Source: Algoriphagus machipongonensis (GTDB taxonomy: Bacteria > Bacteroidota > Bacteroidia > Cytophagales > Cyclobacteriaceae). Taken from it: a stretch of DNA of 64,000 nucleotides. The DNA is taken from contig NZ_CM001023.1 in the NCBI RefSeq assembly GCF_000166275.1, positions 2,049,001 through 2,113,000 on the forward strand, given 5' to 3'. The translations under genes and the position numbers were made by a program. This document shows, piece after piece, positions 1 through 64,000 of this stretch. Under the pieces are notes generated by a model that saw only the letters and a list, made by a program, of their open reading frames with translations, had not been told where the DNA came from and searched no databases. Position 1 is the first letter of the stretch. Every line of letters begins with the position of its first letter.

Positions 1-1
1 C

Positions 2-394
2 CGTATGTTTCAGTATGAACAAACTCAGTCAAGGATTGGCGGAACCTTATGGCAAAAGCCACTTTATTATATAGAAAACTCACCTTTGTTCTTCATGGAT
101 AGAGTGAATACTCCTGTGTTAATAATGCATAATGATGAAGATGGTGCTGTTCCTTGGTATCAGGGTATAGAAATGTTTATGGCATTGAAAAGGTTGGATA
201 AACCAGCCTGGTTACTACAATACAATGGGGAAGACCATAATCTAAGACAAAGAAGAAACCGTAAAGATCTTTCTATGCGATTAAGTCAATTCTTTGATCA
301 TTATTTAAAAGGAGCACCTGCACCTTTGTGGATGACAGAAGGATTGCCAGCAGTTGAAAAGGGGAAGACTTTAAAATATGAATTGAGTAATTAA
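2..394 (+). CDS. S9 family peptidase (prolyl oligopeptidase type), C-terminal end only
   Basis: The reading frame is open from the window edge, so only the last 130 or so residues of a longer protein are visible. What remains is the end of an alpha/beta-hydrolase catalytic domain of the prolyl oligopeptidase (S9) family. The segment HNDEDGAVPW contains the expected acid residue of the triad and GEDHNL the catalytic histidine. The nucleophile serine would lie upstream of the window. Bacteroidota S9 proteins of this type usually carry an N-terminal signal peptide and act on peptides in the periplasm or outside the cell; that part cannot be seen here. The ATG at position 5 is internal, not the start. 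A terminator follows at 414-452. Confidence 0.85.
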   Translation, partial: RMFQYEQTQSRIGGTLWQKPLYYIENSPLFFMDRVNTPVLIMHNDEDGAVPWYQGIEMFMALKRLDKPAWLLQYNGEDHNLRQRRNRKDLSMRLSQFFDHYLKGAPAPLWMTEGLPAVEKGKTLKYELSN

Positions 395-413
395 CAAACA
401 CTATAAAAAAATT

Positions 414-452
414 AAATCCGATTGCCTAAAGGAAGGTTATCGGATTTTTTTT
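414..452. terminator. Likely bidirectional intrinsic terminator
   Basis: An AAATCCGAT/ATCGGATTT stem (414-422 with 439-447) is followed on the plus strand by a run of T. On the other side it is preceded by a run of A (about 405-411), which becomes a T run for the minus strand. It sits between the convergent S9 peptidase and thyA genes and can serve both. Confidence 0.8.
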
Positions 453-536
453 GTCCTAATCTAATTTGCCTAATGCTTTATTGAAAATTAGGAATTGCAA
501 TAAAGAACTTGCTATGTTTTTTGAAGTGGAATCAAA

Positions 537-1331
537 TTACACTGCTACCGCAGCCTTGATATGCGGGTGTGGATCATAATTGATCAATTCAAAATCCTCA
601 TATTTAAAATCAAAAATATCTTTGACTTCAGGATTGATTTTCATCGTTGGCAAATCTCTAATTTCTCTGCTTAGCTGTAGTTTAGCTTGTTCTAGGTGGT
701 TGGAATACAAATGAGCATCTCCAAAAGTATGTACAAAATCACCTACTTCTAGATCACAAACCTGCGCGATCATCATGGTGAAAAGCGCATAAGAGGCTAT
801 ATTAAAAGGTACTCCTAAGAATACATCTGCACTACGCTGGTATAACTGACAAGAAAGCTTGCCTTCCGCCACATAAAACTGGAAAATAGTATGACAAGGA
901 GGTAATGCCATTTGGTCCACATCAGCAACATTCCATGCACTTACAATATGCCTTCTGCTATCCGGTTTGGTCTTAATTTGATGGATCAGGTTTTTGATTT
1001 GATCTATCTCACCGCCTTTTCCATCTGGCCAATGTCTCCATTGATATCCATAAACTGGACCTAAATCACCATTTTCATCAGCCCATTCATCCCAAATAGA
1101 GACTTTGTTTTCTTTCAGGTAGTTGATGTTTGAATCACCTTTTAAAAACCATAGTAATTCGATAATGATAGATCTTAAATGAAGTTTTTTGGTAGTTACT
1201 ACAGGGAACCCTTTTGATAAATCAAATCGCATTTGGTGGCCAAAAATGCTTTTAGTACCTGTACCTGTTCTATCTCCTTTTGTAACCCCTTCATCTAGGA
1301 TTTTTTGCATCAAATCGTGGTATTGCTTCAT
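537..1331 (-). CDS. thyA: Thymidylate synthase ThyA
   Basis: This 264-residue protein has exactly the length of Escherichia coli ThyA and aligns with it without visible gaps. It converts dUMP to dTMP using 5,10-methylenetetrahydrofolate as one-carbon donor and reductant. The catalytic cysteine is Cys146 in [12 protein letters not shown]. The folate/dUMP-binding segments RTGTGT (about residues 21-26) and [10 protein letters not shown] (about 125-134) are intact, and the conserved C-terminal KAAVAV end is present. It is a cytosolic homodimer in known relatives. A folA gene, a common partner, is not next to it; the neighbour upstream on the same strand is an EEP-family protein 134 bp away. Confidence 0.97.
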
Positions 1332-1400
1332 GGCTATTATGGTGTTCTACTTGGACGGCAAGTTACTCAGATAGTATAAGAAATGGAACCCCATATCTTA

Positions 1401-1408
1401 CAAAATTA
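1401..1408 (-). promoter_or_regulatory. Possible -7 promoter box upstream of thyA
   Basis: Read on the minus strand this is TAATTTTG, a match to the Bacteroidota TAnnTTTG box, 70 bp before the thyA start codon. No -33 TTTG box was found at the usual spacing, so a chance match is quite possible. Confidence 0.3.
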
Positions 1409-1464
1409 TTCTCTTGGAAAATCAGAGATTTACGTTCGCAAATCTTAAAATAGTTCGAATTGTA

Positions 1465-2511
1465 CTACTCAATGTTGAGCCCTTCCCAGGTAAAGGTTGC
1501 TGAAACTGGATAATGATCTGAGTAATCAACTTCCCTATGTGTTTTAAATTGGATAGGTTTAAGCTGAGGGCTAGCAAAAATATGGTCAATTCTTAAGAAA
1601 ATTAATATTCGATTATAAGTAAACCCAAAACCTCTTCCCATGAGTTCAAAAGCATTTTCAAGGTTTTCGCTTAGCTTGAAATAAGTGTATGAGTAAGGGA
1701 CTTCATTTAAATCTCCCATTAAAATGATGGGGTGGGGACTATTTTGAATGTGTTCTACTAGTAAACTTAATTGCTTACTTCTTTCTAAGCTTCCGCGATG
1801 TAGCTTCCCCAAAGTTTGGCGGTAATTCTCCTTTACTCCTTCAATATTCTCTAAACCTTCAGAATCAATCCGCATGGATTCCAAGTGAGCATTATATATT
1901 CTGATGGTATCTTGATTTACCAATATGTCAGCGAAAATGGCTCCATTTGTTCCGTTTTTGTCAAATACTTTTCCTTCTTGTATGATCGAGTATTTGCTAA
2001 AAATAGCTAGTCCTAAAGACCTCTTTTGAGGGTTTCCCTCAATCACTTGATAGGAACTTTCGAAGCCCATATCCTCGCCTAAAAGTTTGATAGAGTTTCT
2101 TGAAGTGGTAGTGAAATCTTGATAAAACTCCTGAAATACTTTAATGTCCGCTGGATGATCTTGAAGCCAGGTATACACATTGGGATCAAATTTTCCTTCA
2201 TTGTTACTTTTATAAAAGAAATTATGTGCATTATAAGTGAGCACTTTTAACCCTTTCGCATTTTCATTTTTATCATGCCATTGGAAAGTGATTAATGCAA
2301 ATTTATACCCAATGATCAATGCCAATAAAGGAAGGAATGCTATTCTTTTCCAAGAAAGCGTGAGTATGATTAATAGGAATAAATTGATCAACCATATAAT
2401 AGGGATAAAGAACGGCAGTAACCCAACATATGGAAAGTATTCCGGGGAGACGAAAACACTAGAAAATAAAATGAGCGAGCAAAAAAATACTATTCCCGTG
2501 AGGTATTTCAT
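1465..2511 (-). CDS. Membrane-anchored endonuclease/exonuclease/phosphatase (EEP) family protein
   Basis: The 348-residue protein starts with about three hydrophobic segments (roughly residues 4-24, 27-50 and 55-75), followed by an EEP-fold hydrolase domain from about residue 87. Metal and catalytic motifs are present in order: LTYNAHNF, KVFQEFYQD (metal-binding Glu), GDLNEVPYS (Asp/Asn pair), DHIFASP and the terminal SDHYPV (catalytic Asp-His). Members cleave phosphodiester bonds in nucleic acids, lipids or inositol phosphates. The membrane anchor, common in this Bacteroidota subgroup, argues against a DNA repair role, but the substrate is unknown. It is followed on the minus strand by thyA; no functional link is evident. 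Confidence 0.85.
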   Translation of the reverse strand: MKYLTGIVFFCSLILFSSVFVSPEYFPYVGLLPFFIPIIWLINLFLLIILTLSWKRIAFLPLLALIIGYKFALITFQWHDKNENAKGLKVLTYNAHNFFYKSNNEGKFDPNVYTWLQDHPADIKVFQEFYQDFTTTSRNSIKLLGEDMGFESSYQVIEGNPQKRSLGLAIFSKYSIIQEGKVFDKNGTNGAIFADILVNQDTIRIYNAHLESMRIDSEGLENIEGVKENYRQTLGKLHRGSLERSKQLSLLVEHIQNSPHPIILMGDLNEVPYSYTYFKLSENLENAFELMGRGFGFTYNRILIFLRIDHIFASPQLKPIQFKTHREVDYSDHYPVSATFTWEGLNIE

Positions 2512-2743
2512 TGGTAAGTCTTAATGGGCTTCAAAGTAAATGAGCACAAATTGTTTTACGAACTTTTTGGTGGATTTTTATTTAACCTTAACAAATTTCT
2601 AGCCTAATTCGTCTATACTATTAGGATTTAGGTATTGTATCAATTCCTGATATTTGTTAGTTGAAGGAATTCTTTATCAAAAGAAGGCCGGAATTTTGTT
2701 GTAAGGGAGTTAATTACTTATTTAAATGTGAAATTTCAATATC

Positions 2744-3316
2744 ATGAAAACACAAAATATTGTTTGGTATTCGGTTTTTATCGCCACTTTCTTTTTTTCC
2801 TGTGACCCTAAGTCTTCAGAAAGCTTGGAATCATCATCTTCTGAAGAGCTAGCGATGGAAACTGGAGAAGTAGATAACAGGCCAAGTCCACTTGAAGTAA
2901 AAGATGGACAAATAGGCGGGAAATCTTTTAAGATACATTACAGCTCACCTGCGGTAAAGGATAGGGCAATATGGGGAGATTTAGTCCCTTATAATGTGGT
3001 TTGGAGAACTGGGGCTAATGAAGCAACTTATGTAGAGTTAGCAGAAGATTTTAGTGTAGAGGGAGAAATCCTCCCCGCAGGAAAATATTCACTATTCACA
3101 ATTCCGAAAGAATCTACAGATTGGACCGTGATATTTAATTCAGAGTGGGATTTAGAACATGGACATTTTCAATACGATGAAGAAAATGATGTGTTGAGAG
3201 TCGATGTGAGTCCTGTTTGGGAAGAGAATTCTCAAGAAAGACTTGCTATTGATATTGAAAGCCCTGGGATTGTCATCCGTTGGGAGAAGTTAAAACTGCC
3301 CATATCGATAAATTGA
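2744..3316 (+). CDS. DUF2911 domain lipoprotein
   Basis: A 190-residue protein with a lipoprotein signal (hydrophobic stretch to about residue 19, then a lipobox ending FFSC at Cys20) and a Ser/Glu-rich linker. A DUF2911 domain covers about residues 50-150. Recognisable conserved parts are IHYSSPAVKDR, the WRTGANEAT segment and AGKYSLFTIP. The family is widespread in Bacteroidota and its function is unknown. The protein is predicted to be tethered to a cell-envelope membrane. It appears monocistronic, with its own terminator directly downstream; the 232 bp upstream (2512-2743, divergent from the EEP gene) contain no promoter that I can identify. Confidence 0.85.
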   Translation: MKTQNIVWYSVFIATFFFSCDPKSSESLESSSSEELAMETGEVDNRPSPLEVKDGQIGGKSFKIHYSSPAVKDRAIWGDLVPYNVVWRTGANEATYVELAEDFSVEGEILPAGKYSLFTIPKESTDWTVIFNSEWDLEHGHFQYDEENDVLRVDVSPVWEENSQERLAIDIESPGIVIRWEKLKLPISIN

Positions 3317-3332
3317 GCTAATTAGTATAGCT

Positions 3333-3365
3333 GCCCTCAACCATTTGGATTGAGGGCTTTTTTTT
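3333..3365 (+). terminator. Intrinsic terminator after the DUF2911 gene
   Basis: An 8-bp perfect stem GCCCTCAA/TTGAGGGC (3333-3340 with 3350-3357), extended inside by a short CC/GG pairing, is followed by eight T residues. Confidence 0.9.
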
Positions 3366-3509
3366 GCCTTTTATCAAAACTTTATTCTGTGATAAAAATT
3401 TCTCTGATTAAACAATTAACTTCGCTTTATTGTCTAATTCGGCCATCATATTATTGGTTAGTAAGAAGTTCGAATCCCGCGGAATTCTATTGTAAAAGAA
3501 CTGTCTCCT

Positions 3510-5924
3510 ATGAAATATATTTCCTTTTTATTGGCTTTAGGAATCACGATTACACTCGCAATTTATGTTTCTAAGCCAATAGGTCCAGTACCTCCGATTG
3601 CCACATTAATTGACCCGAACCATGGTTTTTGGCAAAATATGATTAGTGAGGATGATCTGGCTGAAACAGAAGTTCTATTGGAAGGATTGAATTCTCCAGT
3701 GCAAATTGTTTACGATAAAAACCTCATACCTCATATTTTCGCACAAAATGAGGAAGACCTCTACAAAGCTCAAGGATATGTTACAGCTAAACATCGCCTT
3801 TGGCAAATGGAGTTTCAAACAAGAGCTGCAGCGGGAAGGTTGTCTGAAATTGTAGGGGATGTAGCTTTAGAGCTGGACCGTATGACTCGTCGAAAAGGGC
3901 TTGGATACGGAGCCGAGCTTGGAATGGATTTTTTAAAAGAAAGTGATCCTGAAACATTAAGGTATTTGGAAGCTTATGCTTCAGGTGTAAACCAATACAT
4001 TAATTCTATTGGTCCAGGACAATTGCCAGTAGAGTATAAAATATTGAATTATAGACCTGAAGAATGGACTCCTTACAAGTCTCTACTTTTGCTGAAATAC
4101 ATGTCAGATATGTTAGTTGGAGATAGGGATTTGGAGTATTCAAATCTCCGTAAAATCCTTGGAGAACAAATGCTGAACAAACTTTACCCTGATTATCCTA
4201 AAGATGCTGATCCTGTAATTGAGTCTGATAAAGTTTGGGAGTTTGAACCTTTGGAAATCCAAAAGCCAGACAGTCTTGAGTACCCCGATGATCTATTATC
4301 CATGAAGCCCTTGGAGCAACCCTTGCCAGGCACTGGATCTAATAACTGGGCTGTAGCACCTTCCAAAACCAAAAATGGTCATCCCATTTTAGCAAATGAC
4401 CCTCATTTAAGTCTGAATCTGCCATCTCTTTGGTATGCAATTCAATTAACAACTCCAGATTACTCTGTAAAAGGAGCCTCTCTTCCAGGGGCTTTAGGGG
4501 TGATATCTGGATTCAATGAAAATATTGCCTGGGGTGTTACCAATGCTACCAAAGATGCTAGAGATTGGTATAAAATCACTTTTCAAGATGAGCAAAGAAA
4601 AGCATACAAATATGGAGACCAGTGGAGGCCAACTAATTTCCGCATTGAAGAAATAAAGGTAAAGGACCAAGATGCATTTTTGGACACGGTCGTTTATACT
4701 CATTATGGTCCCGTTGTTTATGACAAAAGCTTTAGATCAGAGAGACAGGATGTGAATTTTGCGCTAAAATGGACGGTTCATATGGGGTCAAATGAACAAA
4801 AGACATTTTTGTTGCTGAATAAGGCCACAAATCATGAGGACTATAATGTTGCTCTTGACAATTTTACGGCTCCAGCTCAGAATTTTGTTTTTGCTTCAAA
4901 AAATGGGGATATAGCTATGAGGATTCAAGGAAAATTCGCCCTGAAATGGCCTGAACAAGGGAAATTTTTTATGGATGGTGCTGATCCAAGAATGGAGTGG
5001 CAAAAGTTTATTCCAAATGAGCAAAACCCAAGCACTTTAAATCCGAATAGAGGTTTTGTTGCCTCTGCTAATCAACACCCTGTTGCGTCCAGCTATCCTT
5101 ATTACGTATTTGATAATAGCTATGAGCATTATAGAAATAGAAGGATTAACGGAAAACTGAGGGAGATGGAAGATATCACTGTGGAGGATATGAAAAAGCT
5201 TCAATTCGATGATTTTTATTTTCAAGCTTCCGAAGCCTTGCCAACCATGCTGAATTTGCTAGGGGGTGATTATTCTAAAGAAGGAAATACAGAAAAGTAT
5301 ATAAAGCAATTGAAAGAATGGGATTACTATGCCGACCCTAATCAAAAGGCACCTACGCTTTATTATGTTTGGTGGGGGAAACTCTATAATCAAATTTGGC
5401 AAGCATGGGATGATTTTGGCGTTTCGGTAGTAAAGCCAAATAGTTATCAAACCATCCAACTATTAAAAAATGAGCCAAATGACTCTATTTTCGATTTAGA
5501 AAAAACGCAAGAAATCGAAAATGCCAAATCGCATGTTCTTAAGTCCTTTGAAATGATGGTGAAAGAAATTAGCGACTGGGAACAAAATGAGGGAGATTAC
5601 GCTTGGGCAAATTTCAAACAAACTTCCATCCAACATCTGGTTCCTCAGTTTAAGTCATTTTCTGAAACTAATGTATATACCGGGGGAGGAGCGGGCATTG
5701 TAAATGCCACAAGTGAGAGGCATGGTGCAAGTTGGCGAATGGTGGTAGAACTGGGAGATAAGCCAACTGCTTTTGGGATTTACCCTGGAGGTCAGTCAGG
5801 CAACCCGGGTAGTAAATATTACAAGAACTTTATTCCAGTTTGGGCTGAAGGAAACTATTTGGATTTCAACCTAAGATCTCAAAAGGATACAACGAATCTA
5901 CTTTACCAAACTACTTTAAAATAA
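3510..5924 (+). CDS. Penicillin acylase family protein (Ntn hydrolase)
   Basis: The 804-residue precursor begins with a hydrophobic signal/anchor (about residues 4-20) and has the usual order of the family: an alpha chain, a spacer, and a beta chain that begins at an autocatalytically exposed serine. The junction is visible at PGTGSNNWAV, making about Ser277 the N-terminal nucleophile. The following AND PHL region and the later Asn-containing segments fit the oxyanion and active-site residues. Family members hydrolyse amides such as penicillins, acyl-homoserine lactones or cyclic lipopeptides in the periplasm; substrate cannot be read from sequence. A small membrane protein gene follows after only 4 bp, suggesting co-transcription. 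Confidence 0.92.
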   Translation: MKYISFLLALGITITLAIYVSKPIGPVPPIATLIDPNHGFWQNMISEDDLAETEVLLEGLNSPVQIVYDKNLIPHIFAQNEEDLYKAQGYVTAKHRLWQMEFQTRAAAGRLSEIVGDVALELDRMTRRKGLGYGAELGMDFLKESDPETLRYLEAYASGVNQYINSIGPGQLPVEYKILNYRPEEWTPYKSLLLLKYMSDMLVGDRDLEYSNLRKILGEQMLNKLYPDYPKDADPVIESDKVWEFEPLEIQKPDSLEYPDDLLSMKPLEQPLPGTGSNNWAVAPSKTKNGHPILANDPHLSLNLPSLWYAIQLTTPDYSVKGASLPGALGVISGFNENIAWGVTNATKDARDWYKITFQDEQRKAYKYGDQWRPTNFRIEEIKVKDQDAFLDTVVYTHYGPVVYDKSFRSERQDVNFALKWTVHMGSNEQKTFLLLNKATNHEDYNVALDNFTAPAQNFVFASKNGDIAMRIQGKFALKWPEQGKFFMDGADPRMEWQKFIPNEQNPSTLNPNRGFVASANQHPVASSYPYYVFDNSYEHYRNRRINGKLREMEDITVEDMKKLQFDDFYFQASEALPTMLNLLGGDYSKEGNTEKYIKQLKEWDYYADPNQKAPTLYYVWWGKLYNQIWQAWDDFGVSVVKPNSYQTIQLLKNEPNDSIFDLEKTQEIENAKSHVLKSFEMMVKEISDWEQNEGDYAWANFKQTSIQHLVPQFKSFSETNVYTGGGAGIVNATSERHGASWRMVVELGDKPTAFGIYPGGQSGNPGSKYYKNFIPVWAEGNYLDFNLRSQKDTTNLLYQTTLK

Positions 5925-5928
5925 GCTT

Positions 5929-6300
5929 ATGAAATTTATAGCATTGACTTTATTGAGCGTGTTGATAGTGGTTTTTCTAAATCCCATATTTCCCTACTGG
6001 ATAGTCATGATCCTTATTGGGATAGGAGCATTTCTTATTTGGGGGAAGCCAATAGGTGCCTTCTTTGCTGGTGCTTTGGGAATGGGTTTGGCTTGGTTAG
6101 GTCAAACAGTTTTTCTAAGTATGACCACTAATAGCCCTTTACCGGATCAAATGGCTGAGATTATGGACTTAGGTTCAGGAGTTACACTTTCCGCAATCAC
6201 CGGATTTATTGGGTTTTTATTAGGTGGATTTAGTGCGCTTTCTGGCTGTTTATTAAGGAATTTATTCAAAAGGAAACCAAATAATATTTACAAAGGTTAA
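5929..6300 (+). CDS. Small membrane protein of unknown function
   Basis: A 123-residue protein made mostly of hydrophobic helices: about residues 3-22, 24-42, 45-66 and 88-112, ending in a basic tail (LFKRKP). I do not recognise the family. It starts 4 bp after the penicillin acylase gene and is probably co-transcribed with it. It is the last gene before the polysaccharide locus. Confidence 0.7.
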   Translation: MKFIALTLLSVLIVVFLNPIFPYWIVMILIGIGAFLIWGKPIGAFFAGALGMGLAWLGQTVFLSMTTNSPLPDQMAEIMDLGSGVTLSAITGFIGFLLGGFSALSGCLLRNLFKRKPNNIYKG

Positions 6301-6374
6301 ATCACCCAAAAAGTTGGTTATAGAGCATAATTATTCACTCAAATTTCACAAATTGTTTTTTCAGTTAAGGCTAA

Positions 6375-6393
6375 TGAGTACCTTTGTTACTCA
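6375..6393 (+). promoter_or_regulatory. Promoter with overlapping palindromic operator, unit 1
   Basis: TGAGTA (6375-6380) and TACTCA (6388-6393) form a perfect 6-bp inverted repeat separated by 7 bp. The repeat contains TACCTTTG (6379-6386), a TAnnTTTG -7 box. A weak TTG lies at 6353-6355, somewhat far for a -33 box. Transcription should begin near 6391-6395, about 20 nt before the regulator ATG at 6414. The same arrangement recurs at 23751-23769; over 23 bp the two sites differ at three positions. The overlap of palindrome and -7 box fits repression. Confidence 0.75.
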
Positions 6394-6413
6394 CTATTAA
6401 AAGTGGATTTTTT

Positions 6414-6932
6414 ATGCTTGAATCCTTAATTACTTCAAAAACACGATTAAGACTTTTGGTTAAGTTTTTTGTCAACTCCAATACGCACAGTCATTTGAGA
6501 GGATTGGCAGATGAATTTGGTGAGTCAACCAATGCCATTCGAAAAGAATTAAATAACCTAACTCAAGCGGGAATACTGGAAAGGCATTCTGATAAGAATA
6601 AAATTGAATACCAAGCAAATATTAAGCACCCATTCTTTTCTAATATCCAAGAAATCATTCGTAAGTATTTGGGCTTGGACAAATTGCTGGAGCAGATATT
6701 GGATAGAATGGGAGAAGTGAATCAAGTGATCTTGGTAGGTGATATGGCAAAAGGTATTGACTCTGGGAAAATTGATGTGATCGTATCAGGTGATAGTTTG
6801 AATAGTGAATACATCAATCACCTGACGACAAGGGTAGAAGACTTGATTGAAAGAAAAGTGGTATTCACCTTGCTTGGAGAGAGAGTGACTTCTCCAGGTT
6901 TGGTGTTGTTTGATAAAGAAACGGGAATATAA
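6414..6932 (+). CDS. Winged helix-turn-helix regulator with C-terminal nucleotidyltransferase-like domain
   Basis: The 172-residue product has a winged helix-turn-helix at about residues 5-70; the probable recognition helix is ESTNAIRKELNNL. The C-terminal half (about 103-150) contains GDMAKGIDSGKIDVIVSG, which resembles a minimal nucleotidyltransferase fold without its full metal-binding Asp pair. The start was set at ATG 6414 because a longer reading frame would begin with TTG at 6384, inside the promoter box. Similar proteins are frequent beside Bacteroidota exopolysaccharide loci. Its position right behind the palindromic operator suggests autoregulation, and the second copy of that operator suggests control of unit 2. 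DNA binding is inferred, not shown. Confidence 0.8.
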   Translation: MLESLITSKTRLRLLVKFFVNSNTHSHLRGLADEFGESTNAIRKELNNLTQAGILERHSDKNKIEYQANIKHPFFSNIQEIIRKYLGLDKLLEQILDRMGEVNQVILVGDMAKGIDSGKIDVIVSGDSLNSEYINHLTTRVEDLIERKVVFTLLGERVTSPGLVLFDKETGI

Positions 6933-6969
6933 TTTCCTATAAATAATGTTCAATTCATAAGCGCAAAAT

Positions 6970-6992
6970 TGTGACTGAAAGGGCGAAGCTGT
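6970..6992 (+). promoter_or_regulatory. Conserved 23-nt leader element, copy 1 (ops/JUMPstart-like candidate)
   Basis: This sequence, containing the core GAAAGGGCGAAGCTGT, lies in the 103-bp gap between the regulator and the SLBB export gene. It recurs at 23899-23921 with a single mismatch (22 of 23). No other copy was noticed. The GGCGAAGC part resembles the E. coli ops core GGCGGTAGC and could form the same tiny GC-closed hairpin. It is proposed as a recruitment site for a NusG-family antiterminator; this is inference. An apparent GTG start at 6991 falls inside the element and is unlikely to be used. Confidence 0.65.
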
Positions 6993-7035
6993 GCACAGAG
7001 GTCTTGAATTAAAAAAAAATATTGCAAATTACTTT

Positions 7036-9693
7036 ATGGTAAATACTGAAAACACGTATAATCCTGACTTGATTAAAGCAGTTTCTTATTGGGATGTTTT
7101 TCGAAAGACTGGGCTGGTTTTTTTGTTTTTTCTAATAAGCTTAATAGCGCAGGCTCAGAGTTTATCTGATATTCAAAATCTTAGAGTAGACGATTTATCA
7201 GATGCTCAGCTAGAGCAATTGCTAAAAAGAGCTGAAGCAAATGGTTTGACTGTTAATCAGTTAGAGGCATTGGCAAGAGAAAGGGGCATGCCGGCAGTCG
7301 AAGCTGCTAAGCTTAGGCAGCGAATCAATGAATTGCAAATGACTGTGACTCCACAAAATGGAGAAGTTCCAGTTGGGTCAGGAAGATCGGTAAATGGGCT
7401 GGATGGCAGAGACATGTTTGATTCTATTCGAAGATCAGATCCATACTATGATCTCACTCCTACTCAAAAGAAGATTTTCGGCTATAAATTATTTCATAAT
7501 AGAGAATTGGATTTTAGTCCGAGTCTAAATTTACCTACTCCACAATCTTATGTAATCGGTGCAGACGACCAATTATTAATTGATGTTTACGGTGCTTCCC
7601 AGCAGTCATTTGATTTAAATGTGTCCCCTGAAGGTAGAGTGTTTTTGCCCAATATTGGGCCAATTCAGGTGGGAGGTTCAACAATTGAGGCAGCTACTGC
7701 AAGGATAAAAAGTTCTTTAGGAAGAATTTATTCGGGTTTAAATGGATCTAACCCAAACACATTTCTTCAAGTTCGTCTAGGAAATATCAGGTCAATTAAG
7801 GTGACGATGGTTGGAGAGTTAACAAAACCCGGAACCTATACGGTACCATCATTTGCGACAGTATTCAATGGCTTATATGCAGCTGGAGGTCCAAATGAAA
7901 ATGGCGCATTCCGGAATATCCAAGTTTATAGAGATAATAGATTGGTAGCCACAGTAGATATTTATGAGTTCTTATCTAAAGGGGAGCAAGGATCAAATAT
8001 CACATTGCAGGATAATGATGTAATCATCGTACCTCCTGTGCAAGCAAGAGTAGAAGTGATTGGTCCTGTAAGGAGAGAAGGCTTATTTGAAGTTAAGCCG
8101 GGTGAGCATTTAGATGATTTATATATCTATACTGGGGGGTTTGCCAGTCTTGCCTATACGGATCGTGTGACCATTAGAAGGATTGATGAAAATCAACGCA
8201 AAATACTTGATGTTTCTTCAGATCAGTTTGATAGCTTTTCCCTTGAAGATGGAGATGAAATATTAATTGGAGAAGCCTTAGATCGATTTAGCAACAGGGT
8301 TCAGATTACTGGTGCGGTAAATCGTCCTGGAGAGTATTCATTTGACGACGGTAAGCTCACGGTAAAAGGTCTATTGGAAAAAGCTCAAGGAGTCAAGCCT
8401 GAAGCTTTTACGAATAGAGCTACACTATATAGAACCAGTACAGATTTAACCTTGGGTGCAGAAACTTTAGATCTAAAAGGAATCTTAGAAGGTACAGCTG
8501 ATGATATTGTTCTGAAAAATGAGGATTTATTATTCATTCCTAGCAGATATGATATTCAAGAAGAATACTATGTTAAAATCTCAGGTGAAATAAATTCTCC
8601 AGGATCTTACCCCTTTGCATCTCAAATGACTGTGGGAGATCTCATTTTGAGATCTGGAGGTTTGTTAGAATCTGCTACAAATTCTTCTATTGAAATAGCC
8701 AGAAGAGTTAGGAATGCAGCTCCAGGAAAAATGGCTGAAATCAAAACCATTTCCATTGACCCAAACCTTCAATTGACGGCAGAAGAGAAAAATTTACCTT
8801 TAGAACCTTTTGATCATGTTTTCATTAGAAGGAGCCCAGGATTTGAAAGAGAACAAATAGTATCCCTTCAGGGTGAAGTTGTTTATCCAGGTGAGTTTGC
8901 CATATCAACGGCAAATGAGAGAATTTCAGATGTGATAAAAAGAGCTGGGGGACTTACAAATTTTGCCTATCCTAAGGGAGCGACTTTGATCCGGAGAACA
9001 GTATATTTTAAGGGGCCTACAGAAAAGGAATTGAAAGAGGAAACTTTAAAAGAAGTTCAGGAAAATCTTAATCCTGAAAAAAATAGAAGCATCAATGAAG
9101 CAGAGGGTCTTTTATATGAAAGAGTTTCGACAAAGCTTTCAAAAGCGGAACAGGAAAGAATGTTAAAAGAACAGGAAAAAGAACGCAATTTACTTTTCGA
9201 ATCTTCCAGTCCACGTGATACTTTATTTCAAGACTCGACTTTGAATGAAGTTAGGATTTCTGAACAGGATCTGGTGGGTATAGACTTAGAAAAAATAATG
9301 GCAAATCCTGGCTCTAAAGAAGATTTGTTTTTGATGGAAGGAGACATTATTCAGATTCCTAAAGAATTACAGACTGTAAGAATGGTTGGTGAGGTGCTTT
9401 TACCTACCACCAGTAGATACGATAAGAAAAACAGTCTAAAAAACTACATTTCAAAAGCGGGTGGCTTCTCTGAAGAGGCAAGAAAATCTAAAACCTATGT
9501 GGTTTATGCCAATGGTGATGCCAAGAGAACTCACAATTTCCTAGGTTTTCATTTCTATCCAGAGTTGGAGCCAGGAGCTGAAATTGTAGTACCCAAAAAA
9601 CCCAGAAGAAATAGACTTAATGCAGCAGGCTGGATAGGGTTAGCCTCTAGTTTAGCCACACTTGGGATCCTTGTGGATCGATTATTACAATAA
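7036..9693 (+). CDS. Multi-SLBB polysaccharide export protein (Wza-type, extended)
   Basis: From the ATG at 7036 the protein has 885 residues. It has a signal segment (hydrophobic stretch ending ISLIAQAQ), a helical N-terminal region, and a Poly_export domain around YVIGADDQLLIDVYG. Six SLBB-type repeats follow, each beginning with a pattern such as KVTMVGELTKPGTY, RVEVIGPV, RVQITGAV, YVKISGEI, IVSLQGEV and TVRMVGEV. A hydrophobic segment lies at the C terminus. It is much longer than E. coli Wza (about 380 residues) but typical of Bacteroidota. It should form the periplasmic/outer-membrane conduit for the polysaccharide made by unit 1, working with the Wzz-like protein at 16329. A GTG at 6991 would add 15 residues but overlaps the conserved leader element. 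Confidence 0.9.
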   Translation: MVNTENTYNPDLIKAVSYWDVFRKTGLVFLFFLISLIAQAQSLSDIQNLRVDDLSDAQLEQLLKRAEANGLTVNQLEALARERGMPAVEAAKLRQRINELQMTVTPQNGEVPVGSGRSVNGLDGRDMFDSIRRSDPYYDLTPTQKKIFGYKLFHNRELDFSPSLNLPTPQSYVIGADDQLLIDVYGASQQSFDLNVSPEGRVFLPNIGPIQVGGSTIEAATARIKSSLGRIYSGLNGSNPNTFLQVRLGNIRSIKVTMVGELTKPGTYTVPSFATVFNGLYAAGGPNENGAFRNIQVYRDNRLVATVDIYEFLSKGEQGSNITLQDNDVIIVPPVQARVEVIGPVRREGLFEVKPGEHLDDLYIYTGGFASLAYTDRVTIRRIDENQRKILDVSSDQFDSFSLEDGDEILIGEALDRFSNRVQITGAVNRPGEYSFDDGKLTVKGLLEKAQGVKPEAFTNRATLYRTSTDLTLGAETLDLKGILEGTADDIVLKNEDLLFIPSRYDIQEEYYVKISGEINSPGSYPFASQMTVGDLILRSGGLLESATNSSIEIARRVRNAAPGKMAEIKTISIDPNLQLTAEEKNLPLEPFDHVFIRRSPGFEREQIVSLQGEVVYPGEFAISTANERISDVIKRAGGLTNFAYPKGATLIRRTVYFKGPTEKELKEETLKEVQENLNPEKNRSINEAEGLLYERVSTKLSKAEQERMLKEQEKERNLLFESSSPRDTLFQDSTLNEVRISEQDLVGIDLEKIMANPGSKEDLFLMEGDIIQIPKELQTVRMVGEVLLPTTSRYDKKNSLKNYISKAGGFSEEARKSKTYVVYANGDAKRTHNFLGFHFYPELEPGAEIVVPKKPRRNRLNAAGWIGLASSLATLGILVDRLLQ

Positions 9694-9712
9694 TTACTAA
9701 CAACAAAATTTT

Positions 9713-11032
9713 ATGAAAATCGCAGTAGTAGGTACGGGTTATGTTGGCTTGGTATCTGGAGCATGTTTTGCTGATGTAGGGATCGAAGTGACATGTGTCG
9801 ATATCGATCAGAAAAAAATCGAAAAGCTTAAAAATGGCATTATGCCGATATACGAACCAGGTTTGGAAGAAATTGTGGTTCGAAACTATAAGAGCGGAAG
9901 ATTAAATTTTAGCACTGACTTAGGTGAGGCAATCCAAGGGGCCTCAGTAGCTTTTATTGCAGTAGGTACACCTCCTGGTGAAGACGGCTCTGCAGACCTT
10001 AAGTATGTACTGGCTGTAGCCGATGAAATTGGTCAAAAGATGACGGATTACATCGTAGTGGCGACAAAGAGTACTGTCCCGGTTACCACTGGTGAGAAAG
10101 TTAGAGGTGCAATTAAAAATGCCTTAGATAAAAGAGGTTCAGACCTTCCTTTTGCTGTAGCTTCTAATCCGGAATTCTTGAAAGAAGGAGCTGCGGTAGA
10201 GGATTTCTTAAAGCCTGATAGAATTGTAATCGGTGTTGATGATGAAAGAGCTGAAGAAATCATGAAGCGATTATATAAGCCATTTCAATTAAGTGGAGAG
10301 CGAATTATCTACATGGATATTCCTTCTGCTGAAATGACGAAATATGCCGCAAATTCTATGTTGGCAACTAAAATTTCTTTCATGAATGACATCGCAAACC
10401 TATGTGAAAAAGTAGGGGCAGACGCCAATATGGTTAGGAAGGGAATTGGATCAGATCCTAGAATTGGGAATAAGTTCATCTATCCTGGGGTAGGCTATGG
10501 AGGTTCTTGTTTTCCTAAAGATGTGAAAGCAATCATCAAAACTGCCAAGCAATATGGATATGACTTAAGAGTTCTTCAAGCTGTGGAAGATGTTAATGAT
10601 GATCAAAAACATGTGTTGGCAAATAAGGTTAAAGCACATTTCGGTGAGGATTTATCGGGTATGACATTTGCAATGTGGGGACTTAGCTTCAAACCAAATA
10701 CAGATGACATGAGAGAAGCACCTGCGGGTGTGATTATCGATGAATTAAGGGCTGCTGGTGCCACTGTAAAAGCTTATGATCCTGTAGCAATGGAAGAAGC
10801 AAAAGAGCATTATCTTTTTGATAAGGTAACGTATTGCAATGACGCATATGATGCTTTAGTTGATGCAGATGCCCTTCTTTTGGTGACAGAGTGGTCGGAG
10901 TTTAGGATTCCTAGCTGGGAAGTTGTCGGAAAGCTGTTGAAGAATAAATTAATCTTTGACGGAAGAAATATTTATGATAAAAAATATTTGAAAACCTTAG
11001 GTTTTGAGGTTTACAATATTGGAACTAAGTAA
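9713..11032 (+). CDS. ugd: UDP-glucose 6-dehydrogenase
   Basis: A 439-residue NAD-dependent nucleotide-sugar dehydrogenase. The Rossmann motif GTGYVGLVSGACFAD is at the N terminus, the substrate-binding helix region AEMTKYAANSMLATKISFMN lies mid-protein, and the catalytic Cys266 sits in GYGGSCFPKD. The signature ACFADVG and the overall length match UDP-glucose dehydrogenases rather than the UDP-HexNAc type encoded at 23997. The product UDP-glucuronate would supply uronic acid for the polysaccharide. It lies 19 bp after the export gene and is followed by a long hairpin at 11039-11069. Confidence 0.9.
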   Translation: MKIAVVGTGYVGLVSGACFADVGIEVTCVDIDQKKIEKLKNGIMPIYEPGLEEIVVRNYKSGRLNFSTDLGEAIQGASVAFIAVGTPPGEDGSADLKYVLAVADEIGQKMTDYIVVATKSTVPVTTGEKVRGAIKNALDKRGSDLPFAVASNPEFLKEGAAVEDFLKPDRIVIGVDDERAEEIMKRLYKPFQLSGERIIYMDIPSAEMTKYAANSMLATKISFMNDIANLCEKVGADANMVRKGIGSDPRIGNKFIYPGVGYGGSCFPKDVKAIIKTAKQYGYDLRVLQAVEDVNDDQKHVLANKVKAHFGEDLSGMTFAMWGLSFKPNTDDMREAPAGVIIDELRAAGATVKAYDPVAMEEAKEHYLFDKVTYCNDAYDALVDADALLLVTEWSEFRIPSWEVVGKLLKNKLIFDGRNIYDKKYLKTLGFEVYNIGTK

Positions 11033-11038
11033 TTTAAT

Positions 11039-11069
11039 TATGCCCTTGAGTAATAGGCTCAAGGGCATA
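11039..11069 (+). repeat. Intra-operon hairpin, 12-bp perfect stem
   Basis: TATGCCCTTGAG (11039-11050) pairs perfectly with CTCAAGGGCATA (11058-11069) around a 7-nt loop. No T run follows directly, so it is not a standard intrinsic terminator. It sits between ugd and the NeuD-like gene and may modulate read-through or mRNA stability. Confidence 0.7.
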
Positions 11070-11094
11070 ACTATGTTTTGACCAATTTTAAAAG

Positions 11095-11739
11095 ATGGTT
11101 GTTTTAGGTGCTGGAGGACATGGGTTAGAGGTTAAGGCTTCTTTGATTCAGATGGGGATTCCCCAGTCTGAAATTTATTTTTTTGATGATAATTTAGAAA
11201 AAAAGAATAATCATCCTGATGGAGAGTCATTGATATTAGGTGAGAAAAAATTAAAAGAAGTTTTACAGAAAGACTCTCGATTTGTTTTAGGGGTAGGAAA
11301 TCCATTGTTTCGGAAGGCGCTCTTTGAGAAATCCATTGCTTTAGGAGGTACTCATATTGGAGTAAAAGGTGAATTCATAATCAACCAGAGTTATTCCAAA
11401 CATATTTTTGATCTTTTTCCTTATGTTTTTTTGGGCCCTGAAACAAGGGTAGGGAAAGGAGTTTTGATCAATACTAGGGCCCATGTACACCATGACTGTG
11501 AGGTTGGAGATTTTAGTGAAATAGGTCCCGGAGCAATGTTATTGGGAGGGTCTAAAATTGGGACACTCTGCAGAATTGGAGCAGGTGCAGTTATTCTTCC
11601 GGGTGTAACTATAGGTGATCGAGTAGTGGTTGGAGCAGGAGCCGTAGTTACTAAGGATCAAGGTGATGCTAGAACATTAGTTGGGATTCCTGCTAGAATA
11701 AAATCAATCGATAGTTTCAAGGACAAAAGCTCAACATAA
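11095..11739 (+). CDS. NeuD/PglD-family sugar O- or N-acyltransferase
   Basis: The 214-residue protein has an N-terminal Rossmann-like sugar-nucleotide-binding part (VVLGAGGHGLEV) and a C-terminal left-handed beta-helix built of hexapeptide repeats (for example GVLINTRAHVHHDCEVGDFSEIG and IGAGAVILPGVTIGDRVVVG). The histidine pair in the HVHHDCEVG stretch corresponds to the catalytic region of PglD/NeuD enzymes. These transfer acetyl groups from acetyl-CoA to UDP-amino sugars or sialic acids. The start is fixed by an in-frame stop just upstream (11089-11091). NeuB and NeuC homologues lie 44 kb downstream, so a sialate link is possible, but acylation of another sugar of unit 1 is equally likely. 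Confidence 0.8.
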   Translation: MVVLGAGGHGLEVKASLIQMGIPQSEIYFFDDNLEKKNNHPDGESLILGEKKLKEVLQKDSRFVLGVGNPLFRKALFEKSIALGGTHIGVKGEFIINQSYSKHIFDLFPYVFLGPETRVGKGVLINTRAHVHHDCEVGDFSEIGPGAMLLGGSKIGTLCRIGAGAVILPGVTIGDRVVVGAGAVVTKDQGDARTLVGIPARIKSIDSFKDKSST

Positions 11740-11740
11740 G

Positions 11741-13195
11741 TTGAAAAGTCATAAGAAAAGTATTTTATCTGGTGTATTCTGGAATTCTGTTCAAGTTGTA
11801 GTGAACAAGTCTTTCAGTTTCATCATTAAGCTTGTTCTAGCGAGATTATTATTTCCAGATGAGTTTGGGTTGGTTGGAATGGCTTTGGTCTTTACTAGTT
11901 TCATTGAAGTATTCAATGATCTTGGCTTTGGTGCCGCACTAGTTCAAAAAAAGGATTCCAAACTTTCACCTGAGCATTTTGATACAGCTTTTTGGACAGG
12001 GGTTGGCTGGTCATTTATCATGTATTTATTTATGGTTTTTGTGGTAAGTCCTTTTGCTGCAGATTTTTATGAGGAACCTGTTCTAGAAAAAATTATACCT
12101 GTTCTCTCGCTTGGGATTTTATCAAGCCCAATTAACTTAGTTCATAAATCTATTTTATTAAAGTCTTTAAATTTTAAAAAAATAGCATTTATAGAAAATG
12201 CTTCATCTATCACCTCAGGTGTATTATCTCTGATATTGGCATTTAGCGGAGCTGGAGTTTGGTCTTTGGTTTTTAATTCACTAGCTACATTTATCATTGC
12301 AATCCCTCTATACTTCAAAGCAACGAATTGGTTTCCGAAAATCAGATGGTCTGAAAAAGCCTTTAAAGATATTTTCGGTTTCGGTATTTATACTACAGGT
12401 ACAAACCTTTCAAATAACTTGATAAACAAAGCCGATTATTTATTGATTGGTAAGGTGCTTAGCGCAAGTTCTTTGGGAGCTTATACTTTAGCATTTGTAT
12501 TGACAGATACTTTTAGGAGTCAGTTGATGTCAGTCATGAATAAAGTTATGTATCCGATCTATGGTAAGGCGCAAGATGATAAAGACTCAATAAAGCGATA
12601 TTATTTAAATGTGGTGAAATATAATAGCTTGATAATAAACCCAATTATGGCTGTATTATTTGTCCTTGCTTCACCCATTATTATCAATTTATTTGGGGAA
12701 AAATGGATAGAAACTATAATCCCTTTAAAAATAATTTCCCTTTCCGTAATTTTTCACATGATGGTCAATAGCAATACTGTGCTAATCAGAGGAATGGGAA
12801 AAGTAAAGTTGGAATTTATGATTCAATTTTTAAAATCAGTTTTTATTTTTCTTCCAGCTATTGCTTTTGGTGTTTTCTATTATGGCTTGATTGGTGCTGC
12901 GTATGCAATTTTGTTCAACAAAATAATGAGCGTATTAATTGCCCAAATTTATCTCAAAAAATTAGTAGGGATTGATTACAAAGATTTGTTTGAATCGTTA
13001 AAAGTAACTTTGGCAGGTATCATTGTATCCATTGGCCTTGGGTTATTTTTATTCCAGGTATTGGGTCTAAGCTTTATTTTTTGTGGAATTTTTATGCTCG
13101 CCTCATATGCTGGAATAGTTTGGTTGTTCATTGGTAATGAACTTAAAAACCAATACAAAGAAATAAGATTAAGTAAATCAGTTTCGTATAAATGA
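11741..13195 (+). CDS. Wzx-type lipopolysaccharide/EPS flippase (MOP superfamily)
   Basis: A 484-residue integral membrane protein with about 12-14 hydrophobic helices. Its N terminus (SGVFWNSVQVVVNKSFSF, then LARLLFPDEFGLVGMALVF) is typical of the WzxC/MOP polysaccharide transporter family. It would flip undecaprenyl-linked repeat units to the periplasmic face for Wzy polymerisation. The start is a TTG one base after the preceding stop; no ATG is available nearby. It overlaps the next gene by 4 bp (ATGA), indicating translational coupling. Unit 2 has no Wzx but an ABC transporter instead. Confidence 0.88.
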   Translation: MKSHKKSILSGVFWNSVQVVVNKSFSFIIKLVLARLLFPDEFGLVGMALVFTSFIEVFNDLGFGAALVQKKDSKLSPEHFDTAFWTGVGWSFIMYLFMVFVVSPFAADFYEEPVLEKIIPVLSLGILSSPINLVHKSILLKSLNFKKIAFIENASSITSGVLSLILAFSGAGVWSLVFNSLATFIIAIPLYFKATNWFPKIRWSEKAFKDIFGFGIYTTGTNLSNNLINKADYLLIGKVLSASSLGAYTLAFVLTDTFRSQLMSVMNKVMYPIYGKAQDDKDSIKRYYLNVVKYNSLIINPIMAVLFVLASPIIINLFGEKWIETIIPLKIISLSVIFHMMVNSNTVLIRGMGKVKLEFMIQFLKSVFIFLPAIAFGVFYYGLIGAAYAILFNKIMSVLIAQIYLKKLVGIDYKDLFESLKVTLAGIIVSIGLGLFLFQVLGLSFIFCGIFMLASYAGIVWLFIGNELKNQYKEIRLSKSVSYK

Positions 13196-14250
13196 TAGGA
13201 AAAGTCATTAGGAGGATCAGGTCCGAAAAAGACAAATTGGTCAAGAAGAAAATGCCATTCTGGTTTTATAAATCCAGATTTTGGTCTGGGATTTATTATG
13301 CGATTTTCCACTCAGGATTCCAGAGAGAAGCAAAAGCAGTATTGGCAGGAAAGGTAAAACACTTGCGTGATTCCCAATATGATAAGGCAAACTATTTTAT
13401 GCTTGTTCGAAATACTCATCGATTGGAAAAAGGACTTTTGATGAGGCCTAGAAGAGATGTTTTTGCTGTTGAATACCTTAGAGAAACTGTGGATTGCTAT
13501 TTAGGTGTTATGGCTAAGTCAAAAGAAAAGAAACATGGAAATCAAGTTAAATGGTTTACAGATGTTATTTCCGAGTATTTTGAGGTAGTAAAATCTCATC
13601 CGATTGTGGATAAAGAGAAAGAGCGGTTTTTAACTTTTAGAAATACACTCAAAAAAAACGAGGTATGTGAAGAGGCTTCAATACCATATCATCGGGTTTT
13701 AGAGAATTATTCTACGATTTCTTACGATGAGTTCCATAAATTAAATAAACAAAGAAGATCAGTCCGTTGGTTTTTGGATAAGCCAGTTCCTAGGGAATTG
13801 ATTGATAAAGCAATTTTATCTGCGATACAAGCACCAAGTGCCTGTAATAGGCAACCCTTTACCTTTAGGGTATTTGATCAAAAAGATTTGGTTGAGGAAG
13901 CAGTGAAGTTTCCAATGGGAACAAAAGGGTACGCACATTCTATTCAGACATTTATAGTGGTTGTAGGACATTTGGATGCATATTTTGATGAAAGAGATAG
14001 ACATCTTATATACATCGACGCTTCTCTTGCTAATATGTCATTAATGTTGGCACTAGAGACTTTAGGTCTTTCTAGCTGTCCAATCAACTGGCCAGACATT
14101 GAAGAGAGAGAACAAAAGATTTCAAATTTTTTAAAGTTGAATGAATTTGATAGGCCAGTGATGTGTATTGGGGTTGGATATCCAGACCCTGATGGAAAAG
14201 TTGCTTTTTCAGAAAAAAGAGAATTGGATATGATAAGGAAATACAATTAA
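13192..14250 (+). CDS. Nitroreductase-family protein with long N-terminal extension
   Basis: The 352-residue protein has a nitroreductase (FMN-dependent) domain in its second half, from about residue 180. Visible are RRSVRWFLDKPVP with the Arg-Arg-Ser FMN contact, APSACNRQPFTFRVF, and the later ALETLGLSSCPINWPD. The first 175 or so residues are rich in charged residues and unlike the compact single-domain nitroreductases. Such extended proteins occur in polysaccharide clusters next to pyruvyl transferases, as here (next gene 1 bp away). The reaction is unknown; a redox modification of a sugar or of a cofactor is a guess. It overlaps the flippase gene by 4 bp. Confidence 0.8.
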   Translation: MIGKVIRRIRSEKDKLVKKKMPFWFYKSRFWSGIYYAIFHSGFQREAKAVLAGKVKHLRDSQYDKANYFMLVRNTHRLEKGLLMRPRRDVFAVEYLRETVDCYLGVMAKSKEKKHGNQVKWFTDVISEYFEVVKSHPIVDKEKERFLTFRNTLKKNEVCEEASIPYHRVLENYSTISYDEFHKLNKQRRSVRWFLDKPVPRELIDKAILSAIQAPSACNRQPFTFRVFDQKDLVEEAVKFPMGTKGYAHSIQTFIVVVGHLDAYFDERDRHLIYIDASLANMSLMLALETLGLSSCPINWPDIEEREQKISNFLKLNEFDRPVMCIGVGYPDPDGKVAFSEKRELDMIRKYN

Positions 14251-14251
14251 G

Positions 14252-15394
14252 ATGTTTATTGAATTAAGAGGTGTTGAGTTCGTCAACAAAGGAGCTGAAT
14301 TAATGCTTCATGCAATTATGCAGGAAGTAAAAAAAAGAATTCCAGAAGCACAATTTGTAATGGAAGCGGGTTCGCGTACTCCTAATGAAAAGTTAATCAG
14401 TCATGGGATTTTTAGAAAGGTTAAATTTTCAAAATTAGGATGGAATATTTCACCCTTGATTGACATCATGCCCAAATCTGCTAAAAGGTCAAAAAACCTT
14501 GTGTCAGAGAATGAAATTCATGCTGTCCTAGATGGTTCTGGGTTTGCTTTTGGAGACAAATGGGGAGCGAAGAAAGCTGGAGAAAGGTCTGCTGATCACA
14601 TTCAAAAATGGAAAAAAGCAGGTAAAAAAGTAATTTTATTACCTCAGGCATTTGGTCCTTTTGAAAAATTGGATTTACAGTCCAAAATGAAAACAATTTT
14701 GGAAAATGCAGACCTTGTATTTGCCCGAGATGTGCAATCTTATCAATTTTTAAAAGAGATCGAAGATTTAGGAAATCTGAGGCAATCACCAGACTTTACT
14801 AATCTTGTTTTAGGCATTAAGCCTGATAACAAAGATGAGTTTGCGACCAAAATTGCAATAGTTCCTAATCAGAAAATGATGGAAACTCCGGATTCTGAGA
14901 AAAATGCGCAATACCCATCGTACCTTGCCGCTTTGATCCAAAAATTGCAAAATGCTGGAGAAAAACCATTCTTTTTGATCCATGAGAGCAGAAAAGACGG
15001 GGAGATAGCTCAAAAAGTAAATGATTTGCTTCAGGAAAAGCTAGAGGTAGTAAAAGAGGAAAATCCGCTGAAGGTGAAAGGAATAATAGGTTCATGTAAA
15101 GCTGTAGTTACATCTCGATTCCATGGTTTAGTAAGTGCCTTAGCCCAAGGAGTTCCGAGTCTATCAACTGGATGGAGTCATAAATATCAAGAACTGCTTA
15201 AGGATTATGATTATTTAGAAGGATTATGTGAGGTCTCGTTAGAGGAAGAGTTTTTGAAGTCTAAATCAGATCTAATTTTATTAGAAAGTAAAAGAGAGTC
15301 TACAAAGGAAAAATTAAGTTTAAATTCTTCAATCCAAAAGGCGAAATCGACTAAAATGTGGGATGAAGTCTGTGAAAAATTACAAGTTAGCTAA
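14252..15394 (+). CDS. Polysaccharide pyruvyl transferase family protein
   Basis: A 380-residue protein of the CsaB/WcaK pyruvyl transferase family. It begins IELRGVEFVNKGAELMLHA, the family N-terminal motif, and has VLLPQAFGPF and VFARDVQSYQFL in the middle. It ends with TSRFHGLVSALAQGVPSL, which contains the conserved Arg-Phe-His-Gly. These enzymes add a pyruvate ketal from phosphoenolpyruvate to sugars, giving a negative charge. The reading frame directly follows the nitroreductase gene and is followed immediately by a glycosyltransferase gene. Confidence 0.85.
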   Translation: MFIELRGVEFVNKGAELMLHAIMQEVKKRIPEAQFVMEAGSRTPNEKLISHGIFRKVKFSKLGWNISPLIDIMPKSAKRSKNLVSENEIHAVLDGSGFAFGDKWGAKKAGERSADHIQKWKKAGKKVILLPQAFGPFEKLDLQSKMKTILENADLVFARDVQSYQFLKEIEDLGNLRQSPDFTNLVLGIKPDNKDEFATKIAIVPNQKMMETPDSEKNAQYPSYLAALIQKLQNAGEKPFFLIHESRKDGEIAQKVNDLLQEKLEVVKEENPLKVKGIIGSCKAVVTSRFHGLVSALAQGVPSLSTGWSHKYQELLKDYDYLEGLCEVSLEEEFLKSKSDLILLESKRESTKEKLSLNSSIQKAKSTKMWDEVCEKLQVS

Positions 15395-16258
15395 ATGATG
15401 ATTTCGGTAATCATACCGGTATACAAAAATTGGGATTTGTTAGCAATCTGTTTAAAGTCCTTAGCTGATCAGACTTTTCCTCAAAACCAGTTTGAAATTG
15501 TCCTTGTAAATAATGATCCGAAATCAGGAATTCCCGAAAATTTCAATTTACCTTCTAATACTAGAGTAATTAATCAAATGTTGCCAGGGTCTTATTCAGC
15601 CCGTAATAAGGGAATGATTGATGCAAAAGGTGAGGTATTTGTTTTTACAGATTCGGATTGCATCCCTGAATTAAATTGGCTTGAAAAAGGAATGGATTTG
15701 ATTTCATCCGGATATGATTTGGTTGGAGGAGAAATGAATCTTTTTAAGCCAGAAGGAGGGGGGGATTTAGCATATATTTATGAATCTAGGTTTGGTTTTA
15801 ATCAGAGGAGAAATGTGTTGGAAAAAGGCCAAAGTATAACAGCCAATTTGTTTTGCAAAAAAGAAGTAGTTAATACTGTTGGGCCTTTTCCCGAAGATTT
15901 AATGTCAGGAGGAGATTTTGTTTGGACTCAAAAAGCTACTTCCTCTGGATTTAGGATAGCTTTTGGGGAAGATGTCATAGTAAAACATCCTAGTAGAAAA
16001 AGTATAAGTGAGTTAGTAAAAAAGAAAAAGCGTACGATAGGAGGTATGTATACTAGGTTTTATAAATCCTACTCTCCTTTACAAAAGCTTCGTTTTTCAA
16101 TATTTTTCATTCGACCTCACCTTTCAATATTTACTTATAAAGGGCTGAGTATCATGGAAAAAACAAAGCTTTTTTTTGCAACTTGGTATGTTGAATGTGT
16201 GGGGATGAAAGAAATGCTACTGTTAGACTTTAATAAAAAATCAGCAGAAAGATCTTAA
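15395..16258 (+). CDS. Glycosyltransferase family 2 (ExoM-like)
   Basis: The 287-residue protein has the GT-A fold of family 2: VIIPVYKNWDLL at the start, VLVNNDP for nucleotide binding, and the metal-binding FTDSDCIPE. The acceptor region MSGGDFVWTQKATSSGF follows. It should act on the cytoplasmic face, adding one sugar to the lipid-linked repeat unit. It is clearly related to the product at 21119 (shared PGSY-AARNKG, TDSDCIP, VTANL and GGD motifs), suggesting duplication inside unit 1. Donor and linkage cannot be predicted. A 70-bp gap without a clear signal follows. Confidence 0.88.
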   Translation: MMISVIIPVYKNWDLLAICLKSLADQTFPQNQFEIVLVNNDPKSGIPENFNLPSNTRVINQMLPGSYSARNKGMIDAKGEVFVFTDSDCIPELNWLEKGMDLISSGYDLVGGEMNLFKPEGGGDLAYIYESRFGFNQRRNVLEKGQSITANLFCKKEVVNTVGPFPEDLMSGGDFVWTQKATSSGFRIAFGEDVIVKHPSRKSISELVKKKKRTIGGMYTRFYKSYSPLQKLRFSIFFIRPHLSIFTYKGLSIMEKTKLFFATWYVECVGMKEMLLLDFNKKSAERS

Positions 16259-16328
16259 ATATTCATTTGTTTTGGACCTAAATTGAAACCATGGATAAGG
16301 TATTAGATAGAAAACTTGATTTAATTCA

Positions 16329-17423
16329 ATGAAACAAAAAATTGAAAAAATATTACTTACCAATGACTTTACCTTAGTAAATCTGGTAAGGTTAGGTAAA
16401 GCCAAGATGAGGGTTCTGGTGGGGTCAGTAATACTATTTGTCCTGTTTGGATTTATTTATTATGCTACTACACCTGATTCCTATTCGACCCAAACAGTTT
16501 TATTGGTTGAATCTCAAAATGCTAATGCAGCTGGAGGTTTGGGGTCATTGGCTCAAGTGGCAGGCCTTTCTATGCAAGGTTCCCAAAGTGAGCTAGGAAC
16601 CCTTGATCCGGCTCTTTACCCAATGATCATTCAGAGTAAACCATTCCTTCAGGATTTAATGAATTCAAAAGTTAAGTCTGACCTCTATCCAGATTCGGTT
16701 TCTTTGTATAAATATATTATTGAAAATAATCCTGATAACAAGATTTACAGAGCAGTAAAAAGGCCGTTTTCTATATTCAAAGACAATATAATTGTCGATG
16801 ATAAGGAAAGAGAAGTAATGAATAATACATCTAGAACTCAATATGAGCCATTAGAATTGTATGCATTATATCAATTGGCAGACGGCATAATAGCAAGCTC
16901 TGAAGGCACTTTATTGTTAATTACGACAACCATGCCTGAAGCTAAGTTATCCTATCAGTTTTCAGTTCTTGTAAAAAAGTTATTAGTGGAATATGCCACC
17001 AGATACCTGCAAGAAAAACAAAAAAGTCATGTTGATTATTTGGAAGTCCAATATGAAAAAAGTGAAGAAGGGTTTAGAGAAGCACAGAATGCATTGACGT
17101 CTTTCAAAGAACGGAACCAAGGGTTGTATTTGGAAAGTTTGAAAGCGAGAGAGCAAAACTTAAATGCGGAATATAATTTGAAGTTTGAGCTATATAGAAC
17201 TATTGCGAAAGAGCTTGAAAGTTCAAGGATTGAATTAAATAATCAAAAGCCAATATTTTCTGAGATAGAACCACCTTTCATTCCTAATAAACCTGTAGCT
17301 CCAAACTTGCTGATTATCATTTCATTTTGTATTGCATTGGGCTTTATTTTTGGGCTGGTATTCATTTTTATCTTGTATATAAGACAATACATGATACTTC
17401 ATCAGAACCACGAGATTGATTAG
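16329..17423 (+). CDS. Wzz-type chain-length determinant / polysaccharide co-polymerase
   Basis: A 364-residue inner-membrane protein with two transmembrane segments (about residues 33-52 and 328-352) flanking a periplasmic, partly coiled-coil domain. The proline-rich motif PNKPVAPN precedes the second segment, as in Wzz proteins. No kinase domain follows, unlike the Wzc-like protein at 26178. It should set chain length together with the Wzy-like protein at 18404 and contact the SLBB exporter at 7036. The next gene begins directly after its stop codon. Confidence 0.87.
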   Translation: MKQKIEKILLTNDFTLVNLVRLGKAKMRVLVGSVILFVLFGFIYYATTPDSYSTQTVLLVESQNANAAGGLGSLAQVAGLSMQGSQSELGTLDPALYPMIIQSKPFLQDLMNSKVKSDLYPDSVSLYKYIIENNPDNKIYRAVKRPFSIFKDNIIVDDKEREVMNNTSRTQYEPLELYALYQLADGIIASSEGTLLLITTTMPEAKLSYQFSVLVKKLLVEYATRYLQEKQKSHVDYLEVQYEKSEEGFREAQNALTSFKERNQGLYLESLKAREQNLNAEYNLKFELYRTIAKELESSRIELNNQKPIFSEIEPPFIPNKPVAPNLLIIISFCIALGFIFGLVFIFILYIRQYMILHQNHEID

Positions 17424-18401
17424 ATGATTTCTGTCATTGTCCCATTTTATAACAATGAAGATTTTTTGAAGGAAACACTAATCTCTGTTTCTCAGCAAAC
17501 AATTGAAAATTGGGAGTGTGTTTTAGTGGACGATGGATCCACAGACAACTCTTTAAAGCTAGCCAAAGCTTTCGCCTCAGAGGATGCAAGGTTTAAATGC
17601 TTTACAAGACCTAGTGAGCTTCCAAAAGGGGCCAACTCTTGCAGAAATTTTGGTGTAGAAAAATGCAGAGGTAGCCATCTTCTTTTTTTGGATGCAGATG
17701 ATTTGCTCTCTTCGAAATGTTTGGAATTACGTGAATGTAAAATAAGAAATGAGGATCTGGTGGTGTTTTCAACAGCTCATTTTACTGGAGACATTAAAGA
17801 TGGTTTTCCTTTTTTTTCGAATCTAGATTTGGATTTAACGTCGATTGAATATCGAAATATGTTTTTGGATTATGTTATTCCATGGCATGGAAGCAGCGGT
17901 ATATGGTCTAAAAGATTTTTTGTGGAAATCGGTGGATTTGATCCTGAGTTGTTGAGGTTTCAAGATGTTGACTTGCATGTGAGAGCTTTAAATGCAAAAG
18001 GGATTTCTCTTAAATTAGATTATTCGGATGGCTTCACTTCTTTTTATCGAAAATCACTTTATCATCAGAAAGTAACTTTGGAAAAGAGGAGGTTTATTTT
18101 GAACCAAGGAATGCTTTATGCTTCTAAAATGAAGAGAGAATTGGATTCCAAAGACTACAGATGGCTGGAAGGGCTATTTGTTTACTTACTATTTAGATTT
18201 GAGGAAGTATTTGATCAAAAAGATCTTCAAAAAATTCAGGAATGGTGTGATCTAACGGGAGGAGAAAAAGATGTGGCATTTTCCTCAGAATTCATTTTTA
18301 TGATGAAAATGTATAAGAGTATTTTAACCAAACCGAATAGGTTAAGAAAATACGCTTCTTACTTTTTATATCGAAAATACGGTAAAAACAAGTACAACTA
18401 A
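17424..18401 (+). CDS. Glycosyltransferase family 2
   Basis: The 325-residue protein opens with SVIVPFYNNEDFLKETLIS and contains VLVDDGSTDNSL (nucleotide-sugar binding) and FLDADD (metal-binding DxD). The usual GGFDPEL acceptor-side loop follows. It is a cytoplasmic GT-A enzyme. The C-terminal 100 residues are helical and charged without membrane segments. Sugar specificity is unknown. It starts immediately after the Wzz-like gene and ends 2 bp before the polymerase gene. Confidence 0.88.
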   Translation: MISVIVPFYNNEDFLKETLISVSQQTIENWECVLVDDGSTDNSLKLAKAFASEDARFKCFTRPSELPKGANSCRNFGVEKCRGSHLLFLDADDLLSSKCLELRECKIRNEDLVVFSTAHFTGDIKDGFPFFSNLDLDLTSIEYRNMFLDYVIPWHGSSGIWSKRFFVEIGGFDPELLRFQDVDLHVRALNAKGISLKLDYSDGFTSFYRKSLYHQKVTLEKRRFILNQGMLYASKMKRELDSKDYRWLEGLFVYLLFRFEEVFDQKDLQKIQEWCDLTGGEKDVAFSSEFIFMMKMYKSILTKPNRLRKYASYFLYRKYGKNKYN

Positions 18402-18403
18402 AT

Positions 18404-19606
18404 TTGAAAGCCTATTATCAAAATGTGGAGTTTTGGCATCTTTTGACGTTGCCTATCTATTTCATCATGGCCTATTTACTGGTGACTATGATAGCTAAGC
18501 GAATTTTACTGCCTGATTCCAAATATTTGAATGTTCATTTTTTAGCTGTTTTACTTTTCTATTTGGCTATTGGGTTGATAGATTTTAAGTTTAAGTTGAT
18601 TCCATTTTTTCCTGATACAAATTTATTTACAAACATATTGGAGACAGGAATAACTCCAGATAACCAGTCGATTGGGGTGAAAATTGGGTATAAATTTTTG
18701 GCGATTCCTATCTATAATCTATCACTCAAATCCATTTTCAATTACTTCTTATTCAATGTCTTATTCTTCCAGTTGGGTTTGATTTTCCTTGCAGGAGCAT
18801 TCAATAGGACTTATCATTTAACAGATGTTTGGGTTCAACGGATATTCCTGATTTTAGCCGTTTTCATACCTTCTGTAATCGTATATTCCTTTACTCCCCT
18901 AAGAGAAAGTTATTTCGTTTTAGCATTAGGACTATTCTTTTATGGAATGACCTCAAAAAACAAACTGAATATCTTTTTGATTTTGGGAGTTGTTTTAGCT
19001 GGGATTTTACGAATTCAATTACTACTCTATTTCTTTATCGTCATTGGGATACAAATGGTGGTAAATATGAAATTGAGTAAGAAGGCGATTTTAGGAATTG
19101 TCATTGTACTAATCCCATTCTTATTTATAGCACTTAATTACCTGGCAAAAAGTATTATAGGGATATCAATTTCCCCTGAAAGTCTGGCATTATTCAGAAA
19201 TATTCAACGGATGAATTATTTCGAGTCTGGCGTTACCTATCCAGAAGTTGATTGGGCCAATTGGCTAGACTTATTTCTGGATTTTCCTGGTTTGTTTTTC
19301 CAGTTTTTATTGGCTCCATTTCCGGTAATTATTTTCATTCCATTCTGGACCAAGCTTGCCTATTTTGCGGATGGTTTGTATTTGCTATTGATCTTGAGTA
19401 TTTCCTTATTTTATATCAAGCACTGGAATCAATTAGGACTATGGCTATTATATATTGGTCTGTATGTTGCTATGTCAGCCTTTTTTGAATTTCACCTTTT
19501 AGGAGCGGTTAGACATCGACTCCCGGCGACTTTATTGGTGACATTTCTTGCTGCTCAATGCCTTGCTTATTACCTCCCTAAGTTTCGATGGATATTCAAG
19601 TATTAA
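18404..19606 (+). CDS. Wzy/EpsG-like polysaccharide polymerase (multi-pass membrane protein)
   Basis: A 400-residue protein with about 10-11 hydrophobic helices and a larger loop in the second half (around NIQRMNYFESGVTYPEVDW). Wzy proteins share little sequence, so the call rests on topology, on size and on context between Wzz, glycosyltransferase and flippase genes. It would join repeat units at the periplasmic face. The start is a TTG at 18404; the first ATG-encoded Met is about 20 residues later, inside the first helix. The last 19 bp overlap the next gene. Confidence 0.65.
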   Translation: MKAYYQNVEFWHLLTLPIYFIMAYLLVTMIAKRILLPDSKYLNVHFLAVLLFYLAIGLIDFKFKLIPFFPDTNLFTNILETGITPDNQSIGVKIGYKFLAIPIYNLSLKSIFNYFLFNVLFFQLGLIFLAGAFNRTYHLTDVWVQRIFLILAVFIPSVIVYSFTPLRESYFVLALGLFFYGMTSKNKLNIFLILGVVLAGILRIQLLLYFFIVIGIQMVVNMKLSKKAILGIVIVLIPFLFIALNYLAKSIIGISISPESLALFRNIQRMNYFESGVTYPEVDWANWLDLFLDFPGLFFQFLLAPFPVIIFIPFWTKLAYFADGLYLLLILSISLFYIKHWNQLGLWLLYIGLYVAMSAFFEFHLLGAVRHRLPATLLVTFLAAQCLAYYLPKFRWIFKY

Positions 19607-20343
19607 TTTCGACTATGAATCCCAATCCGGATCCTTTCAAGGATTTAGGAATTCCAACATTAGTTATTTCCCAGAACTCTACCCAGACAGAAGTTCGTGA
19701 AGATAAATTCACTTTTTTATCATTTGACGAAAGAGGGCTTTCAAAAAGCAGAAATAAAGCAATAGAAAACTCAACTGCTGAAATTGGCCTGATAGCAGAT
19801 GATGATATTGGGTATTGTGAAGGGTTTGAAGAAAAAATTTTAAATGCCTTTGATCAGTTCCCAGATGCTGATATTCTGACATTTAAGATTATTACTCCGG
19901 ATGGGAGACCCTATAAAAATTACAATTCCGAAAATTTTAGGCATACTAGAAGTAGCATTTTTAGAGTTTCTTCCGTTGAAATAGTAATACGTTTGGATAG
20001 AGTTAAAGAAAAAGGGATTTCATTTGATGAAAATTTTGGACTTGGAGCTAATTTTAAAAGTGGAGAAGAGACTATTTTTTTAAATGACGCAATGAATGCT
20101 GGCTTAAAAATTTATTATGTTCCTGAATATCTGGTTATCCATCCTTTGGAAAGTTCCGGAAAGATTCTCGATTACCAATACTTTAGAAGTAAAGGTGCTT
20201 TGATTCATAGAATGTATAAAAATACTATTCATTTAGGCCTTGGAGTAGTTTTCTTATTAAAGCAGCTAGCCAAGCCTAATAAAACTATATCTTTGTCAGC
20301 CTGCTTGAAAGCGATTTTTCAAGGTTATTATTCTAGTAAATAA
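19588..20343 (+). CDS. Glycosyltransferase family 2-like protein
   Basis: The 251-residue protein has a GT-A-like core: LSKSRNKAIENSTAEIGLIADDDI, in which ADDD corresponds to the metal-binding DxD, and an FGLGANFKSGEE loop in the acceptor region. The N terminus (VLISTMNPNPDPF) departs from the usual IIPVYN opening, so this is a divergent subfamily common in Bacteroidota polysaccharide loci. It overlaps the polymerase gene by 19 bp and is followed after 4 bp by another glycosyltransferase gene. Confidence 0.8.
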   Translation: MDIQVLISTMNPNPDPFKDLGIPTLVISQNSTQTEVREDKFTFLSFDERGLSKSRNKAIENSTAEIGLIADDDIGYCEGFEEKILNAFDQFPDADILTFKIITPDGRPYKNYNSENFRHTRSSIFRVSSVEIVIRLDRVKEKGISFDENFGLGANFKSGEETIFLNDAMNAGLKIYYVPEYLVIHPLESSGKILDYQYFRSKGALIHRMYKNTIHLGLGVVFLLKQLAKPNKTISLSACLKAIFQGYYSSK

Positions 20344-20347
20344 AATA

Positions 20348-21115
20348 ATGCTTGTTTCGATTATTACCCCTGTGCATAACTCCATTGAACATGTCGAAGA
20401 GGCTATTCAATCGATATTAAAGCAGACTTATACAAACTGGGAACTTATCTTAATTGATGATAAATCTTCAGATAGTAGCCTTGAAGTACTTCATGCCTAT
20501 GAGGAGAAAGACTCCAGAATTCATCTTCTTAAAAATGAAAAAAATAAAGGAGCTGCATTAACCAGAAACAGGGGGATTGAAGCTTCAAAAGGAAGGTTTA
20601 TCGCTTTTTTAGATAGTGATGATTTATGGGAACCAACCAAGCTAGAAACTCAAATTGCTTTTATGCTTGAAAAAGGTCATGCTTTTACTTACACGAGTTA
20701 TTTAACTTTTCGTAATGACAATGAGGAAGTTGGAGTTTTAGAAGTGCCGGAAAAAGTAAATCACAATGATTTATTAAAAACTTGCTCTATAGGTTGCCTT
20801 ACTGCGATGTATGATACTGAAGTATTAGGGAAAGTTTATATGCCTATCATTTCAAAGAGACAGGATTATGCTCTTTGGTTGAAAATATTAAAGGAAATTC
20901 CATTTGCATACGGAATTAATACACCTCTTGCCAAATATAGGTTAAGGTCAGATTCCATTTCAGGAAACAAGCTCAAAGCAGCCGGATATCAATGGAAGGT
21001 TTACCGAGAGTTTGAAAATTTATCCATTTTTCAAGCAAGTTATTACTTTATACACTATTCAATTTTTGGGGTTATCAAGACCTATTTCAATAAAATGCAG
21101 AAGCAGAAAGATTAG
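20348..21115 (+). CDS. Glycosyltransferase family 2
   Basis: A standard 255-residue GT-A protein. It shows SIITPVHNSIEHVEEAIQS, LILIDDKSSDSSLEVL and AFLDSDDLWEPTKLE, the last carrying the DSD metal-binding triplet followed by the DxW motif. A conserved SKRQDYALWLKIL segment follows. It resembles the short WcaA/TuaG-type transferases that add one sugar to a lipid-linked repeat unit. Nothing unusual was seen. Confidence 0.9.
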   Translation: MLVSIITPVHNSIEHVEEAIQSILKQTYTNWELILIDDKSSDSSLEVLHAYEEKDSRIHLLKNEKNKGAALTRNRGIEASKGRFIAFLDSDDLWEPTKLETQIAFMLEKGHAFTYTSYLTFRNDNEEVGVLEVPEKVNHNDLLKTCSIGCLTAMYDTEVLGKVYMPIISKRQDYALWLKILKEIPFAYGINTPLAKYRLRSDSISGNKLKAAGYQWKVYREFENLSIFQASYYFIHYSIFGVIKTYFNKMQKQKD

Positions 21116-21118
21116 TAA

Positions 21119-21979
21119 ATGCTAATTTCTGTTATCATTCCCGTTTATAGAGATTTACCAAGGTTAAAGAATTGCCTTTATGCTTTGGCAAACCAAAAAG
21201 ATTTCTCTTTTCAAGATGTAGAGGTGATCATAGTAAATAATGACGCTTCTGATTTATTCGAACTTGAAGATTCTTACCCCTTTTCCTTGAAGTTAATTGT
21301 TCAGGAAATTCCAGGGTCTTATGCAGCCCGAAATAAGGGGCTTGAGATAGCCTCGGGTGAATCATTCTTGTTTACTGATTCCGATTGCATCCCTTCTACA
21401 AACTGGCTTTCCACAGCGAAAAAATTGTTGGAAAATACGGAATCAGACCTGATTGCTGGATCAATTGATTTGTTTGCTAAGGAGGAAAATCGATACGTTC
21501 GATTTGACCAAACTTTTGCTTTTCCAAACGAATATTATGTGAAGGAAGAGAAATTTGGAGTGACAGCTAATTTGCTAGTAAGAAAGTCTGTGATTGAAGC
21601 GGTAGGGTCTTTTAATACTCAATTGCTTACAGGAGGTGATTCAGAATTTTGTAATCGTGCAATAAATGCGGGATTTAAAATTGCCTACCACAAAGAACTC
21701 AATATATCACATCCCGCACGAGCTTCTTGGGATGAATTGAAAGTAAAGGCTATTCGGTTTGGAGGTAGATTACCAAAAGGAAGCAATCAATTGATGGTGC
21801 TACTTAAACTTATTGGGAAGTTTAGAGTTAGGCTCAGTGATGTGAAATACATTTCAGGACTTCCGGAGGTGAATTTATCTCAGAAGTTTGATTTTTTTCA
21901 AATCAGACAAAAGCTGAGGTGGGTGGAAGCAGAAGAATCTTTAAGGGTTTTCTTCGGGAAGAAGCCTGGAAGAAAGTAA
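21119..21979 (+). CDS. Glycosyltransferase family 2 (ExoM-like), paralogue of the 15395 gene
   Basis: The 286-residue protein shows ISVIIPVYRDLPRLKNCL, VIIVNNDASD, FTDSDCIPS and LLTGGDSEFCNRAINAGF, in the same order and spacing as the product at 15395. It is a cytoplasmic GT-A enzyme. The two paralogues probably add different sugars or act at different positions of the same unit. It begins 3 bp after the previous gene and is followed by the Wzi-like gene. Confidence 0.88.
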   Translation: MLISVIIPVYRDLPRLKNCLYALANQKDFSFQDVEVIIVNNDASDLFELEDSYPFSLKLIVQEIPGSYAARNKGLEIASGESFLFTDSDCIPSTNWLSTAKKLLENTESDLIAGSIDLFAKEENRYVRFDQTFAFPNEYYVKEEKFGVTANLLVRKSVIEAVGSFNTQLLTGGDSEFCNRAINAGFKIAYHKELNISHPARASWDELKVKAIRFGGRLPKGSNQLMVLLKLIGKFRVRLSDVKYISGLPEVNLSQKFDFFQIRQKLRWVEAEESLRVFFGKKPGRK

Positions 21980-21989
21980 AAAAACAGAT

Positions 21990-23693
21990 TTGTTAGCTAA
22001 GAATTTCGGAAGAAAATTAACCTTGACAGCGCTGCTGTTCCAGGTTTCCTTTGTTGTTTTTTCTCAAATTCTTAATTCAGACATTCCTGTATTAGAGCAA
22101 TTTCTTCGTAGGGAACAATTGCTCGGATCATTTGATCCTAGCTATTCTTTTCAGTTAAGACCTTTCAGATTAGATGGTAGAGATTCTTCAATCACTTCAC
22201 AAACGATATCTAATTACCTGATAGGTAAATCAATGCCTAAAAACCCTAAGGTAAGGTTTAACTTGTTGCCTATTATTTCCACCACTGAAATAAATACAAA
22301 AAGACCCTACGGTTGGGGAAATAAAGGACTTGTTCCAAATGTAGGGGTTCAAACCTATTTCAGCACAGGTTTCTATGCAAGGTTTCACTTTTTAGAAATT
22401 CAATTTCAACCTGAAATGACCTATTCCCAGAACAAAGCATTCGAGGGGTTTTCAAATGATTTTTCCGGAAAGGTTTTAAGTGCTCGTTTTTTTTATTGGA
22501 ATAATGGTGATAATCCAGAACGTTTTGGGAAAGATCCAATTTCTCGTTTATGGTGGGGACAGTCAAGTATAAATATTTTGGCTGGACCTATTCAATTTGG
22601 TATTTCAACAGAAAACATTTGGTGGGGGCCAGGCCAGTTCAATTCACTCACTTTTAGTGATAATGCAGAAGGTTTTCCTCATTTATCCTTAAAATCCCGC
22701 AGACCACTTAAGACTTTTATGGGGAATTTTGAGTCAGAGGTGATTATAGGTAGGCTTGAGAATAGTGGCTTATTTCCTTCTCAAGATGCCTTCTTAAATC
22801 AGCGGTATTTCCGAAAATTTGATGGAGACTGGAGATACTTAAATGCTCTTCATATCACCTACAATCCTTCGTTTTTGCCTAATTTATTTTTAGGCTTTAA
22901 TAGAACTTTCCAGCAGTACAATAAATATAGAGAGAAAACCTTCAATGATTATTTCCCGATTTTTGAAGTGTTTCAGAAAAAGACATTATTTGAAAATGGT
23001 AACTCTGTGGTCTATGATGGAAAAGGTCAAGATCAACAAGTCTCACTTTCTATTCGATATTTGGTTCCTAAAGCAAATGTTGAAGTTTATGCAGAATTGG
23101 GGAGAAGGGACCATGCTTATGACTGGCGAGACTTTATCTTAAACCCCGAGCATGCCAGAGCATATCTTTTTGGGTTACAGAAATTATTCCCACTTCCGGA
23201 GCAAGATACCTACATACAAGTGCGAGCGGAAATGACGCATCAGCAGGAGTCTATCAATAGATATAATAGATATCCAGGGTTGATAGGCAACCAAACCTGG
23301 CATACCCATGGGTTGGCAAGGGGCTTTGTAAATGAAGGAGAAGCTTTAGGCGTAGGAGTAGGGGTAGGATCCAATGTTCAAACTATCGAAATTTCCAAAG
23401 TTTCAAAAATGAATAAAAGGGGCATTCTTCTGGAAAGATTAGCCAATAATCAAGATTTTTTTTATCGGGCATTTGGTCAAAATCCTGAGAAAAAACCATG
23501 GGTGGATTTGAGCTTGGGGTTTTTGTGGGATGAGCAGTTTGGCAGGCTAATACTTAGTGGTAAAGCACAGTTTATCAAAGGTTTCAACTATCAATGGCAG
23601 TCTGATAATCTGAGTACTTCCGATTACCCAAATGGCAAAAATAATTTTTCCTTTTTTGGAAATTTTAGCCTGATCTATCAATTACAGAAATAG
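21990..23693 (+). CDS. Capsule assembly Wzi-family outer-membrane protein
   Basis: A 567-residue protein with an N-terminal signal peptide (hydrophobic LTLTALLFQVSFVVFSQ, cleavage likely near SQ). The rest is rich in aromatic-ended beta-strands, as expected for the 18-stranded Wzi barrel. The motif FGISTENIWWGPGQFNSLTF is characteristic of this family, and the protein ends in a strand with aromatic residues (FSLIYQLQK). Wzi proteins bind capsular polysaccharide at the cell surface. The start is TTG at 21990. This is the last gene of unit 1, so that polysaccharide is probably a surface-held capsule rather than released slime. Confidence 0.85.
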   Translation: MLAKNFGRKLTLTALLFQVSFVVFSQILNSDIPVLEQFLRREQLLGSFDPSYSFQLRPFRLDGRDSSITSQTISNYLIGKSMPKNPKVRFNLLPIISTTEINTKRPYGWGNKGLVPNVGVQTYFSTGFYARFHFLEIQFQPEMTYSQNKAFEGFSNDFSGKVLSARFFYWNNGDNPERFGKDPISRLWWGQSSINILAGPIQFGISTENIWWGPGQFNSLTFSDNAEGFPHLSLKSRRPLKTFMGNFESEVIIGRLENSGLFPSQDAFLNQRYFRKFDGDWRYLNALHITYNPSFLPNLFLGFNRTFQQYNKYREKTFNDYFPIFEVFQKKTLFENGNSVVYDGKGQDQQVSLSIRYLVPKANVEVYAELGRRDHAYDWRDFILNPEHARAYLFGLQKLFPLPEQDTYIQVRAEMTHQQESINRYNRYPGLIGNQTWHTHGLARGFVNEGEALGVGVGVGSNVQTIEISKVSKMNKRGILLERLANNQDFFYRAFGQNPEKKPWVDLSLGFLWDEQFGRLILSGKAQFIKGFNYQWQSDNLSTSDYPNGKNNFSFFGNFSLIYQLQK

Positions 23694-23715
23694 ATAGTTT
23701 AGCGTACTATTTTTT
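23694..23715 (+). terminator. Weak terminator candidate at the end of unit 1
   Basis: A short AT-rich stem ATAGT/ACTAT (23694-23698 with 23706-23710) is followed by a run of T. With only five pairs it would be inefficient, so some transcription may run on into unit 2. Confidence 0.35.
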
Positions 23716-23732
23716 CAGCAAAAGATTCTACT

Positions 23733-23769
23733 TTTGCAATCAAATTCAAATGAGTAACTTTGGTACTCA
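23733..23769 (+). promoter_or_regulatory. Promoter with palindromic operator, unit 2
   Basis: A TTTG -33 box (23733-23736) is followed after 18 bp by TAACTTTG (23755-23762), a TAnnTTTG -7 box. The -7 box lies inside the perfect inverted repeat TGAGTA-N7-TACTCA (23751-23769), whose arms extend to 8 bp here (AATGAGTA/TACTCATT). It is the second copy of the site at 6375-6393. Transcription from here would give a leader of about 225 nt before the gene at 23997. Confidence 0.8.
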
Positions 23770-23898
23770 TTTAGTATTAAGTGCCAACAAAATACTTTTT
23801 CAAGGCGGTATAAGCAGCTTTTTGAATCTGAAAAAAGACATCAAAATTGACTCCCTTTGAAAAAATACAGAGCTACTAGTTTTGTTTCGCTGGGTTTA

Positions 23899-23921
23899 TG
23901 TGACCGAAAGGGCGAAGCTGT
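23899..23921 (+). promoter_or_regulatory. Conserved 23-nt leader element, copy 2 (ops/JUMPstart-like candidate)
   Basis: It is identical to 6970-6992 except for C in place of T at the sixth position. It lies about 130 nt downstream of the expected transcription start of unit 2 and 75 nt before the first gene. The rest of the leader (23770-23898 and 23922-23996) shows no reading frame and no strong hairpin that I can see. Placement in the transcribed leader of a 34-kb operon fits a transcription elongation signal. Confidence 0.65.
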
Positions 23922-23996
23922 ATTAACAAAAGGATTTGTTTTATAACTCTTAATAATATTATTGATTAAATCATCTTTCATTCTTTTACTTTTGAA

Positions 23997-25295
23997 ATGT
24001 TAACTCCACTAAAAGATGTAAAAATTGCGGTCATTGGCCTAGGTTATGTAGGTCTACCACTAGCAGTAGAATTTGCCAAAAAATTTCCCACAGTTGGTTT
24101 TGATATAGACTCAAAAAGAGTTGGTGAACTGAAGGAAGGATTAGATCATACTTTAGAAGTTGAAAATGAGTTATTAAAATCTGTCTTAGGATTTAATCCA
24201 TCAGAAGGAGTTGGATTGTTACCCACCTCGGATTCTTCAGATCTTTCGGACTGCCAAGTATATATTGTAACCGTTCCGACACCGACTGATAGGCATAATC
24301 GTCCTGTGCTGACTCCTATGCTAAAAGCCTCCGAAAATATTGCTCAATATCTAAAAAAAGGGGATGTTGTCATATACGAATCAACGGTTTACCCAGGAGT
24401 TACTGAGGATGAATGCGTACCGGTTTTAGAGCAGATTTCTGGATTGAAGTTTAATATAGATTTCTTTGCGGGTTATTCCCCTGAGCGAATAAACCCGGGT
24501 GACAAAGAACATACTGTAGCCAAGATTTTAAAAGTAACTTCTGGAAGTACTCCTGAGGTAGCGGAATATGTGGATCAACTCTATAAGCAAGTGATTACTG
24601 CTGGAACTCATAAAGCATCTTCAATAAAAGTTGCGGAGGCAGCGAAAGTGATAGAAAACTCTCAACGAGACATTAATATTGCCTTTGTCAATGAACTTTC
24701 TAAAATATTCAATCTATTGGGAATTGATACTCAGGAAGTATTAGAGGCAGCAGGCACCAAATGGAATTTTTTAAAATTCAAGCCGGGTTTGGTTGGAGGT
24801 CATTGCATTGGGGTAGATCCATTTTACCTAGCTCAAAAAGCTCAGGAGGTTGGTTATCACCCTGAAATCATTTTGGCTGGAAGGAGATTAAATGATTCTA
24901 TGGGGAAGCATGTAGCGACCGAAGTGATCAAATTGATGATGAGAAAGGACTTGAAAGTGATTGATTCCAAAGTTCTTATTTTAGGCTTTACTTTTAAAGA
25001 GGATTGTCCAGACTTTAGGAATACCAGAGTGATTGATATTTATTCTGAATTAAAATCTTTCGATATGGAAGTGGATATTTACGATCCTTGGCCAAACTCG
25101 GAGGAAGTTAAAAAGGAATATGGTGTTGAAATCATTTCTGGAGGTCAAGCTCCTAATTTAAATGCTTATTCTGCCATTATCTTGGCAGTATCACACAAGG
25201 AGTTTTTAGGTCTATCAATTCAGAAATCAGAAAATCAAGTAGTCTATGACGTCAAAGGTTTTTTAGATAAATCACAAATAGACGCAAGGCTTTAA
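23997..25295 (+). CDS. Nucleotide-sugar dehydrogenase, UDP-HexNAc type (TviB/WbpA-like)
   Basis: A 432-residue NAD-dependent dehydrogenase. It has [17 protein letters not shown] at the N terminus, [26 protein letters not shown], and the catalytic Cys270 in [13 protein letters not shown]. The PLAVEF and SPERINPGD motifs are those of the Vi-antigen enzyme TviB and relatives, which oxidise UDP-GlcNAc or UDP-GalNAc to the uronic acid. This differs from the UDP-glucose enzyme at 9713. It is the first gene of unit 2, and its product UDP-HexNAc-uronate would add a second acidic sugar; that acid group could be a substrate for the AsnB-like amidotransferases downstream. Confidence 0.9.
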
Positions 25296-25341
25296 AAAAT
25301 AATTTTACAAATTGAGTCCAAATTTGGACTTTAGCGCTTTA

Positions 25342-26172
25342 ATGAAATATTTTAATATGAAAAACCAGTTTAGGCATCTGTTTCTTTTGTCGATGCTACT
25401 TTTGCTTTTTTCTTGTGTTTCAAACGAACGTATCGTTTACATGCAGGATTTAGGGGCTGATAGCAACCCCTTAATATCAACAGGGCAAACAATCCCTTAT
25501 CAAGTAGATGAGTATTTACTGCAAGCATTTGATATTGTTGATATTAGTGTCAAAACAACTAATCCTGAGATTAATGAAATCTTTAATGTAATTACTGGAG
25601 ACTCTAATGGCCAAAATATGAGTACTGGTCAAAATGGAGGAGATGTGTTTTTCATGAATGGATATACTCTCGATGAAAATGGAGTGATTGAAATGCCATT
25701 GATAGGTGAGTTAAATCTCCTTGGAATGGATACTAAAACTGCAAAAGCACTTATTGAACAGCAAGTCTCAAAATATGTCAATGAAGGAGAATATTTTGTG
25801 AGATTGAGACTGGGAGGTATTCGTTTCAGTGCCATTGGTGAATTTAACAACCCTGGAAAGCAAACAATATTGCAAAATAGAGCCAATATTTTTGAGGCTA
25901 TTGCGACAGCAGGAGATATGACTATTTTAGCCAAGAGAAATGAAGTGACTTTGCTAAGGCAATACCCAGAAGGTTCAAAGCTCCATAAAATCAACCTAAA
26001 TGATAAAAATCTATTAGGAACCGAATTCTTTTTTATAAGACCAAATGATGTGATTTACGCGGAACCTTTGAAAGTTAGAGAATTGGGTTCAGGTACAAAC
26101 TTCATACAGTCTCTTGCTCTGGTAACTTCCATGGTTACTGCCATTGCCCTTATACTTTCTCTACGAAACTAG
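25342..26172 (+). CDS. Wza-type polysaccharide export lipoprotein
   Basis: From the ATG at 25342 the protein has 276 residues. A second ATG at 25357 is equally placed to begin the lipoprotein signal; the TTG at 25312 would add an unlikely extension. The hydrophobic stretch ends in a lipobox LLFSC. A Poly_export domain (YLLQAFDIVDISVKTTNPEI) and one SLBB-like domain (FSAIGEFNNPGKQTILQNRANI) follow, with a hydrophobic C-terminal helix. It is a short Wza of the type paired with tyrosine-kinase co-polymerases, here the next gene, 5 bp away. It should be the outer-membrane exit of the unit 2 polysaccharide. Confidence 0.9.
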   Translation: MKYFNMKNQFRHLFLLSMLLLLFSCVSNERIVYMQDLGADSNPLISTGQTIPYQVDEYLLQAFDIVDISVKTTNPEINEIFNVITGDSNGQNMSTGQNGGDVFFMNGYTLDENGVIEMPLIGELNLLGMDTKTAKALIEQQVSKYVNEGEYFVRLRLGGIRFSAIGEFNNPGKQTILQNRANIFEAIATAGDMTILAKRNEVTLLRQYPEGSKLHKINLNDKNLLGTEFFFIRPNDVIYAEPLKVRELGSGTNFIQSLALVTSMVTAIALILSLRN

Positions 26173-26177
26173 TAAAA

Positions 26178-28565
26178 ATGAATTTTGATCAGGAAGAAAT
26201 TGAATTCTTAAAAGAAGAGAGTTCGTTTGATATAAAATCGGTGATCCCTAAAATCCTTAGGATTTGGCCTATTATAGCTATATGTGCGGGGCTTTTTCTT
26301 GGGATAGGATATATCTACACCCGGATGTCTGTACCACTATTTAAGGTGTCTGGAATATTTTTTATCAAGGACACAGAAAATAAATTTGCACTTTTTGACG
26401 CTCCGAGTATTGAAGGTTCTCCCAACGTGGGGCTACTCAACCAAATTGTTATTTTGCAGTCCAAACCCATTGCTCAAGCTACACTTGAAGGCTTAGATTT
26501 CAATGTTGAGTATTATAAACAGGGGACATTTATTAATAATGAGCTGTATGGCAATACTCCAGTATTAGTTGAAGTGGACTGGAAATCTCCTCAGGTATTG
26601 TATGGATTGATCAGATTGACTTGGGAAGATGAAGAAAACTATACCTTGTCTTTTGATGCGGAAGCTTATACAAAGTATGTTCCGAATGGTTCAAATACCA
26701 ATATGGAGCTCTTTCCTGAAACCAAAACTTATCCTTTTGGAGAGTGGGTAGAAAACAACAATTTTAAACTTAGGATTTCTAAAACAGGAGCTGATAAAAG
26801 CGGAGAACTCTTACTAAAAATTAGAGATGATAAATCCATCATAAATGAATATGCAAGTAAACTTGATGTAAGCTCGGTTCAAAAGGAAGGCTCTATTTTG
26901 GAATTGAGCATTTTGTCACCTCATGCCAAAAAAGGAGAAGTTTATATCAATAAATTGATGGAAACTTACATTGCCCTTGAATTGGCAGAGAAAAATGAAA
27001 TTGCCAGTAATACTGTCAAGTTTATTGATAGCCAAGTTGCAGGTGTTGCGGATACCTTAAGGCTTTTTGAAGATGAGCTTCAGACTTTTAGAGCTGATAA
27101 CAAGATTTATGATTTAGGTTCTGAGAGCGCTTCAGTATTTGACCAATTGACAGAATATGAAGCTCAATTGCGACAGGAACAATTCAAAAAGTCTTACTAT
27201 AAAAACCTTAAGGAATATCTAGTAAGAGAAAATTACCAAGATGTGGTGGTTCCTTCTGGTATTGGTATCGAAGACCCAATCTTGAATAGTCTGATTACCA
27301 ATTTACTAGAACTTCAAGTAGAACGCTCAAAGCAATTAGCTACCTTAACTGAAATCTCTCCTCAAGTTCAAGCCACTAACAATAAGATTTCAGACCTTAA
27401 TAAGTCCATACAGGAGATTTTAAGAAACGTTGATCAAAACTCTGACTTAACCATCAATGATCTTAAAAGTAGGATCAATGAGTTGGAAGGTTCGTTTAGG
27501 ACTTTACCTAAGACCCAGCAGAATATGATTAGAATTGAGAGACAACAAGCTCTTAATGAAAACATCTATACATATTTAATGCAAAAAAGGGCAGAAGCTG
27601 CTATTACCAAAGCTTCTAATACTGCCGAGAATAAAATCATTGAACCTGCTGAAGGTGGTGTGCTAGTAAGCCCAATACCAATGAGGAATTACTCCATCGG
27701 TGTTTTTGTAGGGTTATTGCTACCTATTTTATTTGTATTCGTCAGAGAGCTTATTCGTACAAGAATAGAAGATGTTAGCTATCTGGAAAGAAAACTCAAA
27801 ATACCTTTGCTTTCGACTATTTTGTACAATAAGAGTAAGAACAATTTGGTTGTTTTTGAGCAAGGTAAATCAGGACTTGCTGAAGGTTTTAGGTCATTGA
27901 GAGCAAATATTAGATTTATTACTCCCAAAGAGGAGCAGCTAACATTGATGATCACTTCTACTATTTCTGGTGAGGGGAAGACATTCTGTGCTATGAACCT
28001 GGCTTCTGTTTATTCCTTAACAGGAAAGAAAACAATACTCGTGGGTTGTGACATGAGAAAGCCTAAAATTTTCCAGGATTTTGAAGTTGGAAATGATGTT
28101 GGGCTTTCCTCAATTTTGTCTGGTCAAATTAAAGATTGGAAACAAGGGGTGAAAAAGACAAAATTTGAAAACATGGATTTGCTAGTGTCAGGTCCAACTC
28201 CACCAAACCCTGCGGAACTTTTGTTTACCAAACGATTTGAGCAACTAATTGCTGAATTAAAGCAAGAATATGATGTTGTTATATTGGATACACCTCCAGT
28301 AGGACTTGTTAGTGAAACATTAGACTTACTGCCATATGTAGATATGACACTATTTGTTTTCAGACAGAATTATAGTCAAAGGAATTTCGTCAATGCCTTG
28401 AATGGATTAAAAGTTGGCAAAAATCTGAAAAACCTATATGCAGTGTTTAATGGTGTAGATGGTAGCAAAGTGACTTATGGCTATGGCTACACTTACGGAT
28501 ACGGCTATGGATATTACGAAGATGATCAAGTGAAGAAGGGATTTTTCTCCAAACTAAGAGGTTGA
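26178..28565 (+). CDS. Wzc-type tyrosine autokinase / polysaccharide co-polymerase
   Basis: The 795-residue protein joins a Wzz domain (first transmembrane segment about residues 30-50, long periplasmic coiled-coil, second segment about 505-525) to a cytoplasmic BY-kinase. The Walker A motif is STISGEGKT (about residue 593), the A' motif ILVGCDMRKPK, and the Walker B motif VVILDTPP (about 699). The C terminus carries a cluster of about nine tyrosines in alternation with glycine (about 768-784), the autophosphorylation tail. It should couple chain length and export through the lipoprotein encoded just upstream. Confidence 0.93.
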   Translation: MNFDQEEIEFLKEESSFDIKSVIPKILRIWPIIAICAGLFLGIGYIYTRMSVPLFKVSGIFFIKDTENKFALFDAPSIEGSPNVGLLNQIVILQSKPIAQATLEGLDFNVEYYKQGTFINNELYGNTPVLVEVDWKSPQVLYGLIRLTWEDEENYTLSFDAEAYTKYVPNGSNTNMELFPETKTYPFGEWVENNNFKLRISKTGADKSGELLLKIRDDKSIINEYASKLDVSSVQKEGSILELSILSPHAKKGEVYINKLMETYIALELAEKNEIASNTVKFIDSQVAGVADTLRLFEDELQTFRADNKIYDLGSESASVFDQLTEYEAQLRQEQFKKSYYKNLKEYLVRENYQDVVVPSGIGIEDPILNSLITNLLELQVERSKQLATLTEISPQVQATNNKISDLNKSIQEILRNVDQNSDLTINDLKSRINELEGSFRTLPKTQQNMIRIERQQALNENIYTYLMQKRAEAAITKASNTAENKIIEPAEGGVLVSPIPMRNYSIGVFVGLLLPILFVFVRELIRTRIEDVSYLERKLKIPLLSTILYNKSKNNLVVFEQGKSGLAEGFRSLRANIRFITPKEEQLTLMITSTISGEGKTFCAMNLASVYSLTGKKTILVGCDMRKPKIFQDFEVGNDVGLSSILSGQIKDWKQGVKKTKFENMDLLVSGPTPPNPAELLFTKRFEQLIAELKQEYDVVILDTPPVGLVSETLDLLPYVDMTLFVFRQNYSQRNFVNALNGLKVGKNLKNLYAVFNGVDGSKVTYGYGYTYGYGYGYYEDDQVKKGFFSKLRG

Positions 28566-28589
28566 TTTATTTGGCCCTAATTTCTAAAT

Positions 28590-29354
28590 ATGCTTGGTAA
28601 AATAAGAGCTTGGGTAGAAAGCCTACCCTTCGACAGACAAAGGCGAATTAAGAGAAGAGTAAACTATTTTCGCAGTATAGGAAAATCTTCGGACTTAGAT
28701 TATCTCGCTCAGCTTTTTCAAACAGATAAATTTGGGAAGCACTTTTATACTCCTAATTATAAATTACACCTTCAACATTTAAGAGGTAAATCTTTCAACA
28801 TGTTGGAAATTGGAGTAGGTGGCTATGATAATCCTCATCAAGGAGGTGGGTCGCTAAGAATGTGGAAAAGGTTTTTCTCAAAAGCCAAAATTCATGCAAT
28901 TGACATTTTTGATAAGTCTGCCCTAAATGAATCAAGAATTAAAATATTCCAGGGAAGTCAAGTTGATCTTGAATTTTTAGATAAAGTATGCGATGAAATA
29001 GGGGAAATTGAAGTTATTGTTGATGATGGAAGCCATATCAATGAGCATGTAATTACCACATTCAAACACCTTTTTCCTAAGTTAAAATTAGGAGGTATTT
29101 ATGTGGTGGAGGATACCCAAACCTCTTATTGGGAAGAATATGGAGGTAAAGTGACTGAGTTGAACGACCCGGAAACGATCAATGGTTTTTTCAAAAGGTT
29201 TGTTGACAACTTGAATTATAAAGAGTTTCCAATTGCTGATTACGAAGCAGATTACTACACCAAGCATATTGTTTCAATTCATTTTTACCACAACATGATT
29301 TTTATTTACAAAGGGTTGAATGATGAGCCATCAAATATCAGCTCTGTTTCTTAA
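28590..29354 (+). CDS. SAM-dependent methyltransferase, sugar O-methyltransferase type
   Basis: A 254-residue class I methyltransferase. The SAM-binding motif is MLEIGVGGYDNPHQGGGSLRMW, followed by IHAIDIFDKS and VIVDDGSHINEHVITTF. The GGSLRMW and DDGSHIN motifs match the MycE/rhamnose O-methyltransferase group, in which aspartates bind a metal at the active site. O-methylation of a hexose or deoxyhexose is therefore likely. It may cap or decorate the glycan. Its stop overlaps the next start by one base (TAATG). Confidence 0.82.
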   Translation: MLGKIRAWVESLPFDRQRRIKRRVNYFRSIGKSSDLDYLAQLFQTDKFGKHFYTPNYKLHLQHLRGKSFNMLEIGVGGYDNPHQGGGSLRMWKRFFSKAKIHAIDIFDKSALNESRIKIFQGSQVDLEFLDKVCDEIGEIEVIVDDGSHINEHVITTFKHLFPKLKLGGIYVVEDTQTSYWEEYGGKVTELNDPETINGFFKRFVDNLNYKEFPIADYEADYYTKHIVSIHFYHNMIFIYKGLNDEPSNISSVS

Positions 29355-30088
29355 TGGGTGAAAGCAAAGCAAATAAAATTGTAATTCTTCTTTCAGCGAC
29401 TATTAAGCCATTTATGGAGACTTTTATGGCTGCTAGATCCATTGAGGAGCGAGAAGAAGATTACTTCAAAGCTGCTGAATTCTATCTTGGAAAAGGTTTT
29501 CCCGTTGTTTTTGTTGAAAACAGCATGTATCATTCCGAAAGGATTTTTAATTTGAAAAACAGGTTTCCTGAATTTGAAATTCTTCAGTTTGAATCAACTT
29601 CGAGCCATTTAGGAAAAGGACATGGAGAAAAACAATTGATGGATTATGCACTAGCAAATTCTACATTATTGGCCCAGTCAGAATATTTATTGAAAATAAC
29701 AGGTAGGTATATTGTTCAAAACATCCAAGAGTTTATTGGCGGGCTTGAAACTGATATGAAACCTGTTTATATCAATTTCCTAAGAGATCTTACTTGGGGA
29801 GATACCCGGATACTTCTTATGAGCAAAGCTTACTACAAAGAAATATTTGCCCCGTTTTGTGATCAATATTTAGATGAAAAGAACAATGTGATTCTAGAAA
29901 GGGTTTTTGCTAGGTCTGTACATCACCACATGTCAAAGGGCGGAACTTTTGGTTTTTGGCCAGTTTATCCTAGTTATCTTGGATTCGATGGTTCTTACGG
30001 GGATCCAATTAAATTTTCGTTCTTTAAAAAGATGAAATACCAGTATTATTTCAAACTAAAGCGATTCATTTTTAAGCACATAGCTTAA
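29354..30088 (+). CDS. Unrecognised cytoplasmic protein, possibly a glycosyltransferase
   Basis: I do not recognise this 244-residue protein with confidence. It begins with a short beta-strand (NKIVILLSATIKP) and contains LLKITGRYIVQNIQEF, which resembles the segment after the DxD site in some GT-A-like proteins of capsule loci. HHHMSKGGTFGFWPVYPSYLGFDGSYG lies near the end. There is no signal peptide or membrane helix. One-base overlap with the methyltransferase gene and 20 bp before the ABC transporter suggest a role in repeat-unit assembly. Confidence 0.55.
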   Translation: MGESKANKIVILLSATIKPFMETFMAARSIEEREEDYFKAAEFYLGKGFPVVFVENSMYHSERIFNLKNRFPEFEILQFESTSSHLGKGHGEKQLMDYALANSTLLAQSEYLLKITGRYIVQNIQEFIGGLETDMKPVYINFLRDLTWGDTRILLMSKAYYKEIFAPFCDQYLDEKNNVILERVFARSVHHHMSKGGTFGFWPVYPSYLGFDGSYGDPIKFSFFKKMKYQYYFKLKRFIFKHIA

Positions 30089-30108
30089 CACATTTCCACA
30101 ACAAGTTC

Positions 30109-31908
30109 ATGTTCGAAAAAATATTTAACAAGTATTTCAGACACTTTGGGTTCTTCTATTCTTATATAGGTCCAAAGCTGATTCTATTAATACTGATGAG
30201 TTTATTTGTGGGCTTATTGGATGGATTTGGCTTAGCCTTATTTATGCCCATTTTCCAAATTGCGGCTGATGGCGATAGCTTGTCAACAGCAGATAATATG
30301 GGAGACTTAAAGTTCCTTCTTACTGGGATCGAATGGCTTGGATTTGACTTAACTTTAAACTCCGTTGTGGTTTTCATGGTCGTTCTATTTTTCTTAAAAG
30401 CGATCTTCAAATTTTTAGACGGCTACATTAAAATCAAACTTCAGAATCAGTTCGTAAAAAAGATCAGGTTTCAAATGGTTGATGGATTGAGTGATCTGGA
30501 TTATAAACATTTCCTCAACCTGGACTCAGGAAAAGTTCAGAATACACTTTCCTCTGAGGCAGTCAAAATCACTTATGGTTTCCTCTCATATTTTAATAGT
30601 ATTCAACATTTGGTGTTACTGCTTGTATACATTGGACTAGCATTTTTATCTAATTTCCAATTCGCAATCTTAGTTTCTATAGGTGGTTACTTGTCGAATT
30701 TTCTATTTAGATACTTTTTCTCACGTACTGAGAAAGAATCCATCAATTTATCTTCACTTGGCCATCAATTTCAGTCCTATTTGATTCAGGCTGTGCATAA
30801 TTTCAAATATCTAAAAGCTACCGATTATTTCTCTAGCTACAATTTGAAATTGAAATCAGTTATTAATCAGATTGAACATGGGCAAAAAAAGATAGGAATC
30901 TATGGCTCTATTATGGCCAGCTTGAGAGAACCTATCATATTGGTCGTGGTCATGATCATTATTTTGATTCAGGTAAACTTTATGGAAGGAAGCCTCTCCA
31001 CTATTATTTTGAGTTTGGTCTTTTTCTATCGTTCCCTTAATTATGTAGTCACCCTTCAAGGAAGTTGGCAGGGATTCATTTCCAATATTGGAGGAGTAAT
31101 TTCATCTGTAAATCTTATAAATGATTTTAAAGATGGTAAAGAGACTTTCAATAAAACTGATGAGATAAAGAAAATTTCAGCTTTAGATATTCAATCAGCA
31201 TCTTTTGTCTATCCCAACGGTTTCCAGGTCTTAAAGCAGGTTAATCTGGAGATTGAACCTCTAAAAACCTATGCTTTTGTAGGGGAGAGTGGAAGTGGGA
31301 AAACCACTTTGGTAAACATGCTCATAGGGCTTTTTCATCCGAGTGAAGGTAAAATTATCGTAAATAACCAGGATAGATCCGAGGTGGATTTGTCAAGCTA
31401 TAGAAAGCGATTTGGATATATTACGCAAGAGCCGGTTATATTCAATGATAATATTTATAATAATGTGACCCTTTGGGCCGAAAAGTCAGAGGAGAATCTG
31501 AGTAAATTTCAAAAAGCGGTCTCCCTAGCCAATATTCATAACTTTATTGACTCTTTACCAGAGAAAGAATCTACTCGATTGGGAGATAATGGAGTCATGG
31601 TGAGTGGTGGACAAAAACAAAGAATCTCGATTGCTAGAGAACTCTATAAAGATGTGGATGTGCTTATTTTTGATGAAGCAACATCTGCTTTGGACTCAGA
31701 AACTGAGAAGCTTATTCAGGATAATATTGATATGCTGATGGGTAAATTTACGATGATCATTATTGCACATAGGTTGAGTACCATCAGAAAAGTAGATACG
31801 ATTTCTTTAATGGATAAAGGACGGGTTATTGCCTCAGGGAAGTTTGAAGATTTAGTATCTGAAAATGGGCAGTTTAAGAGGATGGTAGAACTACAAGAAT
31901 TTAATTGA
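30109..31908 (+). CDS. ABC transporter, fused permease/ATPase (MsbA/PglK-like)
   Basis: A 599-residue half-transporter. Six hydrophobic helices occupy about residues 20-310. The ATPase domain follows, with Walker A GESGSGKTT (about 391), the Q-loop around GYITQEPV, signature VSGGQKQR (about 498), Walker B VLIFDEATSALDSE (about 517) and switch His in IIAHRLS. All are intact. Given the context and the absence of a Wzx in unit 2, it probably flips lipid-linked oligosaccharide in the manner of PglK. A general lipid flippase role like MsbA cannot be excluded. Confidence 0.88.
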   Translation: MFEKIFNKYFRHFGFFYSYIGPKLILLILMSLFVGLLDGFGLALFMPIFQIAADGDSLSTADNMGDLKFLLTGIEWLGFDLTLNSVVVFMVVLFFLKAIFKFLDGYIKIKLQNQFVKKIRFQMVDGLSDLDYKHFLNLDSGKVQNTLSSEAVKITYGFLSYFNSIQHLVLLLVYIGLAFLSNFQFAILVSIGGYLSNFLFRYFFSRTEKESINLSSLGHQFQSYLIQAVHNFKYLKATDYFSSYNLKLKSVINQIEHGQKKIGIYGSIMASLREPIILVVVMIIILIQVNFMEGSLSTIILSLVFFYRSLNYVVTLQGSWQGFISNIGGVISSVNLINDFKDGKETFNKTDEIKKISALDIQSASFVYPNGFQVLKQVNLEIEPLKTYAFVGESGSGKTTLVNMLIGLFHPSEGKIIVNNQDRSEVDLSSYRKRFGYITQEPVIFNDNIYNNVTLWAEKSEENLSKFQKAVSLANIHNFIDSLPEKESTRLGDNGVMVSGGQKQRISIARELYKDVDVLIFDEATSALDSETEKLIQDNIDMLMGKFTMIIIAHRLSTIRKVDTISLMDKGRVIASGKFEDLVSENGQFKRMVELQEFN

Positions 31909-31912
31909 TTTA

Positions 31913-32995
31913 GTGAATACCCAGAGATTTCTTGTTTCCAATACAGCTCTTCCAGCTCAAAAAATTGGTAGCTGGACAAACAGGATAACTTTTTTGATTC
32001 AGCAAAACCCTGATTTCTTTGATTATATATTATCACCTACTGCTCAGGAAAATAACCAATTTAGATTTTGTCAGAAAAGATCCTTCCTGAAACTTCCCTC
32101 AAGATTAAAATCTTGGCAACTTAAAAACAGGATAGCCAAAGATTACATCAAGAACATAGAAGAACTAGCCAAACCGGATCACAAAATTCAAATACTTGTG
32201 ATGGATGATACCTTGTTATTAGAGGCGATTTCGTCATTTAAAAAAGGCTCTCAATTATCAATTGAATTAGTTTTTTCATTTCATGGTCATGACCTTAGGT
32301 TGAATCCTGATCTAATCCAGAATACGGATAAGATTCTATTTTTAACCAACCTTGCCTATCAAAAAGCGCTGGAATTACATGAAATATTTACCCCCCAAGT
32401 ATTTATTGTGGGGAACGGTGTCAGATCTGATGTCTTTTTCCCTCTGTCTCTAAAAGAGAAGAAAGAACAAAAAATAAAGTTGGGATATCAAGCAGATGAT
32501 GAAATTCTGATTTTGATGTCTAATAATAGGCCTAAAAAGGGACTCCAACTATTTTTGAAAATCATACAAGAGATATTATCCCAGCATCCTCATTACAAAG
32601 TGATGGTGATTGGTGTAGAAAAAGAAGATTCTATTTCAGATCCTAATATTGAATTCTTAGGTAAAATTCCTAATAACGAATTGCCTCAATACCTTCAAAT
32701 TGGTGATATATATTTCTTCACCTCATTATGGAAAGAAGGTTTTGGGTTATCTATGGTGGAAGCGGCAAAATCCGGAAACAAAGTTATCGCCTCAGAAAAT
32801 GGAGGAATCCCTGAAGTTGTAGAGGATTTTGATCAGGCCTATCTGGTTAAAGACCCAAACAAAATTGAAAATTGGGTCAAAGCATTTCAATTTGCAACAC
32901 AGAGTAAATCTTATATACCGGATCCAAAAAAGCTCAGTGATTTTCATGCACTTTCTGATTGGCTTACCAAGTACCAAAATGCCCTAATGTCCTAA
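31913..32995 (+). CDS. Glycosyltransferase family 4
   Basis: The 360-residue protein has a GT-B fold; the C-terminal domain shows LILMSNNRPKKGLQLFLKI, IEFLGKIPNNELPQYLQ and the donor-binding KEGFGLSMVEAAKSGNKVIASENGGIPEV, where EGFGLSMVEA is the E-x7-E motif. The N-terminal half is divergent, as usual. The start is a GTG 4 bp after the ABC transporter stop; no closer ATG exists. It ends 2 bp before the AsnB start codon. Confidence 0.85.
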   Translation: MNTQRFLVSNTALPAQKIGSWTNRITFLIQQNPDFFDYILSPTAQENNQFRFCQKRSFLKLPSRLKSWQLKNRIAKDYIKNIEELAKPDHKIQILVMDDTLLLEAISSFKKGSQLSIELVFSFHGHDLRLNPDLIQNTDKILFLTNLAYQKALELHEIFTPQVFIVGNGVRSDVFFPLSLKEKKEQKIKLGYQADDEILILMSNNRPKKGLQLFLKIIQEILSQHPHYKVMVIGVEKEDSISDPNIEFLGKIPNNELPQYLQIGDIYFFTSLWKEGFGLSMVEAAKSGNKVIASENGGIPEVVEDFDQAYLVKDPNKIENWVKAFQFATQSKSYIPDPKKLSDFHALSDWLTKYQNALMS

Positions 32996-32997
32996 TT

Positions 32998-34866
32998 ATG
33001 TGTGGAGTAGCAGGGATAATTAAATTAAAAGGTGAAATTCAGGATACTGAAATTAATCAACTAAGAGAAGGTTTAAAATTTCAGAAACACAGAGGTCCTG
33101 ATGCCTTAGGGGTTTGGAGTGATCAAAAAGTTGCTTTAGGGCATAATAGACTATCTATTATTGATTTATCAACTCAGGCAAATCAGCCTTTTTCCAGAGA
33201 AGACCTTCAGTTGAAAATTATTTTTAATGGTGAAATATACAATTACAAAGAATTAAAAAAGACACTCCAAGAGAAGCAATATACTTTTCAAACTAGCTCA
33301 GATACAGAAGTCATTCTTGCGGCTTATAAAGAGTACGGAGAAAAGGTGTGTAATCACCTGGTAGGAATGTTTGTCTTTGTTATTTACGATCTCCAAAATC
33401 AAAGTATTTTCGTAGCTAGAGACAGATTTGGAGAAAAGCCATTCTTCTATTTAGAAAATTCGGGCACTATTTATTTTGCTTCAGAACTTAAAGCTTTACA
33501 AAAGACTTACAATCAAAAACTAACTATAAATCAGAATGCCGTTTTTGATCTTATGGAAAATATGTATATCAATGGATTACATACAATCTATGAGGAAGTG
33601 CATTTGTTACCTCCAGGGAATTTTTTGAAGATCAAAGATGGAGAAGTCACTATATCATCCTACTATTCATTTCCGACAAAAGTAAAAAGAAAGAATTCTT
33701 TTGAAGAATTGAAATCAGAGGTAAAAGGACTGCTTTACGATATTGTTGAACATGAATTGCATGCGGATGTTCCAGTAGCTACGTTTCTAAGTTCGGGTAT
33801 TGACTCATCTTTGATTACAGCCATAGCAAAAGAACTCAAACCTGATATTCTTGCTGTGACAATGGCTACTGCTGAAAGTCATTCTGATGAATCACCAGCA
33901 GCTACAGAGTTTGCAAAAAAACTCGACATCAAACAGGAAATTATTCCAGTAGATCCAGGGTCACTTTCAGTTTTAGGGGATTTGTTAAGTCATGTTCAGC
34001 CTTTAGCAGACGCTTCATTAATTCCCTCTTATTTAGTAACCAAAGCTGTTTCAGGTCATACCAAAGTGATGTTGTCTGGAGATGGTGGGGATGAAGTATT
34101 TGGCTCCTATAACAAGCCCAATATATATAAAGAGTTTGGTGGAAGTGTAGGCTTTTGGGGGAAATTGGCTGTGAAAACAGCCTTGAATTCTGACTCAAAT
34201 AATATAGACAAATACTTATCTGATAAAAACAGGATAAAATATGCTGGATGGGAAGGATTCTACCGAAAGCATAATTTATCCTATAAACTGGGAAGTCAAA
34301 TATTCAATAGTTACAGGCCACAATTACAAGTTCTGAAAGAGTATAAAAAAATCCAGCGCTTATATGAATCCAACCCTGAAAAGTCATCTTTCGGGGTGGA
34401 TATCAATACCAGGTTACCCTCGGATTTTTTGCACAAAGTCGATACAGCGGCAATGCTAAGCAGTGTGGAAGTAAGAGCTCCATTCTTGGATCACAGGCTT
34501 GTGGATCTAAGCTTGGAAACAGATATGTCCTCACTTTCACCAAACGGTATTGATAAGGAAGTAACAAAAAGCTTGTTGAAAGAATTTACAGGAGATCTTC
34601 CAAGTAAATCCAAAAAAGGCTTTTCTATTCCTTACCTGACTTTTTTGCAAGGCGCTTGGGGAGAAATATTGGAAGGTTATTTAAAAGATGGTAAGTCTAT
34701 TGCCTATTTAGGGTTTAACCAAAAAGGAATTTTGGACCTTTTGAACGAGTTTAGAAACTCTCCTACGCAAAGAATAGCTAGGGTATTATTCAGTGTGCTA
34801 GTACTAGAAATATGGTTGAGGGTATTTCACCTTGAGCAAGAAGTAAATCTTGAACCTACCCATTAA
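32998..34866 (+). CDS. asnB: Asparagine synthase-like glutamine amidotransferase, copy 1
   Basis: From ATG 32998 the protein has 622 residues and begins MCGVAG, giving the Cys2 nucleophile of class II glutamine amidotransferases. A longer frame from 32959 would bury this Cys and is rejected. GPDALGVW, FNGEIYNY and GEKPFFY mark the glutaminase half. The ATP-pyrophosphatase motif SSGIDSS lies near residue 265. All core residues for glutamine-dependent amide formation are present. Copies in polysaccharide loci are thought to amidate uronic acids instead of aspartate. A second, distinct copy lies at 46736. Confidence 0.9.
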   Translation: MCGVAGIIKLKGEIQDTEINQLREGLKFQKHRGPDALGVWSDQKVALGHNRLSIIDLSTQANQPFSREDLQLKIIFNGEIYNYKELKKTLQEKQYTFQTSSDTEVILAAYKEYGEKVCNHLVGMFVFVIYDLQNQSIFVARDRFGEKPFFYLENSGTIYFASELKALQKTYNQKLTINQNAVFDLMENMYINGLHTIYEEVHLLPPGNFLKIKDGEVTISSYYSFPTKVKRKNSFEELKSEVKGLLYDIVEHELHADVPVATFLSSGIDSSLITAIAKELKPDILAVTMATAESHSDESPAATEFAKKLDIKQEIIPVDPGSLSVLGDLLSHVQPLADASLIPSYLVTKAVSGHTKVMLSGDGGDEVFGSYNKPNIYKEFGGSVGFWGKLAVKTALNSDSNNIDKYLSDKNRIKYAGWEGFYRKHNLSYKLGSQIFNSYRPQLQVLKEYKKIQRLYESNPEKSSFGVDINTRLPSDFLHKVDTAAMLSSVEVRAPFLDHRLVDLSLETDMSSLSPNGIDKEVTKSLLKEFTGDLPSKSKKGFSIPYLTFLQGAWGEILEGYLKDGKSIAYLGFNQKGILDLLNEFRNSPTQRIARVLFSVLVLEIWLRVFHLEQEVNLEPTH

Positions 34867-34878
34867 AAAATTTAGTTT

Positions 34879-36270
34879 ATGAGAATTTGTTTTTTAATAC
34901 CCGATGGAGTTGGTATTAGGAACTACCTTTATTCTGATGTGATTTCCCATTTAAAAAGTGCAGGACATGAGGTTATTCTGTGGCATAGCCTGGACCCGGG
35001 GATGATTGAATTGACGGAAAAAAGATTTGGGGAAAAATTTGAGCAACACAGATTTGAGCATCAACCAGACAACACGCTAGTTCAGCTTTATAGGGAAAGT
35101 GCCAGGTTTGCAAGGTTAGTTTTAAATGCAAAGCAGAAGAACAATCCTACTATCATGACAAACTGGATAGGAGGTATAGGTTCTTTTAAGAATAAAGCCT
35201 TAATGAATATGGCTGAGCTGGTAGGGAAGCAGGCCAAAACTTATGAGGATACTGCAGCTCTCGAGAATAAGAAGTTTAAACTGATCCGAAAATCACGAAA
35301 GTTTAAAAATGCCATTCAAAAGATAAAAGAGCTTAATCCTGACCTCATTTTTTGTACTCACCAAAGAGTCTTTAGTGTTACCGCAACTATGGAAGCGGCC
35401 AGATATTTAAATATCCCCACTGCTACAGCAATATTTTCTTGGGATAACTTGCCGAAGGGGAGATTACCTTTTCGAGCAGATCGGTATTTTGTGTGGTCGG
35501 ACTACATGAAAAATGAACTTTTAGAATACTATCCTGAAATCCCGAAACATCAAATCGATATCACTGGGACACCTCAATTTGATTTTTACAGCGACCAAAA
35601 TCTGATTATGGACAAAGAAGTCTTTGCTAATAAATATGGCTTGGATGCTTCTAAAAATTGGGTTTGTTTTTCAGGCTGTGATAGTATTACCTCGCCTAAT
35701 GACGCCCTTTATTTGAAGGATGTAGCCTCATCTTTGAATGAACAAGACGATATTCAGTTAATTTTCCGACCAGTACCCGTAGAGTCAGAAAAGCGTTTTC
35801 AAACAGTTCTGGAAAAGCACAAAGAGGTAGTTTTATTTAAACCTATCTGGGAAAAAGGAAAAGATTGGGCAAATTATTTTCCATTGTTTGAGGATATCCA
35901 AGTACTAGTAAATATAGCCTATCATTGCAAAGTGGTAGTAAATATTGGTTCTACCATGGCCTTGGATTTCACTTCTTTTGGAAACGTAGGACTGTACCTC
36001 AATTATGACCATGCTGAATCTAAAGCAAATTGGTCGGTAGATACAACCTATAAATTTGAGCATTTCAAATCAATGGATGGTCTAAAGGCAGTAGGTTGGA
36101 TAAATAGCCCAGCAGAAATACTTCCCATGATCCAGAAGGCTTTGGAAAAGCCAGAAGAAATAAGCCCCGACAATAAAAAGTGGTTTGAAAGAATCGTTCA
36201 ACCCAACTCAAAACTGGCGTCAGCTAGGGTGGCAGAAGCATTGGCACAAATGGTAAACAAGGACAAATAA
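34879..36270 (+). CDS. GT-B-fold glycosyltransferase-like protein
   Basis: The 463-residue protein is cytoplasmic and appears to have two Rossmann-like halves. The first opens MRICFLIPDGVGIRNYLYSD. The second contains DRYFVWSDYMKNELLEYYPE, ITGTPQFDFY and later VVNIGSTMALDFTSFGNVGLYLNYD, which resembles the acceptor/donor region of CDP-glycerol or UDP-HexNAc-epimerase-like GT-B proteins. I cannot assign a family number. It follows AsnB by 12 bp and ends immediately before a GT4 gene. Confidence 0.65.
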   Translation: MRICFLIPDGVGIRNYLYSDVISHLKSAGHEVILWHSLDPGMIELTEKRFGEKFEQHRFEHQPDNTLVQLYRESARFARLVLNAKQKNNPTIMTNWIGGIGSFKNKALMNMAELVGKQAKTYEDTAALENKKFKLIRKSRKFKNAIQKIKELNPDLIFCTHQRVFSVTATMEAARYLNIPTATAIFSWDNLPKGRLPFRADRYFVWSDYMKNELLEYYPEIPKHQIDITGTPQFDFYSDQNLIMDKEVFANKYGLDASKNWVCFSGCDSITSPNDALYLKDVASSLNEQDDIQLIFRPVPVESEKRFQTVLEKHKEVVLFKPIWEKGKDWANYFPLFEDIQVLVNIAYHCKVVVNIGSTMALDFTSFGNVGLYLNYDHAESKANWSVDTTYKFEHFKSMDGLKAVGWINSPAEILPMIQKALEKPEEISPDNKKWFERIVQPNSKLASARVAEALAQMVNKDK

Positions 36271-37407
36271 ATGCATATATGCTTTTTGTCTAATGAGTAT
36301 CCCCAAGAAGGCCATCATCATGGGGGAATTGGAAGTTTCCTAAAAGTAATTTGTAGAGGGCTTGTAAACTCAGGGCATGAGGTGACAGTCATCAATGGTA
36401 CTAATGCCAAAAGAAGAATATGTGATGATCAAGGGGTAAAAGTCATTTATACCCCTTTTCGTTATGTCTCAGGGATTTCTTGGTGGTTTAATTTTCAAGC
36501 TGTAAATAAAGAGCTTAAAAACCTTCATCGAATTCAACCAATCGATATTGTAGAAGGGTCTGAAATGTCTTTCTCTTTTTTGAAGAAAATCAAGGGAGTA
36601 AAGTATATCATAAGACTTCATGGAGGTCACCATTTTTTTGCAGAAGGAGAAAACAGGGGGATTCAGCCATGGAAAGGGTTCCAAGAAAAGAGATCATTTA
36701 AAAAAGCTGATGCATTTATCGGTGTATCAGAATATGTGGTTAGTCATACAGAAAAATATATTTCCTTTAGAAATAAGCCTAAGGAAGTGATTTTCAACCC
36801 CATCAATACCGCATTGTTTAAAGAAGCAGATCTAGATCTAATAAAACCATCACAATTGGTTTTTGTAGGAACTTTAATCGAGAAAAAGGGGATAAGACAA
36901 CTTTGCGAAGCATTGCCCATAGTCGCAAAATTGTTTCCAAATATTCATTTACATGCATATGGAAGAGATTGGAAAGATAAGGAAGGCCATAGTTACTTGG
37001 AAAACCTTAAAAAGAATTTAGAAACAGAAACCTTAAGAAAAGTTACTTTTCATGGTCCTGTTTCTCACGAAGAATTGCCTGAGATTTATAAACAATGCAA
37101 TATTTGTGTTTTCCCTTCTCACTCAGAAACACTAGGTTTGGTTGCCCCCGAGGCCATGGCAATGCAAAGGGCAGTAATATTTACCAAGTTAGGTCCTGGA
37201 CCTGAAGTAATTCAGAATGGCGTGGATGGCTGGCTTGTTGACCCAAGATCTTCAAATGATATTGCTAAAACTATCATAGATATTTTGGCTCATCCAATAA
37301 AAATGGGAAATGTAGCCACGCAAGCTGCAGCAAGTGCCAAATTGAAATTTGCTCCAGAAAATATCATTGATAAGAACATCAACTTTTACCAGAAAATTCT
37401 AGCATGA
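36271..37407 (+). CDS. Glycosyltransferase family 4
   Basis: A 378-residue GT-B enzyme. It shows the N-terminal glycine loop in FLSNEYPQEGHHHGGIGSF, the IIRLHGGHHFF segment, LVFVGTLIEKKGIRQL at the start of the donor domain and HSETLGLVAPEAMAMQRAVI with the E-x7-E donor motif. The substrate is unknown. It starts directly after the preceding stop and overlaps the next gene by 4 bp (ATGA). Confidence 0.92.
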   Translation: MHICFLSNEYPQEGHHHGGIGSFLKVICRGLVNSGHEVTVINGTNAKRRICDDQGVKVIYTPFRYVSGISWWFNFQAVNKELKNLHRIQPIDIVEGSEMSFSFLKKIKGVKYIIRLHGGHHFFAEGENRGIQPWKGFQEKRSFKKADAFIGVSEYVVSHTEKYISFRNKPKEVIFNPINTALFKEADLDLIKPSQLVFVGTLIEKKGIRQLCEALPIVAKLFPNIHLHAYGRDWKDKEGHSYLENLKKNLETETLRKVTFHGPVSHEELPEIYKQCNICVFPSHSETLGLVAPEAMAMQRAVIFTKLGPGPEVIQNGVDGWLVDPRSSNDIAKTIIDILAHPIKMGNVATQAAASAKLKFAPENIIDKNINFYQKILA

Positions 37408-38525
37408 GGTTTTTAATAATTACCCATGTAGTTCATAAAAAAGTTGGTGAAAAGTTCTTTGGGTATGGGCCATATGTAAAGGAAATGAACCTTTGGTTCA
37501 ATCATGTTGATCAAGTAGCTGTTGTGGCTCCAATGACTACCGGACATGATCCAGACCCTATCGATTTGGCTTATCAACACGAAGATATACGATTTAATAA
37601 GGTTCCAGAGTTTAATACACTGACTAGAAAGGATCAGATAAAATCATTGTTTACTACCCCATTGATTTTTTTTAAAATCATGGTGGAAATGGCAAAAGCA
37701 GATCATATCCACTTAAGGTGCCCGGGTAATATGGGACTCTTAGGAGCGATTGCGCAGGTGTTTTTTCCTTGGAAAATGAAATCCGCCAAGTATGCTGGAA
37801 ATTGGGACTGGAACAGCAGTCAACCTGCTACTTATCGTTTCCAGCAAAAGTTAATTACTAGCGAATTCTGGACTAAGAATATGCAGGTGCTTATTTACGG
37901 TACTTGGGAGCCCATGACCCGTAACTTGAAAAGCTTTTTTACTGCAACTTATTCAAAATCTGAAATTACTCCCTGTTCTCCAAGAGAACTTAATGGGCCT
38001 CTTAGGTTAGTTTTTATTGGAGGTTTATTGCCAGGCAAAAGACCATTGATTAGCTGTGAATCACTCAAGCTTTTGGTCGAAAATGGGATTGATGCAAGAT
38101 TAGACTTGTATGGAGAGGGGCCGGAAAGAGAATCTTTAGAAAAATTTATTGCCAGCAATGGTTTAGAAAATCATATCATTTTAAAAGGGAATCAACCCAG
38201 TCACATCATAAAAGAGGCTTTTCAAAATTCACATTTTCTGATTTTCACTTCAGAATCTGAAGGATGGCCAAAAGTAGTGGCAGAATCCATGTTTTGGGGC
38301 TGTTTACCTATTACAACTGCTGTTTCTTGTGTGCCTGAAATGGTTGGACATGGAAGTAGAGGACTTCTGGTAAACCCAAACCCGATTGAGGTTTTTGAAC
38401 AAATTAAAACTTTAATAGATGATCCTCAGAAATATCACCAATTGTCTCAAAATGCAATGAATTGGTCAAGAGTTTATACGCTTGAGAAATTTGATGAAGA
38501 GATAAAAAACGTTTTAGCAAGTTGA
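37404..38525 (+). CDS. Glycosyltransferase family 4
   Basis: A 373-residue GT-B protein. RLVFIGGLLPGKRPLIS opens the donor-binding domain, with LYGEGPERESLEKFI and TSESEGWPKVVAESMFWGCLP containing the E-x7-E motif. The N-terminal domain contains ADHIHLRCPGNMGLLGAIAQ, typical of a subgroup in Bacteroidota capsule loci. It is coupled by ATGA to the gene before; its stop codon overlaps the TTG start of the next gene. Confidence 0.9.
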   Translation: MRFLIITHVVHKKVGEKFFGYGPYVKEMNLWFNHVDQVAVVAPMTTGHDPDPIDLAYQHEDIRFNKVPEFNTLTRKDQIKSLFTTPLIFFKIMVEMAKADHIHLRCPGNMGLLGAIAQVFFPWKMKSAKYAGNWDWNSSQPATYRFQQKLITSEFWTKNMQVLIYGTWEPMTRNLKSFFTATYSKSEITPCSPRELNGPLRLVFIGGLLPGKRPLISCESLKLLVENGIDARLDLYGEGPERESLEKFIASNGLENHIILKGNQPSHIIKEAFQNSHFLIFTSESEGWPKVVAESMFWGCLPITTAVSCVPEMVGHGSRGLLVNPNPIEVFEQIKTLIDDPQKYHQLSQNAMNWSRVYTLEKFDEEIKNVLAS

Positions 38526-39601
38526 AGCAAAAAGTTATTGTCCAATTAGTGGATACCCTTGATTTGGGAGGGACTGAAAGGATGAGCGTTAATTTAGCAA
38601 ATACGTTTCAAGAACAAGGTTGGGAAAGCCATCTGGTGGTTTCGCGCCAAAGTGGTGGACTTCAAAACTATCTTAATCCTGAGGTGCAAGTGCACTTTTT
38701 AGAAAAGAAGAGTTTTAAAGATCTTAAGGCTTTTTGGAGACTATCAAAATTGACCCGAAAAATTAAGCCTGATTATATTCATGCACATAGTACGTCTATT
38801 TATTGGGCAGTACTTTTAAAAATGCTCGTAGGTTCATTTAAACTGATTTGGCATGATCACTTTGGCCTCAGTGATCAACTTGAAGAGAACAAAAGAAGCG
38901 AAATGGTGATCCTGTCCAAATGGATTGATCGGTTCATAGTTGTTAATCACAAACTGCTTGATTATTGGCAAAAGCTCCTTCCATACAGAAAAAATAGTAT
39001 TGTTTACCTTTCCAATTTTCCCTACCTGAAGTTGAATGAATCTATTCAGAAATTGCCTCAGTTTACATTTTTAAATCTAGCAAACTACCGGCCTCAGAAA
39101 GATCAATTAACTTTAATTGAATCGTGCAAAATACTTGATAATGAAGGGTTTGACTTTCGGGTGTTACTGGTTGGCCAGCAAGTGGATTCAAATTGGGAGA
39201 CTCAAATAAAGCAGAAGATATCTGAATATTCACTTCAAGAAAAAGTAAGGGTAAACGGACCTTCTGAAGATGTGACAAGTCTTTTGGCCGAGGTTCATGT
39301 AGGAGTATTAAGTTCAGAGTCAGAGGGTTTACCTGTTTCGCTTTTGGAATATGGTCTGGCAAAATTGCCAGTGATTTGCACGGATGTAGGAAATTGTGCA
39401 GAGGTTTTAAAAAGTGGAGAATTGGGGCAACTTGTAAAAGTCAAGGATCCTAAATTGCTAGCAGAGGCGATGAAACATAGTATCAATAACTACGAAGAAG
39501 AGGTAGGAAAAGCTCAGCAACTAAATCAATATGTTTTGGAAGAGTATGGTGCTTTGAAGTTTTTCGAGTCGTATCAAAAATTAGTAGGGGCAGTTAAATG
39601 A
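38522..39601 (+). CDS. Glycosyltransferase family 4
   Basis: The 359-residue protein begins VIVQLVDTLDLGGTERMSVNLA, where GGTERM is the classic GT4 acceptor-side loop. Later come FLNLANYRPQKDQLTLIES, VRVNGPSEDVTSLL and SSESEGLPVSLLEYGLAKLPVI with the E-x7-E motif. The start is TTG at 38522, giving a 4-bp overlap with the upstream gene; there is no nearby ATG before the conserved motif. It overlaps the acyltransferase gene by 4 bp. Confidence 0.9.
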   Translation: MKQKVIVQLVDTLDLGGTERMSVNLANTFQEQGWESHLVVSRQSGGLQNYLNPEVQVHFLEKKSFKDLKAFWRLSKLTRKIKPDYIHAHSTSIYWAVLLKMLVGSFKLIWHDHFGLSDQLEENKRSEMVILSKWIDRFIVVNHKLLDYWQKLLPYRKNSIVYLSNFPYLKLNESIQKLPQFTFLNLANYRPQKDQLTLIESCKILDNEGFDFRVLLVGQQVDSNWETQIKQKISEYSLQEKVRVNGPSEDVTSLLAEVHVGVLSSESEGLPVSLLEYGLAKLPVICTDVGNCAEVLKSGELGQLVKVKDPKLLAEAMKHSINNYEEEVGKAQQLNQYVLEEYGALKFFESYQKLVGAVK

Positions 39602-40767
39602 ATAAAAGGTTAATCCAGCTTTTTCAGCGAAACACCAGTAGCCCGAATTTTATACCTGAAATTGATGGCCTTCGTTTTTTCGCCATCATGACTGTGGTTG
39701 TTTTTCATTTCCATTTTCTATTTGCAAAAGAAATAGCTCCGTTGGTTCAAATTAATCTTCCGGAGGCCCATTTTTGGCAATTAGGATGGTGGTTTGTCAG
39801 GTTGGATTTAGGGGTAAAAGTGTTTTTTGGCATCAGTGGATTTATTCTCAGCATTCCATTTTTGAATCACTATTGGTTTGGAGGGAGAAAAATCCAACTA
39901 AAAAAATATTTTTGGAGAAGGCTTACCAGATTAGAACCACCTTTTATTATAGCTCTCACTGGGTTATTTATAGTGCATATTCTAGTTTTGAATGAATCTT
40001 TTGAAGAGCTTTTTCCCAATTTTGTGGCTAGTATCTTTTATGTGCACGAAATTATCTTCAATGAATACTCCTTGATAAATCCTGTCACCTGGAGTTTGGA
40101 AACAGAAGTTCAATTTTATATTCTGATTCCATTGATTGCATTGATCACTCTTGGGAATAAAAATAAAATTACAGGCATACTTACTCTTTTAGCATTGTTT
40201 GTAGCCTCCCTGTTCTTCAAAAATTTTGTATTGACTCATCATCCCTATGGTTTAGGAACCAATATTCTCGTATTTCTAAGTCATTTTCTCATCGGAACTT
40301 TCTTTGCTATCCTTTTCCTATCTAGAAAGGAATGGGTGATGAAAAAGTCAATGATTTTTGACCTAATTGGAATCATAAGTTTTTTTGGGCTTTTCCTGTA
40401 TTACAAGCCCCAGGCTCAAATTCTTAATAATTTCATGTTTAATTTTTGCCTCTTTTGGGCTTTCGTCGGGGTTTTTAAAGGAATTTTCATCAATAAAATA
40501 TTTAGGTTGCCAGTGATTTACCTTATTGGAGGAATGTGTTATACAATATATTTGCTCCACCTAGCCTATTTTTATTTATTTGTGAAGGTGGCTCATGCTC
40601 TAATAATCTCAGATAATTATTTGATTAATTTAGTATTTCAGTTCTCTTTGGCTTTCGTAAGTTTAATGGTGATTTGCGCCTTATTTTATTTAGCTATTGA
40701 GAAACCTTGCATGGATAAAGATTGGCCAAAAAAATTAGGTTTGAAATTGCGACTAATATCTAAATGA
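39598..40767 (+). CDS. Acyltransferase 3 family membrane protein (OafA/YrhL-like)
   Basis: A 389-residue membrane protein with about ten helices. The family signature is at the N terminus: EIDGLRFFAIMTVVVFHFHF, with the catalytic His in FHFHF, followed by KVFFGISGFIL and a basic RRLTRLEPPF segment. NPVTWSLETEVQFYILIP is the second conserved region. These proteins move acetyl or other acyl groups from cytoplasmic acyl-CoA to sugars on the outer side of the inner membrane. It is likely to O-acetylate the unit 2 glycan. Confidence 0.92.
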   Translation: MNKRLIQLFQRNTSSPNFIPEIDGLRFFAIMTVVVFHFHFLFAKEIAPLVQINLPEAHFWQLGWWFVRLDLGVKVFFGISGFILSIPFLNHYWFGGRKIQLKKYFWRRLTRLEPPFIIALTGLFIVHILVLNESFEELFPNFVASIFYVHEIIFNEYSLINPVTWSLETEVQFYILIPLIALITLGNKNKITGILTLLALFVASLFFKNFVLTHHPYGLGTNILVFLSHFLIGTFFAILFLSRKEWVMKKSMIFDLIGIISFFGLFLYYKPQAQILNNFMFNFCLFWAFVGVFKGIFINKIFRLPVIYLIGGMCYTIYLLHLAYFYLFVKVAHALIISDNYLINLVFQFSLAFVSLMVICALFYLAIEKPCMDKDWPKKLGLKLRLISK

Positions 40768-40809
40768 ACTTGACCAAAAAGAATATCTTGCTCAAAAAAC
40801 GCTTGTTGA

Positions 40810-42225
40810 ATGATTAAGCAATTAATCACCTCTAGGTCACCTGTTTTCTGGATATTATTCCATCTGGTGTTGGGAATGCTTTGTGCATTTTCTCCTTACC
40901 CATTGATTGCATGGTTTTACCTAACACTGCTATCTTCTATTTATTTGGTATTACGGCCAAGTACTCCCATATCCATCTATTCCTCTGTCATTGTCTATTT
41001 GATATCGATGGAGATTCTCGCAAGGATGAGTGGGACATCACCATATATTCCCTACGAGATGGGCAAATATTTATTTTGCTTATTGTTAATTGTTGGGATT
41101 ATAAAATACAAAATCACTTCATTACCAGCTGTTTGGATGTTGATTTTGATTGTTCCCGCCTTACTATTTGACGTGTCTTATTCTGTCACGTTTTTAGATG
41201 TAATGTTTAATTTTTTAGGAGCATTTAATGTAGCATTGGCAATTATCTTATTTAAGGATAAGAGGCTTTCATTTGGGATGCTTAAAACTAATTTAAAGTT
41301 GATCATCTTTCCCATGATCGCAGTTTTGGCACATGCTTTAATTAAGGCTCCAGAAATTAATGAAATCGAGTTTGGTCTTAGTGCCAATACCGATGCTGCT
41401 GGAGGATTTGGGTCAAACCAAGTTTCTACAGCTATGGGCCTTGGCGCATTTTTGTTATTTATCTTTTGGTTAAATAGATGGAAGTTTTCAGGCTATCGTT
41501 GGTTGGATTCCACTTTACTGGGATTGTTTCTTTTGCAAGGATTATTGACATTCTCAAGAGGAGGTATGATCAGTGGGTTCTTTGGCATCTTTATTATTTT
41601 GGTTTTCCTAAGGATGGCTAGTCCTAAACAGATCGTAAAGTTCAATCTTGTCAGAATTGGGAAGTATTTTATTCCCGCAATATTTTTACTTGCAGGTACA
41701 TTTTTTATAGTTAATACTTTAACAGATGGAATGCTTTTATTAAGGTATCAAGGTGAGACTGCAGGAACGCTTGCTGGTTCCAAAAGCAAAACTTTAAATA
41801 CTATTTCCTCTGGACGGTTGGATATATTTATGGGGGATCTTGAGTTATGGATGGATAACCCGATTTTTGGAGCTGGAGTGGGAGCTTCTCAATTTGCAAG
41901 AGAAAAAATGACCGGAATTGTAGCCCATGTGGAGTTCAGCAGACTGTTGGCAGAACACGGATTATTAGGTTTGATTTATTTTATCTTATTGGTGTATTAC
42001 GGTAGCAGGTTACCTCGATCTCACCCCAATCCATTGGTTGCTGGGGTTTTGACAGCTCTCTTTTTAGTCGGATTATTAACTAGTTTTCATGCAGCAATGA
42101 GAACATTTGTTTCCCCATTGCTGATAGGGTTAAGTATGTTTAGGATTACTGGTGCATATGGGGTAAAAAAAGTAGTAAAGAAGCCAGAGCCAGTTCAGGG
42201 CAACCAAATGATAACGACCATTTAA
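40810..42225 (+). CDS. Wzy/WaaL-type O-antigen polymerase or ligase
   Basis: A 471-residue protein with 11-12 predicted helices. It has the conserved loop of the Wzy_C/O-antigen ligase family: LLTFSRGGMISGFFGIF and, after a periplasmic loop, SGRLDIFMGDLELWMDNPIFGAGVGASQF, followed by VAHVEFSRLLAEHGLLGL. The His-Glu rich part near the end of that loop is the active region of known members. Sequence alone does not separate polymerase from ligase. It is the only such protein in unit 2, so polymerase is slightly favoured. Confidence 0.82.
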   Translation: MIKQLITSRSPVFWILFHLVLGMLCAFSPYPLIAWFYLTLLSSIYLVLRPSTPISIYSSVIVYLISMEILARMSGTSPYIPYEMGKYLFCLLLIVGIIKYKITSLPAVWMLILIVPALLFDVSYSVTFLDVMFNFLGAFNVALAIILFKDKRLSFGMLKTNLKLIIFPMIAVLAHALIKAPEINEIEFGLSANTDAAGGFGSNQVSTAMGLGAFLLFIFWLNRWKFSGYRWLDSTLLGLFLLQGLLTFSRGGMISGFFGIFIILVFLRMASPKQIVKFNLVRIGKYFIPAIFLLAGTFFIVNTLTDGMLLLRYQGETAGTLAGSKSKTLNTISSGRLDIFMGDLELWMDNPIFGAGVGASQFAREKMTGIVAHVEFSRLLAEHGLLGLIYFILLVYYGSRLPRSHPNPLVAGVLTALFLVGLLTSFHAAMRTFVSPLLIGLSMFRITGAYGVKKVVKKPEPVQGNQMITTI

Positions 42226-42243
42226 TGTCGTTTAATTGATTAA

Positions 42244-43440
42244 ATGAGAATATTAGTTTTTTATCAATATTTCGGAACCCCTAATGGAGGCTGGAGCACT
42301 CGATATTATGAGTTTACCCGGAGGTGGGTCAAGAAAGGGCATCAGGTTACAGTAGTAACAGCCCCATACTACAAGTCTGATATCAAAGCTGATGGTCTTA
42401 TATCTAGGCAATCGGTAGAAGGTGTAAATCTAATTGTGGTTAATGCACCTGATTCTAATAAGGATAGTTTTTTGAAGCGGGCATTCAATGCGCTAAAGTT
42501 TGCTTTTATATCAATTTACTTTGCCCTTAAAGAGCCACATGATCTGGTTTTGTCTAGTTCTGGACCAATAACCACAGCCATTCCTGGCTTGATTTCCAAA
42601 AAGTTCAGGTCGAAGAAATTTGTCTTTGAAGTACGGGATTTATGGCCGGCAGGGGGTATCCAATTGGGGAAAATCAATAATTTATTTGCCCAAAAAATAG
42701 CTCTAAGTTTTGAAAAGCTGATTTATAAGAATTCAGATTTAGTTGTAGCCTGTTCAGTGGGAATGGAGGATGGAGTTAAAAAGGTAAATCCAGATAAACC
42801 CACCCTAGTAATCCCTAACTCCTCTGACGTCGTTTTATTTTCATCTATAACTGATAGGCCCTCAGGGTTTAAATCTGAATGGGAGAATACCTGTAATTTC
42901 ATATATGCCGGATCCTTAGGGTTAATGGATGAATGTGAACAAATCATCAAAGGTTTTATAGATTCCAGAATGGAGGGTATTCACATGTTCTTTTTGGGAG
43001 ATGGGGCTGAAAGGAATCATTTAGAGACTCTGGCAAAACAAAATGGGCTTCAAGAGAACATACACTTTATGGGGCTTCTTCCTAAAAAAGAGCTGGTAAA
43101 GTGGTTTCAGGCTGCTCGTGCCAGCTTTGTGACTTTTAAAAATATTGAGGTCCTTCATACCAATTCACCAAATAAGCTTTTTGATTCTTTTGCTGCAGGA
43201 ATTCCTGTTATTCAATCTACAAAAGGTTGGATAGCTACCTTGGTAAATGAATCCAATTGTGGAATAAACGTGGATCCTGAAGATCCCAAATCCATGGCAG
43301 AGGCAATCTTATATTTAAGAGATAATCCTACGATAGCTGAAGAAATGGGGGGAAATGCTAAAAAATTAGCCATAGAAAGATTTAACAGAGATCATTTGTC
43401 TGAGATATTTTTGAAAGGTCTAATAGATACTCTAGGATGA
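42244..43440 (+). CDS. Glycosyltransferase family 4 (WbuB-like)
   Basis: The 398-residue protein begins ILVFYQYFGTPNGGWSTRYYEF and contains SSGPITTAIPGLISKK, FEVRDLWPAGGIQLGK and YAGSLGLMDECEQIIKGF, all typical of WbuB-type transferases that add FucNAc or related sugars. The donor site reads NSPNKLFDSFAAGIPVIQS. In other bacteria this gene is often followed by a short-chain reductase of the WbpV type, as here, with 4-bp overlap. Confidence 0.88.
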   Translation: MRILVFYQYFGTPNGGWSTRYYEFTRRWVKKGHQVTVVTAPYYKSDIKADGLISRQSVEGVNLIVVNAPDSNKDSFLKRAFNALKFAFISIYFALKEPHDLVLSSSGPITTAIPGLISKKFRSKKFVFEVRDLWPAGGIQLGKINNLFAQKIALSFEKLIYKNSDLVVACSVGMEDGVKKVNPDKPTLVIPNSSDVVLFSSITDRPSGFKSEWENTCNFIYAGSLGLMDECEQIIKGFIDSRMEGIHMFFLGDGAERNHLETLAKQNGLQENIHFMGLLPKKELVKWFQAARASFVTFKNIEVLHTNSPNKLFDSFAAGIPVIQSTKGWIATLVNESNCGINVDPEDPKSMAEAILYLRDNPTIAEEMGGNAKKLAIERFNRDHLSEIFLKGLIDTLG

Positions 43441-44330
43441 AGTATTTATTAACGGGTGCCTCTGGATTTTTAGGGAATTACATTTCTAAAAAACTTCCCG
43501 GAGAAGTCATCAGCTTAGGGAGATCTGGAAATAATGAACTCATTTGTGATTTAAGTAATAAAGTTCCCGATTTAGTTCCTGTGGAAATGGTAATCCATAG
43601 TGCAGGCCATGCTCATAGGATTCCAAAAAATGAAGAGGAAGAGCAGCAATTTTGGAAAGTCAATTTTGATGGGACAAAGAACTTAACCAAGGGTTTAGAA
43701 AAACTGGAAACACTGCCTGAGACTTTTGTTTTTATCAGTACAGTGGCTGTTTATGGTTTAGAACAGGGTGAGTTGATTAACGAATCAACTCAAGAGAATC
43801 CACAGAGTCCGTATGGAAAAAGTAAACTTGAAGCTGAATTGTTTTTAACCGACTGGGCAGAAAAAAATAAAGTAAACTTGGTGATTCTTCGACTACCGTT
43901 AATTGCTGGAGGAGAAAATACACCAGGGAATTTAGGAGCGATGATTAAAGCAATTAGGAAGAATTATTACTTCAGGGTAGGTGAGGGAAAAGCTCGAAAA
44001 TCCATGGTGTTAGCAGAAGACATAGGGACATTAATTCCAAATCTTGTAGGTAAAAGTGGAGTTTTTAACCTGACCGACGGAAAGCATCCAAGTTTAGCAG
44101 AATTAGATACATATTTGTCTGGGATTTACAATAAAAGAGTGAAACAAATCAATTATAGTTTACTTCAATCCCTGGCGAAAATTGGAGATTTTTTACCTTT
44201 TTTTCCATTAAACTCTTACCGACTGGAGAAACTCAGCAATGCCTTAACTTTTGATGATAGTAAGGCAAAAACAATTTTGGGTTGGGATCCAAACCCTGTC
44301 ATAGGTAATCTGGATTTAAAATCCATATGA
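43437..44330 (+). CDS. NAD-dependent epimerase/reductase (SDR, WbpV-like)
   Basis: The 297-residue protein has the extended SDR pattern: TGASGFLGNYI (NAD-binding), VFISTVAVYG with the catalytic Thr/Ser, and YGKSK as the Tyr-Lys pair. It is about 30 residues shorter than GalE. The context after a WbuB-like gene suggests reduction of a 4-keto sugar, as for UDP-QuiNAc or FucNAc, rather than epimerisation. The expected 4,6-dehydratase is not in the window. It overlaps both neighbours by 4 bp. Confidence 0.82.
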   Translation: MKYLLTGASGFLGNYISKKLPGEVISLGRSGNNELICDLSNKVPDLVPVEMVIHSAGHAHRIPKNEEEEQQFWKVNFDGTKNLTKGLEKLETLPETFVFISTVAVYGLEQGELINESTQENPQSPYGKSKLEAELFLTDWAEKNKVNLVILRLPLIAGGENTPGNLGAMIKAIRKNYYFRVGEGKARKSMVLAEDIGTLIPNLVGKSGVFNLTDGKHPSLAELDTYLSGIYNKRVKQINYSLLQSLAKIGDFLPFFPLNSYRLEKLSNALTFDDSKAKTILGWDPNPVIGNLDLKSI

Positions 44331-45403
44331 GTCAACAATCAGGAAAATCATATCGAATCTTATTTCTAGGTGAAACTTATAGAGCAGATGCTCAAACCTG
44401 GATTAAGGGGATTGAAAAAGTCTCAGGTGTCAAGATTGAGACCATGGAAGTGGATTCTAAAGGAAGTAGAGCTCTGCGAATGCTAAAGTTCTTGAAGTTT
44501 TGGATTGAAATTCTTCAAATCAAGAAAAATGAGTTTGATATAGTATTGGCTGAGAGGGCAACGAGCTACGGATTCTTTTCACTTTTTGTGCCTGCAAAAG
44601 TACATGTTGTTGCTCAGCAAGGGATCACTGATGCTTATCCTGAAACTGGGTTTTCTGGAAAATATAAAAGATTCCTGCAAAAGAAAGTCTATAAAAAAGT
44701 GGATCTAATTCACGCTTGGGGTGAAGTGATGGTACCTGCAATGTTGCAGTCTAAAGCCGATCCCGCAAAAATCCTTGTTATGCCAAAAGGTATGGATTTA
44801 AATAAATATGATTTTGTAGATCCATTTAAAAGGGAAATCAATTATAAGGCTATCGTCACCAGATCTCTGACTCAGGTTTATCATCATGAAATGATTTTGG
44901 AATCTTTGGCAATTTTAAAGAAAAAAAAGTTGCCGATTTTTCTAACAATTGTAGGGGATGGCGTATTAATGGATGATTTAAAACGTAAATCAGAACAGCT
45001 AGGAATTCAAGGACTTGTAGACTTTAAAGGTAGAATTTCAAATGAATCATTGCCACCTCTTTTGCAAGATTCCTCTATTTATATTTCAGTTCCTGAGACA
45101 GAGGGTGTTTCTGCATCCTTATTTGAAGCGATGGCTTCAGGCTGCTTTCCTATCGTAACAGATTTACCTGGAACAAGAGCGTTTATTAGAGATGGTGAAA
45201 ATGGAATGCTGGTTCCCGTAAATGATGCTAAGTCTTTGGCAAAAGCTATTGAAAGTTTCTTGAACAGCTCGGAGAAATACTTTCCATCTATCAATCAAAA
45301 CAGAAGATACATTGAAACTAAGGCCAATTTGGATAAAAATATGGCTATAATTTTTGAGAGATATCTTTCAATATTGAACTCAAAATCAGACTCAGAAAAC
45401 TAA
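44327..45403 (+). CDS. Glycosyltransferase family 4
   Basis: A 358-residue GT-B enzyme. The donor-binding half shows YKAIVTRSLTQVYHHEMIL, IVGDGVLMDDLKRK, VDFKGRISNESLPPLLQ and VPETEGVSASLFEAMASGCFPIV with the E-x7-E motif. The N-terminal half is divergent. The gene is translationally coupled to the SDR gene (ATGA) and ends one base before the adenylate-forming enzyme gene. Confidence 0.88.
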   Translation: MSQQSGKSYRILFLGETYRADAQTWIKGIEKVSGVKIETMEVDSKGSRALRMLKFLKFWIEILQIKKNEFDIVLAERATSYGFFSLFVPAKVHVVAQQGITDAYPETGFSGKYKRFLQKKVYKKVDLIHAWGEVMVPAMLQSKADPAKILVMPKGMDLNKYDFVDPFKREINYKAIVTRSLTQVYHHEMILESLAILKKKKLPIFLTIVGDGVLMDDLKRKSEQLGIQGLVDFKGRISNESLPPLLQDSSIYISVPETEGVSASLFEAMASGCFPIVTDLPGTRAFIRDGENGMLVPVNDAKSLAKAIESFLNSSEKYFPSINQNRRYIETKANLDKNMAIIFERYLSILNSKSDSEN

Positions 45404-45404
45404 T

Positions 45405-46700
45405 ATGAGTCAGTTCCATAAATACGTTTTTATAAGAGGAGCTAAAAAGAGGAATCCTTTAATTTTCAAGCATTTTAAAGATTTGAAAGAATCCGAAATT
45501 TGGAGCAAGGAAGAATTACTGAAGCTTAATGAACAAAGATTAAGGGATTTATGTGTTTTCTCTTTCAACAATAGTCCATTTTATAAGAAGAGGTTTTTGG
45601 AGGTAGGATTTGATCCAGAAAAAGATTGGTCTTTGGAAGGGTTTAAAAAAATCCCTTTTACAACCAAAGCAGATTTGATTTCAAGAAATGAAGAGATCCA
45701 TACACCAAGCCATTTTTTTAGGAAAAGATTCTATGTGGAAACTTCTGGAACTTCTGGGCAAATATTAACCTTCCACAGGGATGAAAGTTGGGATTCATTT
45801 AACAGAGCTAGCATTTGGAGAGGATACTCTTGGTTTGGTGCCAATCCATGGGATAAGAAATTATATTTCTGGGGCTATAACACAGCCAAATTAAAAAGAG
45901 CCAAGTTAAGGCTGATGGATTTTTTGGTGAATAGGTTTCGTCTTTTTGATTTCGAACCTAAAAAACTTCAAAAGCTTATTCCCAAGCTATCCCAAGTGAA
46001 AATTATTGAGGGCTATAGTAGTATGATTTATGAGTTGGCCAATGTATTGGATGGGAAGGGAGTGAAATTCCCAAACCTATGCATGGTCAAAGGTACTTCG
46101 GAGAAAATTTTCCCTCACTATCAGGAGATAGCCCAAAAAATTTATGGAATGAGGATAGTAAGCGAATACGGTTCTACTGAGTCTGGAATCATTGCTTTTG
46201 AATGCCCTGACGGAAATATGCACATTAATTTGGAAGGAGTATTTGTTGAAAAAGATCCTGAGGATGGAGGAATCATAGTCACCAATTTACAGAGCTATTC
46301 TTTTCCTTCTATTCGATATAAACTTGGTGATCAAATTGAATTAGCAGATCCCGACTTTGAATGCTCCTGTGGTATGAAGCATCCGGTTTTGAAAGAAGTC
46401 ACTGGAAGGATTGGGAAAAATATTCAAGGTTCCGACAGAAATTACCCTAGCCTGACTTTGTATTACATATTCAAGAATATTTACTTCAATCAAGATCGAA
46501 AAATCGATTTTCAAGCCCATCAATACGAAAAAGGGAAGCTCCAAATCTGGTTGAAAGAACCAGTGACTAAGGAGTTGAGAAATATGATTTTAAATGAATC
46601 GAATAACTATTTTTCAGATATTTCATTGGAATTACTGGAAAATCATGACTTCAGACAACAAGCGGGAAAGCTTCGGGATTTTGTTTCCCATATCGAATAA
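45405..46700 (+). CDS. PaaK/CapK-family adenylate-forming enzyme
   Basis: The 431-residue protein belongs to the phenylacetate-CoA ligase (PaaK) branch of the ANL superfamily. FNNSPFYKKRF is typical of its N terminus, VETSGTSGQILTFHRDE is the phosphate-binding loop, and SEYGSTESGIIAFECP the A5-like motif. Four cysteines, among them those in FECP and FECSCG, may bind zinc, as in PaaK relatives. CapK-type members occur in capsule loci without proven substrate; activation of an acid for N- or O-acylation of a sugar is a reasonable guess. It lies between GT4 and asnB genes. Confidence 0.82.
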   Translation: MSQFHKYVFIRGAKKRNPLIFKHFKDLKESEIWSKEELLKLNEQRLRDLCVFSFNNSPFYKKRFLEVGFDPEKDWSLEGFKKIPFTTKADLISRNEEIHTPSHFFRKRFYVETSGTSGQILTFHRDESWDSFNRASIWRGYSWFGANPWDKKLYFWGYNTAKLKRAKLRLMDFLVNRFRLFDFEPKKLQKLIPKLSQVKIIEGYSSMIYELANVLDGKGVKFPNLCMVKGTSEKIFPHYQEIAQKIYGMRIVSEYGSTESGIIAFECPDGNMHINLEGVFVEKDPEDGGIIVTNLQSYSFPSIRYKLGDQIELADPDFECSCGMKHPVLKEVTGRIGKNIQGSDRNYPSLTLYYIFKNIYFNQDRKIDFQAHQYEKGKLQIWLKEPVTKELRNMILNESNNYFSDISLELLENHDFRQQAGKLRDFVSHIE

Positions 46701-46735
46701 ATCGCTCCAATAATCATTAATCTTATTAAATCTTT

Positions 46736-48580
46736 ATGTGCGGAATCGCCGGATTAATTTATAAACAAGGTAAACAGGTGTCCCTTGAGACATTGGAAAG
46801 AATGGGAGATAGTATTGCTCACCGCGGACCAAATGCCTCAGGAACTTTTTTTGAAAATCATGTAGGCTTTGTTCACAGAAGGTTATCCATTTTGGATCTT
46901 TCTGAGGCAGGAAACCAACCTTATCAATCTGAATGTAAACGCTATGTACTGGTTTTCAATGGTGAGATTTTCAATTTCAAAGAGTTTTATCCTGAATTAA
47001 AAAACAAGGGATATGTTTTCCACTCCACTTCTGATACAGAGGTTCTACTGTATTTGTTAATGGAGTATGGGTTGCAAGTTTTAGAAAGACTCAATGGTTT
47101 TTTTGCATTCTCCTTTTGGGATAGAGAGAAGCAGGAATTGACTTTAGTACGGGATCGTTTTGGAGTAAAACCCTTATTCGTTTACAGTGATAGCGAGCTT
47201 TTTACTTTTGGGAGTGAACCCAAAGCCATATTTCAAGCTGGAGCAAAGAAAGAAATGAATGATCAGGCTCTACCTGAATTGTTTTATTACCGATATGTCT
47301 CTGGTGAAAGAACCATGTTTAAGGGAGTGAAAAGAATTCTGCCAGGGTACCAGATTAAAGTAAATGCTGAAGGAGAAGTTATAGAAGAAAAAAGATGGTT
47401 TTCTCTAAAAGACGAAGCTCAGAAGCATGCTGCTATTTCCAATCCATATGATTGGTATGAGGAGACTTTTGATAAATCCATTGCTTATAGAATGATTTCG
47501 GATGTTCCAGTCGGTACACTCCTAAGTGGAGGGCTTGATTCGAGTTCGGTATTGTATAGCCAGGTAAATCAAGGTTATAAAGGATTGAGCGCATGGAATA
47601 TCTCTTTCCAAAACTATCAGCATGATGAATCTACAGTAGCATCTCAGTTTGCAAAGAGTCTGGATGTAGATTTTTATACCAAAGAGTTTAAGGGGGAAGA
47701 ATTGATGGGGCTAGTTTTGGAGTCAATCAAAAATCATGATGAACCCCTAATGCATCTTCAAGATGGACATATCCTAGGTATTTCCAGATTTGCTAAGGAG
47801 AAAGTTTCTGTTTTACTAAGTGGGGAAGGAGCTGATGAAATTTTAGGTGGATATGTAAGGTACAAAGTGCATGACAAAGCTTGGAGATATCAACTGCTTC
47901 AGGCCTTGCAATATGTTCCAGATAGATTCTTAAACACAGATAGGCTCAAGAAAATGAAGCGATACTTGAAATCCGGTAACGAGGATTTCCAGATGATGAG
48001 TAATTCAAATGAGATATTCCTATCAGATTTTGATGGAATGGGAGTTCAGTTGGGGGATTTAAATGTAGAATTTCGCCAAAGAATTTTAGAGGAGGCTAAA
48101 TCACTTTATCCTTCCAATAGATTTAGACAATTGCTATACTTGGAGCAACATACCCATTTATATACATTGAATGATAGAAATGACAGGACCACAATGGGGG
48201 CATCCATTGAATGTAGAGATCCGTTTTTAGATCCAAATCTAGTGATAGGTACAGCTAGCTTGGAGGATAAATATTTTGATTCGGAAGGAAAAGGGAAAAA
48301 ATTGCTTTTTAACTCTATAGGAAAGCACTTACCCGATTACATTACTAAACATCCGAAAATAGGTCTTTCTGTGCCATGGAATGAGTACTTCCTCAAGCAA
48401 GAGGAGTTCAAGAGTCATTTCGACCAATTGGAGAAGAGCCCCATTTTTGAGGCGCCGATTTTTCAGAAAATGAACATTAAAAAAATAAAAGCTGATTTTG
48501 TCCAAGATAATACTCAAAACTATGGGCTAATCAGGCAGTTTTTCTTTCTCTCACTTTGGCATAAAGTTCATTTCGAATAA
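46736..48580 (+). CDS. asnB: Asparagine synthase-like glutamine amidotransferase, copy 2
   Basis: The 614-residue protein begins MCGIAGLIY with nucleophile Cys2. RGPNASGTF and FNGEIFNF mark the glutaminase domain, and SGGLDSS (about residue 263) the ATP-binding site, followed by EGADEILGGY and SIECRDPFLD. The catalytic set is complete. It is not a close copy of the product at 32998: wording of most motifs differs, so the two probably amidate different acids. A 35-bp gap precedes it, one of the larger ones in unit 2. Confidence 0.9.
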   Translation: MCGIAGLIYKQGKQVSLETLERMGDSIAHRGPNASGTFFENHVGFVHRRLSILDLSEAGNQPYQSECKRYVLVFNGEIFNFKEFYPELKNKGYVFHSTSDTEVLLYLLMEYGLQVLERLNGFFAFSFWDREKQELTLVRDRFGVKPLFVYSDSELFTFGSEPKAIFQAGAKKEMNDQALPELFYYRYVSGERTMFKGVKRILPGYQIKVNAEGEVIEEKRWFSLKDEAQKHAAISNPYDWYEETFDKSIAYRMISDVPVGTLLSGGLDSSSVLYSQVNQGYKGLSAWNISFQNYQHDESTVASQFAKSLDVDFYTKEFKGEELMGLVLESIKNHDEPLMHLQDGHILGISRFAKEKVSVLLSGEGADEILGGYVRYKVHDKAWRYQLLQALQYVPDRFLNTDRLKKMKRYLKSGNEDFQMMSNSNEIFLSDFDGMGVQLGDLNVEFRQRILEEAKSLYPSNRFRQLLYLEQHTHLYTLNDRNDRTTMGASIECRDPFLDPNLVIGTASLEDKYFDSEGKGKKLLFNSIGKHLPDYITKHPKIGLSVPWNEYFLKQEEFKSHFDQLEKSPIFEAPIFQKMNIKKIKADFVQDNTQNYGLIRQFFFLSLWHKVHFE

Positions 48581-48595
48581 ACCCTATCTCCTTAC

Positions 48596-49636
48596 ATGGT
48601 TAAACTATTTATTGGCGAAGGGGATTTTAAATCGAACCCTTTATTTGAGATTTTTCAATATGAGGAAAATGGAAGCATTGGGATTTCTCCTTTGGCAAAG
48701 CCATTTTTCCGAAAAGTAGAGGAGGCTCAAGATGCTGACTGGTTATTAATGCCGGTTTTTATTACCAGTCTAACCTCTCCAAAAGGGCAAGAGTTGATAA
48801 AGGAATTTGTTAACCTTGGGAAAAAGTGCCAAAAGCCGGTAGGAGTGTTTTCAAACTCAGATTACTTGACTGATCCTGGCTCCAAGGATGTCTGGATATT
48901 TTCGCCAGGTACTTACCGCTCAATCCAAAATCTCGTTGAGCTTCCTGCTGTCATCCCATTTGACCCGGTAGAGAAGTGGTTTAAAGGAGATTGGAGGCCA
49001 CTTGATAAATCAAAAAGTAATTCCTTGGGTTTTTGTGGTCAGGCGACCTTACACCCATTAAAGGCTTTAAAGGACTATTTGAAACTGAGCCAAGTTAGGA
49101 AAGAGATAGATCGTGGAATTTCTCCATTTCTATATGTGCCATTCTTTTTACCGGTTTGGGAAAGAGGAAGGCTATTAAAAAACCTATCGAAGCATAAGTC
49201 TTTAAAAACAGATTTTGTGCTTAGGCAAAAATACCGAGGAGGTTATGGTTCGGAGGAGCATGCAATTAAAACAGAAAGAGAATTCTTTGAGAATATTGAA
49301 AAGAACCTTTTTACACTTTGCTTAAGAGGTTCGGGTAATTACTCTGTAAGATTTTATCAAACACTCGCAATGGGGAGAATTCCTGTATTGATAGATACAG
49401 ATTCTAATTTGCCTTATGAAGATGTTATCCCATATCAGGATTTAATAGTGAAAGTCCCTTACTCTGAGAGGACTGAAGTGGGATCAGCCATTCAAAAGTT
49501 TTTGGAAGGAAAGTCAGATGAGGATCTGCAAAAAATTCAATCGAAATGTAGACAGGTATGGAAAGATGCTTTTCAACCGCCTGGTAGTTTAGAGTTTTTT
49601 GCAAAGAAATTAAATAGGATTGCCCTGAATAAATAA
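48596..49636 (+). CDS. Exostosin-like (GT47-type) glycosyltransferase
   Basis: A 346-residue protein. The diagnostic C-terminal region reads LCLRGSGNYSVRFYQTLAMG followed by RIPVLIDTDSNLPYEDVIPY, which is the conserved part of the exostosin family (PF03016). No signal peptide or membrane helix is present, so it acts in the cytoplasm. Relatives are retaining or inverting enzymes making glucuronosyl, galactosyl or arabinosyl links; the specificity here is open. It starts 15 bp after AsnB. Confidence 0.75.
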   Translation: MVKLFIGEGDFKSNPLFEIFQYEENGSIGISPLAKPFFRKVEEAQDADWLLMPVFITSLTSPKGQELIKEFVNLGKKCQKPVGVFSNSDYLTDPGSKDVWIFSPGTYRSIQNLVELPAVIPFDPVEKWFKGDWRPLDKSKSNSLGFCGQATLHPLKALKDYLKLSQVRKEIDRGISPFLYVPFFLPVWERGRLLKNLSKHKSLKTDFVLRQKYRGGYGSEEHAIKTEREFFENIEKNLFTLCLRGSGNYSVRFYQTLAMGRIPVLIDTDSNLPYEDVIPYQDLIVKVPYSERTEVGSAIQKFLEGKSDEDLQKIQSKCRQVWKDAFQPPGSLEFFAKKLNRIALNK

Positions 49637-49657
49637 TCAAGTTATTCTTAGCCAAAA

Positions 49658-50614
49658 ATGTCCGTAATAACCGTTTTAAATATCCCAAATTATTATTGCT
49701 CATACTATTTAAAGGGAATGAGTGATAATTTTACACTGAAGTTTCATGCGGACCAAGGATTTGAAAAGTGGAATGGAAAACCCTTTTTGATTTTTGAGTT
49801 TCAAAATAAATTGGTTGCAATCGATAATGATGATCCCATTGGCGTTCATCAGGATTTATATGACCAAGTTGATTTTTATTTTGCAACAAACAAGTTGCTT
49901 GATAAAATAGACTACCAGCAAGAAAATGTATTGCCCCTGTTCCCACATTACCCAATTAATAATTGGACTGGCTATGCCAAATTATTTGGCTTTAATTGGT
50001 TTTCTCAGGTGGGAGGAAAAGCTTGTTTAAAAGATATTTATGCACAAAGAAGAAGGCCGGCATACCAAAATTATGAGCCTTCTTATGATTTTTCTCCTTA
50101 TGTTTTTTTCGCAGGCTCTATCTGGAAAAAAGAACAATGGGCGAATGAGGTAAGAGCCTCATTTATTTCTGCTTGTATCAAGAATCCAAATCTCACTTTT
50201 GAAGGTGGATTATTGCCAAGAACAGATGGGGATAATTTGGGCTTTGACGAAGTGTTAAGTAAGAAAAGGTATTCTTCAGTTGAGTTTTCAAATAACTCAG
50301 CGAAATCACTTGTTGCTTTTAATAATCCAGCCGTTTTGGGTGCAATTAGTTGGAGGGTAGCCGAACTTTTCAATCGAGGCTCTTTTATTTTAAACTTACC
50401 TTGGATGATTGACTTACCGATTGCTCCCAAACATGGAGAAGAGATACATATCCTTCAAGATATCAATGAAGTTTCAGAGTTTTTAGATTTTATTCTTTCC
50501 AATCCGGAGTACCATAAAAAAGTTTGTTTGGGTGGTAAATCCTATTTTGAAAAACATTGTACCCCTCAATCACAAGTTCATTTTATTTTAGAAAAGGTGA
50601 CTTCTCAACCTTAA
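49658..50614 (+). CDS. Probable glycosyltransferase, family uncertain
   Basis: The 318-residue protein has no membrane segments. The middle shows YDFSPYVFFAGSIWKKEQWANEV and the C-terminal part SWRVAELFNRGSFILNLPW followed by HILQDINEVSEFLDFI, an arrangement like the donor half of GT-B enzymes in which a truncated C-terminal domain resembles the Glyco_trans_1_2 family. No catalytic residues can be named. Its place between an exostosin-like gene and the arabinofuranose module supports a transferase role. Confidence 0.55.
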   Translation: MSVITVLNIPNYYCSYYLKGMSDNFTLKFHADQGFEKWNGKPFLIFEFQNKLVAIDNDDPIGVHQDLYDQVDFYFATNKLLDKIDYQQENVLPLFPHYPINNWTGYAKLFGFNWFSQVGGKACLKDIYAQRRRPAYQNYEPSYDFSPYVFFAGSIWKKEQWANEVRASFISACIKNPNLTFEGGLLPRTDGDNLGFDEVLSKKRYSSVEFSNNSAKSLVAFNNPAVLGAISWRVAELFNRGSFILNLPWMIDLPIAPKHGEEIHILQDINEVSEFLDFILSNPEYHKKVCLGGKSYFEKHCTPQSQVHFILEKVTSQP

Positions 50615-50620
50615 AACCCT

Positions 50621-51481
50621 ATGTTTAGATCTATCATTAAATTGATAAGAGTCAAGCACTGGATGAAAAACATGTTTGTTTTTCTTCCAATGTTTTTTGC
50701 TGGTGCCTTTTCTTTGATTTTTCAAAGTGAGGTAATTTTACTTTTTGTTTCTTTTTGTTTAGCTGCATCATCCATTTATATTTTAAATGACATTGTAGAT
50801 GTAGAAAATGATCGGCTACATCCTAAAAAAAAGAAAAGACCGATTGCTAGCGGTGAAATTCCAATAAAAACGGCTTACGTCATTTTAGGGGTGTTTTTTC
50901 TTGGCTTTGTAAGCACATTATTATTTCTAGGGAGTTCGGCTTGGTTTGTTCTGGGGTATTTTGTCATGAATATTCTATACTCTTTTTACCTAAAGAATAT
51001 CTCATTGGTGGATGTTTCCTGTATAAGTCTAGGTTTTGTTTTGAGGGTTATGGCAGGAGGTAGCGAAGCTGGAATATATGTTTCGCACTGGATGATTATT
51101 TTGATCTTCTTATTAACCATTGCCTTAGCCTTTGCTAAAAGAAGGGATGATCTGGTAATAGATGATAATAGAACTGTTTTTCGAAAGTCAAGCAAAGGAT
51201 ATTCTTTAGCTTTTCTAGATATTGCTAAGGCCATATCTTTTTCTATTACGCTTATTTCCTATATTCTATATTCCATTTCTCCAGAAACTGTAGCGAGTTT
51301 AGGCACAGATAAAATGTACATTACATCTCTTTTCGTATTTCTGGGAATCATGAGGTATTTGCAGATAACCATCATAGATAGAAATTCTGGCTCGCCTGTA
51401 GAGGTACTTTTAAATGATAGATTCCTTCAAATTAATATCTTGATTTGGTTCGGGATTATGGCATATTTCATCTATGGTTAA
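50621..51481 (+). CDS. UbiA-family polyprenyl-phosphate phosphoribosyltransferase (DPPR synthase-like)
   Basis: A 286-residue membrane protein with about eight or nine helices. The UbiA metal-binding motif is NDIVDVENDRLHPKKKKRPIASG, almost the same as that of mycobacterial Rv3806c, with its typical short N terminus IRVKHWMKNMFVFLP. That enzyme transfers 5-phosphoribose from PRPP to decaprenyl phosphate. Quinone-making UbiA proteins look different at these positions. The next three pathway activities are encoded directly downstream, which fixes the call. It overlaps the dprE1 gene by 8 bp. Confidence 0.88.
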   Translation: MFRSIIKLIRVKHWMKNMFVFLPMFFAGAFSLIFQSEVILLFVSFCLAASSIYILNDIVDVENDRLHPKKKKRPIASGEIPIKTAYVILGVFFLGFVSTLLFLGSSAWFVLGYFVMNILYSFYLKNISLVDVSCISLGFVLRVMAGGSEAGIYVSHWMIILIFLLTIALAFAKRRDDLVIDDNRTVFRKSSKGYSLAFLDIAKAISFSITLISYILYSISPETVASLGTDKMYITSLFVFLGIMRYLQITIIDRNSGSPVEVLLNDRFLQINILIWFGIMAYFIYG

Positions 51482-52781
51482 GATTTCTAATTGGGGATTA
51501 TATCCTAAAATTGATGCCCAAGAAACTAGTCCGGCAAGTGTTTCTGAAATTCAAAAATACCTGAACGAACATCAAGATTTCATCCCAAGAGGAAATGGAA
51601 GATGTTATGGAGATAGTTCTTTAGCAAAAGAAATTTGTTCCACCCTAAAGTTGAATAAGTTCATCTCATTTGATAAAAAAGAGGGGATTATTCAATGCGA
51701 ATCAGGAGTGATGCTCAGTGATATTCTAAAAGTAGCGGTACAAAAAAAATTCTTTTTACCAGTTACCCCAGGAACTAAATTTATCACTATTGGAGGCGCC
51801 ATTGCATCCAATGTCCATGGTAAGAATCATCATAAAGAAGGAGCTTTTTCCCAGTTTGTACTGGCTTTTGAACTCCTTAAAGAAGATGGAGAAATCCTGC
51901 ATTGCTCGAGAGAAGATAATCCTGACTTATTTAGAAAAACCATTGGCGGAATGGGCTTAACAGGAGTGATCTTAACTGCTACCATCCAATTAAAGCCAAT
52001 TGAGACATCTTATATTCGTCAAAAAGCCATTAAGGCTTCTTCAATTGATGAATTGATGGATTTGTTTGATCAATACCAAGATTATACTTATTCAGTGGCA
52101 TGGATAGACTGCCTAAAATCTGGTAAGAATATGGGGAGAGCTATCCTGATGCTCGGGGAACATGCATCTAAGGAAGAAATCAAAGGTCTAAACATCAAAG
52201 ATCCATTGTCTCTTCACTCAGAGAAACAATTTAAAATACCTTTCTCATTTCCTTCTTTTACCCTGAATAGTTTAACAATATCAATTTTTAATTTTTTATA
52301 CTATTCAAAGCAGCAGAAGAAGGAAGTTAATAATATCATCCATTACAACCCCTATTTTTATCCTTTGGATATCCTTTCCAACTGGAATCTCATTTACGGT
52401 AAAAAGGGGTTTGTACAATATCAGTTTGCGATTCCTTTTGAAAATGGACGAGAAGGGATGAAGAAAATTCTTAATAAAATTTCAGAATCAAGGACTGGTT
52501 CTTTTCTAGCGGTTTTAAAAACTTTTGGAGAAGCAGATGAAGTTTCTTCTTCTCTTTCATTTCCCATGAAAGGCTACACTCTTGCCTTGGATTTTAAAGT
52601 AAATGCAAAAGTTTTGAATTTACTGGAAGAGTTGGATCAAATCGTCTTGCAATATGGAGGGAAACTCTATTTGGCGAAAGACTCCAGGATGAGTAAAGAA
52701 CTATTTAAAAAAACATACAGCCTAAATTTTTCACACCCAGTAAATTTTAACTCTTTACAATCTCGACGATTAGGAATATGA
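51474..52781 (+). CDS. dprE1: DprE1-like FAD oxidoreductase (polyprenylphosphoryl-ribose 2-oxidase)
   Basis: The 435-residue flavoprotein matches mycobacterial DprE1 throughout. Shared parts include PRGNGRCYGDSSLA and VTPGTKFITIGGAIASNVHGKNHH for FAD binding, GGMGLTGVIL, and FVQYQFAIP. The conserved lysine is near position 402 in AKDSRMS. It oxidises the 2-hydroxyl of polyprenylphosphoryl ribose, the first half of epimerisation to arabinose. At the place of the benzothiazinone-reactive Cys387 of M. tuberculosis the motif here is TLALDF, with Ala (about residue 371). It overlaps the GT-C gene by 4 bp. Confidence 0.92.
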   Translation: MVKISNWGLYPKIDAQETSPASVSEIQKYLNEHQDFIPRGNGRCYGDSSLAKEICSTLKLNKFISFDKKEGIIQCESGVMLSDILKVAVQKKFFLPVTPGTKFITIGGAIASNVHGKNHHKEGAFSQFVLAFELLKEDGEILHCSREDNPDLFRKTIGGMGLTGVILTATIQLKPIETSYIRQKAIKASSIDELMDLFDQYQDYTYSVAWIDCLKSGKNMGRAILMLGEHASKEEIKGLNIKDPLSLHSEKQFKIPFSFPSFTLNSLTISIFNFLYYSKQQKKEVNNIIHYNPYFYPLDILSNWNLIYGKKGFVQYQFAIPFENGREGMKKILNKISESRTGSFLAVLKTFGEADEVSSSLSFPMKGYTLALDFKVNAKVLNLLEELDQIVLQYGGKLYLAKDSRMSKELFKKTYSLNFSHPVNFNSLQSRRLGI

Positions 52782-54451
52782 GTCTACAAAATTCTTTAAA
52801 GCCATATCTACTTTCTATGGTTTTAATTATCCTGGCTTCCATTATGGTCTATTTTACCAATGGGAGGTCATTATTGGGTATAGATGATGCCAACATATAC
52901 ATGGTTTATATGAGAAATTTCTCGGATGGCTATGGCTTTGTTTACAATATAGGAGGGGATAAAGTCCAAGGGTTCACCTCTTTACTTTGGACATTAATAG
53001 GTTCTTTAATGTTTACTATCTCTTCTCAGCCGGAGATTTTACTCCTGATATTGAACACCTTGATTGTGACATTTGCACTAGGTCAAATAATAATTTACAT
53101 CCAGAAAAATCTAACCCGTATTCCAGAAAATAAATGGATCTATATCCTCTTGTTTTTTGGATTTCTATTAGTCATCCCTGGCTATTTTGAGTGGACTATT
53201 TTTTCACTTTTAGAAACCGGTTTATGGAGTGCCTTATTGACAGGATTTACCTTAAACATACTGAATGACTCTAAAAGAAAAGACCTGAAAGCTGTGGATC
53301 CTCTTTTTGCTGTGATGCTAGTAATTTCTTTAATAACCAGACCGGAGTCTATGCTTTGGGGTTTATTCTTTTTGACTGCCAAAGCCTTTCTATACATTAA
53401 ATCAAAAAGCTTTACTCCTAAATCCTTTATAGCATTTGGAACCTATTTATTGATTTTTAGTATTGGACTGGCAATAGTGCTGACTTGGAGAACTATTTAT
53501 TTTGGCTACCCTCTTCCCAATACTTTCTACGCTAAAGTTTCTGAGGATATTTTCAGTAATTTATTCTACGGTATTTTCTATTTGTATAGAATATTTTTGG
53601 ATAATCCACTGATGATTTTGATTATCTTCATCTCCATCTATTTTTCTTACAAATCAATTATTAAAAATAAGATTAAGTTTGATTTTGATCTTATTTTTCT
53701 CACGCTGATTTTAGGTGTCACTCTATTTATTCCGATTTATACGGGTGGGGATCATTTCACCTATTCTAGATTTTTGCAGCCCACTTTGCCTTTGATCTAT
53801 CTTTTGTTGATGTATTGTCTGGATACTTATGGCGAAAAGGTTTCCTTCAAAGCCGCAGGGACGGCAATAGCGTTTGTTAGCTTTATCCCTAATGCCAACT
53901 TATATGAGAATATATTGTATCAAACATCGCCTCTGGCTCATGAATGGGGTTTGGCAAAAGGTGGAAGATTAGAAGGAGAAAGATTAAATGAGTTTTTCAA
54001 TGAGCTTGACACCTTGCCTTCACAAGGAGTACTGACAGCAGGGGGAGTGGCTTATTCTTATCGGGGTGAAACAAATGATTTGCTGGGATTGAATAATGAA
54101 GAGATGGCACATGCAGATGAAGATAGAGATCTAGAGGGACCTAAAAACCATAGTGGTTTTGATAAAGAAGTTTTTTATAATCAAGAACCTGATTTATTCT
54201 TCTTGTCTGGTGGTTTCTATGATGAGTCAGAAGCTGAGTACCTTACATCCCTTGAGGTGGGAGATTTCTCTGCAGAAGTTTTTAAAAATATTTATGAAGA
54301 TGAGAAGTTCAAAGAAATGTATTCAGCGGTTTTGATAGACAATCCTAATTTGAATTATTCATTAGCTGTATTTGCATCACGAGATTTTCTGGACGAACTC
54401 AAAGAAACCGATTTTATTATCAAAGAGCTAAGCGTAACTGTAGATGAGTAA
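52778..54451 (+). CDS. GT-C-fold membrane glycosyltransferase, candidate arabinofuranosyltransferase
   Basis: A 557-residue protein with about ten helices in the first 370 residues and a soluble C-terminal domain. LLGIDDANIYMVYMRN, in the first periplasmic loop, holds the Asp-Asp pair of GT-C enzymes; GFVYNIGGDKVQGFTSLLWTL resembles the equivalent region of mycobacterial AftB. Such enzymes use polyprenyl-phosphate sugars at the outer face of the inner membrane. Lying between dprE1 and dprE2 with overlaps on both sides (4 and 8 bp), it is the best candidate to use the lipid-linked arabinofuranose made here. The acceptor is unknown. Confidence 0.75.
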   Translation: MSLQNSLKPYLLSMVLIILASIMVYFTNGRSLLGIDDANIYMVYMRNFSDGYGFVYNIGGDKVQGFTSLLWTLIGSLMFTISSQPEILLLILNTLIVTFALGQIIIYIQKNLTRIPENKWIYILLFFGFLLVIPGYFEWTIFSLLETGLWSALLTGFTLNILNDSKRKDLKAVDPLFAVMLVISLITRPESMLWGLFFLTAKAFLYIKSKSFTPKSFIAFGTYLLIFSIGLAIVLTWRTIYFGYPLPNTFYAKVSEDIFSNLFYGIFYLYRIFLDNPLMILIIFISIYFSYKSIIKNKIKFDFDLIFLTLILGVTLFIPIYTGGDHFTYSRFLQPTLPLIYLLLMYCLDTYGEKVSFKAAGTAIAFVSFIPNANLYENILYQTSPLAHEWGLAKGGRLEGERLNEFFNELDTLPSQGVLTAGGVAYSYRGETNDLLGLNNEEMAHADEDRDLEGPKNHSGFDKEVFYNQEPDLFFLSGGFYDESEAEYLTSLEVGDFSAEVFKNIYEDEKFKEMYSAVLIDNPNLNYSLAVFASRDFLDELKETDFIIKELSVTVDE

Positions 54452-55175
54452 TGTATTGATTTTAGGGGCTGGATCTGATGTTGGAAAAGCCTGTGCGTAC
54501 CTTTTTGCCGAAAAGGGATATTCTGTTACACTTGCATCTAGAAAAGTGGAGGAGCAGCAGAGAATCTCTACTGATATTCAAATTAGGCATGAAGTAGATT
54601 GCGAAAGCATTTATTTTGATGCGCTTGATTATTCGAGTCATGCTGCTTTTTATAAAGGGCTAGCTACTCAACCTGATACCGTGATTTCAGTTTTCGGATT
54701 ATTGGGTGACCAAGGAGTTGCCGAAAAAGATTTTGACCATGCTGATCAAATAATCCAGTCAAATTTCACCGGTAACGTCTCTATTTTAGGAGTAGTTGCC
54801 AATGAAATGAAAAAACGAAAAAGTGGGACCATCATTTGTGTTTCGTCTGTTGCAGGGGAAAGAGGGAGGAAGAGCAATTACTTCTACGGAGCCTCAAAGG
54901 CAGCATTGACGGCTTTTTTATCAGGCTTAAGAGCACGCATGTTAAGTAGTGGTGTCCATGTGGTGACGGTTATTCCGGGATTCATTAAAACTAAGATGAT
55001 TGATGGCCTTGAAACCCCAGCTCCTCTCACAGCTCAACCTGAGGATGTGGCCAAAGCTATATTTAAAGGACAGGAAAAAAAGAAGAATGTGGTTTACGTC
55101 TTGTATTCATGGAGATGGATCATGATGATCATAAGAAATATCCCAGAATTTATTTTTAAGAAACTTAATTTGTGA
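54444..55175 (+). CDS. dprE2: DprE2-like short-chain dehydrogenase (keto-ribose reductase)
   Basis: The 243-residue SDR shows NVLILGAGSDVGKACAYLF (NAD(P)-binding), FGLLGDQG, SSVAGERGRKSNYFYGASKA with the Ser-Tyr-Lys triad, and a C terminus RWIMMIIRNIPEFIFKKL. These are the features of mycobacterial DprE2, including the FDALD motif and the RxIPxxIFxKL tail. It would reduce the 2-keto intermediate to polyprenylphosphoryl arabinose. It overlaps the GT-C gene by 8 bp and the HAD gene by 4 bp. Confidence 0.9.
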   Translation: MSNVLILGAGSDVGKACAYLFAEKGYSVTLASRKVEEQQRISTDIQIRHEVDCESIYFDALDYSSHAAFYKGLATQPDTVISVFGLLGDQGVAEKDFDHADQIIQSNFTGNVSILGVVANEMKKRKSGTIICVSSVAGERGRKSNYFYGASKAALTAFLSGLRARMLSSGVHVVTVIPGFIKTKMIDGLETPAPLTAQPEDVAKAIFKGQEKKKNVVYVLYSWRWIMMIIRNIPEFIFKKLNL

Positions 55176-55828
55176 GCAAGAAGGCTGTTGCATTTTTTGA
55201 CTTTGATGGGACAATTTCCCACAAAGATTCCTTTCTCGAGTTTTTAATTTATGCAGGAGGATATTTTAAGTTTCTAACTTGCCTGTGCTACAATTCTATT
55301 TATATACTTCTTAAACTTGCAGGAGCGTATCCAAATGATCTACTCAAAGAACGATTCTTTTCATTTTTCTTTAAGGGGAAAGAGGAAAGTGAAATAAAGG
55401 GGCTGGGTAAGAAGTTTGCAAGCAAAGAACTTCCAAATCAAATTTACGATGCCGCTAAATTCTTATTGGACTGGCATTTAAAGGAAGATCATGAAGTCGT
55501 TATTTTAACGGCCTCTTCATCCATTTGGCTAGGGCCTTGGGCAAAAGCAAATGGTTTTAATTTTATAGGAACTACTTTTGAATCCATAAATGGGAAGTTG
55601 ACTGGGAAAATAAAAGGGAAGAATTGCTACGGAGCTGAAAAACTAAATAGAATTAAGCATTTGCTTGAAGAGTACCCTTTTAACTTGAGGTATGCTTATG
55701 GAGATAGCAAGTCAGATCAATACTACTTGGACATTGCTAAGCATAGCTTTCTGTTTCCATTAACAGAGAAAAATGTTAGAAAAAAAATACCCTACTTTCC
55801 GAAAAAAATAACAATAACTAAAACATAG
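55172..55828 (+). CDS. HAD-IB family phosphatase, candidate polyprenyl-phosphoribose 5-phosphatase
   Basis: A 218-residue HAD hydrolase (subfamily IB). Motif I is FFDFDGTISHKDS, motif II ILTASSSIW, motif III the Lys in KGKNCYG, and motif IV YAYGDSKSD. All catalytic aspartates are present. The start is GTG at 55172. In mycobacteria the 5-phosphate of polyprenyl-phosphoribose is removed by a PAP2-type phosphatase (Rv3807c); none is seen here, so this HAD enzyme is the natural replacement. It closes the five-gene coupled block. Confidence 0.82.
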   Translation: MSKKAVAFFDFDGTISHKDSFLEFLIYAGGYFKFLTCLCYNSIYILLKLAGAYPNDLLKERFFSFFFKGKEESEIKGLGKKFASKELPNQIYDAAKFLLDWHLKEDHEVVILTASSSIWLGPWAKANGFNFIGTTFESINGKLTGKIKGKNCYGAEKLNRIKHLLEEYPFNLRYAYGDSKSDQYYLDIAKHSFLFPLTEKNVRKKIPYFPKKITITKT

Positions 55829-55841
55829 AAAATAGTTACGA

Positions 55842-56885
55842 ATGAATCCATCTTTTAAAATTCAAGGCAGAAGCATTGGTTATGATTTTCCTCCACTGGT
55901 AATAGCCGAAATTGGGATTAATCATGAAGGTTCGCTGCAAGTAGCCAAGGAAATGGTTGATGCAGCACAAAGGGCTGGAGCCGAAATGGTAAAGCATCAA
56001 ACGCATATTGTGGAGGATGAAATGTCAAGTTCAGCTAAAAAGACGATTCCCGGCAATGCGAAAGAAAGTATCTATGAGATCATGGAGCGTTGTGCCTTAA
56101 ATGAAGAAGATGAGTTGGCTTTAAAAGAATATGTAGAGTCAAAAGGAATGATTTTTATTAGTACCCCATTCAGTAGGGCTGCTGCAGATCGATTGATCAA
56201 GTGGGGTGTTCCTGCTTTCAAAATCGGTTCCGGAGAATGTAATAATTACCCCTTATTGGAACATATTGCTTCTTTTGGAAAACCCATCATTATGAGCACA
56301 GGGATGAATACCATTGAGAGTATTCAAAAAGCGGTTGCGATTTTAGAAAAACATAAGGTTCCTTATGCTTTACTTCATACCACTAATTTATATCCCACTC
56401 CCAACCACTTGGTAAGACTAGGTGCTATGGTGGAGGTACAGAATGCTTTTCCAAATGCCGTAGTCGGGCTTAGTGATCATACCCTATCCAACCATGCATG
56501 TTTTGGAGCAGTAGCTCTAGGAGCCTCTATTTTGGAGCGGCATTTCACTGACCACATGGAAAGAAAAGGACCTGATATTGTGTGCTCAATGGATGAAAAA
56601 GCTTGCGAGGAACTGATCGAAGGCTCTAAAATCATTCAATTACAAAGAGGAGGGAAAAAAGGACCTGCCGATGAGGAAAAAGTGACTATTGATTTTGCTT
56701 TTGCCACCATTTGCACCATCAAGCCAGTTCAAAAAGGAGAAAAATTTACCAAAGACAATATTTGGGTAAAAAGACCTGGTAAAGGAGGGATTTTAGCGGA
56801 GTTTTATGATGAAGTTCTTGGGAAAACAGCTACAGAGGATATTGCAGTGGATACTCAAGTAGGTTGGGAAAATGTCGGAAAATAA
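55842..56885 (+). CDS. neuB: N-acetylneuraminate synthase family protein NeuB
   Basis: The 347-residue protein has the TIM-barrel NeuB domain ([63 protein letters not shown]) and a C-terminal SAF/antifreeze-like domain from about residue 285. It condenses a 6-carbon sugar with phosphoenolpyruvate to make a nonulosonic acid. The paired NeuC gene suggests ManNAc as substrate and Neu5Ac as product, although legionaminate or related acids cannot be ruled out. The gene begins 13 bp after the HAD gene and overlaps neuC by 14 bp. Confidence 0.9.
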
Positions 56886-58008
56886 AAAAATAGTCTTCCT
56901 TACCGGGACAAGAGCAGATTTTGGGAAACTAAAATCTCTGATTGAAATCACTAGGAATGAACCAGGCTTTGAGGTTCATATTTTCGTGACAGGGATGCAT
57001 ATGCTTCCCGAATACGGGTATACTTTGAAAGAAGTGGAGAAATGTGGTTACGCTAATATTTACCCTTTTGTGAATCATACCCATGAGCAAACCATGGATT
57101 TGAGTTTGGCAAGAACAGTGGAAGGATTTAGTAATTATGTCCGCAGTTTAAGCCCAGACTTGATTGTGATCCATGGAGATAGAATTGAAGCTATGGCAGG
57201 AGCCATTGTAGGGGCACTAAATAATATTTTGGTAGCTCACATAGAAGGGGGAGAGGTTTCAGGAACCATAGATGAGTTAATCAGGCACTCGGTCTCCAAG
57301 ATGAGCCATATTCACTTTGTGTCAAATGAAAAAGCAAAGGATCGTTTGGTTCAGATGGGAGAACAAGAAACTTCCGTTATGGTCATAGGTTCTCCGGATG
57401 TAGATTTGATGCTGTCTGAAAATCTCCCAAGTATTGAAAAGGTAAAAGAATATTACAAGATCCCCTTTGATTCTTTTGGACTGGCGATGTTTCATCCTGT
57501 GACAACGGAGGTGACTACAATGGCTCAATATGCAAAGGACTTTGTGGATGCAATAATAGATTCTGGGGAGAACATGGTTGTGGTGTTTCCCAACAATGAT
57601 TTGGGGTCCTCTTTTATCCTAAAGGAATATAAGCGATTGGAAGCCCATGATCGCTTTAGGGTTTTTCCATCCATCCGCTTTGAGTATTTCTTGACTTTGT
57701 TGAAAAATGCTCAATTCATGGTTGGAAATTCCAGCGCAGGAATACGAGAGGCACCTTACTATGGAATCCCTGTTGTAAATATTGGAACAAGACAACAAAA
57801 TAGAGCCTTGCACCAGGATATTATTAATTGTGGCTATGCGAAAAAAGAGATATTGTCTGCCCTAGAGGCCACAAAGGATTGTGACTTCGAAAAAGAGGAC
57901 CTATTTGGCGATGGGAGAAGTGATCAAATGTTTTTGGAATCACTGAAAAAACCAGCTTTTTGGACCTTATCAAAGCAAAAACGGTTCATCGATTGGATAG
58001 GGAAATAG
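56872..58008 (+). CDS. neuC: UDP-N-acetylglucosamine 2-epimerase (hydrolysing) NeuC
   Basis: The 378-residue GT-B-fold enzyme opens [19 protein letters not shown] and contains [34 protein letters not shown] and [20 protein letters not shown]. These are the motifs of the hydrolysing NeuC group, which releases ManNAc (or a di-N-acetyl analogue) and UDP from UDP-GlcNAc. It provides the substrate for NeuB. No CMP-sialate synthetase (NeuA) follows; the terminator comes 26 bp after the stop codon, so this ends unit 2. Confidence 0.92.
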
Positions 58009-58033
58009 TAATGCTTCCTTGATTTAGAAATTG

Positions 58034-58057
58034 AAGGCCCTTTTCGGGCCTTTTTTT
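58034..58057 (+). terminator. Strong intrinsic terminator at the end of unit 2
   Basis: AAGGCCC (58034-58040) pairs with GGGCCTT (58046-58052) around a 5-nt loop and is followed by a T run to 58057. It marks the 3' end of the 34-kb transcription unit. Confidence 0.92.
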
Positions 58058-58344
58058 GTGTCTACTTGGCTTATTAATTGACTAAATAAAAAGCTTTAAT
58101 TAATTCGATTTTCTACAATTAGAAAAAGAAGTTTAGAATACTTAAAAAAGGGGACAAAATTCCCTTACTTTGGATGGTAAAAGATTAATTTTATACATCA
58201 AAGGCGTAAAACAGCTGATGAATGTGTGAAATAAGAGGAACGAAAGCCTTGGGTGGAATGATTGTTGCTTTTTGGCTGCATTAGACCAAAGTTCTTCAAA
58301 TTATAGAGCAGATTTACGAATTGATTCATACTCGATCATATAAG
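58058..58344. other. Intergenic region before the adhesin gene
   Basis: About 290 bp without a reading frame of note. TTACTTTG at 58165-58172 resembles but does not fully match a TAnnTTTG box, and no -33 box is clear. No copy of the palindromic operator or of the 23-nt element was found here, so the adhesin gene is probably controlled separately. Confidence 0.5.
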
Positions 58345-61300
58345 ATGTTTTTCCAAGAGGAAAACAAAGCGATGTTACTTTGTATCAAAGTATTCCTGCT
58401 TTGTGTATTCTTATTTTTATCTGTCAAACCATCTTTTTCCCAAACTATCCCAAGAGCAGGCTTTCCGTATTGTGAAGGGTTTTTGAATCCACAATCTGAC
58501 GATCCAAATAATATTCGCTTTACTGTTGCAAAAGGAGATAAAGTGAATTATGGTGCAAATTCTACTGTGACATTTAATCCAAGAGATATAAAATTTACAG
58601 GGAATGGAATTCGACTAGTTGAATCAGAAGATAACCTAAGAGGATATCTTTTTGTTGATTTGCCCTTTTCTCCTACATATGGAATTAAAACTTCTTTTGA
58701 ATATTTTATTCATACTCCTTCTGCTTATGGTTTAGGAGATGGGTTTAGCTTCTTTTTATTTGATGGAGATATTGATGCAAGTACTTTTGAAATTGGTGGT
58801 GTAGGAGGAAGTTTGAGTTATGCGCCTCACGGAGGAAATAATAGTGGTAACCCGTTTTCAGGAACTTATAATTATACATCGGGTGGATTAAAGGGAGGCT
58901 ACTTAGGAATTGGTTTTGATGTTCTCGGTAATTTCGGGAATTTCCAGGAAAAGAAATTTGGGGGTTTTCATAACCCAGATCAATTCAATTTTAGTACTCC
59001 AAATGATGAAATTCGATTTTACCCAAATGCAATTACAATTAGGGGACCTGTTGATCCTGCAGATTTAACTCGTCAAAATGGCAACCCACCTCCAATCATA
59101 GATACTACCAATCCAACTTATGATAGCTATCAATTTGTGGATGGAGGAATAGTAAATTATGACCCTTCATATACTTACCCGATTCCATATATTGATGATA
59201 GGGCAAAGAATGGTTCAGGTGATTTGTACAATAACCCAACAACCAAATCAGAATATTTTTTGCCAGACAGTGAGATGTTTAATCTTGGGTCAAATTTAGT
59301 GCCTTCAAATTTTAATTGTACTACTCGACCGATTGGTTATAGAAAGGTTTTTATTGATTTGGAGCCAACAAATAACCCCGCTGTACCTTATAGGATTTCG
59401 GTTTATATTTTAAAAGATAACGATCCAGCTCCAATAAAAATTCTTGATTCTGTAAACTACCCTTATCCAATTGCGGCAGATGCTACTTTGAAATTGGGTT
59501 TTGCTGCATCAACGGGCGGTAGTTTTTATAGTGCGATTGATATTAGAAATGTGGCTGCTTTGGTTTCAAGTGTTGGCGATGATAAGAAACCCACGCCACC
59601 AGAGTTATTTAAAGAAATATGTGTTGAGGATCAAGATCAAGTTGAATTTCCTTTTTGCGTGACTCTAGCAGATCAAAATACCTTTATCCAGTGTATTCAA
59701 TTAATGGATGATTTTGAAGCTGCAGATAATGACTTCTCTGATGACTTTTTTAATTGTGAGCAACCAGGTTTCTGTAACCAAAGATGTCTGGATGGCTTGA
59801 AATTATTAGAAGTATTCGATGAAAATAATGACTTGATAGGTACCTTTAAAGCTGATTTAAGTGATAATGTTAATGTAGGAGAGTTTAATGAGGCTAATAT
59901 TATTTTTGAAAGAAATCCAGCATCAACTTTTTATGGAACTATCACTAAATACTATAAAGTGGTTGATAACTTCGGTCTGGAATCAGATGCGATTCCAATC
60001 ACAATAACCATTAACCCAAAACCAAGAATTGTTTTTGAGGGAACACCAACAGATCCTACTTGCGGAGGACAACTTGACGGATCATTGATTGGGGTAGAAA
60101 TTGATAGATTATCTGACGATTTTATTATTGAATTTTATGATGGTTCTGGTAACCCAGTCAATTTTACCCAAACTAATTTGGTTGAAGGTGCAGATAAGTA
60201 TTTCACTGCTACTTATGATTTAACAGGATTAGATTTAGGTCAGATTTTCGTAAGAGCTACAAACCCAAGTTCAGCAACATTAGGGCCCGTTTGTGATGTG
60301 AATAATGTGCCAGATCCCAATCCCTGCTTGTTGGAAGATGAATTGGTTTATGAATTTACCCAAGTTAGAGGTACTCCCGTAGAGCTCAATCCTTACGATG
60401 ATATTATTTGTGAAGGAAATGATGCTACGGTTAGTCCTTCTGTAGACCCTGTTTTTAATCCGAATGGTTTAGATGTGCCATTTAGGTGGTATACTGATGA
60501 AAATGGAAGTAATGAAATATTATCTGGGAATGCCACCATCGACGGAACACCTGTAACTGTTGATATTGCAAATGATGGTACACTCACTGTCACAGGACTA
60601 ACAGCCGATGGACTGAATCCCAAAACTTATTCCTTCTATGTTGAAACTGATTTTCAGGATAATGGAGCAGGTATAGGGAATTTTTGTCCTTATGTGGGTA
60701 CAGTAACATCTATAGCAACATTTACTGTTTACCCTGCCATAGACATTCAGATCGTGGAAACCCCAGATTGGTGTAGGGAAGGCGCTGGATCTATTCAAGT
60801 TACTGCACAAGGTGGGACAGGAAATAAGGAGTTTTTCCTTTATGAAACAGGAAATGCAAGCCCAATACAACAAAGTGGTAGTATTCCAGCAGATAACTAT
60901 ACTTTCTCAGGCTTATTGCCTGGAGATTATGAAGTGGAAGTTCTTACACAAAATCCAAATTGTACAAACCTTGTCTCACCAATAACTATTGAGGGGCCAG
61001 CAGAAAGTTTAAGTTTAACTCCTGGAAGTATTACAGAAGAATTTTGTGACTTACAAAATGGAGCATTGGAATTTACTCTTACGGGAGGAAATATGCCTTA
61101 TAATTCGATAAGTGTAGGAGGAGTAGATATAAATACCTTAGATTTTACTCAATCTGGAGACACTTATTCAGTCACAGGCCTTACAGGACAGACTTATTCT
61201 ATTGAGGTAGTCGATGCTCAAGGTTGCCCAGTTAGCATATCAATGGATGTTCCAAAAGAGGATCCGTCTGAATTTGGTACCATACCTGATGAGATATGTG

Positions 61301-64000
61301 AGGGCCAAACTGCCACCGTACAAGCAGATATTATTAACCAATCTAGTTCTACGCCTACCTTTAATTGGTTTGCTTCCGATGGGGCAGGAGGGTATCAGCA
61401 AATTACTACGGGTTCTAATTTTGATGGTGGATCATTTACATTTGACGCCGCGACAAACTCCATGTCAGTAGCTGGTTTGGCTGCTTCTAATACCCCGTAC
61501 ACTTATTATCTTCAAGTAACGGGACCAAAAGTTTGTGATCAAAGTTACCTGCCAGTAGAAATATTAGTGAATTTCGGTCCAGAAATGGATGACCCTTCCT
61601 TGACCATGGTGACCTGCTTTGGAGGAAGTGATGGAACAATCCAAGCCTCAATACCTTCAGGAATCATTGCTGATTTTGAGTTTAGTCTTCTGGGAGATAA
61701 TGGTGTAGATAGACCCTTTGCAGCTAATAATGGCCTTTTTGAAGATCTTTTACCCGGCAACTACACATTGACTATACGAAATGCTGAAGGTTGTTTTTCC
61801 ACCAAGGATAATTTAGTGATTTCTGAGCCTACCGAAATTCAAATTCAAACGGTAAATACCATCGATCCAACTTGTGGAGAGAATAATGGAGTTTGGAATT
61901 TTACGATTGCAGATGGTACCCCTGACGCTAATGGAGAATATGTAATCAGTATTGATGGAACTCCGCTCGCTTCTTTAAGTGCTGATTTGACGGTAAATGC
62001 TACCAATGATTTTACAATTTCAAATCTTTCTCCCGGTATACATACAGTAAGTGTAACTGATGATAATGGTTGTCCAATGGAGGCCACTGTAGATTTGGTT
62101 GCCCAACCTATACCTGTATTTGAAACAAATGATGTGACGATTTGTGAGAATGATTCATTCGCTACTCTTTCTCCTATTATCGTTGATCCAGCAGGCTCAA
62201 GTCCTGTGTTTACATGGGCTTACGAGGATACTGCAAACCCTGGGACTTACATTGATATCAATAATAATGATGTAATCAATGGAGCTACCCATACTTTAGT
62301 AGGGGATGATCTTCAAATTGAAGGTTTATCAAATGCTGATTCTCCTTATCAATATTTTCTAAAAGTTTCTGGGAATCTGGTTTGCCCTGAAGCTCCAATT
62401 CCTGCTCAGGTTTCAGTGTTAAAATTGCCTGAAGTAGTTTTTGAATCTGAACCTACTTCTTGCTTTGAAGGAAATGATGGTAAGATCAGTCTTATTTCCA
62501 GTGACCCTGATGTCAATATGACTTATACTTTGGTGGAAACTGGGGAGAGTAATCCTACTGGGAATTTTGTTGGACTTTCTGCTGGTACTTACACAGTTGT
62601 TGCCCAAGAAAATGGAGCCCCATGTGATAATCAATTTACTGTTGAGGTTACTCAGCCAGAGGAACTGCAGTTATTAAATGAATCTAAAATTGACCCAACT
62701 TGTGATGCAGATAATGGCTCCATTTCTTTTGATATTATTGGAGGTACTCCAGAATATGAGGTAGAAATCAATGGTAGTTCAATTGATACCTTTGATCATA
62801 GTGTCACTGGAGATACTTATGAAATTAAAAAACTAGCCCCTGGAACATACTCCATTTCTATTCTTGATGCCAATGGTTGTCCATTAGATAGACCGGATTT
62901 ATTTACACTAGTAAATGATGCTGGAATTGATGTCACTATAGATCCTATTGCCGAAGAAATTTGTGAAGGCCAAGAAGTTACTTTAACGCCTGTTTTCCAA
63001 GCCACGCCACCAGTAACACCAACTTTGAATTGGTATAAAGATCAAGCTTTATCAGAATCAATTACATCCAATGCTACTGCTGATGCAGATGGTTTAATTT
63101 ATCAAATATCAAATGGAGCACTGACTGTCTCAAACCTTCCAGCTGGAGATTACACGTATTATCTTGAAATTTCAGGTCCTGGAATTTGTACTTCCGTCGA
63201 AGAAGTATTAGTGACAGTATATCCAGAATTAAGGGCTGATATAGTGGTGACAAATGAAACATGTTTCCAAGCGTCAGATGGAACCATCACTGCAAACCCA
63301 TTAGGTGGAAATGGGAATTATGAATTCAGTTTTAATGGCTCAACATTCTCAAATGTGAACTCATGGACTGATTTAGCCCCTGGTACTTACACAATATCCA
63401 TAAGAAATGATATCGGTTGTACTTATACTGAGGATGTGGAAATAGTAGGTCCTTCGGCTCCAATACAAGTCAATACTCCTTCTTTTATCAGAAGTTCATG
63501 TAATTTGGACAATGGAAGTATTGAAGACTTGGTGATAACTGGAGGCACTCCTGATTATGCAATCGAATGGAGAAAAGGAAGTGCTACGGGCACTGTAGTG
63601 CCAGGTGACGAAACAGGAGCAAGCAATTTGGCTCCCGACACTTATTTCTTAATCGTATCAGATCTTGCGGGCTGTTCAGAGACTTTCACTTTTGAAGTAG
63701 AGGCTTCCTCTGACCCTGTCTATGATATTGTTCCACCGATTAACGAATGTTCAGGAAGCCCAGTGCTTATTCAGCCTGTTCATTTAGCTCCTGATCCTAG
63801 TTTGCCACCAGCAGCTGCTACAGAAGTCAAATGGTACAAATCTGCCGGCCAAGTGGATGAGATCAGTGATGGTGCAGATGCTGTAAATCCTGATGTTGTT
63901 TATACCATTGATGATTCTGATTGGATAAACCCAGAGTTGACCATCGAAGGATTACCCGCAGGCCAATACACCTATTACTTCTTTGTGGTTTGTACTGGTC
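58345..64000 (+). CDS. Giant secreted adhesin: L-type lectin-like domain plus Ig-like/SprB repeats (3' end outside window)
   Basis: The frame is open from ATG 58345 (or 58372) to the window edge, 1885 codons, without a stop. A signal peptide (LLCVFLFLSVKPSFSQ) leads into a lectin-like domain (about residues 35-230) with GLGDGFSFFLFDGD and GYLGIGFDVLGNFGNF, as in L-type lectins. From about residue 687 a module of one Ig-like domain (start patterns such as EICEGQ) and two SprB-type repeats (CFGGSDGTI...LAPGTYTI...GC) occurs four times, with a fifth Ig-like domain begun at about 1799. Family knowledge predicts type IX secretion and a C-terminal sorting domain, not visible here. It may bind glycans at the surface. 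Confidence 0.88.
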   Translation, partial: MFFQEENKAMLLCIKVFLLCVFLFLSVKPSFSQTIPRAGFPYCEGFLNPQSDDPNNIRFTVAKGDKVNYGANSTVTFNPRDIKFTGNGIRLVESEDNLRGYLFVDLPFSPTYGIKTSFEYFIHTPSAYGLGDGFSFFLFDGDIDASTFEIGGVGGSLSYAPHGGNNSGNPFSGTYNYTSGGLKGGYLGIGFDVLGNFGNFQEKKFGGFHNPDQFNFSTPNDEIRFYPNAITIRGPVDPADLTRQNGNPPPIIDTTNPTYDSYQFVDGGIVNYDPSYTYPIPYIDDRAKNGSGDLYNNPTTKSEYFLPDSEMFNLGSNLVPSNFNCTTRPIGYRKVFIDLEPTNNPAVPYRISVYILKDNDPAPIKILDSVNYPYPIAADATLKLGFAASTGGSFYSAIDIRNVAALVSSVGDDKKPTPPELFKEICVEDQDQVEFPFCVTLADQNTFIQCIQLMDDFEAADNDFSDDFFNCEQPGFCNQRCLDGLKLLEVFDENNDLIGTFKADLSDNVNVGEFNEANIIFERNPASTFYGTITKYYKVVDNFGLESDAIPITITINPKPRIVFEGTPTDPTCGGQLDGSLIGVEIDRLSDDFIIEFYDGSGNPVNFTQTNLVEGADKYFTATYDLTGLDLGQIFVRATNPSSATLGPVCDVNNVPDPNPCLLEDELVYEFTQVRGTPVELNPYDDIICEGNDATVSPSVDPVFNPNGLDVPFRWYTDENGSNEILSGNATIDGTPVTVDIANDGTLTVTGLTADGLNPKTYSFYVETDFQDNGAGIGNFCPYVGTVTSIATFTVYPAIDIQIVETPDWCREGAGSIQVTAQGGTGNKEFFLYETGNASPIQQSGSIPADNYTFSGLLPGDYEVEVLTQNPNCTNLVSPITIEGPAESLSLTPGSITEEFCDLQNGALEFTLTGGNMPYNSISVGGVDINTLDFTQSGDTYSVTGLTGQTYSIEVVDAQGCPVSISMDVPKEDPSEFGTIPDEICEGQTATVQADIINQSSSTPTFNWFASDGAGGYQQITTGSNFDGGSFTFDAATNSMSVAGLAASNTPYTYYLQVTGPKVCDQSYLPVEILVNFGPEMDDPSLTMVTCFGGSDGTIQASIPSGIIADFEFSLLGDNGVDRPFAANNGLFEDLLPGNYTLTIRNAEGCFSTKDNLVISEPTEIQIQTVNTIDPTCGENNGVWNFTIADGTPDANGEYVISIDGTPLASLSADLTVNATNDFTISNLSPGIHTVSVTDDNGCPMEATVDLVAQPIPVFETNDVTICENDSFATLSPIIVDPAGSSPVFTWAYEDTANPGTYIDINNNDVINGATHTLVGDDLQIEGLSNADSPYQYFLKVSGNLVCPEAPIPAQVSVLKLPEVVFESEPTSCFEGNDGKISLISSDPDVNMTYTLVETGESNPTGNFVGLSAGTYTVVAQENGAPCDNQFTVEVTQPEELQLLNESKIDPTCDADNGSISFDIIGGTPEYEVEINGSSIDTFDHSVTGDTYEIKKLAPGTYSISILDANGCPLDRPDLFTLVNDAGIDVTIDPIAEEICEGQEVTLTPVFQATPPVTPTLNWYKDQALSESITSNATADADGLIYQISNGALTVSNLPAGDYTYYLEISGPGICTSVEEVLVTVYPELRADIVVTNETCFQASDGTITANPLGGNGNYEFSFNGSTFSNVNSWTDLAPGTYTISIRNDIGCTYTEDVEIVGPSAPIQVNTPSFIRSSCNLDNGSIEDLVITGGTPDYAIEWRKGSATGTVVPGDETGASNLAPDTYFLIVSDLAGCSETFTFEVEASSDPVYDIVPPINECSGSPVLIQPVHLAPDPSLPPAAATEVKWYKSAGQVDEISDGADAVNPDVVYTIDDSDWINPELTIEGLPAGQYTYYFFVVCTG
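60406..64000 (+). repeat. Protein-level tandem supermodule (Ig-like + SprB-a + SprB-b)
   Basis: Ig-like domains start near 60406, 61291, 62137, 62953 and 63742, giving periods of about 885, 846, 816 and 789 bp. Between them SprB-like repeats alternate between a CF-x-GSDG type and a C-x3-NG type. The DNA itself is diverged, so this is old duplication rather than a recent array. Confidence 0.75.

Follow-up and report, generated by a model that had tools for sequence, protein, structure and literature searches.

A conserved element ahead of exopolysaccharide operons of Algoriphagus machipongonensis as a probable recruitment and pause signal for a UpxY-family NusG paralogue

Genes, element copies and promoter candidates of the locus

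The window, i.e. the whole stretch of 64,000 nucleotides of the Algoriphagus machipongonensis genome that was analysed, contains two runs of large ORFs on the forward strand. A winged-helix regulator gene (6414–6932, + strand; ORF 6384–6932, likely ATG at 6414), the product of which matches Pfam HTH_DeoR with 21.6 bits (cut-off 21), is followed by an SLBB/Poly_export gene (7036–9693, + strand; ORF 6991–9693, likely ATG at 7036), the first large gene of a same-strand run that extends to position 23693. The second, long run of large ORFs (23997–58008, + strand) was searched for protein families in its first nine ORFs and includes genes of a nucleotide-sugar dehydrogenase, Poly_export, a GNVR/AAA kinase-like protein, an ABC transporter, a glycosyltransferase and others. 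Behind this second glycan unit, an ORF of at least 1893 codons (58321–63999) runs off the end of the window.

Each run is preceded by one copy of a 23-nt element, TGTGACTGAAAGGGCGAAGCTGT at 6970–6992 and TGTGACCGAAAGGGCGAAGCTGT at 23899–23921, both on the + strand and identical in 22 of 23 bases. The duplication reported in the preliminary description is real: a search with the 23-mer at up to three mismatches gave no further match in the window and none across 100 dinucleotide shuffles. For the 16-base core alone, also with up to three mismatches, at least two matches were reached in 5 of 100 shuffles. Copy 1 follows directly upon the winged-helix gene, 37 nt past the end of its 182-aa ORF and 43 nt upstream of the likely ATG of the SLBB/Poly_export gene. 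Copy 2 is located 136 nt downstream of a TAACTTTG box (23755–23762) and 75 nt upstream of the first ORF (23997). Both copies had been described as leader DNA; this holds for copy 2, but copy 1 is better termed intercistronic, with the promoter candidate of its unit, TACCTTTG (6379–6386), preceding the winged-helix gene. A terminator scan of both leaders yielded one terminator-like site, at 6872–6899 inside the winged-helix gene, and none in the second stretch.

Both promoter candidates lie within palindromes. The first, the 17-bp GAGTACCTTTGTTACTC (6376–6392), holds TACCTTTG and is a possible promoter or operator of the copy 1 unit; the second, GAGTAACTTTGGTACTC (23752–23768), holds TAACTTTG and has the same possible role in the second unit. 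The pattern GAGTA-N7-TACTC has two sites in the window, one before each copy, and none of 100 shuffles reached two. In 60 element loci of the family, introduced below, such a palindrome with a spacer of 3–10 occurs within 300 nt upstream in 26, compared with 0 of 60 in the stretch 1000–1300 nt downstream and one in 160 kb of random regions. The palindromes sometimes stand in tandem, 19 bp apart. Both window palindromes and 11 of the 32 palindromes of the 60 loci contain TANNTTTG; within 350 nt upstream of the 60 elements this box occurs 30 times in sense and 18 times in antisense orientation, and TTG-N17-21-TANNTTTG occurs 15 times vs none in antisense. The box TACCTTTG is presumed to be of the Bacteroidota −7 type, and a sigma-70 scan of both leaders gave promoter-like sites not above shuffles. 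We read the boxes and palindromes as putative promoters, some of them with an overlapping operator, and, so read, they place the element downstream of the transcription start. It is possible that the palindrome is the operator of a regulator shared by these operons, for which the winged-helix protein is a candidate.

The whole genome (4.79 Mb, a single contig) was searched with the 23-mer at up to three mismatches and with a reversed control pattern. Five copies were found, all on the + strand and within 174 kb (2.056, 2.073, 2.126, 2.142 and 2.230 Mb), and the control had zero matches genome-wide; this nonrandom placement, with 5/5 on one strand, agrees with the preliminary view of a defined site. 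The 13-base core GAAAGGGCGAAGC is exact at these five copies only, and with one mismatch it has two further genomic matches vs three control matches. A chance origin is ruled out by the shuffles of the 23-mer and by this genome-wide core search. The flanks of the five copies are unrelated (mean identity of 29% on both sides vs 92% in the 19-base core), which rules out a recent duplication of a longer stretch. The 332-aa ORF after the third copy reads, by its sequence, as a mannose-1-phosphate guanylyltransferase; the first ORFs after copies 4 and 5 are less clear, a reverse-strand 136-aa ORF precedes the first forward gene of copy 4, and copy 5 ends in CCA. A plasmid search with copy 1 gave no match.

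Distribution, gene context and architecture of the element

The pattern GACTGAAAGGGCGAAGCTG with up to two mismatches is present in 57 of 117 relatives (the genome under study, 54 of 70 congeners and 2 of 46 others), and its reversed control in 9 of 117. At the family level, the pattern was found in 103 of 295 genomes and 37 of 84 genera, against 13 of 295 genomes for the reversed control, and 32 of 395 genomes of the phylum contain GACTGANNGGGCGAAGCTG with one mismatch (control 7). The 16 of 70 congeners without the pattern are all drafts of 2.2–2.8 Mb, and all possess the NusG paralogue described below; of these 16, G049 (E 5e-6) and, with a weak match, G005 (E 0.02) were found to have the element when searched with a sequence model. 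An exact scan of genome contigs revealed at least 118 stretches carrying the element, two of them identical. The genera among the 80 matches listed include Algoriphagus, which is the commonest named genus (19 of 80), Echinicola, Cyclobacterium, Belliella, Pedobacter, Mucilaginibacter, Marinifilum, Lacihabitans and Marivirga; listed matches also come from bins labelled Acidobacteriaceae, Omnitrophota, Tectomicrobia and Chlorobiota, which may be misassigned. In three loci (L197, L258 and L208), from bins labelled Acidobacteriaceae and Omnitrophota, the element adjoins UpxY-type genes, the bin labels suggesting a spread of element and UpxY beyond Bacteroidota.

Among the variants of the element are GANNGGG as opposed to GANNTGG, and GTAACTGA. 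The two middle bases look free, because one genus prefers GACTGACCGGGCGAAGCTG or GACTGACGGGGCGAAGCTG, and the base before GGCGAAGC may be variable as well, to judge from recurrent mismatches such as GACTGACGTGGCGAAGCTG. Three tandem copies about 157 nt apart (C11:199610, 199766 and 199924) were observed in the congener G048. In locus L005, a degenerate second copy, TGGGACTGAAAAAGCGGACCTGCC, lies about 50 nt upstream of the element, and many short CAGT-type repeats lie downstream.

The gene context was compared in 60 fetched copies, 20 from the genus and 40 from other genera of the family, picked from both match lists. No ORF of at least 80 aa spans the element in these copies, save one that starts at a GTG within the element, which rules out coding sequence as its identity. 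In 60/60 copies the next ORF of 150 aa or more has the strand of the element, vs 10/20 random regions, and 302 of the 311 downstream ORFs of the 60 loci have this orientation. The first downstream ORFs (n = 60) match Poly_export (22), SLBB (20), UDPG_MGDP_dh (6), NTP_transferase (6) and Epimerase (5), and the second ones GNVR (14), UDPG_MGDP_dh (10), Wzz (10) and Epimerase (7). None of these families is among the 25 of 131 families listed for 60 random ORFs. The location ahead of glycan operons, predicted earlier, was encountered in this set: the 60 copies lie between ORFs and before same-strand runs rich in export and sugar-nucleotide genes. Besides, ORFs similar in size to that of the winged-helix protein, size being the only property compared, end 38–75 nt before the element in many relatives, and 8 of the 60 first downstream ORFs match PaaX/DUF7342.

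Of the 118 phylum-wide loci, 109 have an ORF of 120 aa or more downstream, and in all 109 it is on the strand of the element; seven of the 118 elements lie inside nominal ORFs, in four cases in antisense. One ORF from each of 103 of the 118 loci was searched with Pfam, UpxY-type ORFs being passed over, and these first ORFs match Poly_export in 24 of 103 cases, UDPG_MGDP_dh in 14, Asn_synthase in 12 (1 of 60 random ORFs) and NTP_transferase in 11.

Judged by its sequence, the signal is larger than first reported and consists of a variable stem-loop followed by GAnnGGGCGAAGCTG. The 23-nt element of the preliminary description is real, but its extent had to be revised, since the upstream stem-loop belongs to it and the core extends to GACTGANNGGGCGAAGCTG. 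In copy 1, the stem-loop (6960–6976, + strand) has the predicted pairs A6960-T6976, G6961-C6975, C6962-G6973, G6963-T6972 and C6964-G6971, A6974 being bulged. In copy 2, a short stem (23893–23905, + strand) has the pairs G23893-C23905, G23894-C23904 and T23895-A23903, and the T-to-C change in the element is matched by an upstream A-to-G change (columns 6-25: two G-C cells).

Pairing was evaluated in an alignment (A4) of 51 of the 53 copies having a T[AG][AG]G arm 11–18 nt upstream, out of 101 copies, columns 4 to 7 being selected and columns 8 to 10 unselected; this and the other tests of stem covariation leave sequence relatedness in. With the A of GAC bulged, four pairs of the stem-loop, which lies upstream of GACTGA, are standard in 96.4% of cells in the 51 selected copies; none of 500 shuffles was as high, and slid registers gave 4 to 60%. 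For one stem pair, both bases are changed in 17 cells. The mean pairing score of the unselected 101 copies, 9.15, was reached by 0 of 200 in either of two controls: shuffling the upstream sequence gave 6.69 (sd 0.23), and exchanging arms among the copies gave 8.29 (sd 0.20). In TGKGACT, the variable base pairs with the upstream sequence of its own copy better than the other possible base would in 75 vs 23 of 100 copies (2 ties), and in 77 vs 36 of 118 (5 ties) in the phylum set. A register without the bulged A (59.9% of cells paired vs 60.7% in shuffles) and a long-range GCT-AGC pairing (its helix paired in 41%) were rejected. No good stem was seen in L137, L138, L124 and L102 in the 101-copy pairing test, and the T[AG][AG]G arm is missing in the searched range in 33 of the 101 copies.

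The core contains GCGAAGC (6983–6989 in copy 1, + strand; 23912–23918 in copy 2), a putative mini-hairpin of the non-template DNA strand. Among 101 copies for which two mismatches were allowed, a single one departs from this heptamer (GCGGAGC). By the pause consensus, we take T6990 and G6991 to be positions −1 and +1 of a putative pause, with G6981 at −10. ViennaRNA with DNA parameters found no structure in two core oligonucleotides or in a scrambled one, and a weak hairpin in the ops core; our guess is that such triloops may lack parameters in the folding tool. GNA and GNNA loops on two G-C pairs are described as extraordinarily stable DNA mini-hairpins, and GCGAAGC as melting at 78 °C, with a sheared G-A pair (PMC4686876). 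The core GCGAAGC could form such a GNA mini-hairpin.

The UpxY-family paralogue and its linkage to the element

Two NusG-domain genes are present in the genome, a housekeeping one beside ribosomal protein genes and one for a 170-aa paralogue at 3.746 Mb. The latter, the only NusG paralogue found in the genome, matches Pfam NusG and is encoded 1.5 Mb from the elements (2.056–2.230 Mb). It scores 156 bits with the UpxY model NF033644 (cut-off 100) and stays below the other NCBIfam cut-offs (RfaH 55 of 144.5, NusG 50 of 135.7, LoaP 60 of 125); by the tested cut-off, it is a member of the UpxY family. A NusG paralogue of the kind that the preliminary description had in mind does exist, then, with 156 bits to NF033644. 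Its orthologues at 70–93% identity occur in 67 of 70 congeners, and a close orthologue (52% identity or more, the next value being 45%) occurs in 79 of 295 family genomes. The element with up to two mismatches is present in 62 of these 79 genomes vs 41 of the 216 others (Fisher p 6e-21, uncorrected for phylogeny); within the family, this co-occurrence could come from common descent alone. Seventeen of the 79 orthologue genomes have no match within two mismatches, and in part of them the sequence model gave chance-level matches only.

The paralogue is unlinked to the elements in the genome of the window, and the pairing of element and UpxY there therefore rests on other genera, where physical linkage to upxY is the best and strongest evidence for it. 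A UpxY/NusG-type ORF adjoins the element in 29 of 118 phylum-wide loci (each of at most 8 kb), always on the same strand; 24 of these ORFs end 36 to 1467 nt before GACT, and 5 start 18 to 222 nt after it. The NCBIfam scan covered 27 of the 29, two fragments being left out, and all 27 match NF033644 (best E 1e-49), the NusG model giving 9e-13 at best. The linked loci come from Pedobacter, Lacihabitans, Marivirga, Marinifilum, Ancylomarina, Mangrovibacterium, Mariniphaga, a Cesiribacteraceae species and several bins. The idea that a NusG-like UpxY factor acts at a defined site, raised in the preliminary description, gains support from this frequent adjacency.

By coordinates compared by eye, at least 16 genomes have element and UpxY on one strand and no more than 1.1 kb apart (G319, G303, G230, G231, G344, G171, G144, G181, G173, G237, G099, G472, G529, G513, G638 and G666), some of the element matches being weak (E 0.02 in G144) and some species possibly overlapping the 118 loci. 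They are near but divergent in G260 (1.0 kb) and in G369 and G165 (1.7 kb). UpxY was counted, by eye and with E-values presumed above the cut-off, in 28 of 32 element-bearing phylum genomes vs 210 of 395 overall; the element-bearing genomes without UpxY (G401, G411, G541 and G628) have one one-mismatch match each.

The UpxY protein from a Pedobacter locus (L191) was modelled with AlphaFold2 as an NGN domain and a beta KOW (mean pLDDT 84, pTM 0.67), the KOW having a pLDDT of ~68–82 in the one predicted state. The top structural matches of the model are NusG and RfaH chains, and its NGN superposes on RfaH of the ops-paused complex (8pen_P) with an rmsd of 1.6 over 98 columns. The KOW of RfaH is alpha-helical and autoinhibiting, and that of this related UpxY was modelled as beta; a single state leaves switching possible.

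Proposed mode of action and relation to known systems

On the observed sequence, conservation, orientation, gene contexts, stem covariation and upxY linkage, the element is probably, at about 0.8, a transcribed recruitment and pause signal for the UpxY-family NusG paralogue. We infer the following course of pausing, DNA hairpin formation, UpxY binding and antitermination. RNA polymerase would transcribe the leader, a small RNA stem-loop would form behind it, and the polymerase would pause near the GCT of the core and the G that follows. GCGAAGC in the displaced non-template strand would fold as a GNA mini-hairpin; the NGN domain of UpxY would recognise this hairpin together with the paused polymerase. 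UpxY would then stay on the polymerase and aid its passage through the very long capsule/exopolysaccharide operon, and, in the genome under study, a single unlinked UpxY would act in trans on all five copies, in the manner of RfaH; the latter is described as a single factor acting in trans on several operons (PMC7593976).

The ops/JUMPstart system of E. coli with RfaH (RF01707) is found in the leaders of O-antigen and colanic-acid operons, where RF01707 matches precede rfbB and wza. The E. coli JUMPstart has a 5-bp stem-loop, then GGGCGGTAGCGTG, or GGGCGGUAGCGUG in its consensus; the layout of the element, a stem-loop and then GGGCGAAGCTG, is alike, but with a 4-nt spacer and another core. In the genome under study, an RF01707 search that scored 150 of 991 candidates gave two matches at E up to 10, the best with 15.6 bits (cut-off 35) and neither at the element, and the window contains no match. 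A known Rfam family as its identity was rejected, there being no RF01707 match at the elements. The ops sequence GGCGGTAGCGTG does not occur in the element, the core of which is GGCGAAGCTG; GGCGGTAGC was found as expected in the E. coli yardstick. On the present reading, the element would work like ops/JUMPstart with RfaH; it is neither JUMPstart by the Rfam model nor ops by sequence.

The ops hairpin is described with the pairs G2:C9 and C3:G8 and a Saenger XI G4:A7 pair, RfaH contacting the loop bases G5 and T6 (PMC11001881). By the designs so described, ops and the element both have a stem of two GC pairs on which a sheared G-A pair closes the loop, and on our own reading they would be a GNNA and a GNA hairpin of the same build. 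The preliminary description compared the element with the ops core by sequence; what matters functionally is more likely GCGAAGC as a GNA hairpin than a match base by base. The element is unlike ops/JUMPstart in its GNA triloop instead of GNNA, in the 4-nt GANN spacer after the stem and in its partner of the UpxY family instead of RfaH.

The partner family NF033644 is common to the present system and to UpxY/UpxZ of Bacteroides. Saba et al. (2024) reportedly found that, at a pause to which hairpins in the nascent RNA contribute, UpxY recognises the non-template strand and the upstream DNA duplex. Bacteroides UpxY is described as providing leader-acting antitermination for long capsule operons (PMC7819879). 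B. fragilis is described as having eight UpxY encoded within the operons they activate; another two, as yet uncharacterised, may work in the way of RfaH (PMC7593976). Unlike in this system, the gene of the paralogue lies outside its putative target operons, one unlinked protein facing five copies of one shared sequence, and that sequence recurs across families. In other genera, gene and element are adjacent. LoaP with dfn is likewise described as a specialised NusG that targets long operons by way of a hairpin in the leader (PMC12691694); unlike LoaP, the paralogue has only 60 bits with the LoaP model, below the cut-off of 125.

Since RNA and non-template DNA share the same letters, the sequence cannot decide whether the signal is read as RNA, i.e. 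whether the stem-loop and GAnnGGGCGAAGCUG are bound by UpxY or another factor with the DNA strand playing no part. Such recognition of RNA seems rather unlikely. It would agree with the sense-orientation U-G wobbles and the covariation of the stem, with the absence of a core hairpin from the output of the DNA folding tool, and with LoaP, which is described as acting via an RNA hairpin without a discernible pause (PMC12691694). However, the least variable part of the signal is GCGAAGC and not the stem, and this heptamer suits a DNA mini-hairpin. A much smaller likelihood attaches to a double-stranded operator of a transcription regulator, for instance of the winged-helix protein before copy 1: the orientation fixed in 60/60 and 109/109 loci, the position after the promoter candidates and the lack of an extended palindrome in the element, as judged by eye, speak against it, and the separate palindromic site is the better operator candidate, even though ORFs of winged-helix type and size are frequent neighbours. 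That the element is a functionless repeat, mobile or duplicated passively, as its several copies per genome and the three copies ~157 nt apart in G048 might suggest, is hardly credible beside the unrelated flanks, the fixed strand, the placement before ORFs, the nearly invariant core over many genera and the upxY linkage.

A broader interpretation can be put forward tentatively, with slightly less than an even chance of being right. An RNA stem-loop and a GNA DNA mini-hairpin would form one phylum-wide code, the common UpxY loading site in Bacteroidota and some other phyla. The Cyclobacteriaceae would have a trans-acting, RfaH-like exopolysaccharide regulon, the locus-specific UpxY/UpxZ of Bacteroides would be a later specialisation, and JUMPstart/ops (GNNA) and the present signal (GNA) would be two versions of one architecture.

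The sources consulted report the action of UpxY in gut Bacteroides and its relatives and name no common recognition site, and the literature searched, which excluded most subscription papers, contained no title describing this site. With a site that can be searched for, UpxY targets could be predicted from the sequences of many environmental genomes. The element, with one loop base fewer, offers a clean comparison with ops, and the DNA-hairpin model becomes testable in a second phylum. For Algoriphagus, Pedobacter and their kin, the element provides a handle on the regulation of exopolysaccharides.
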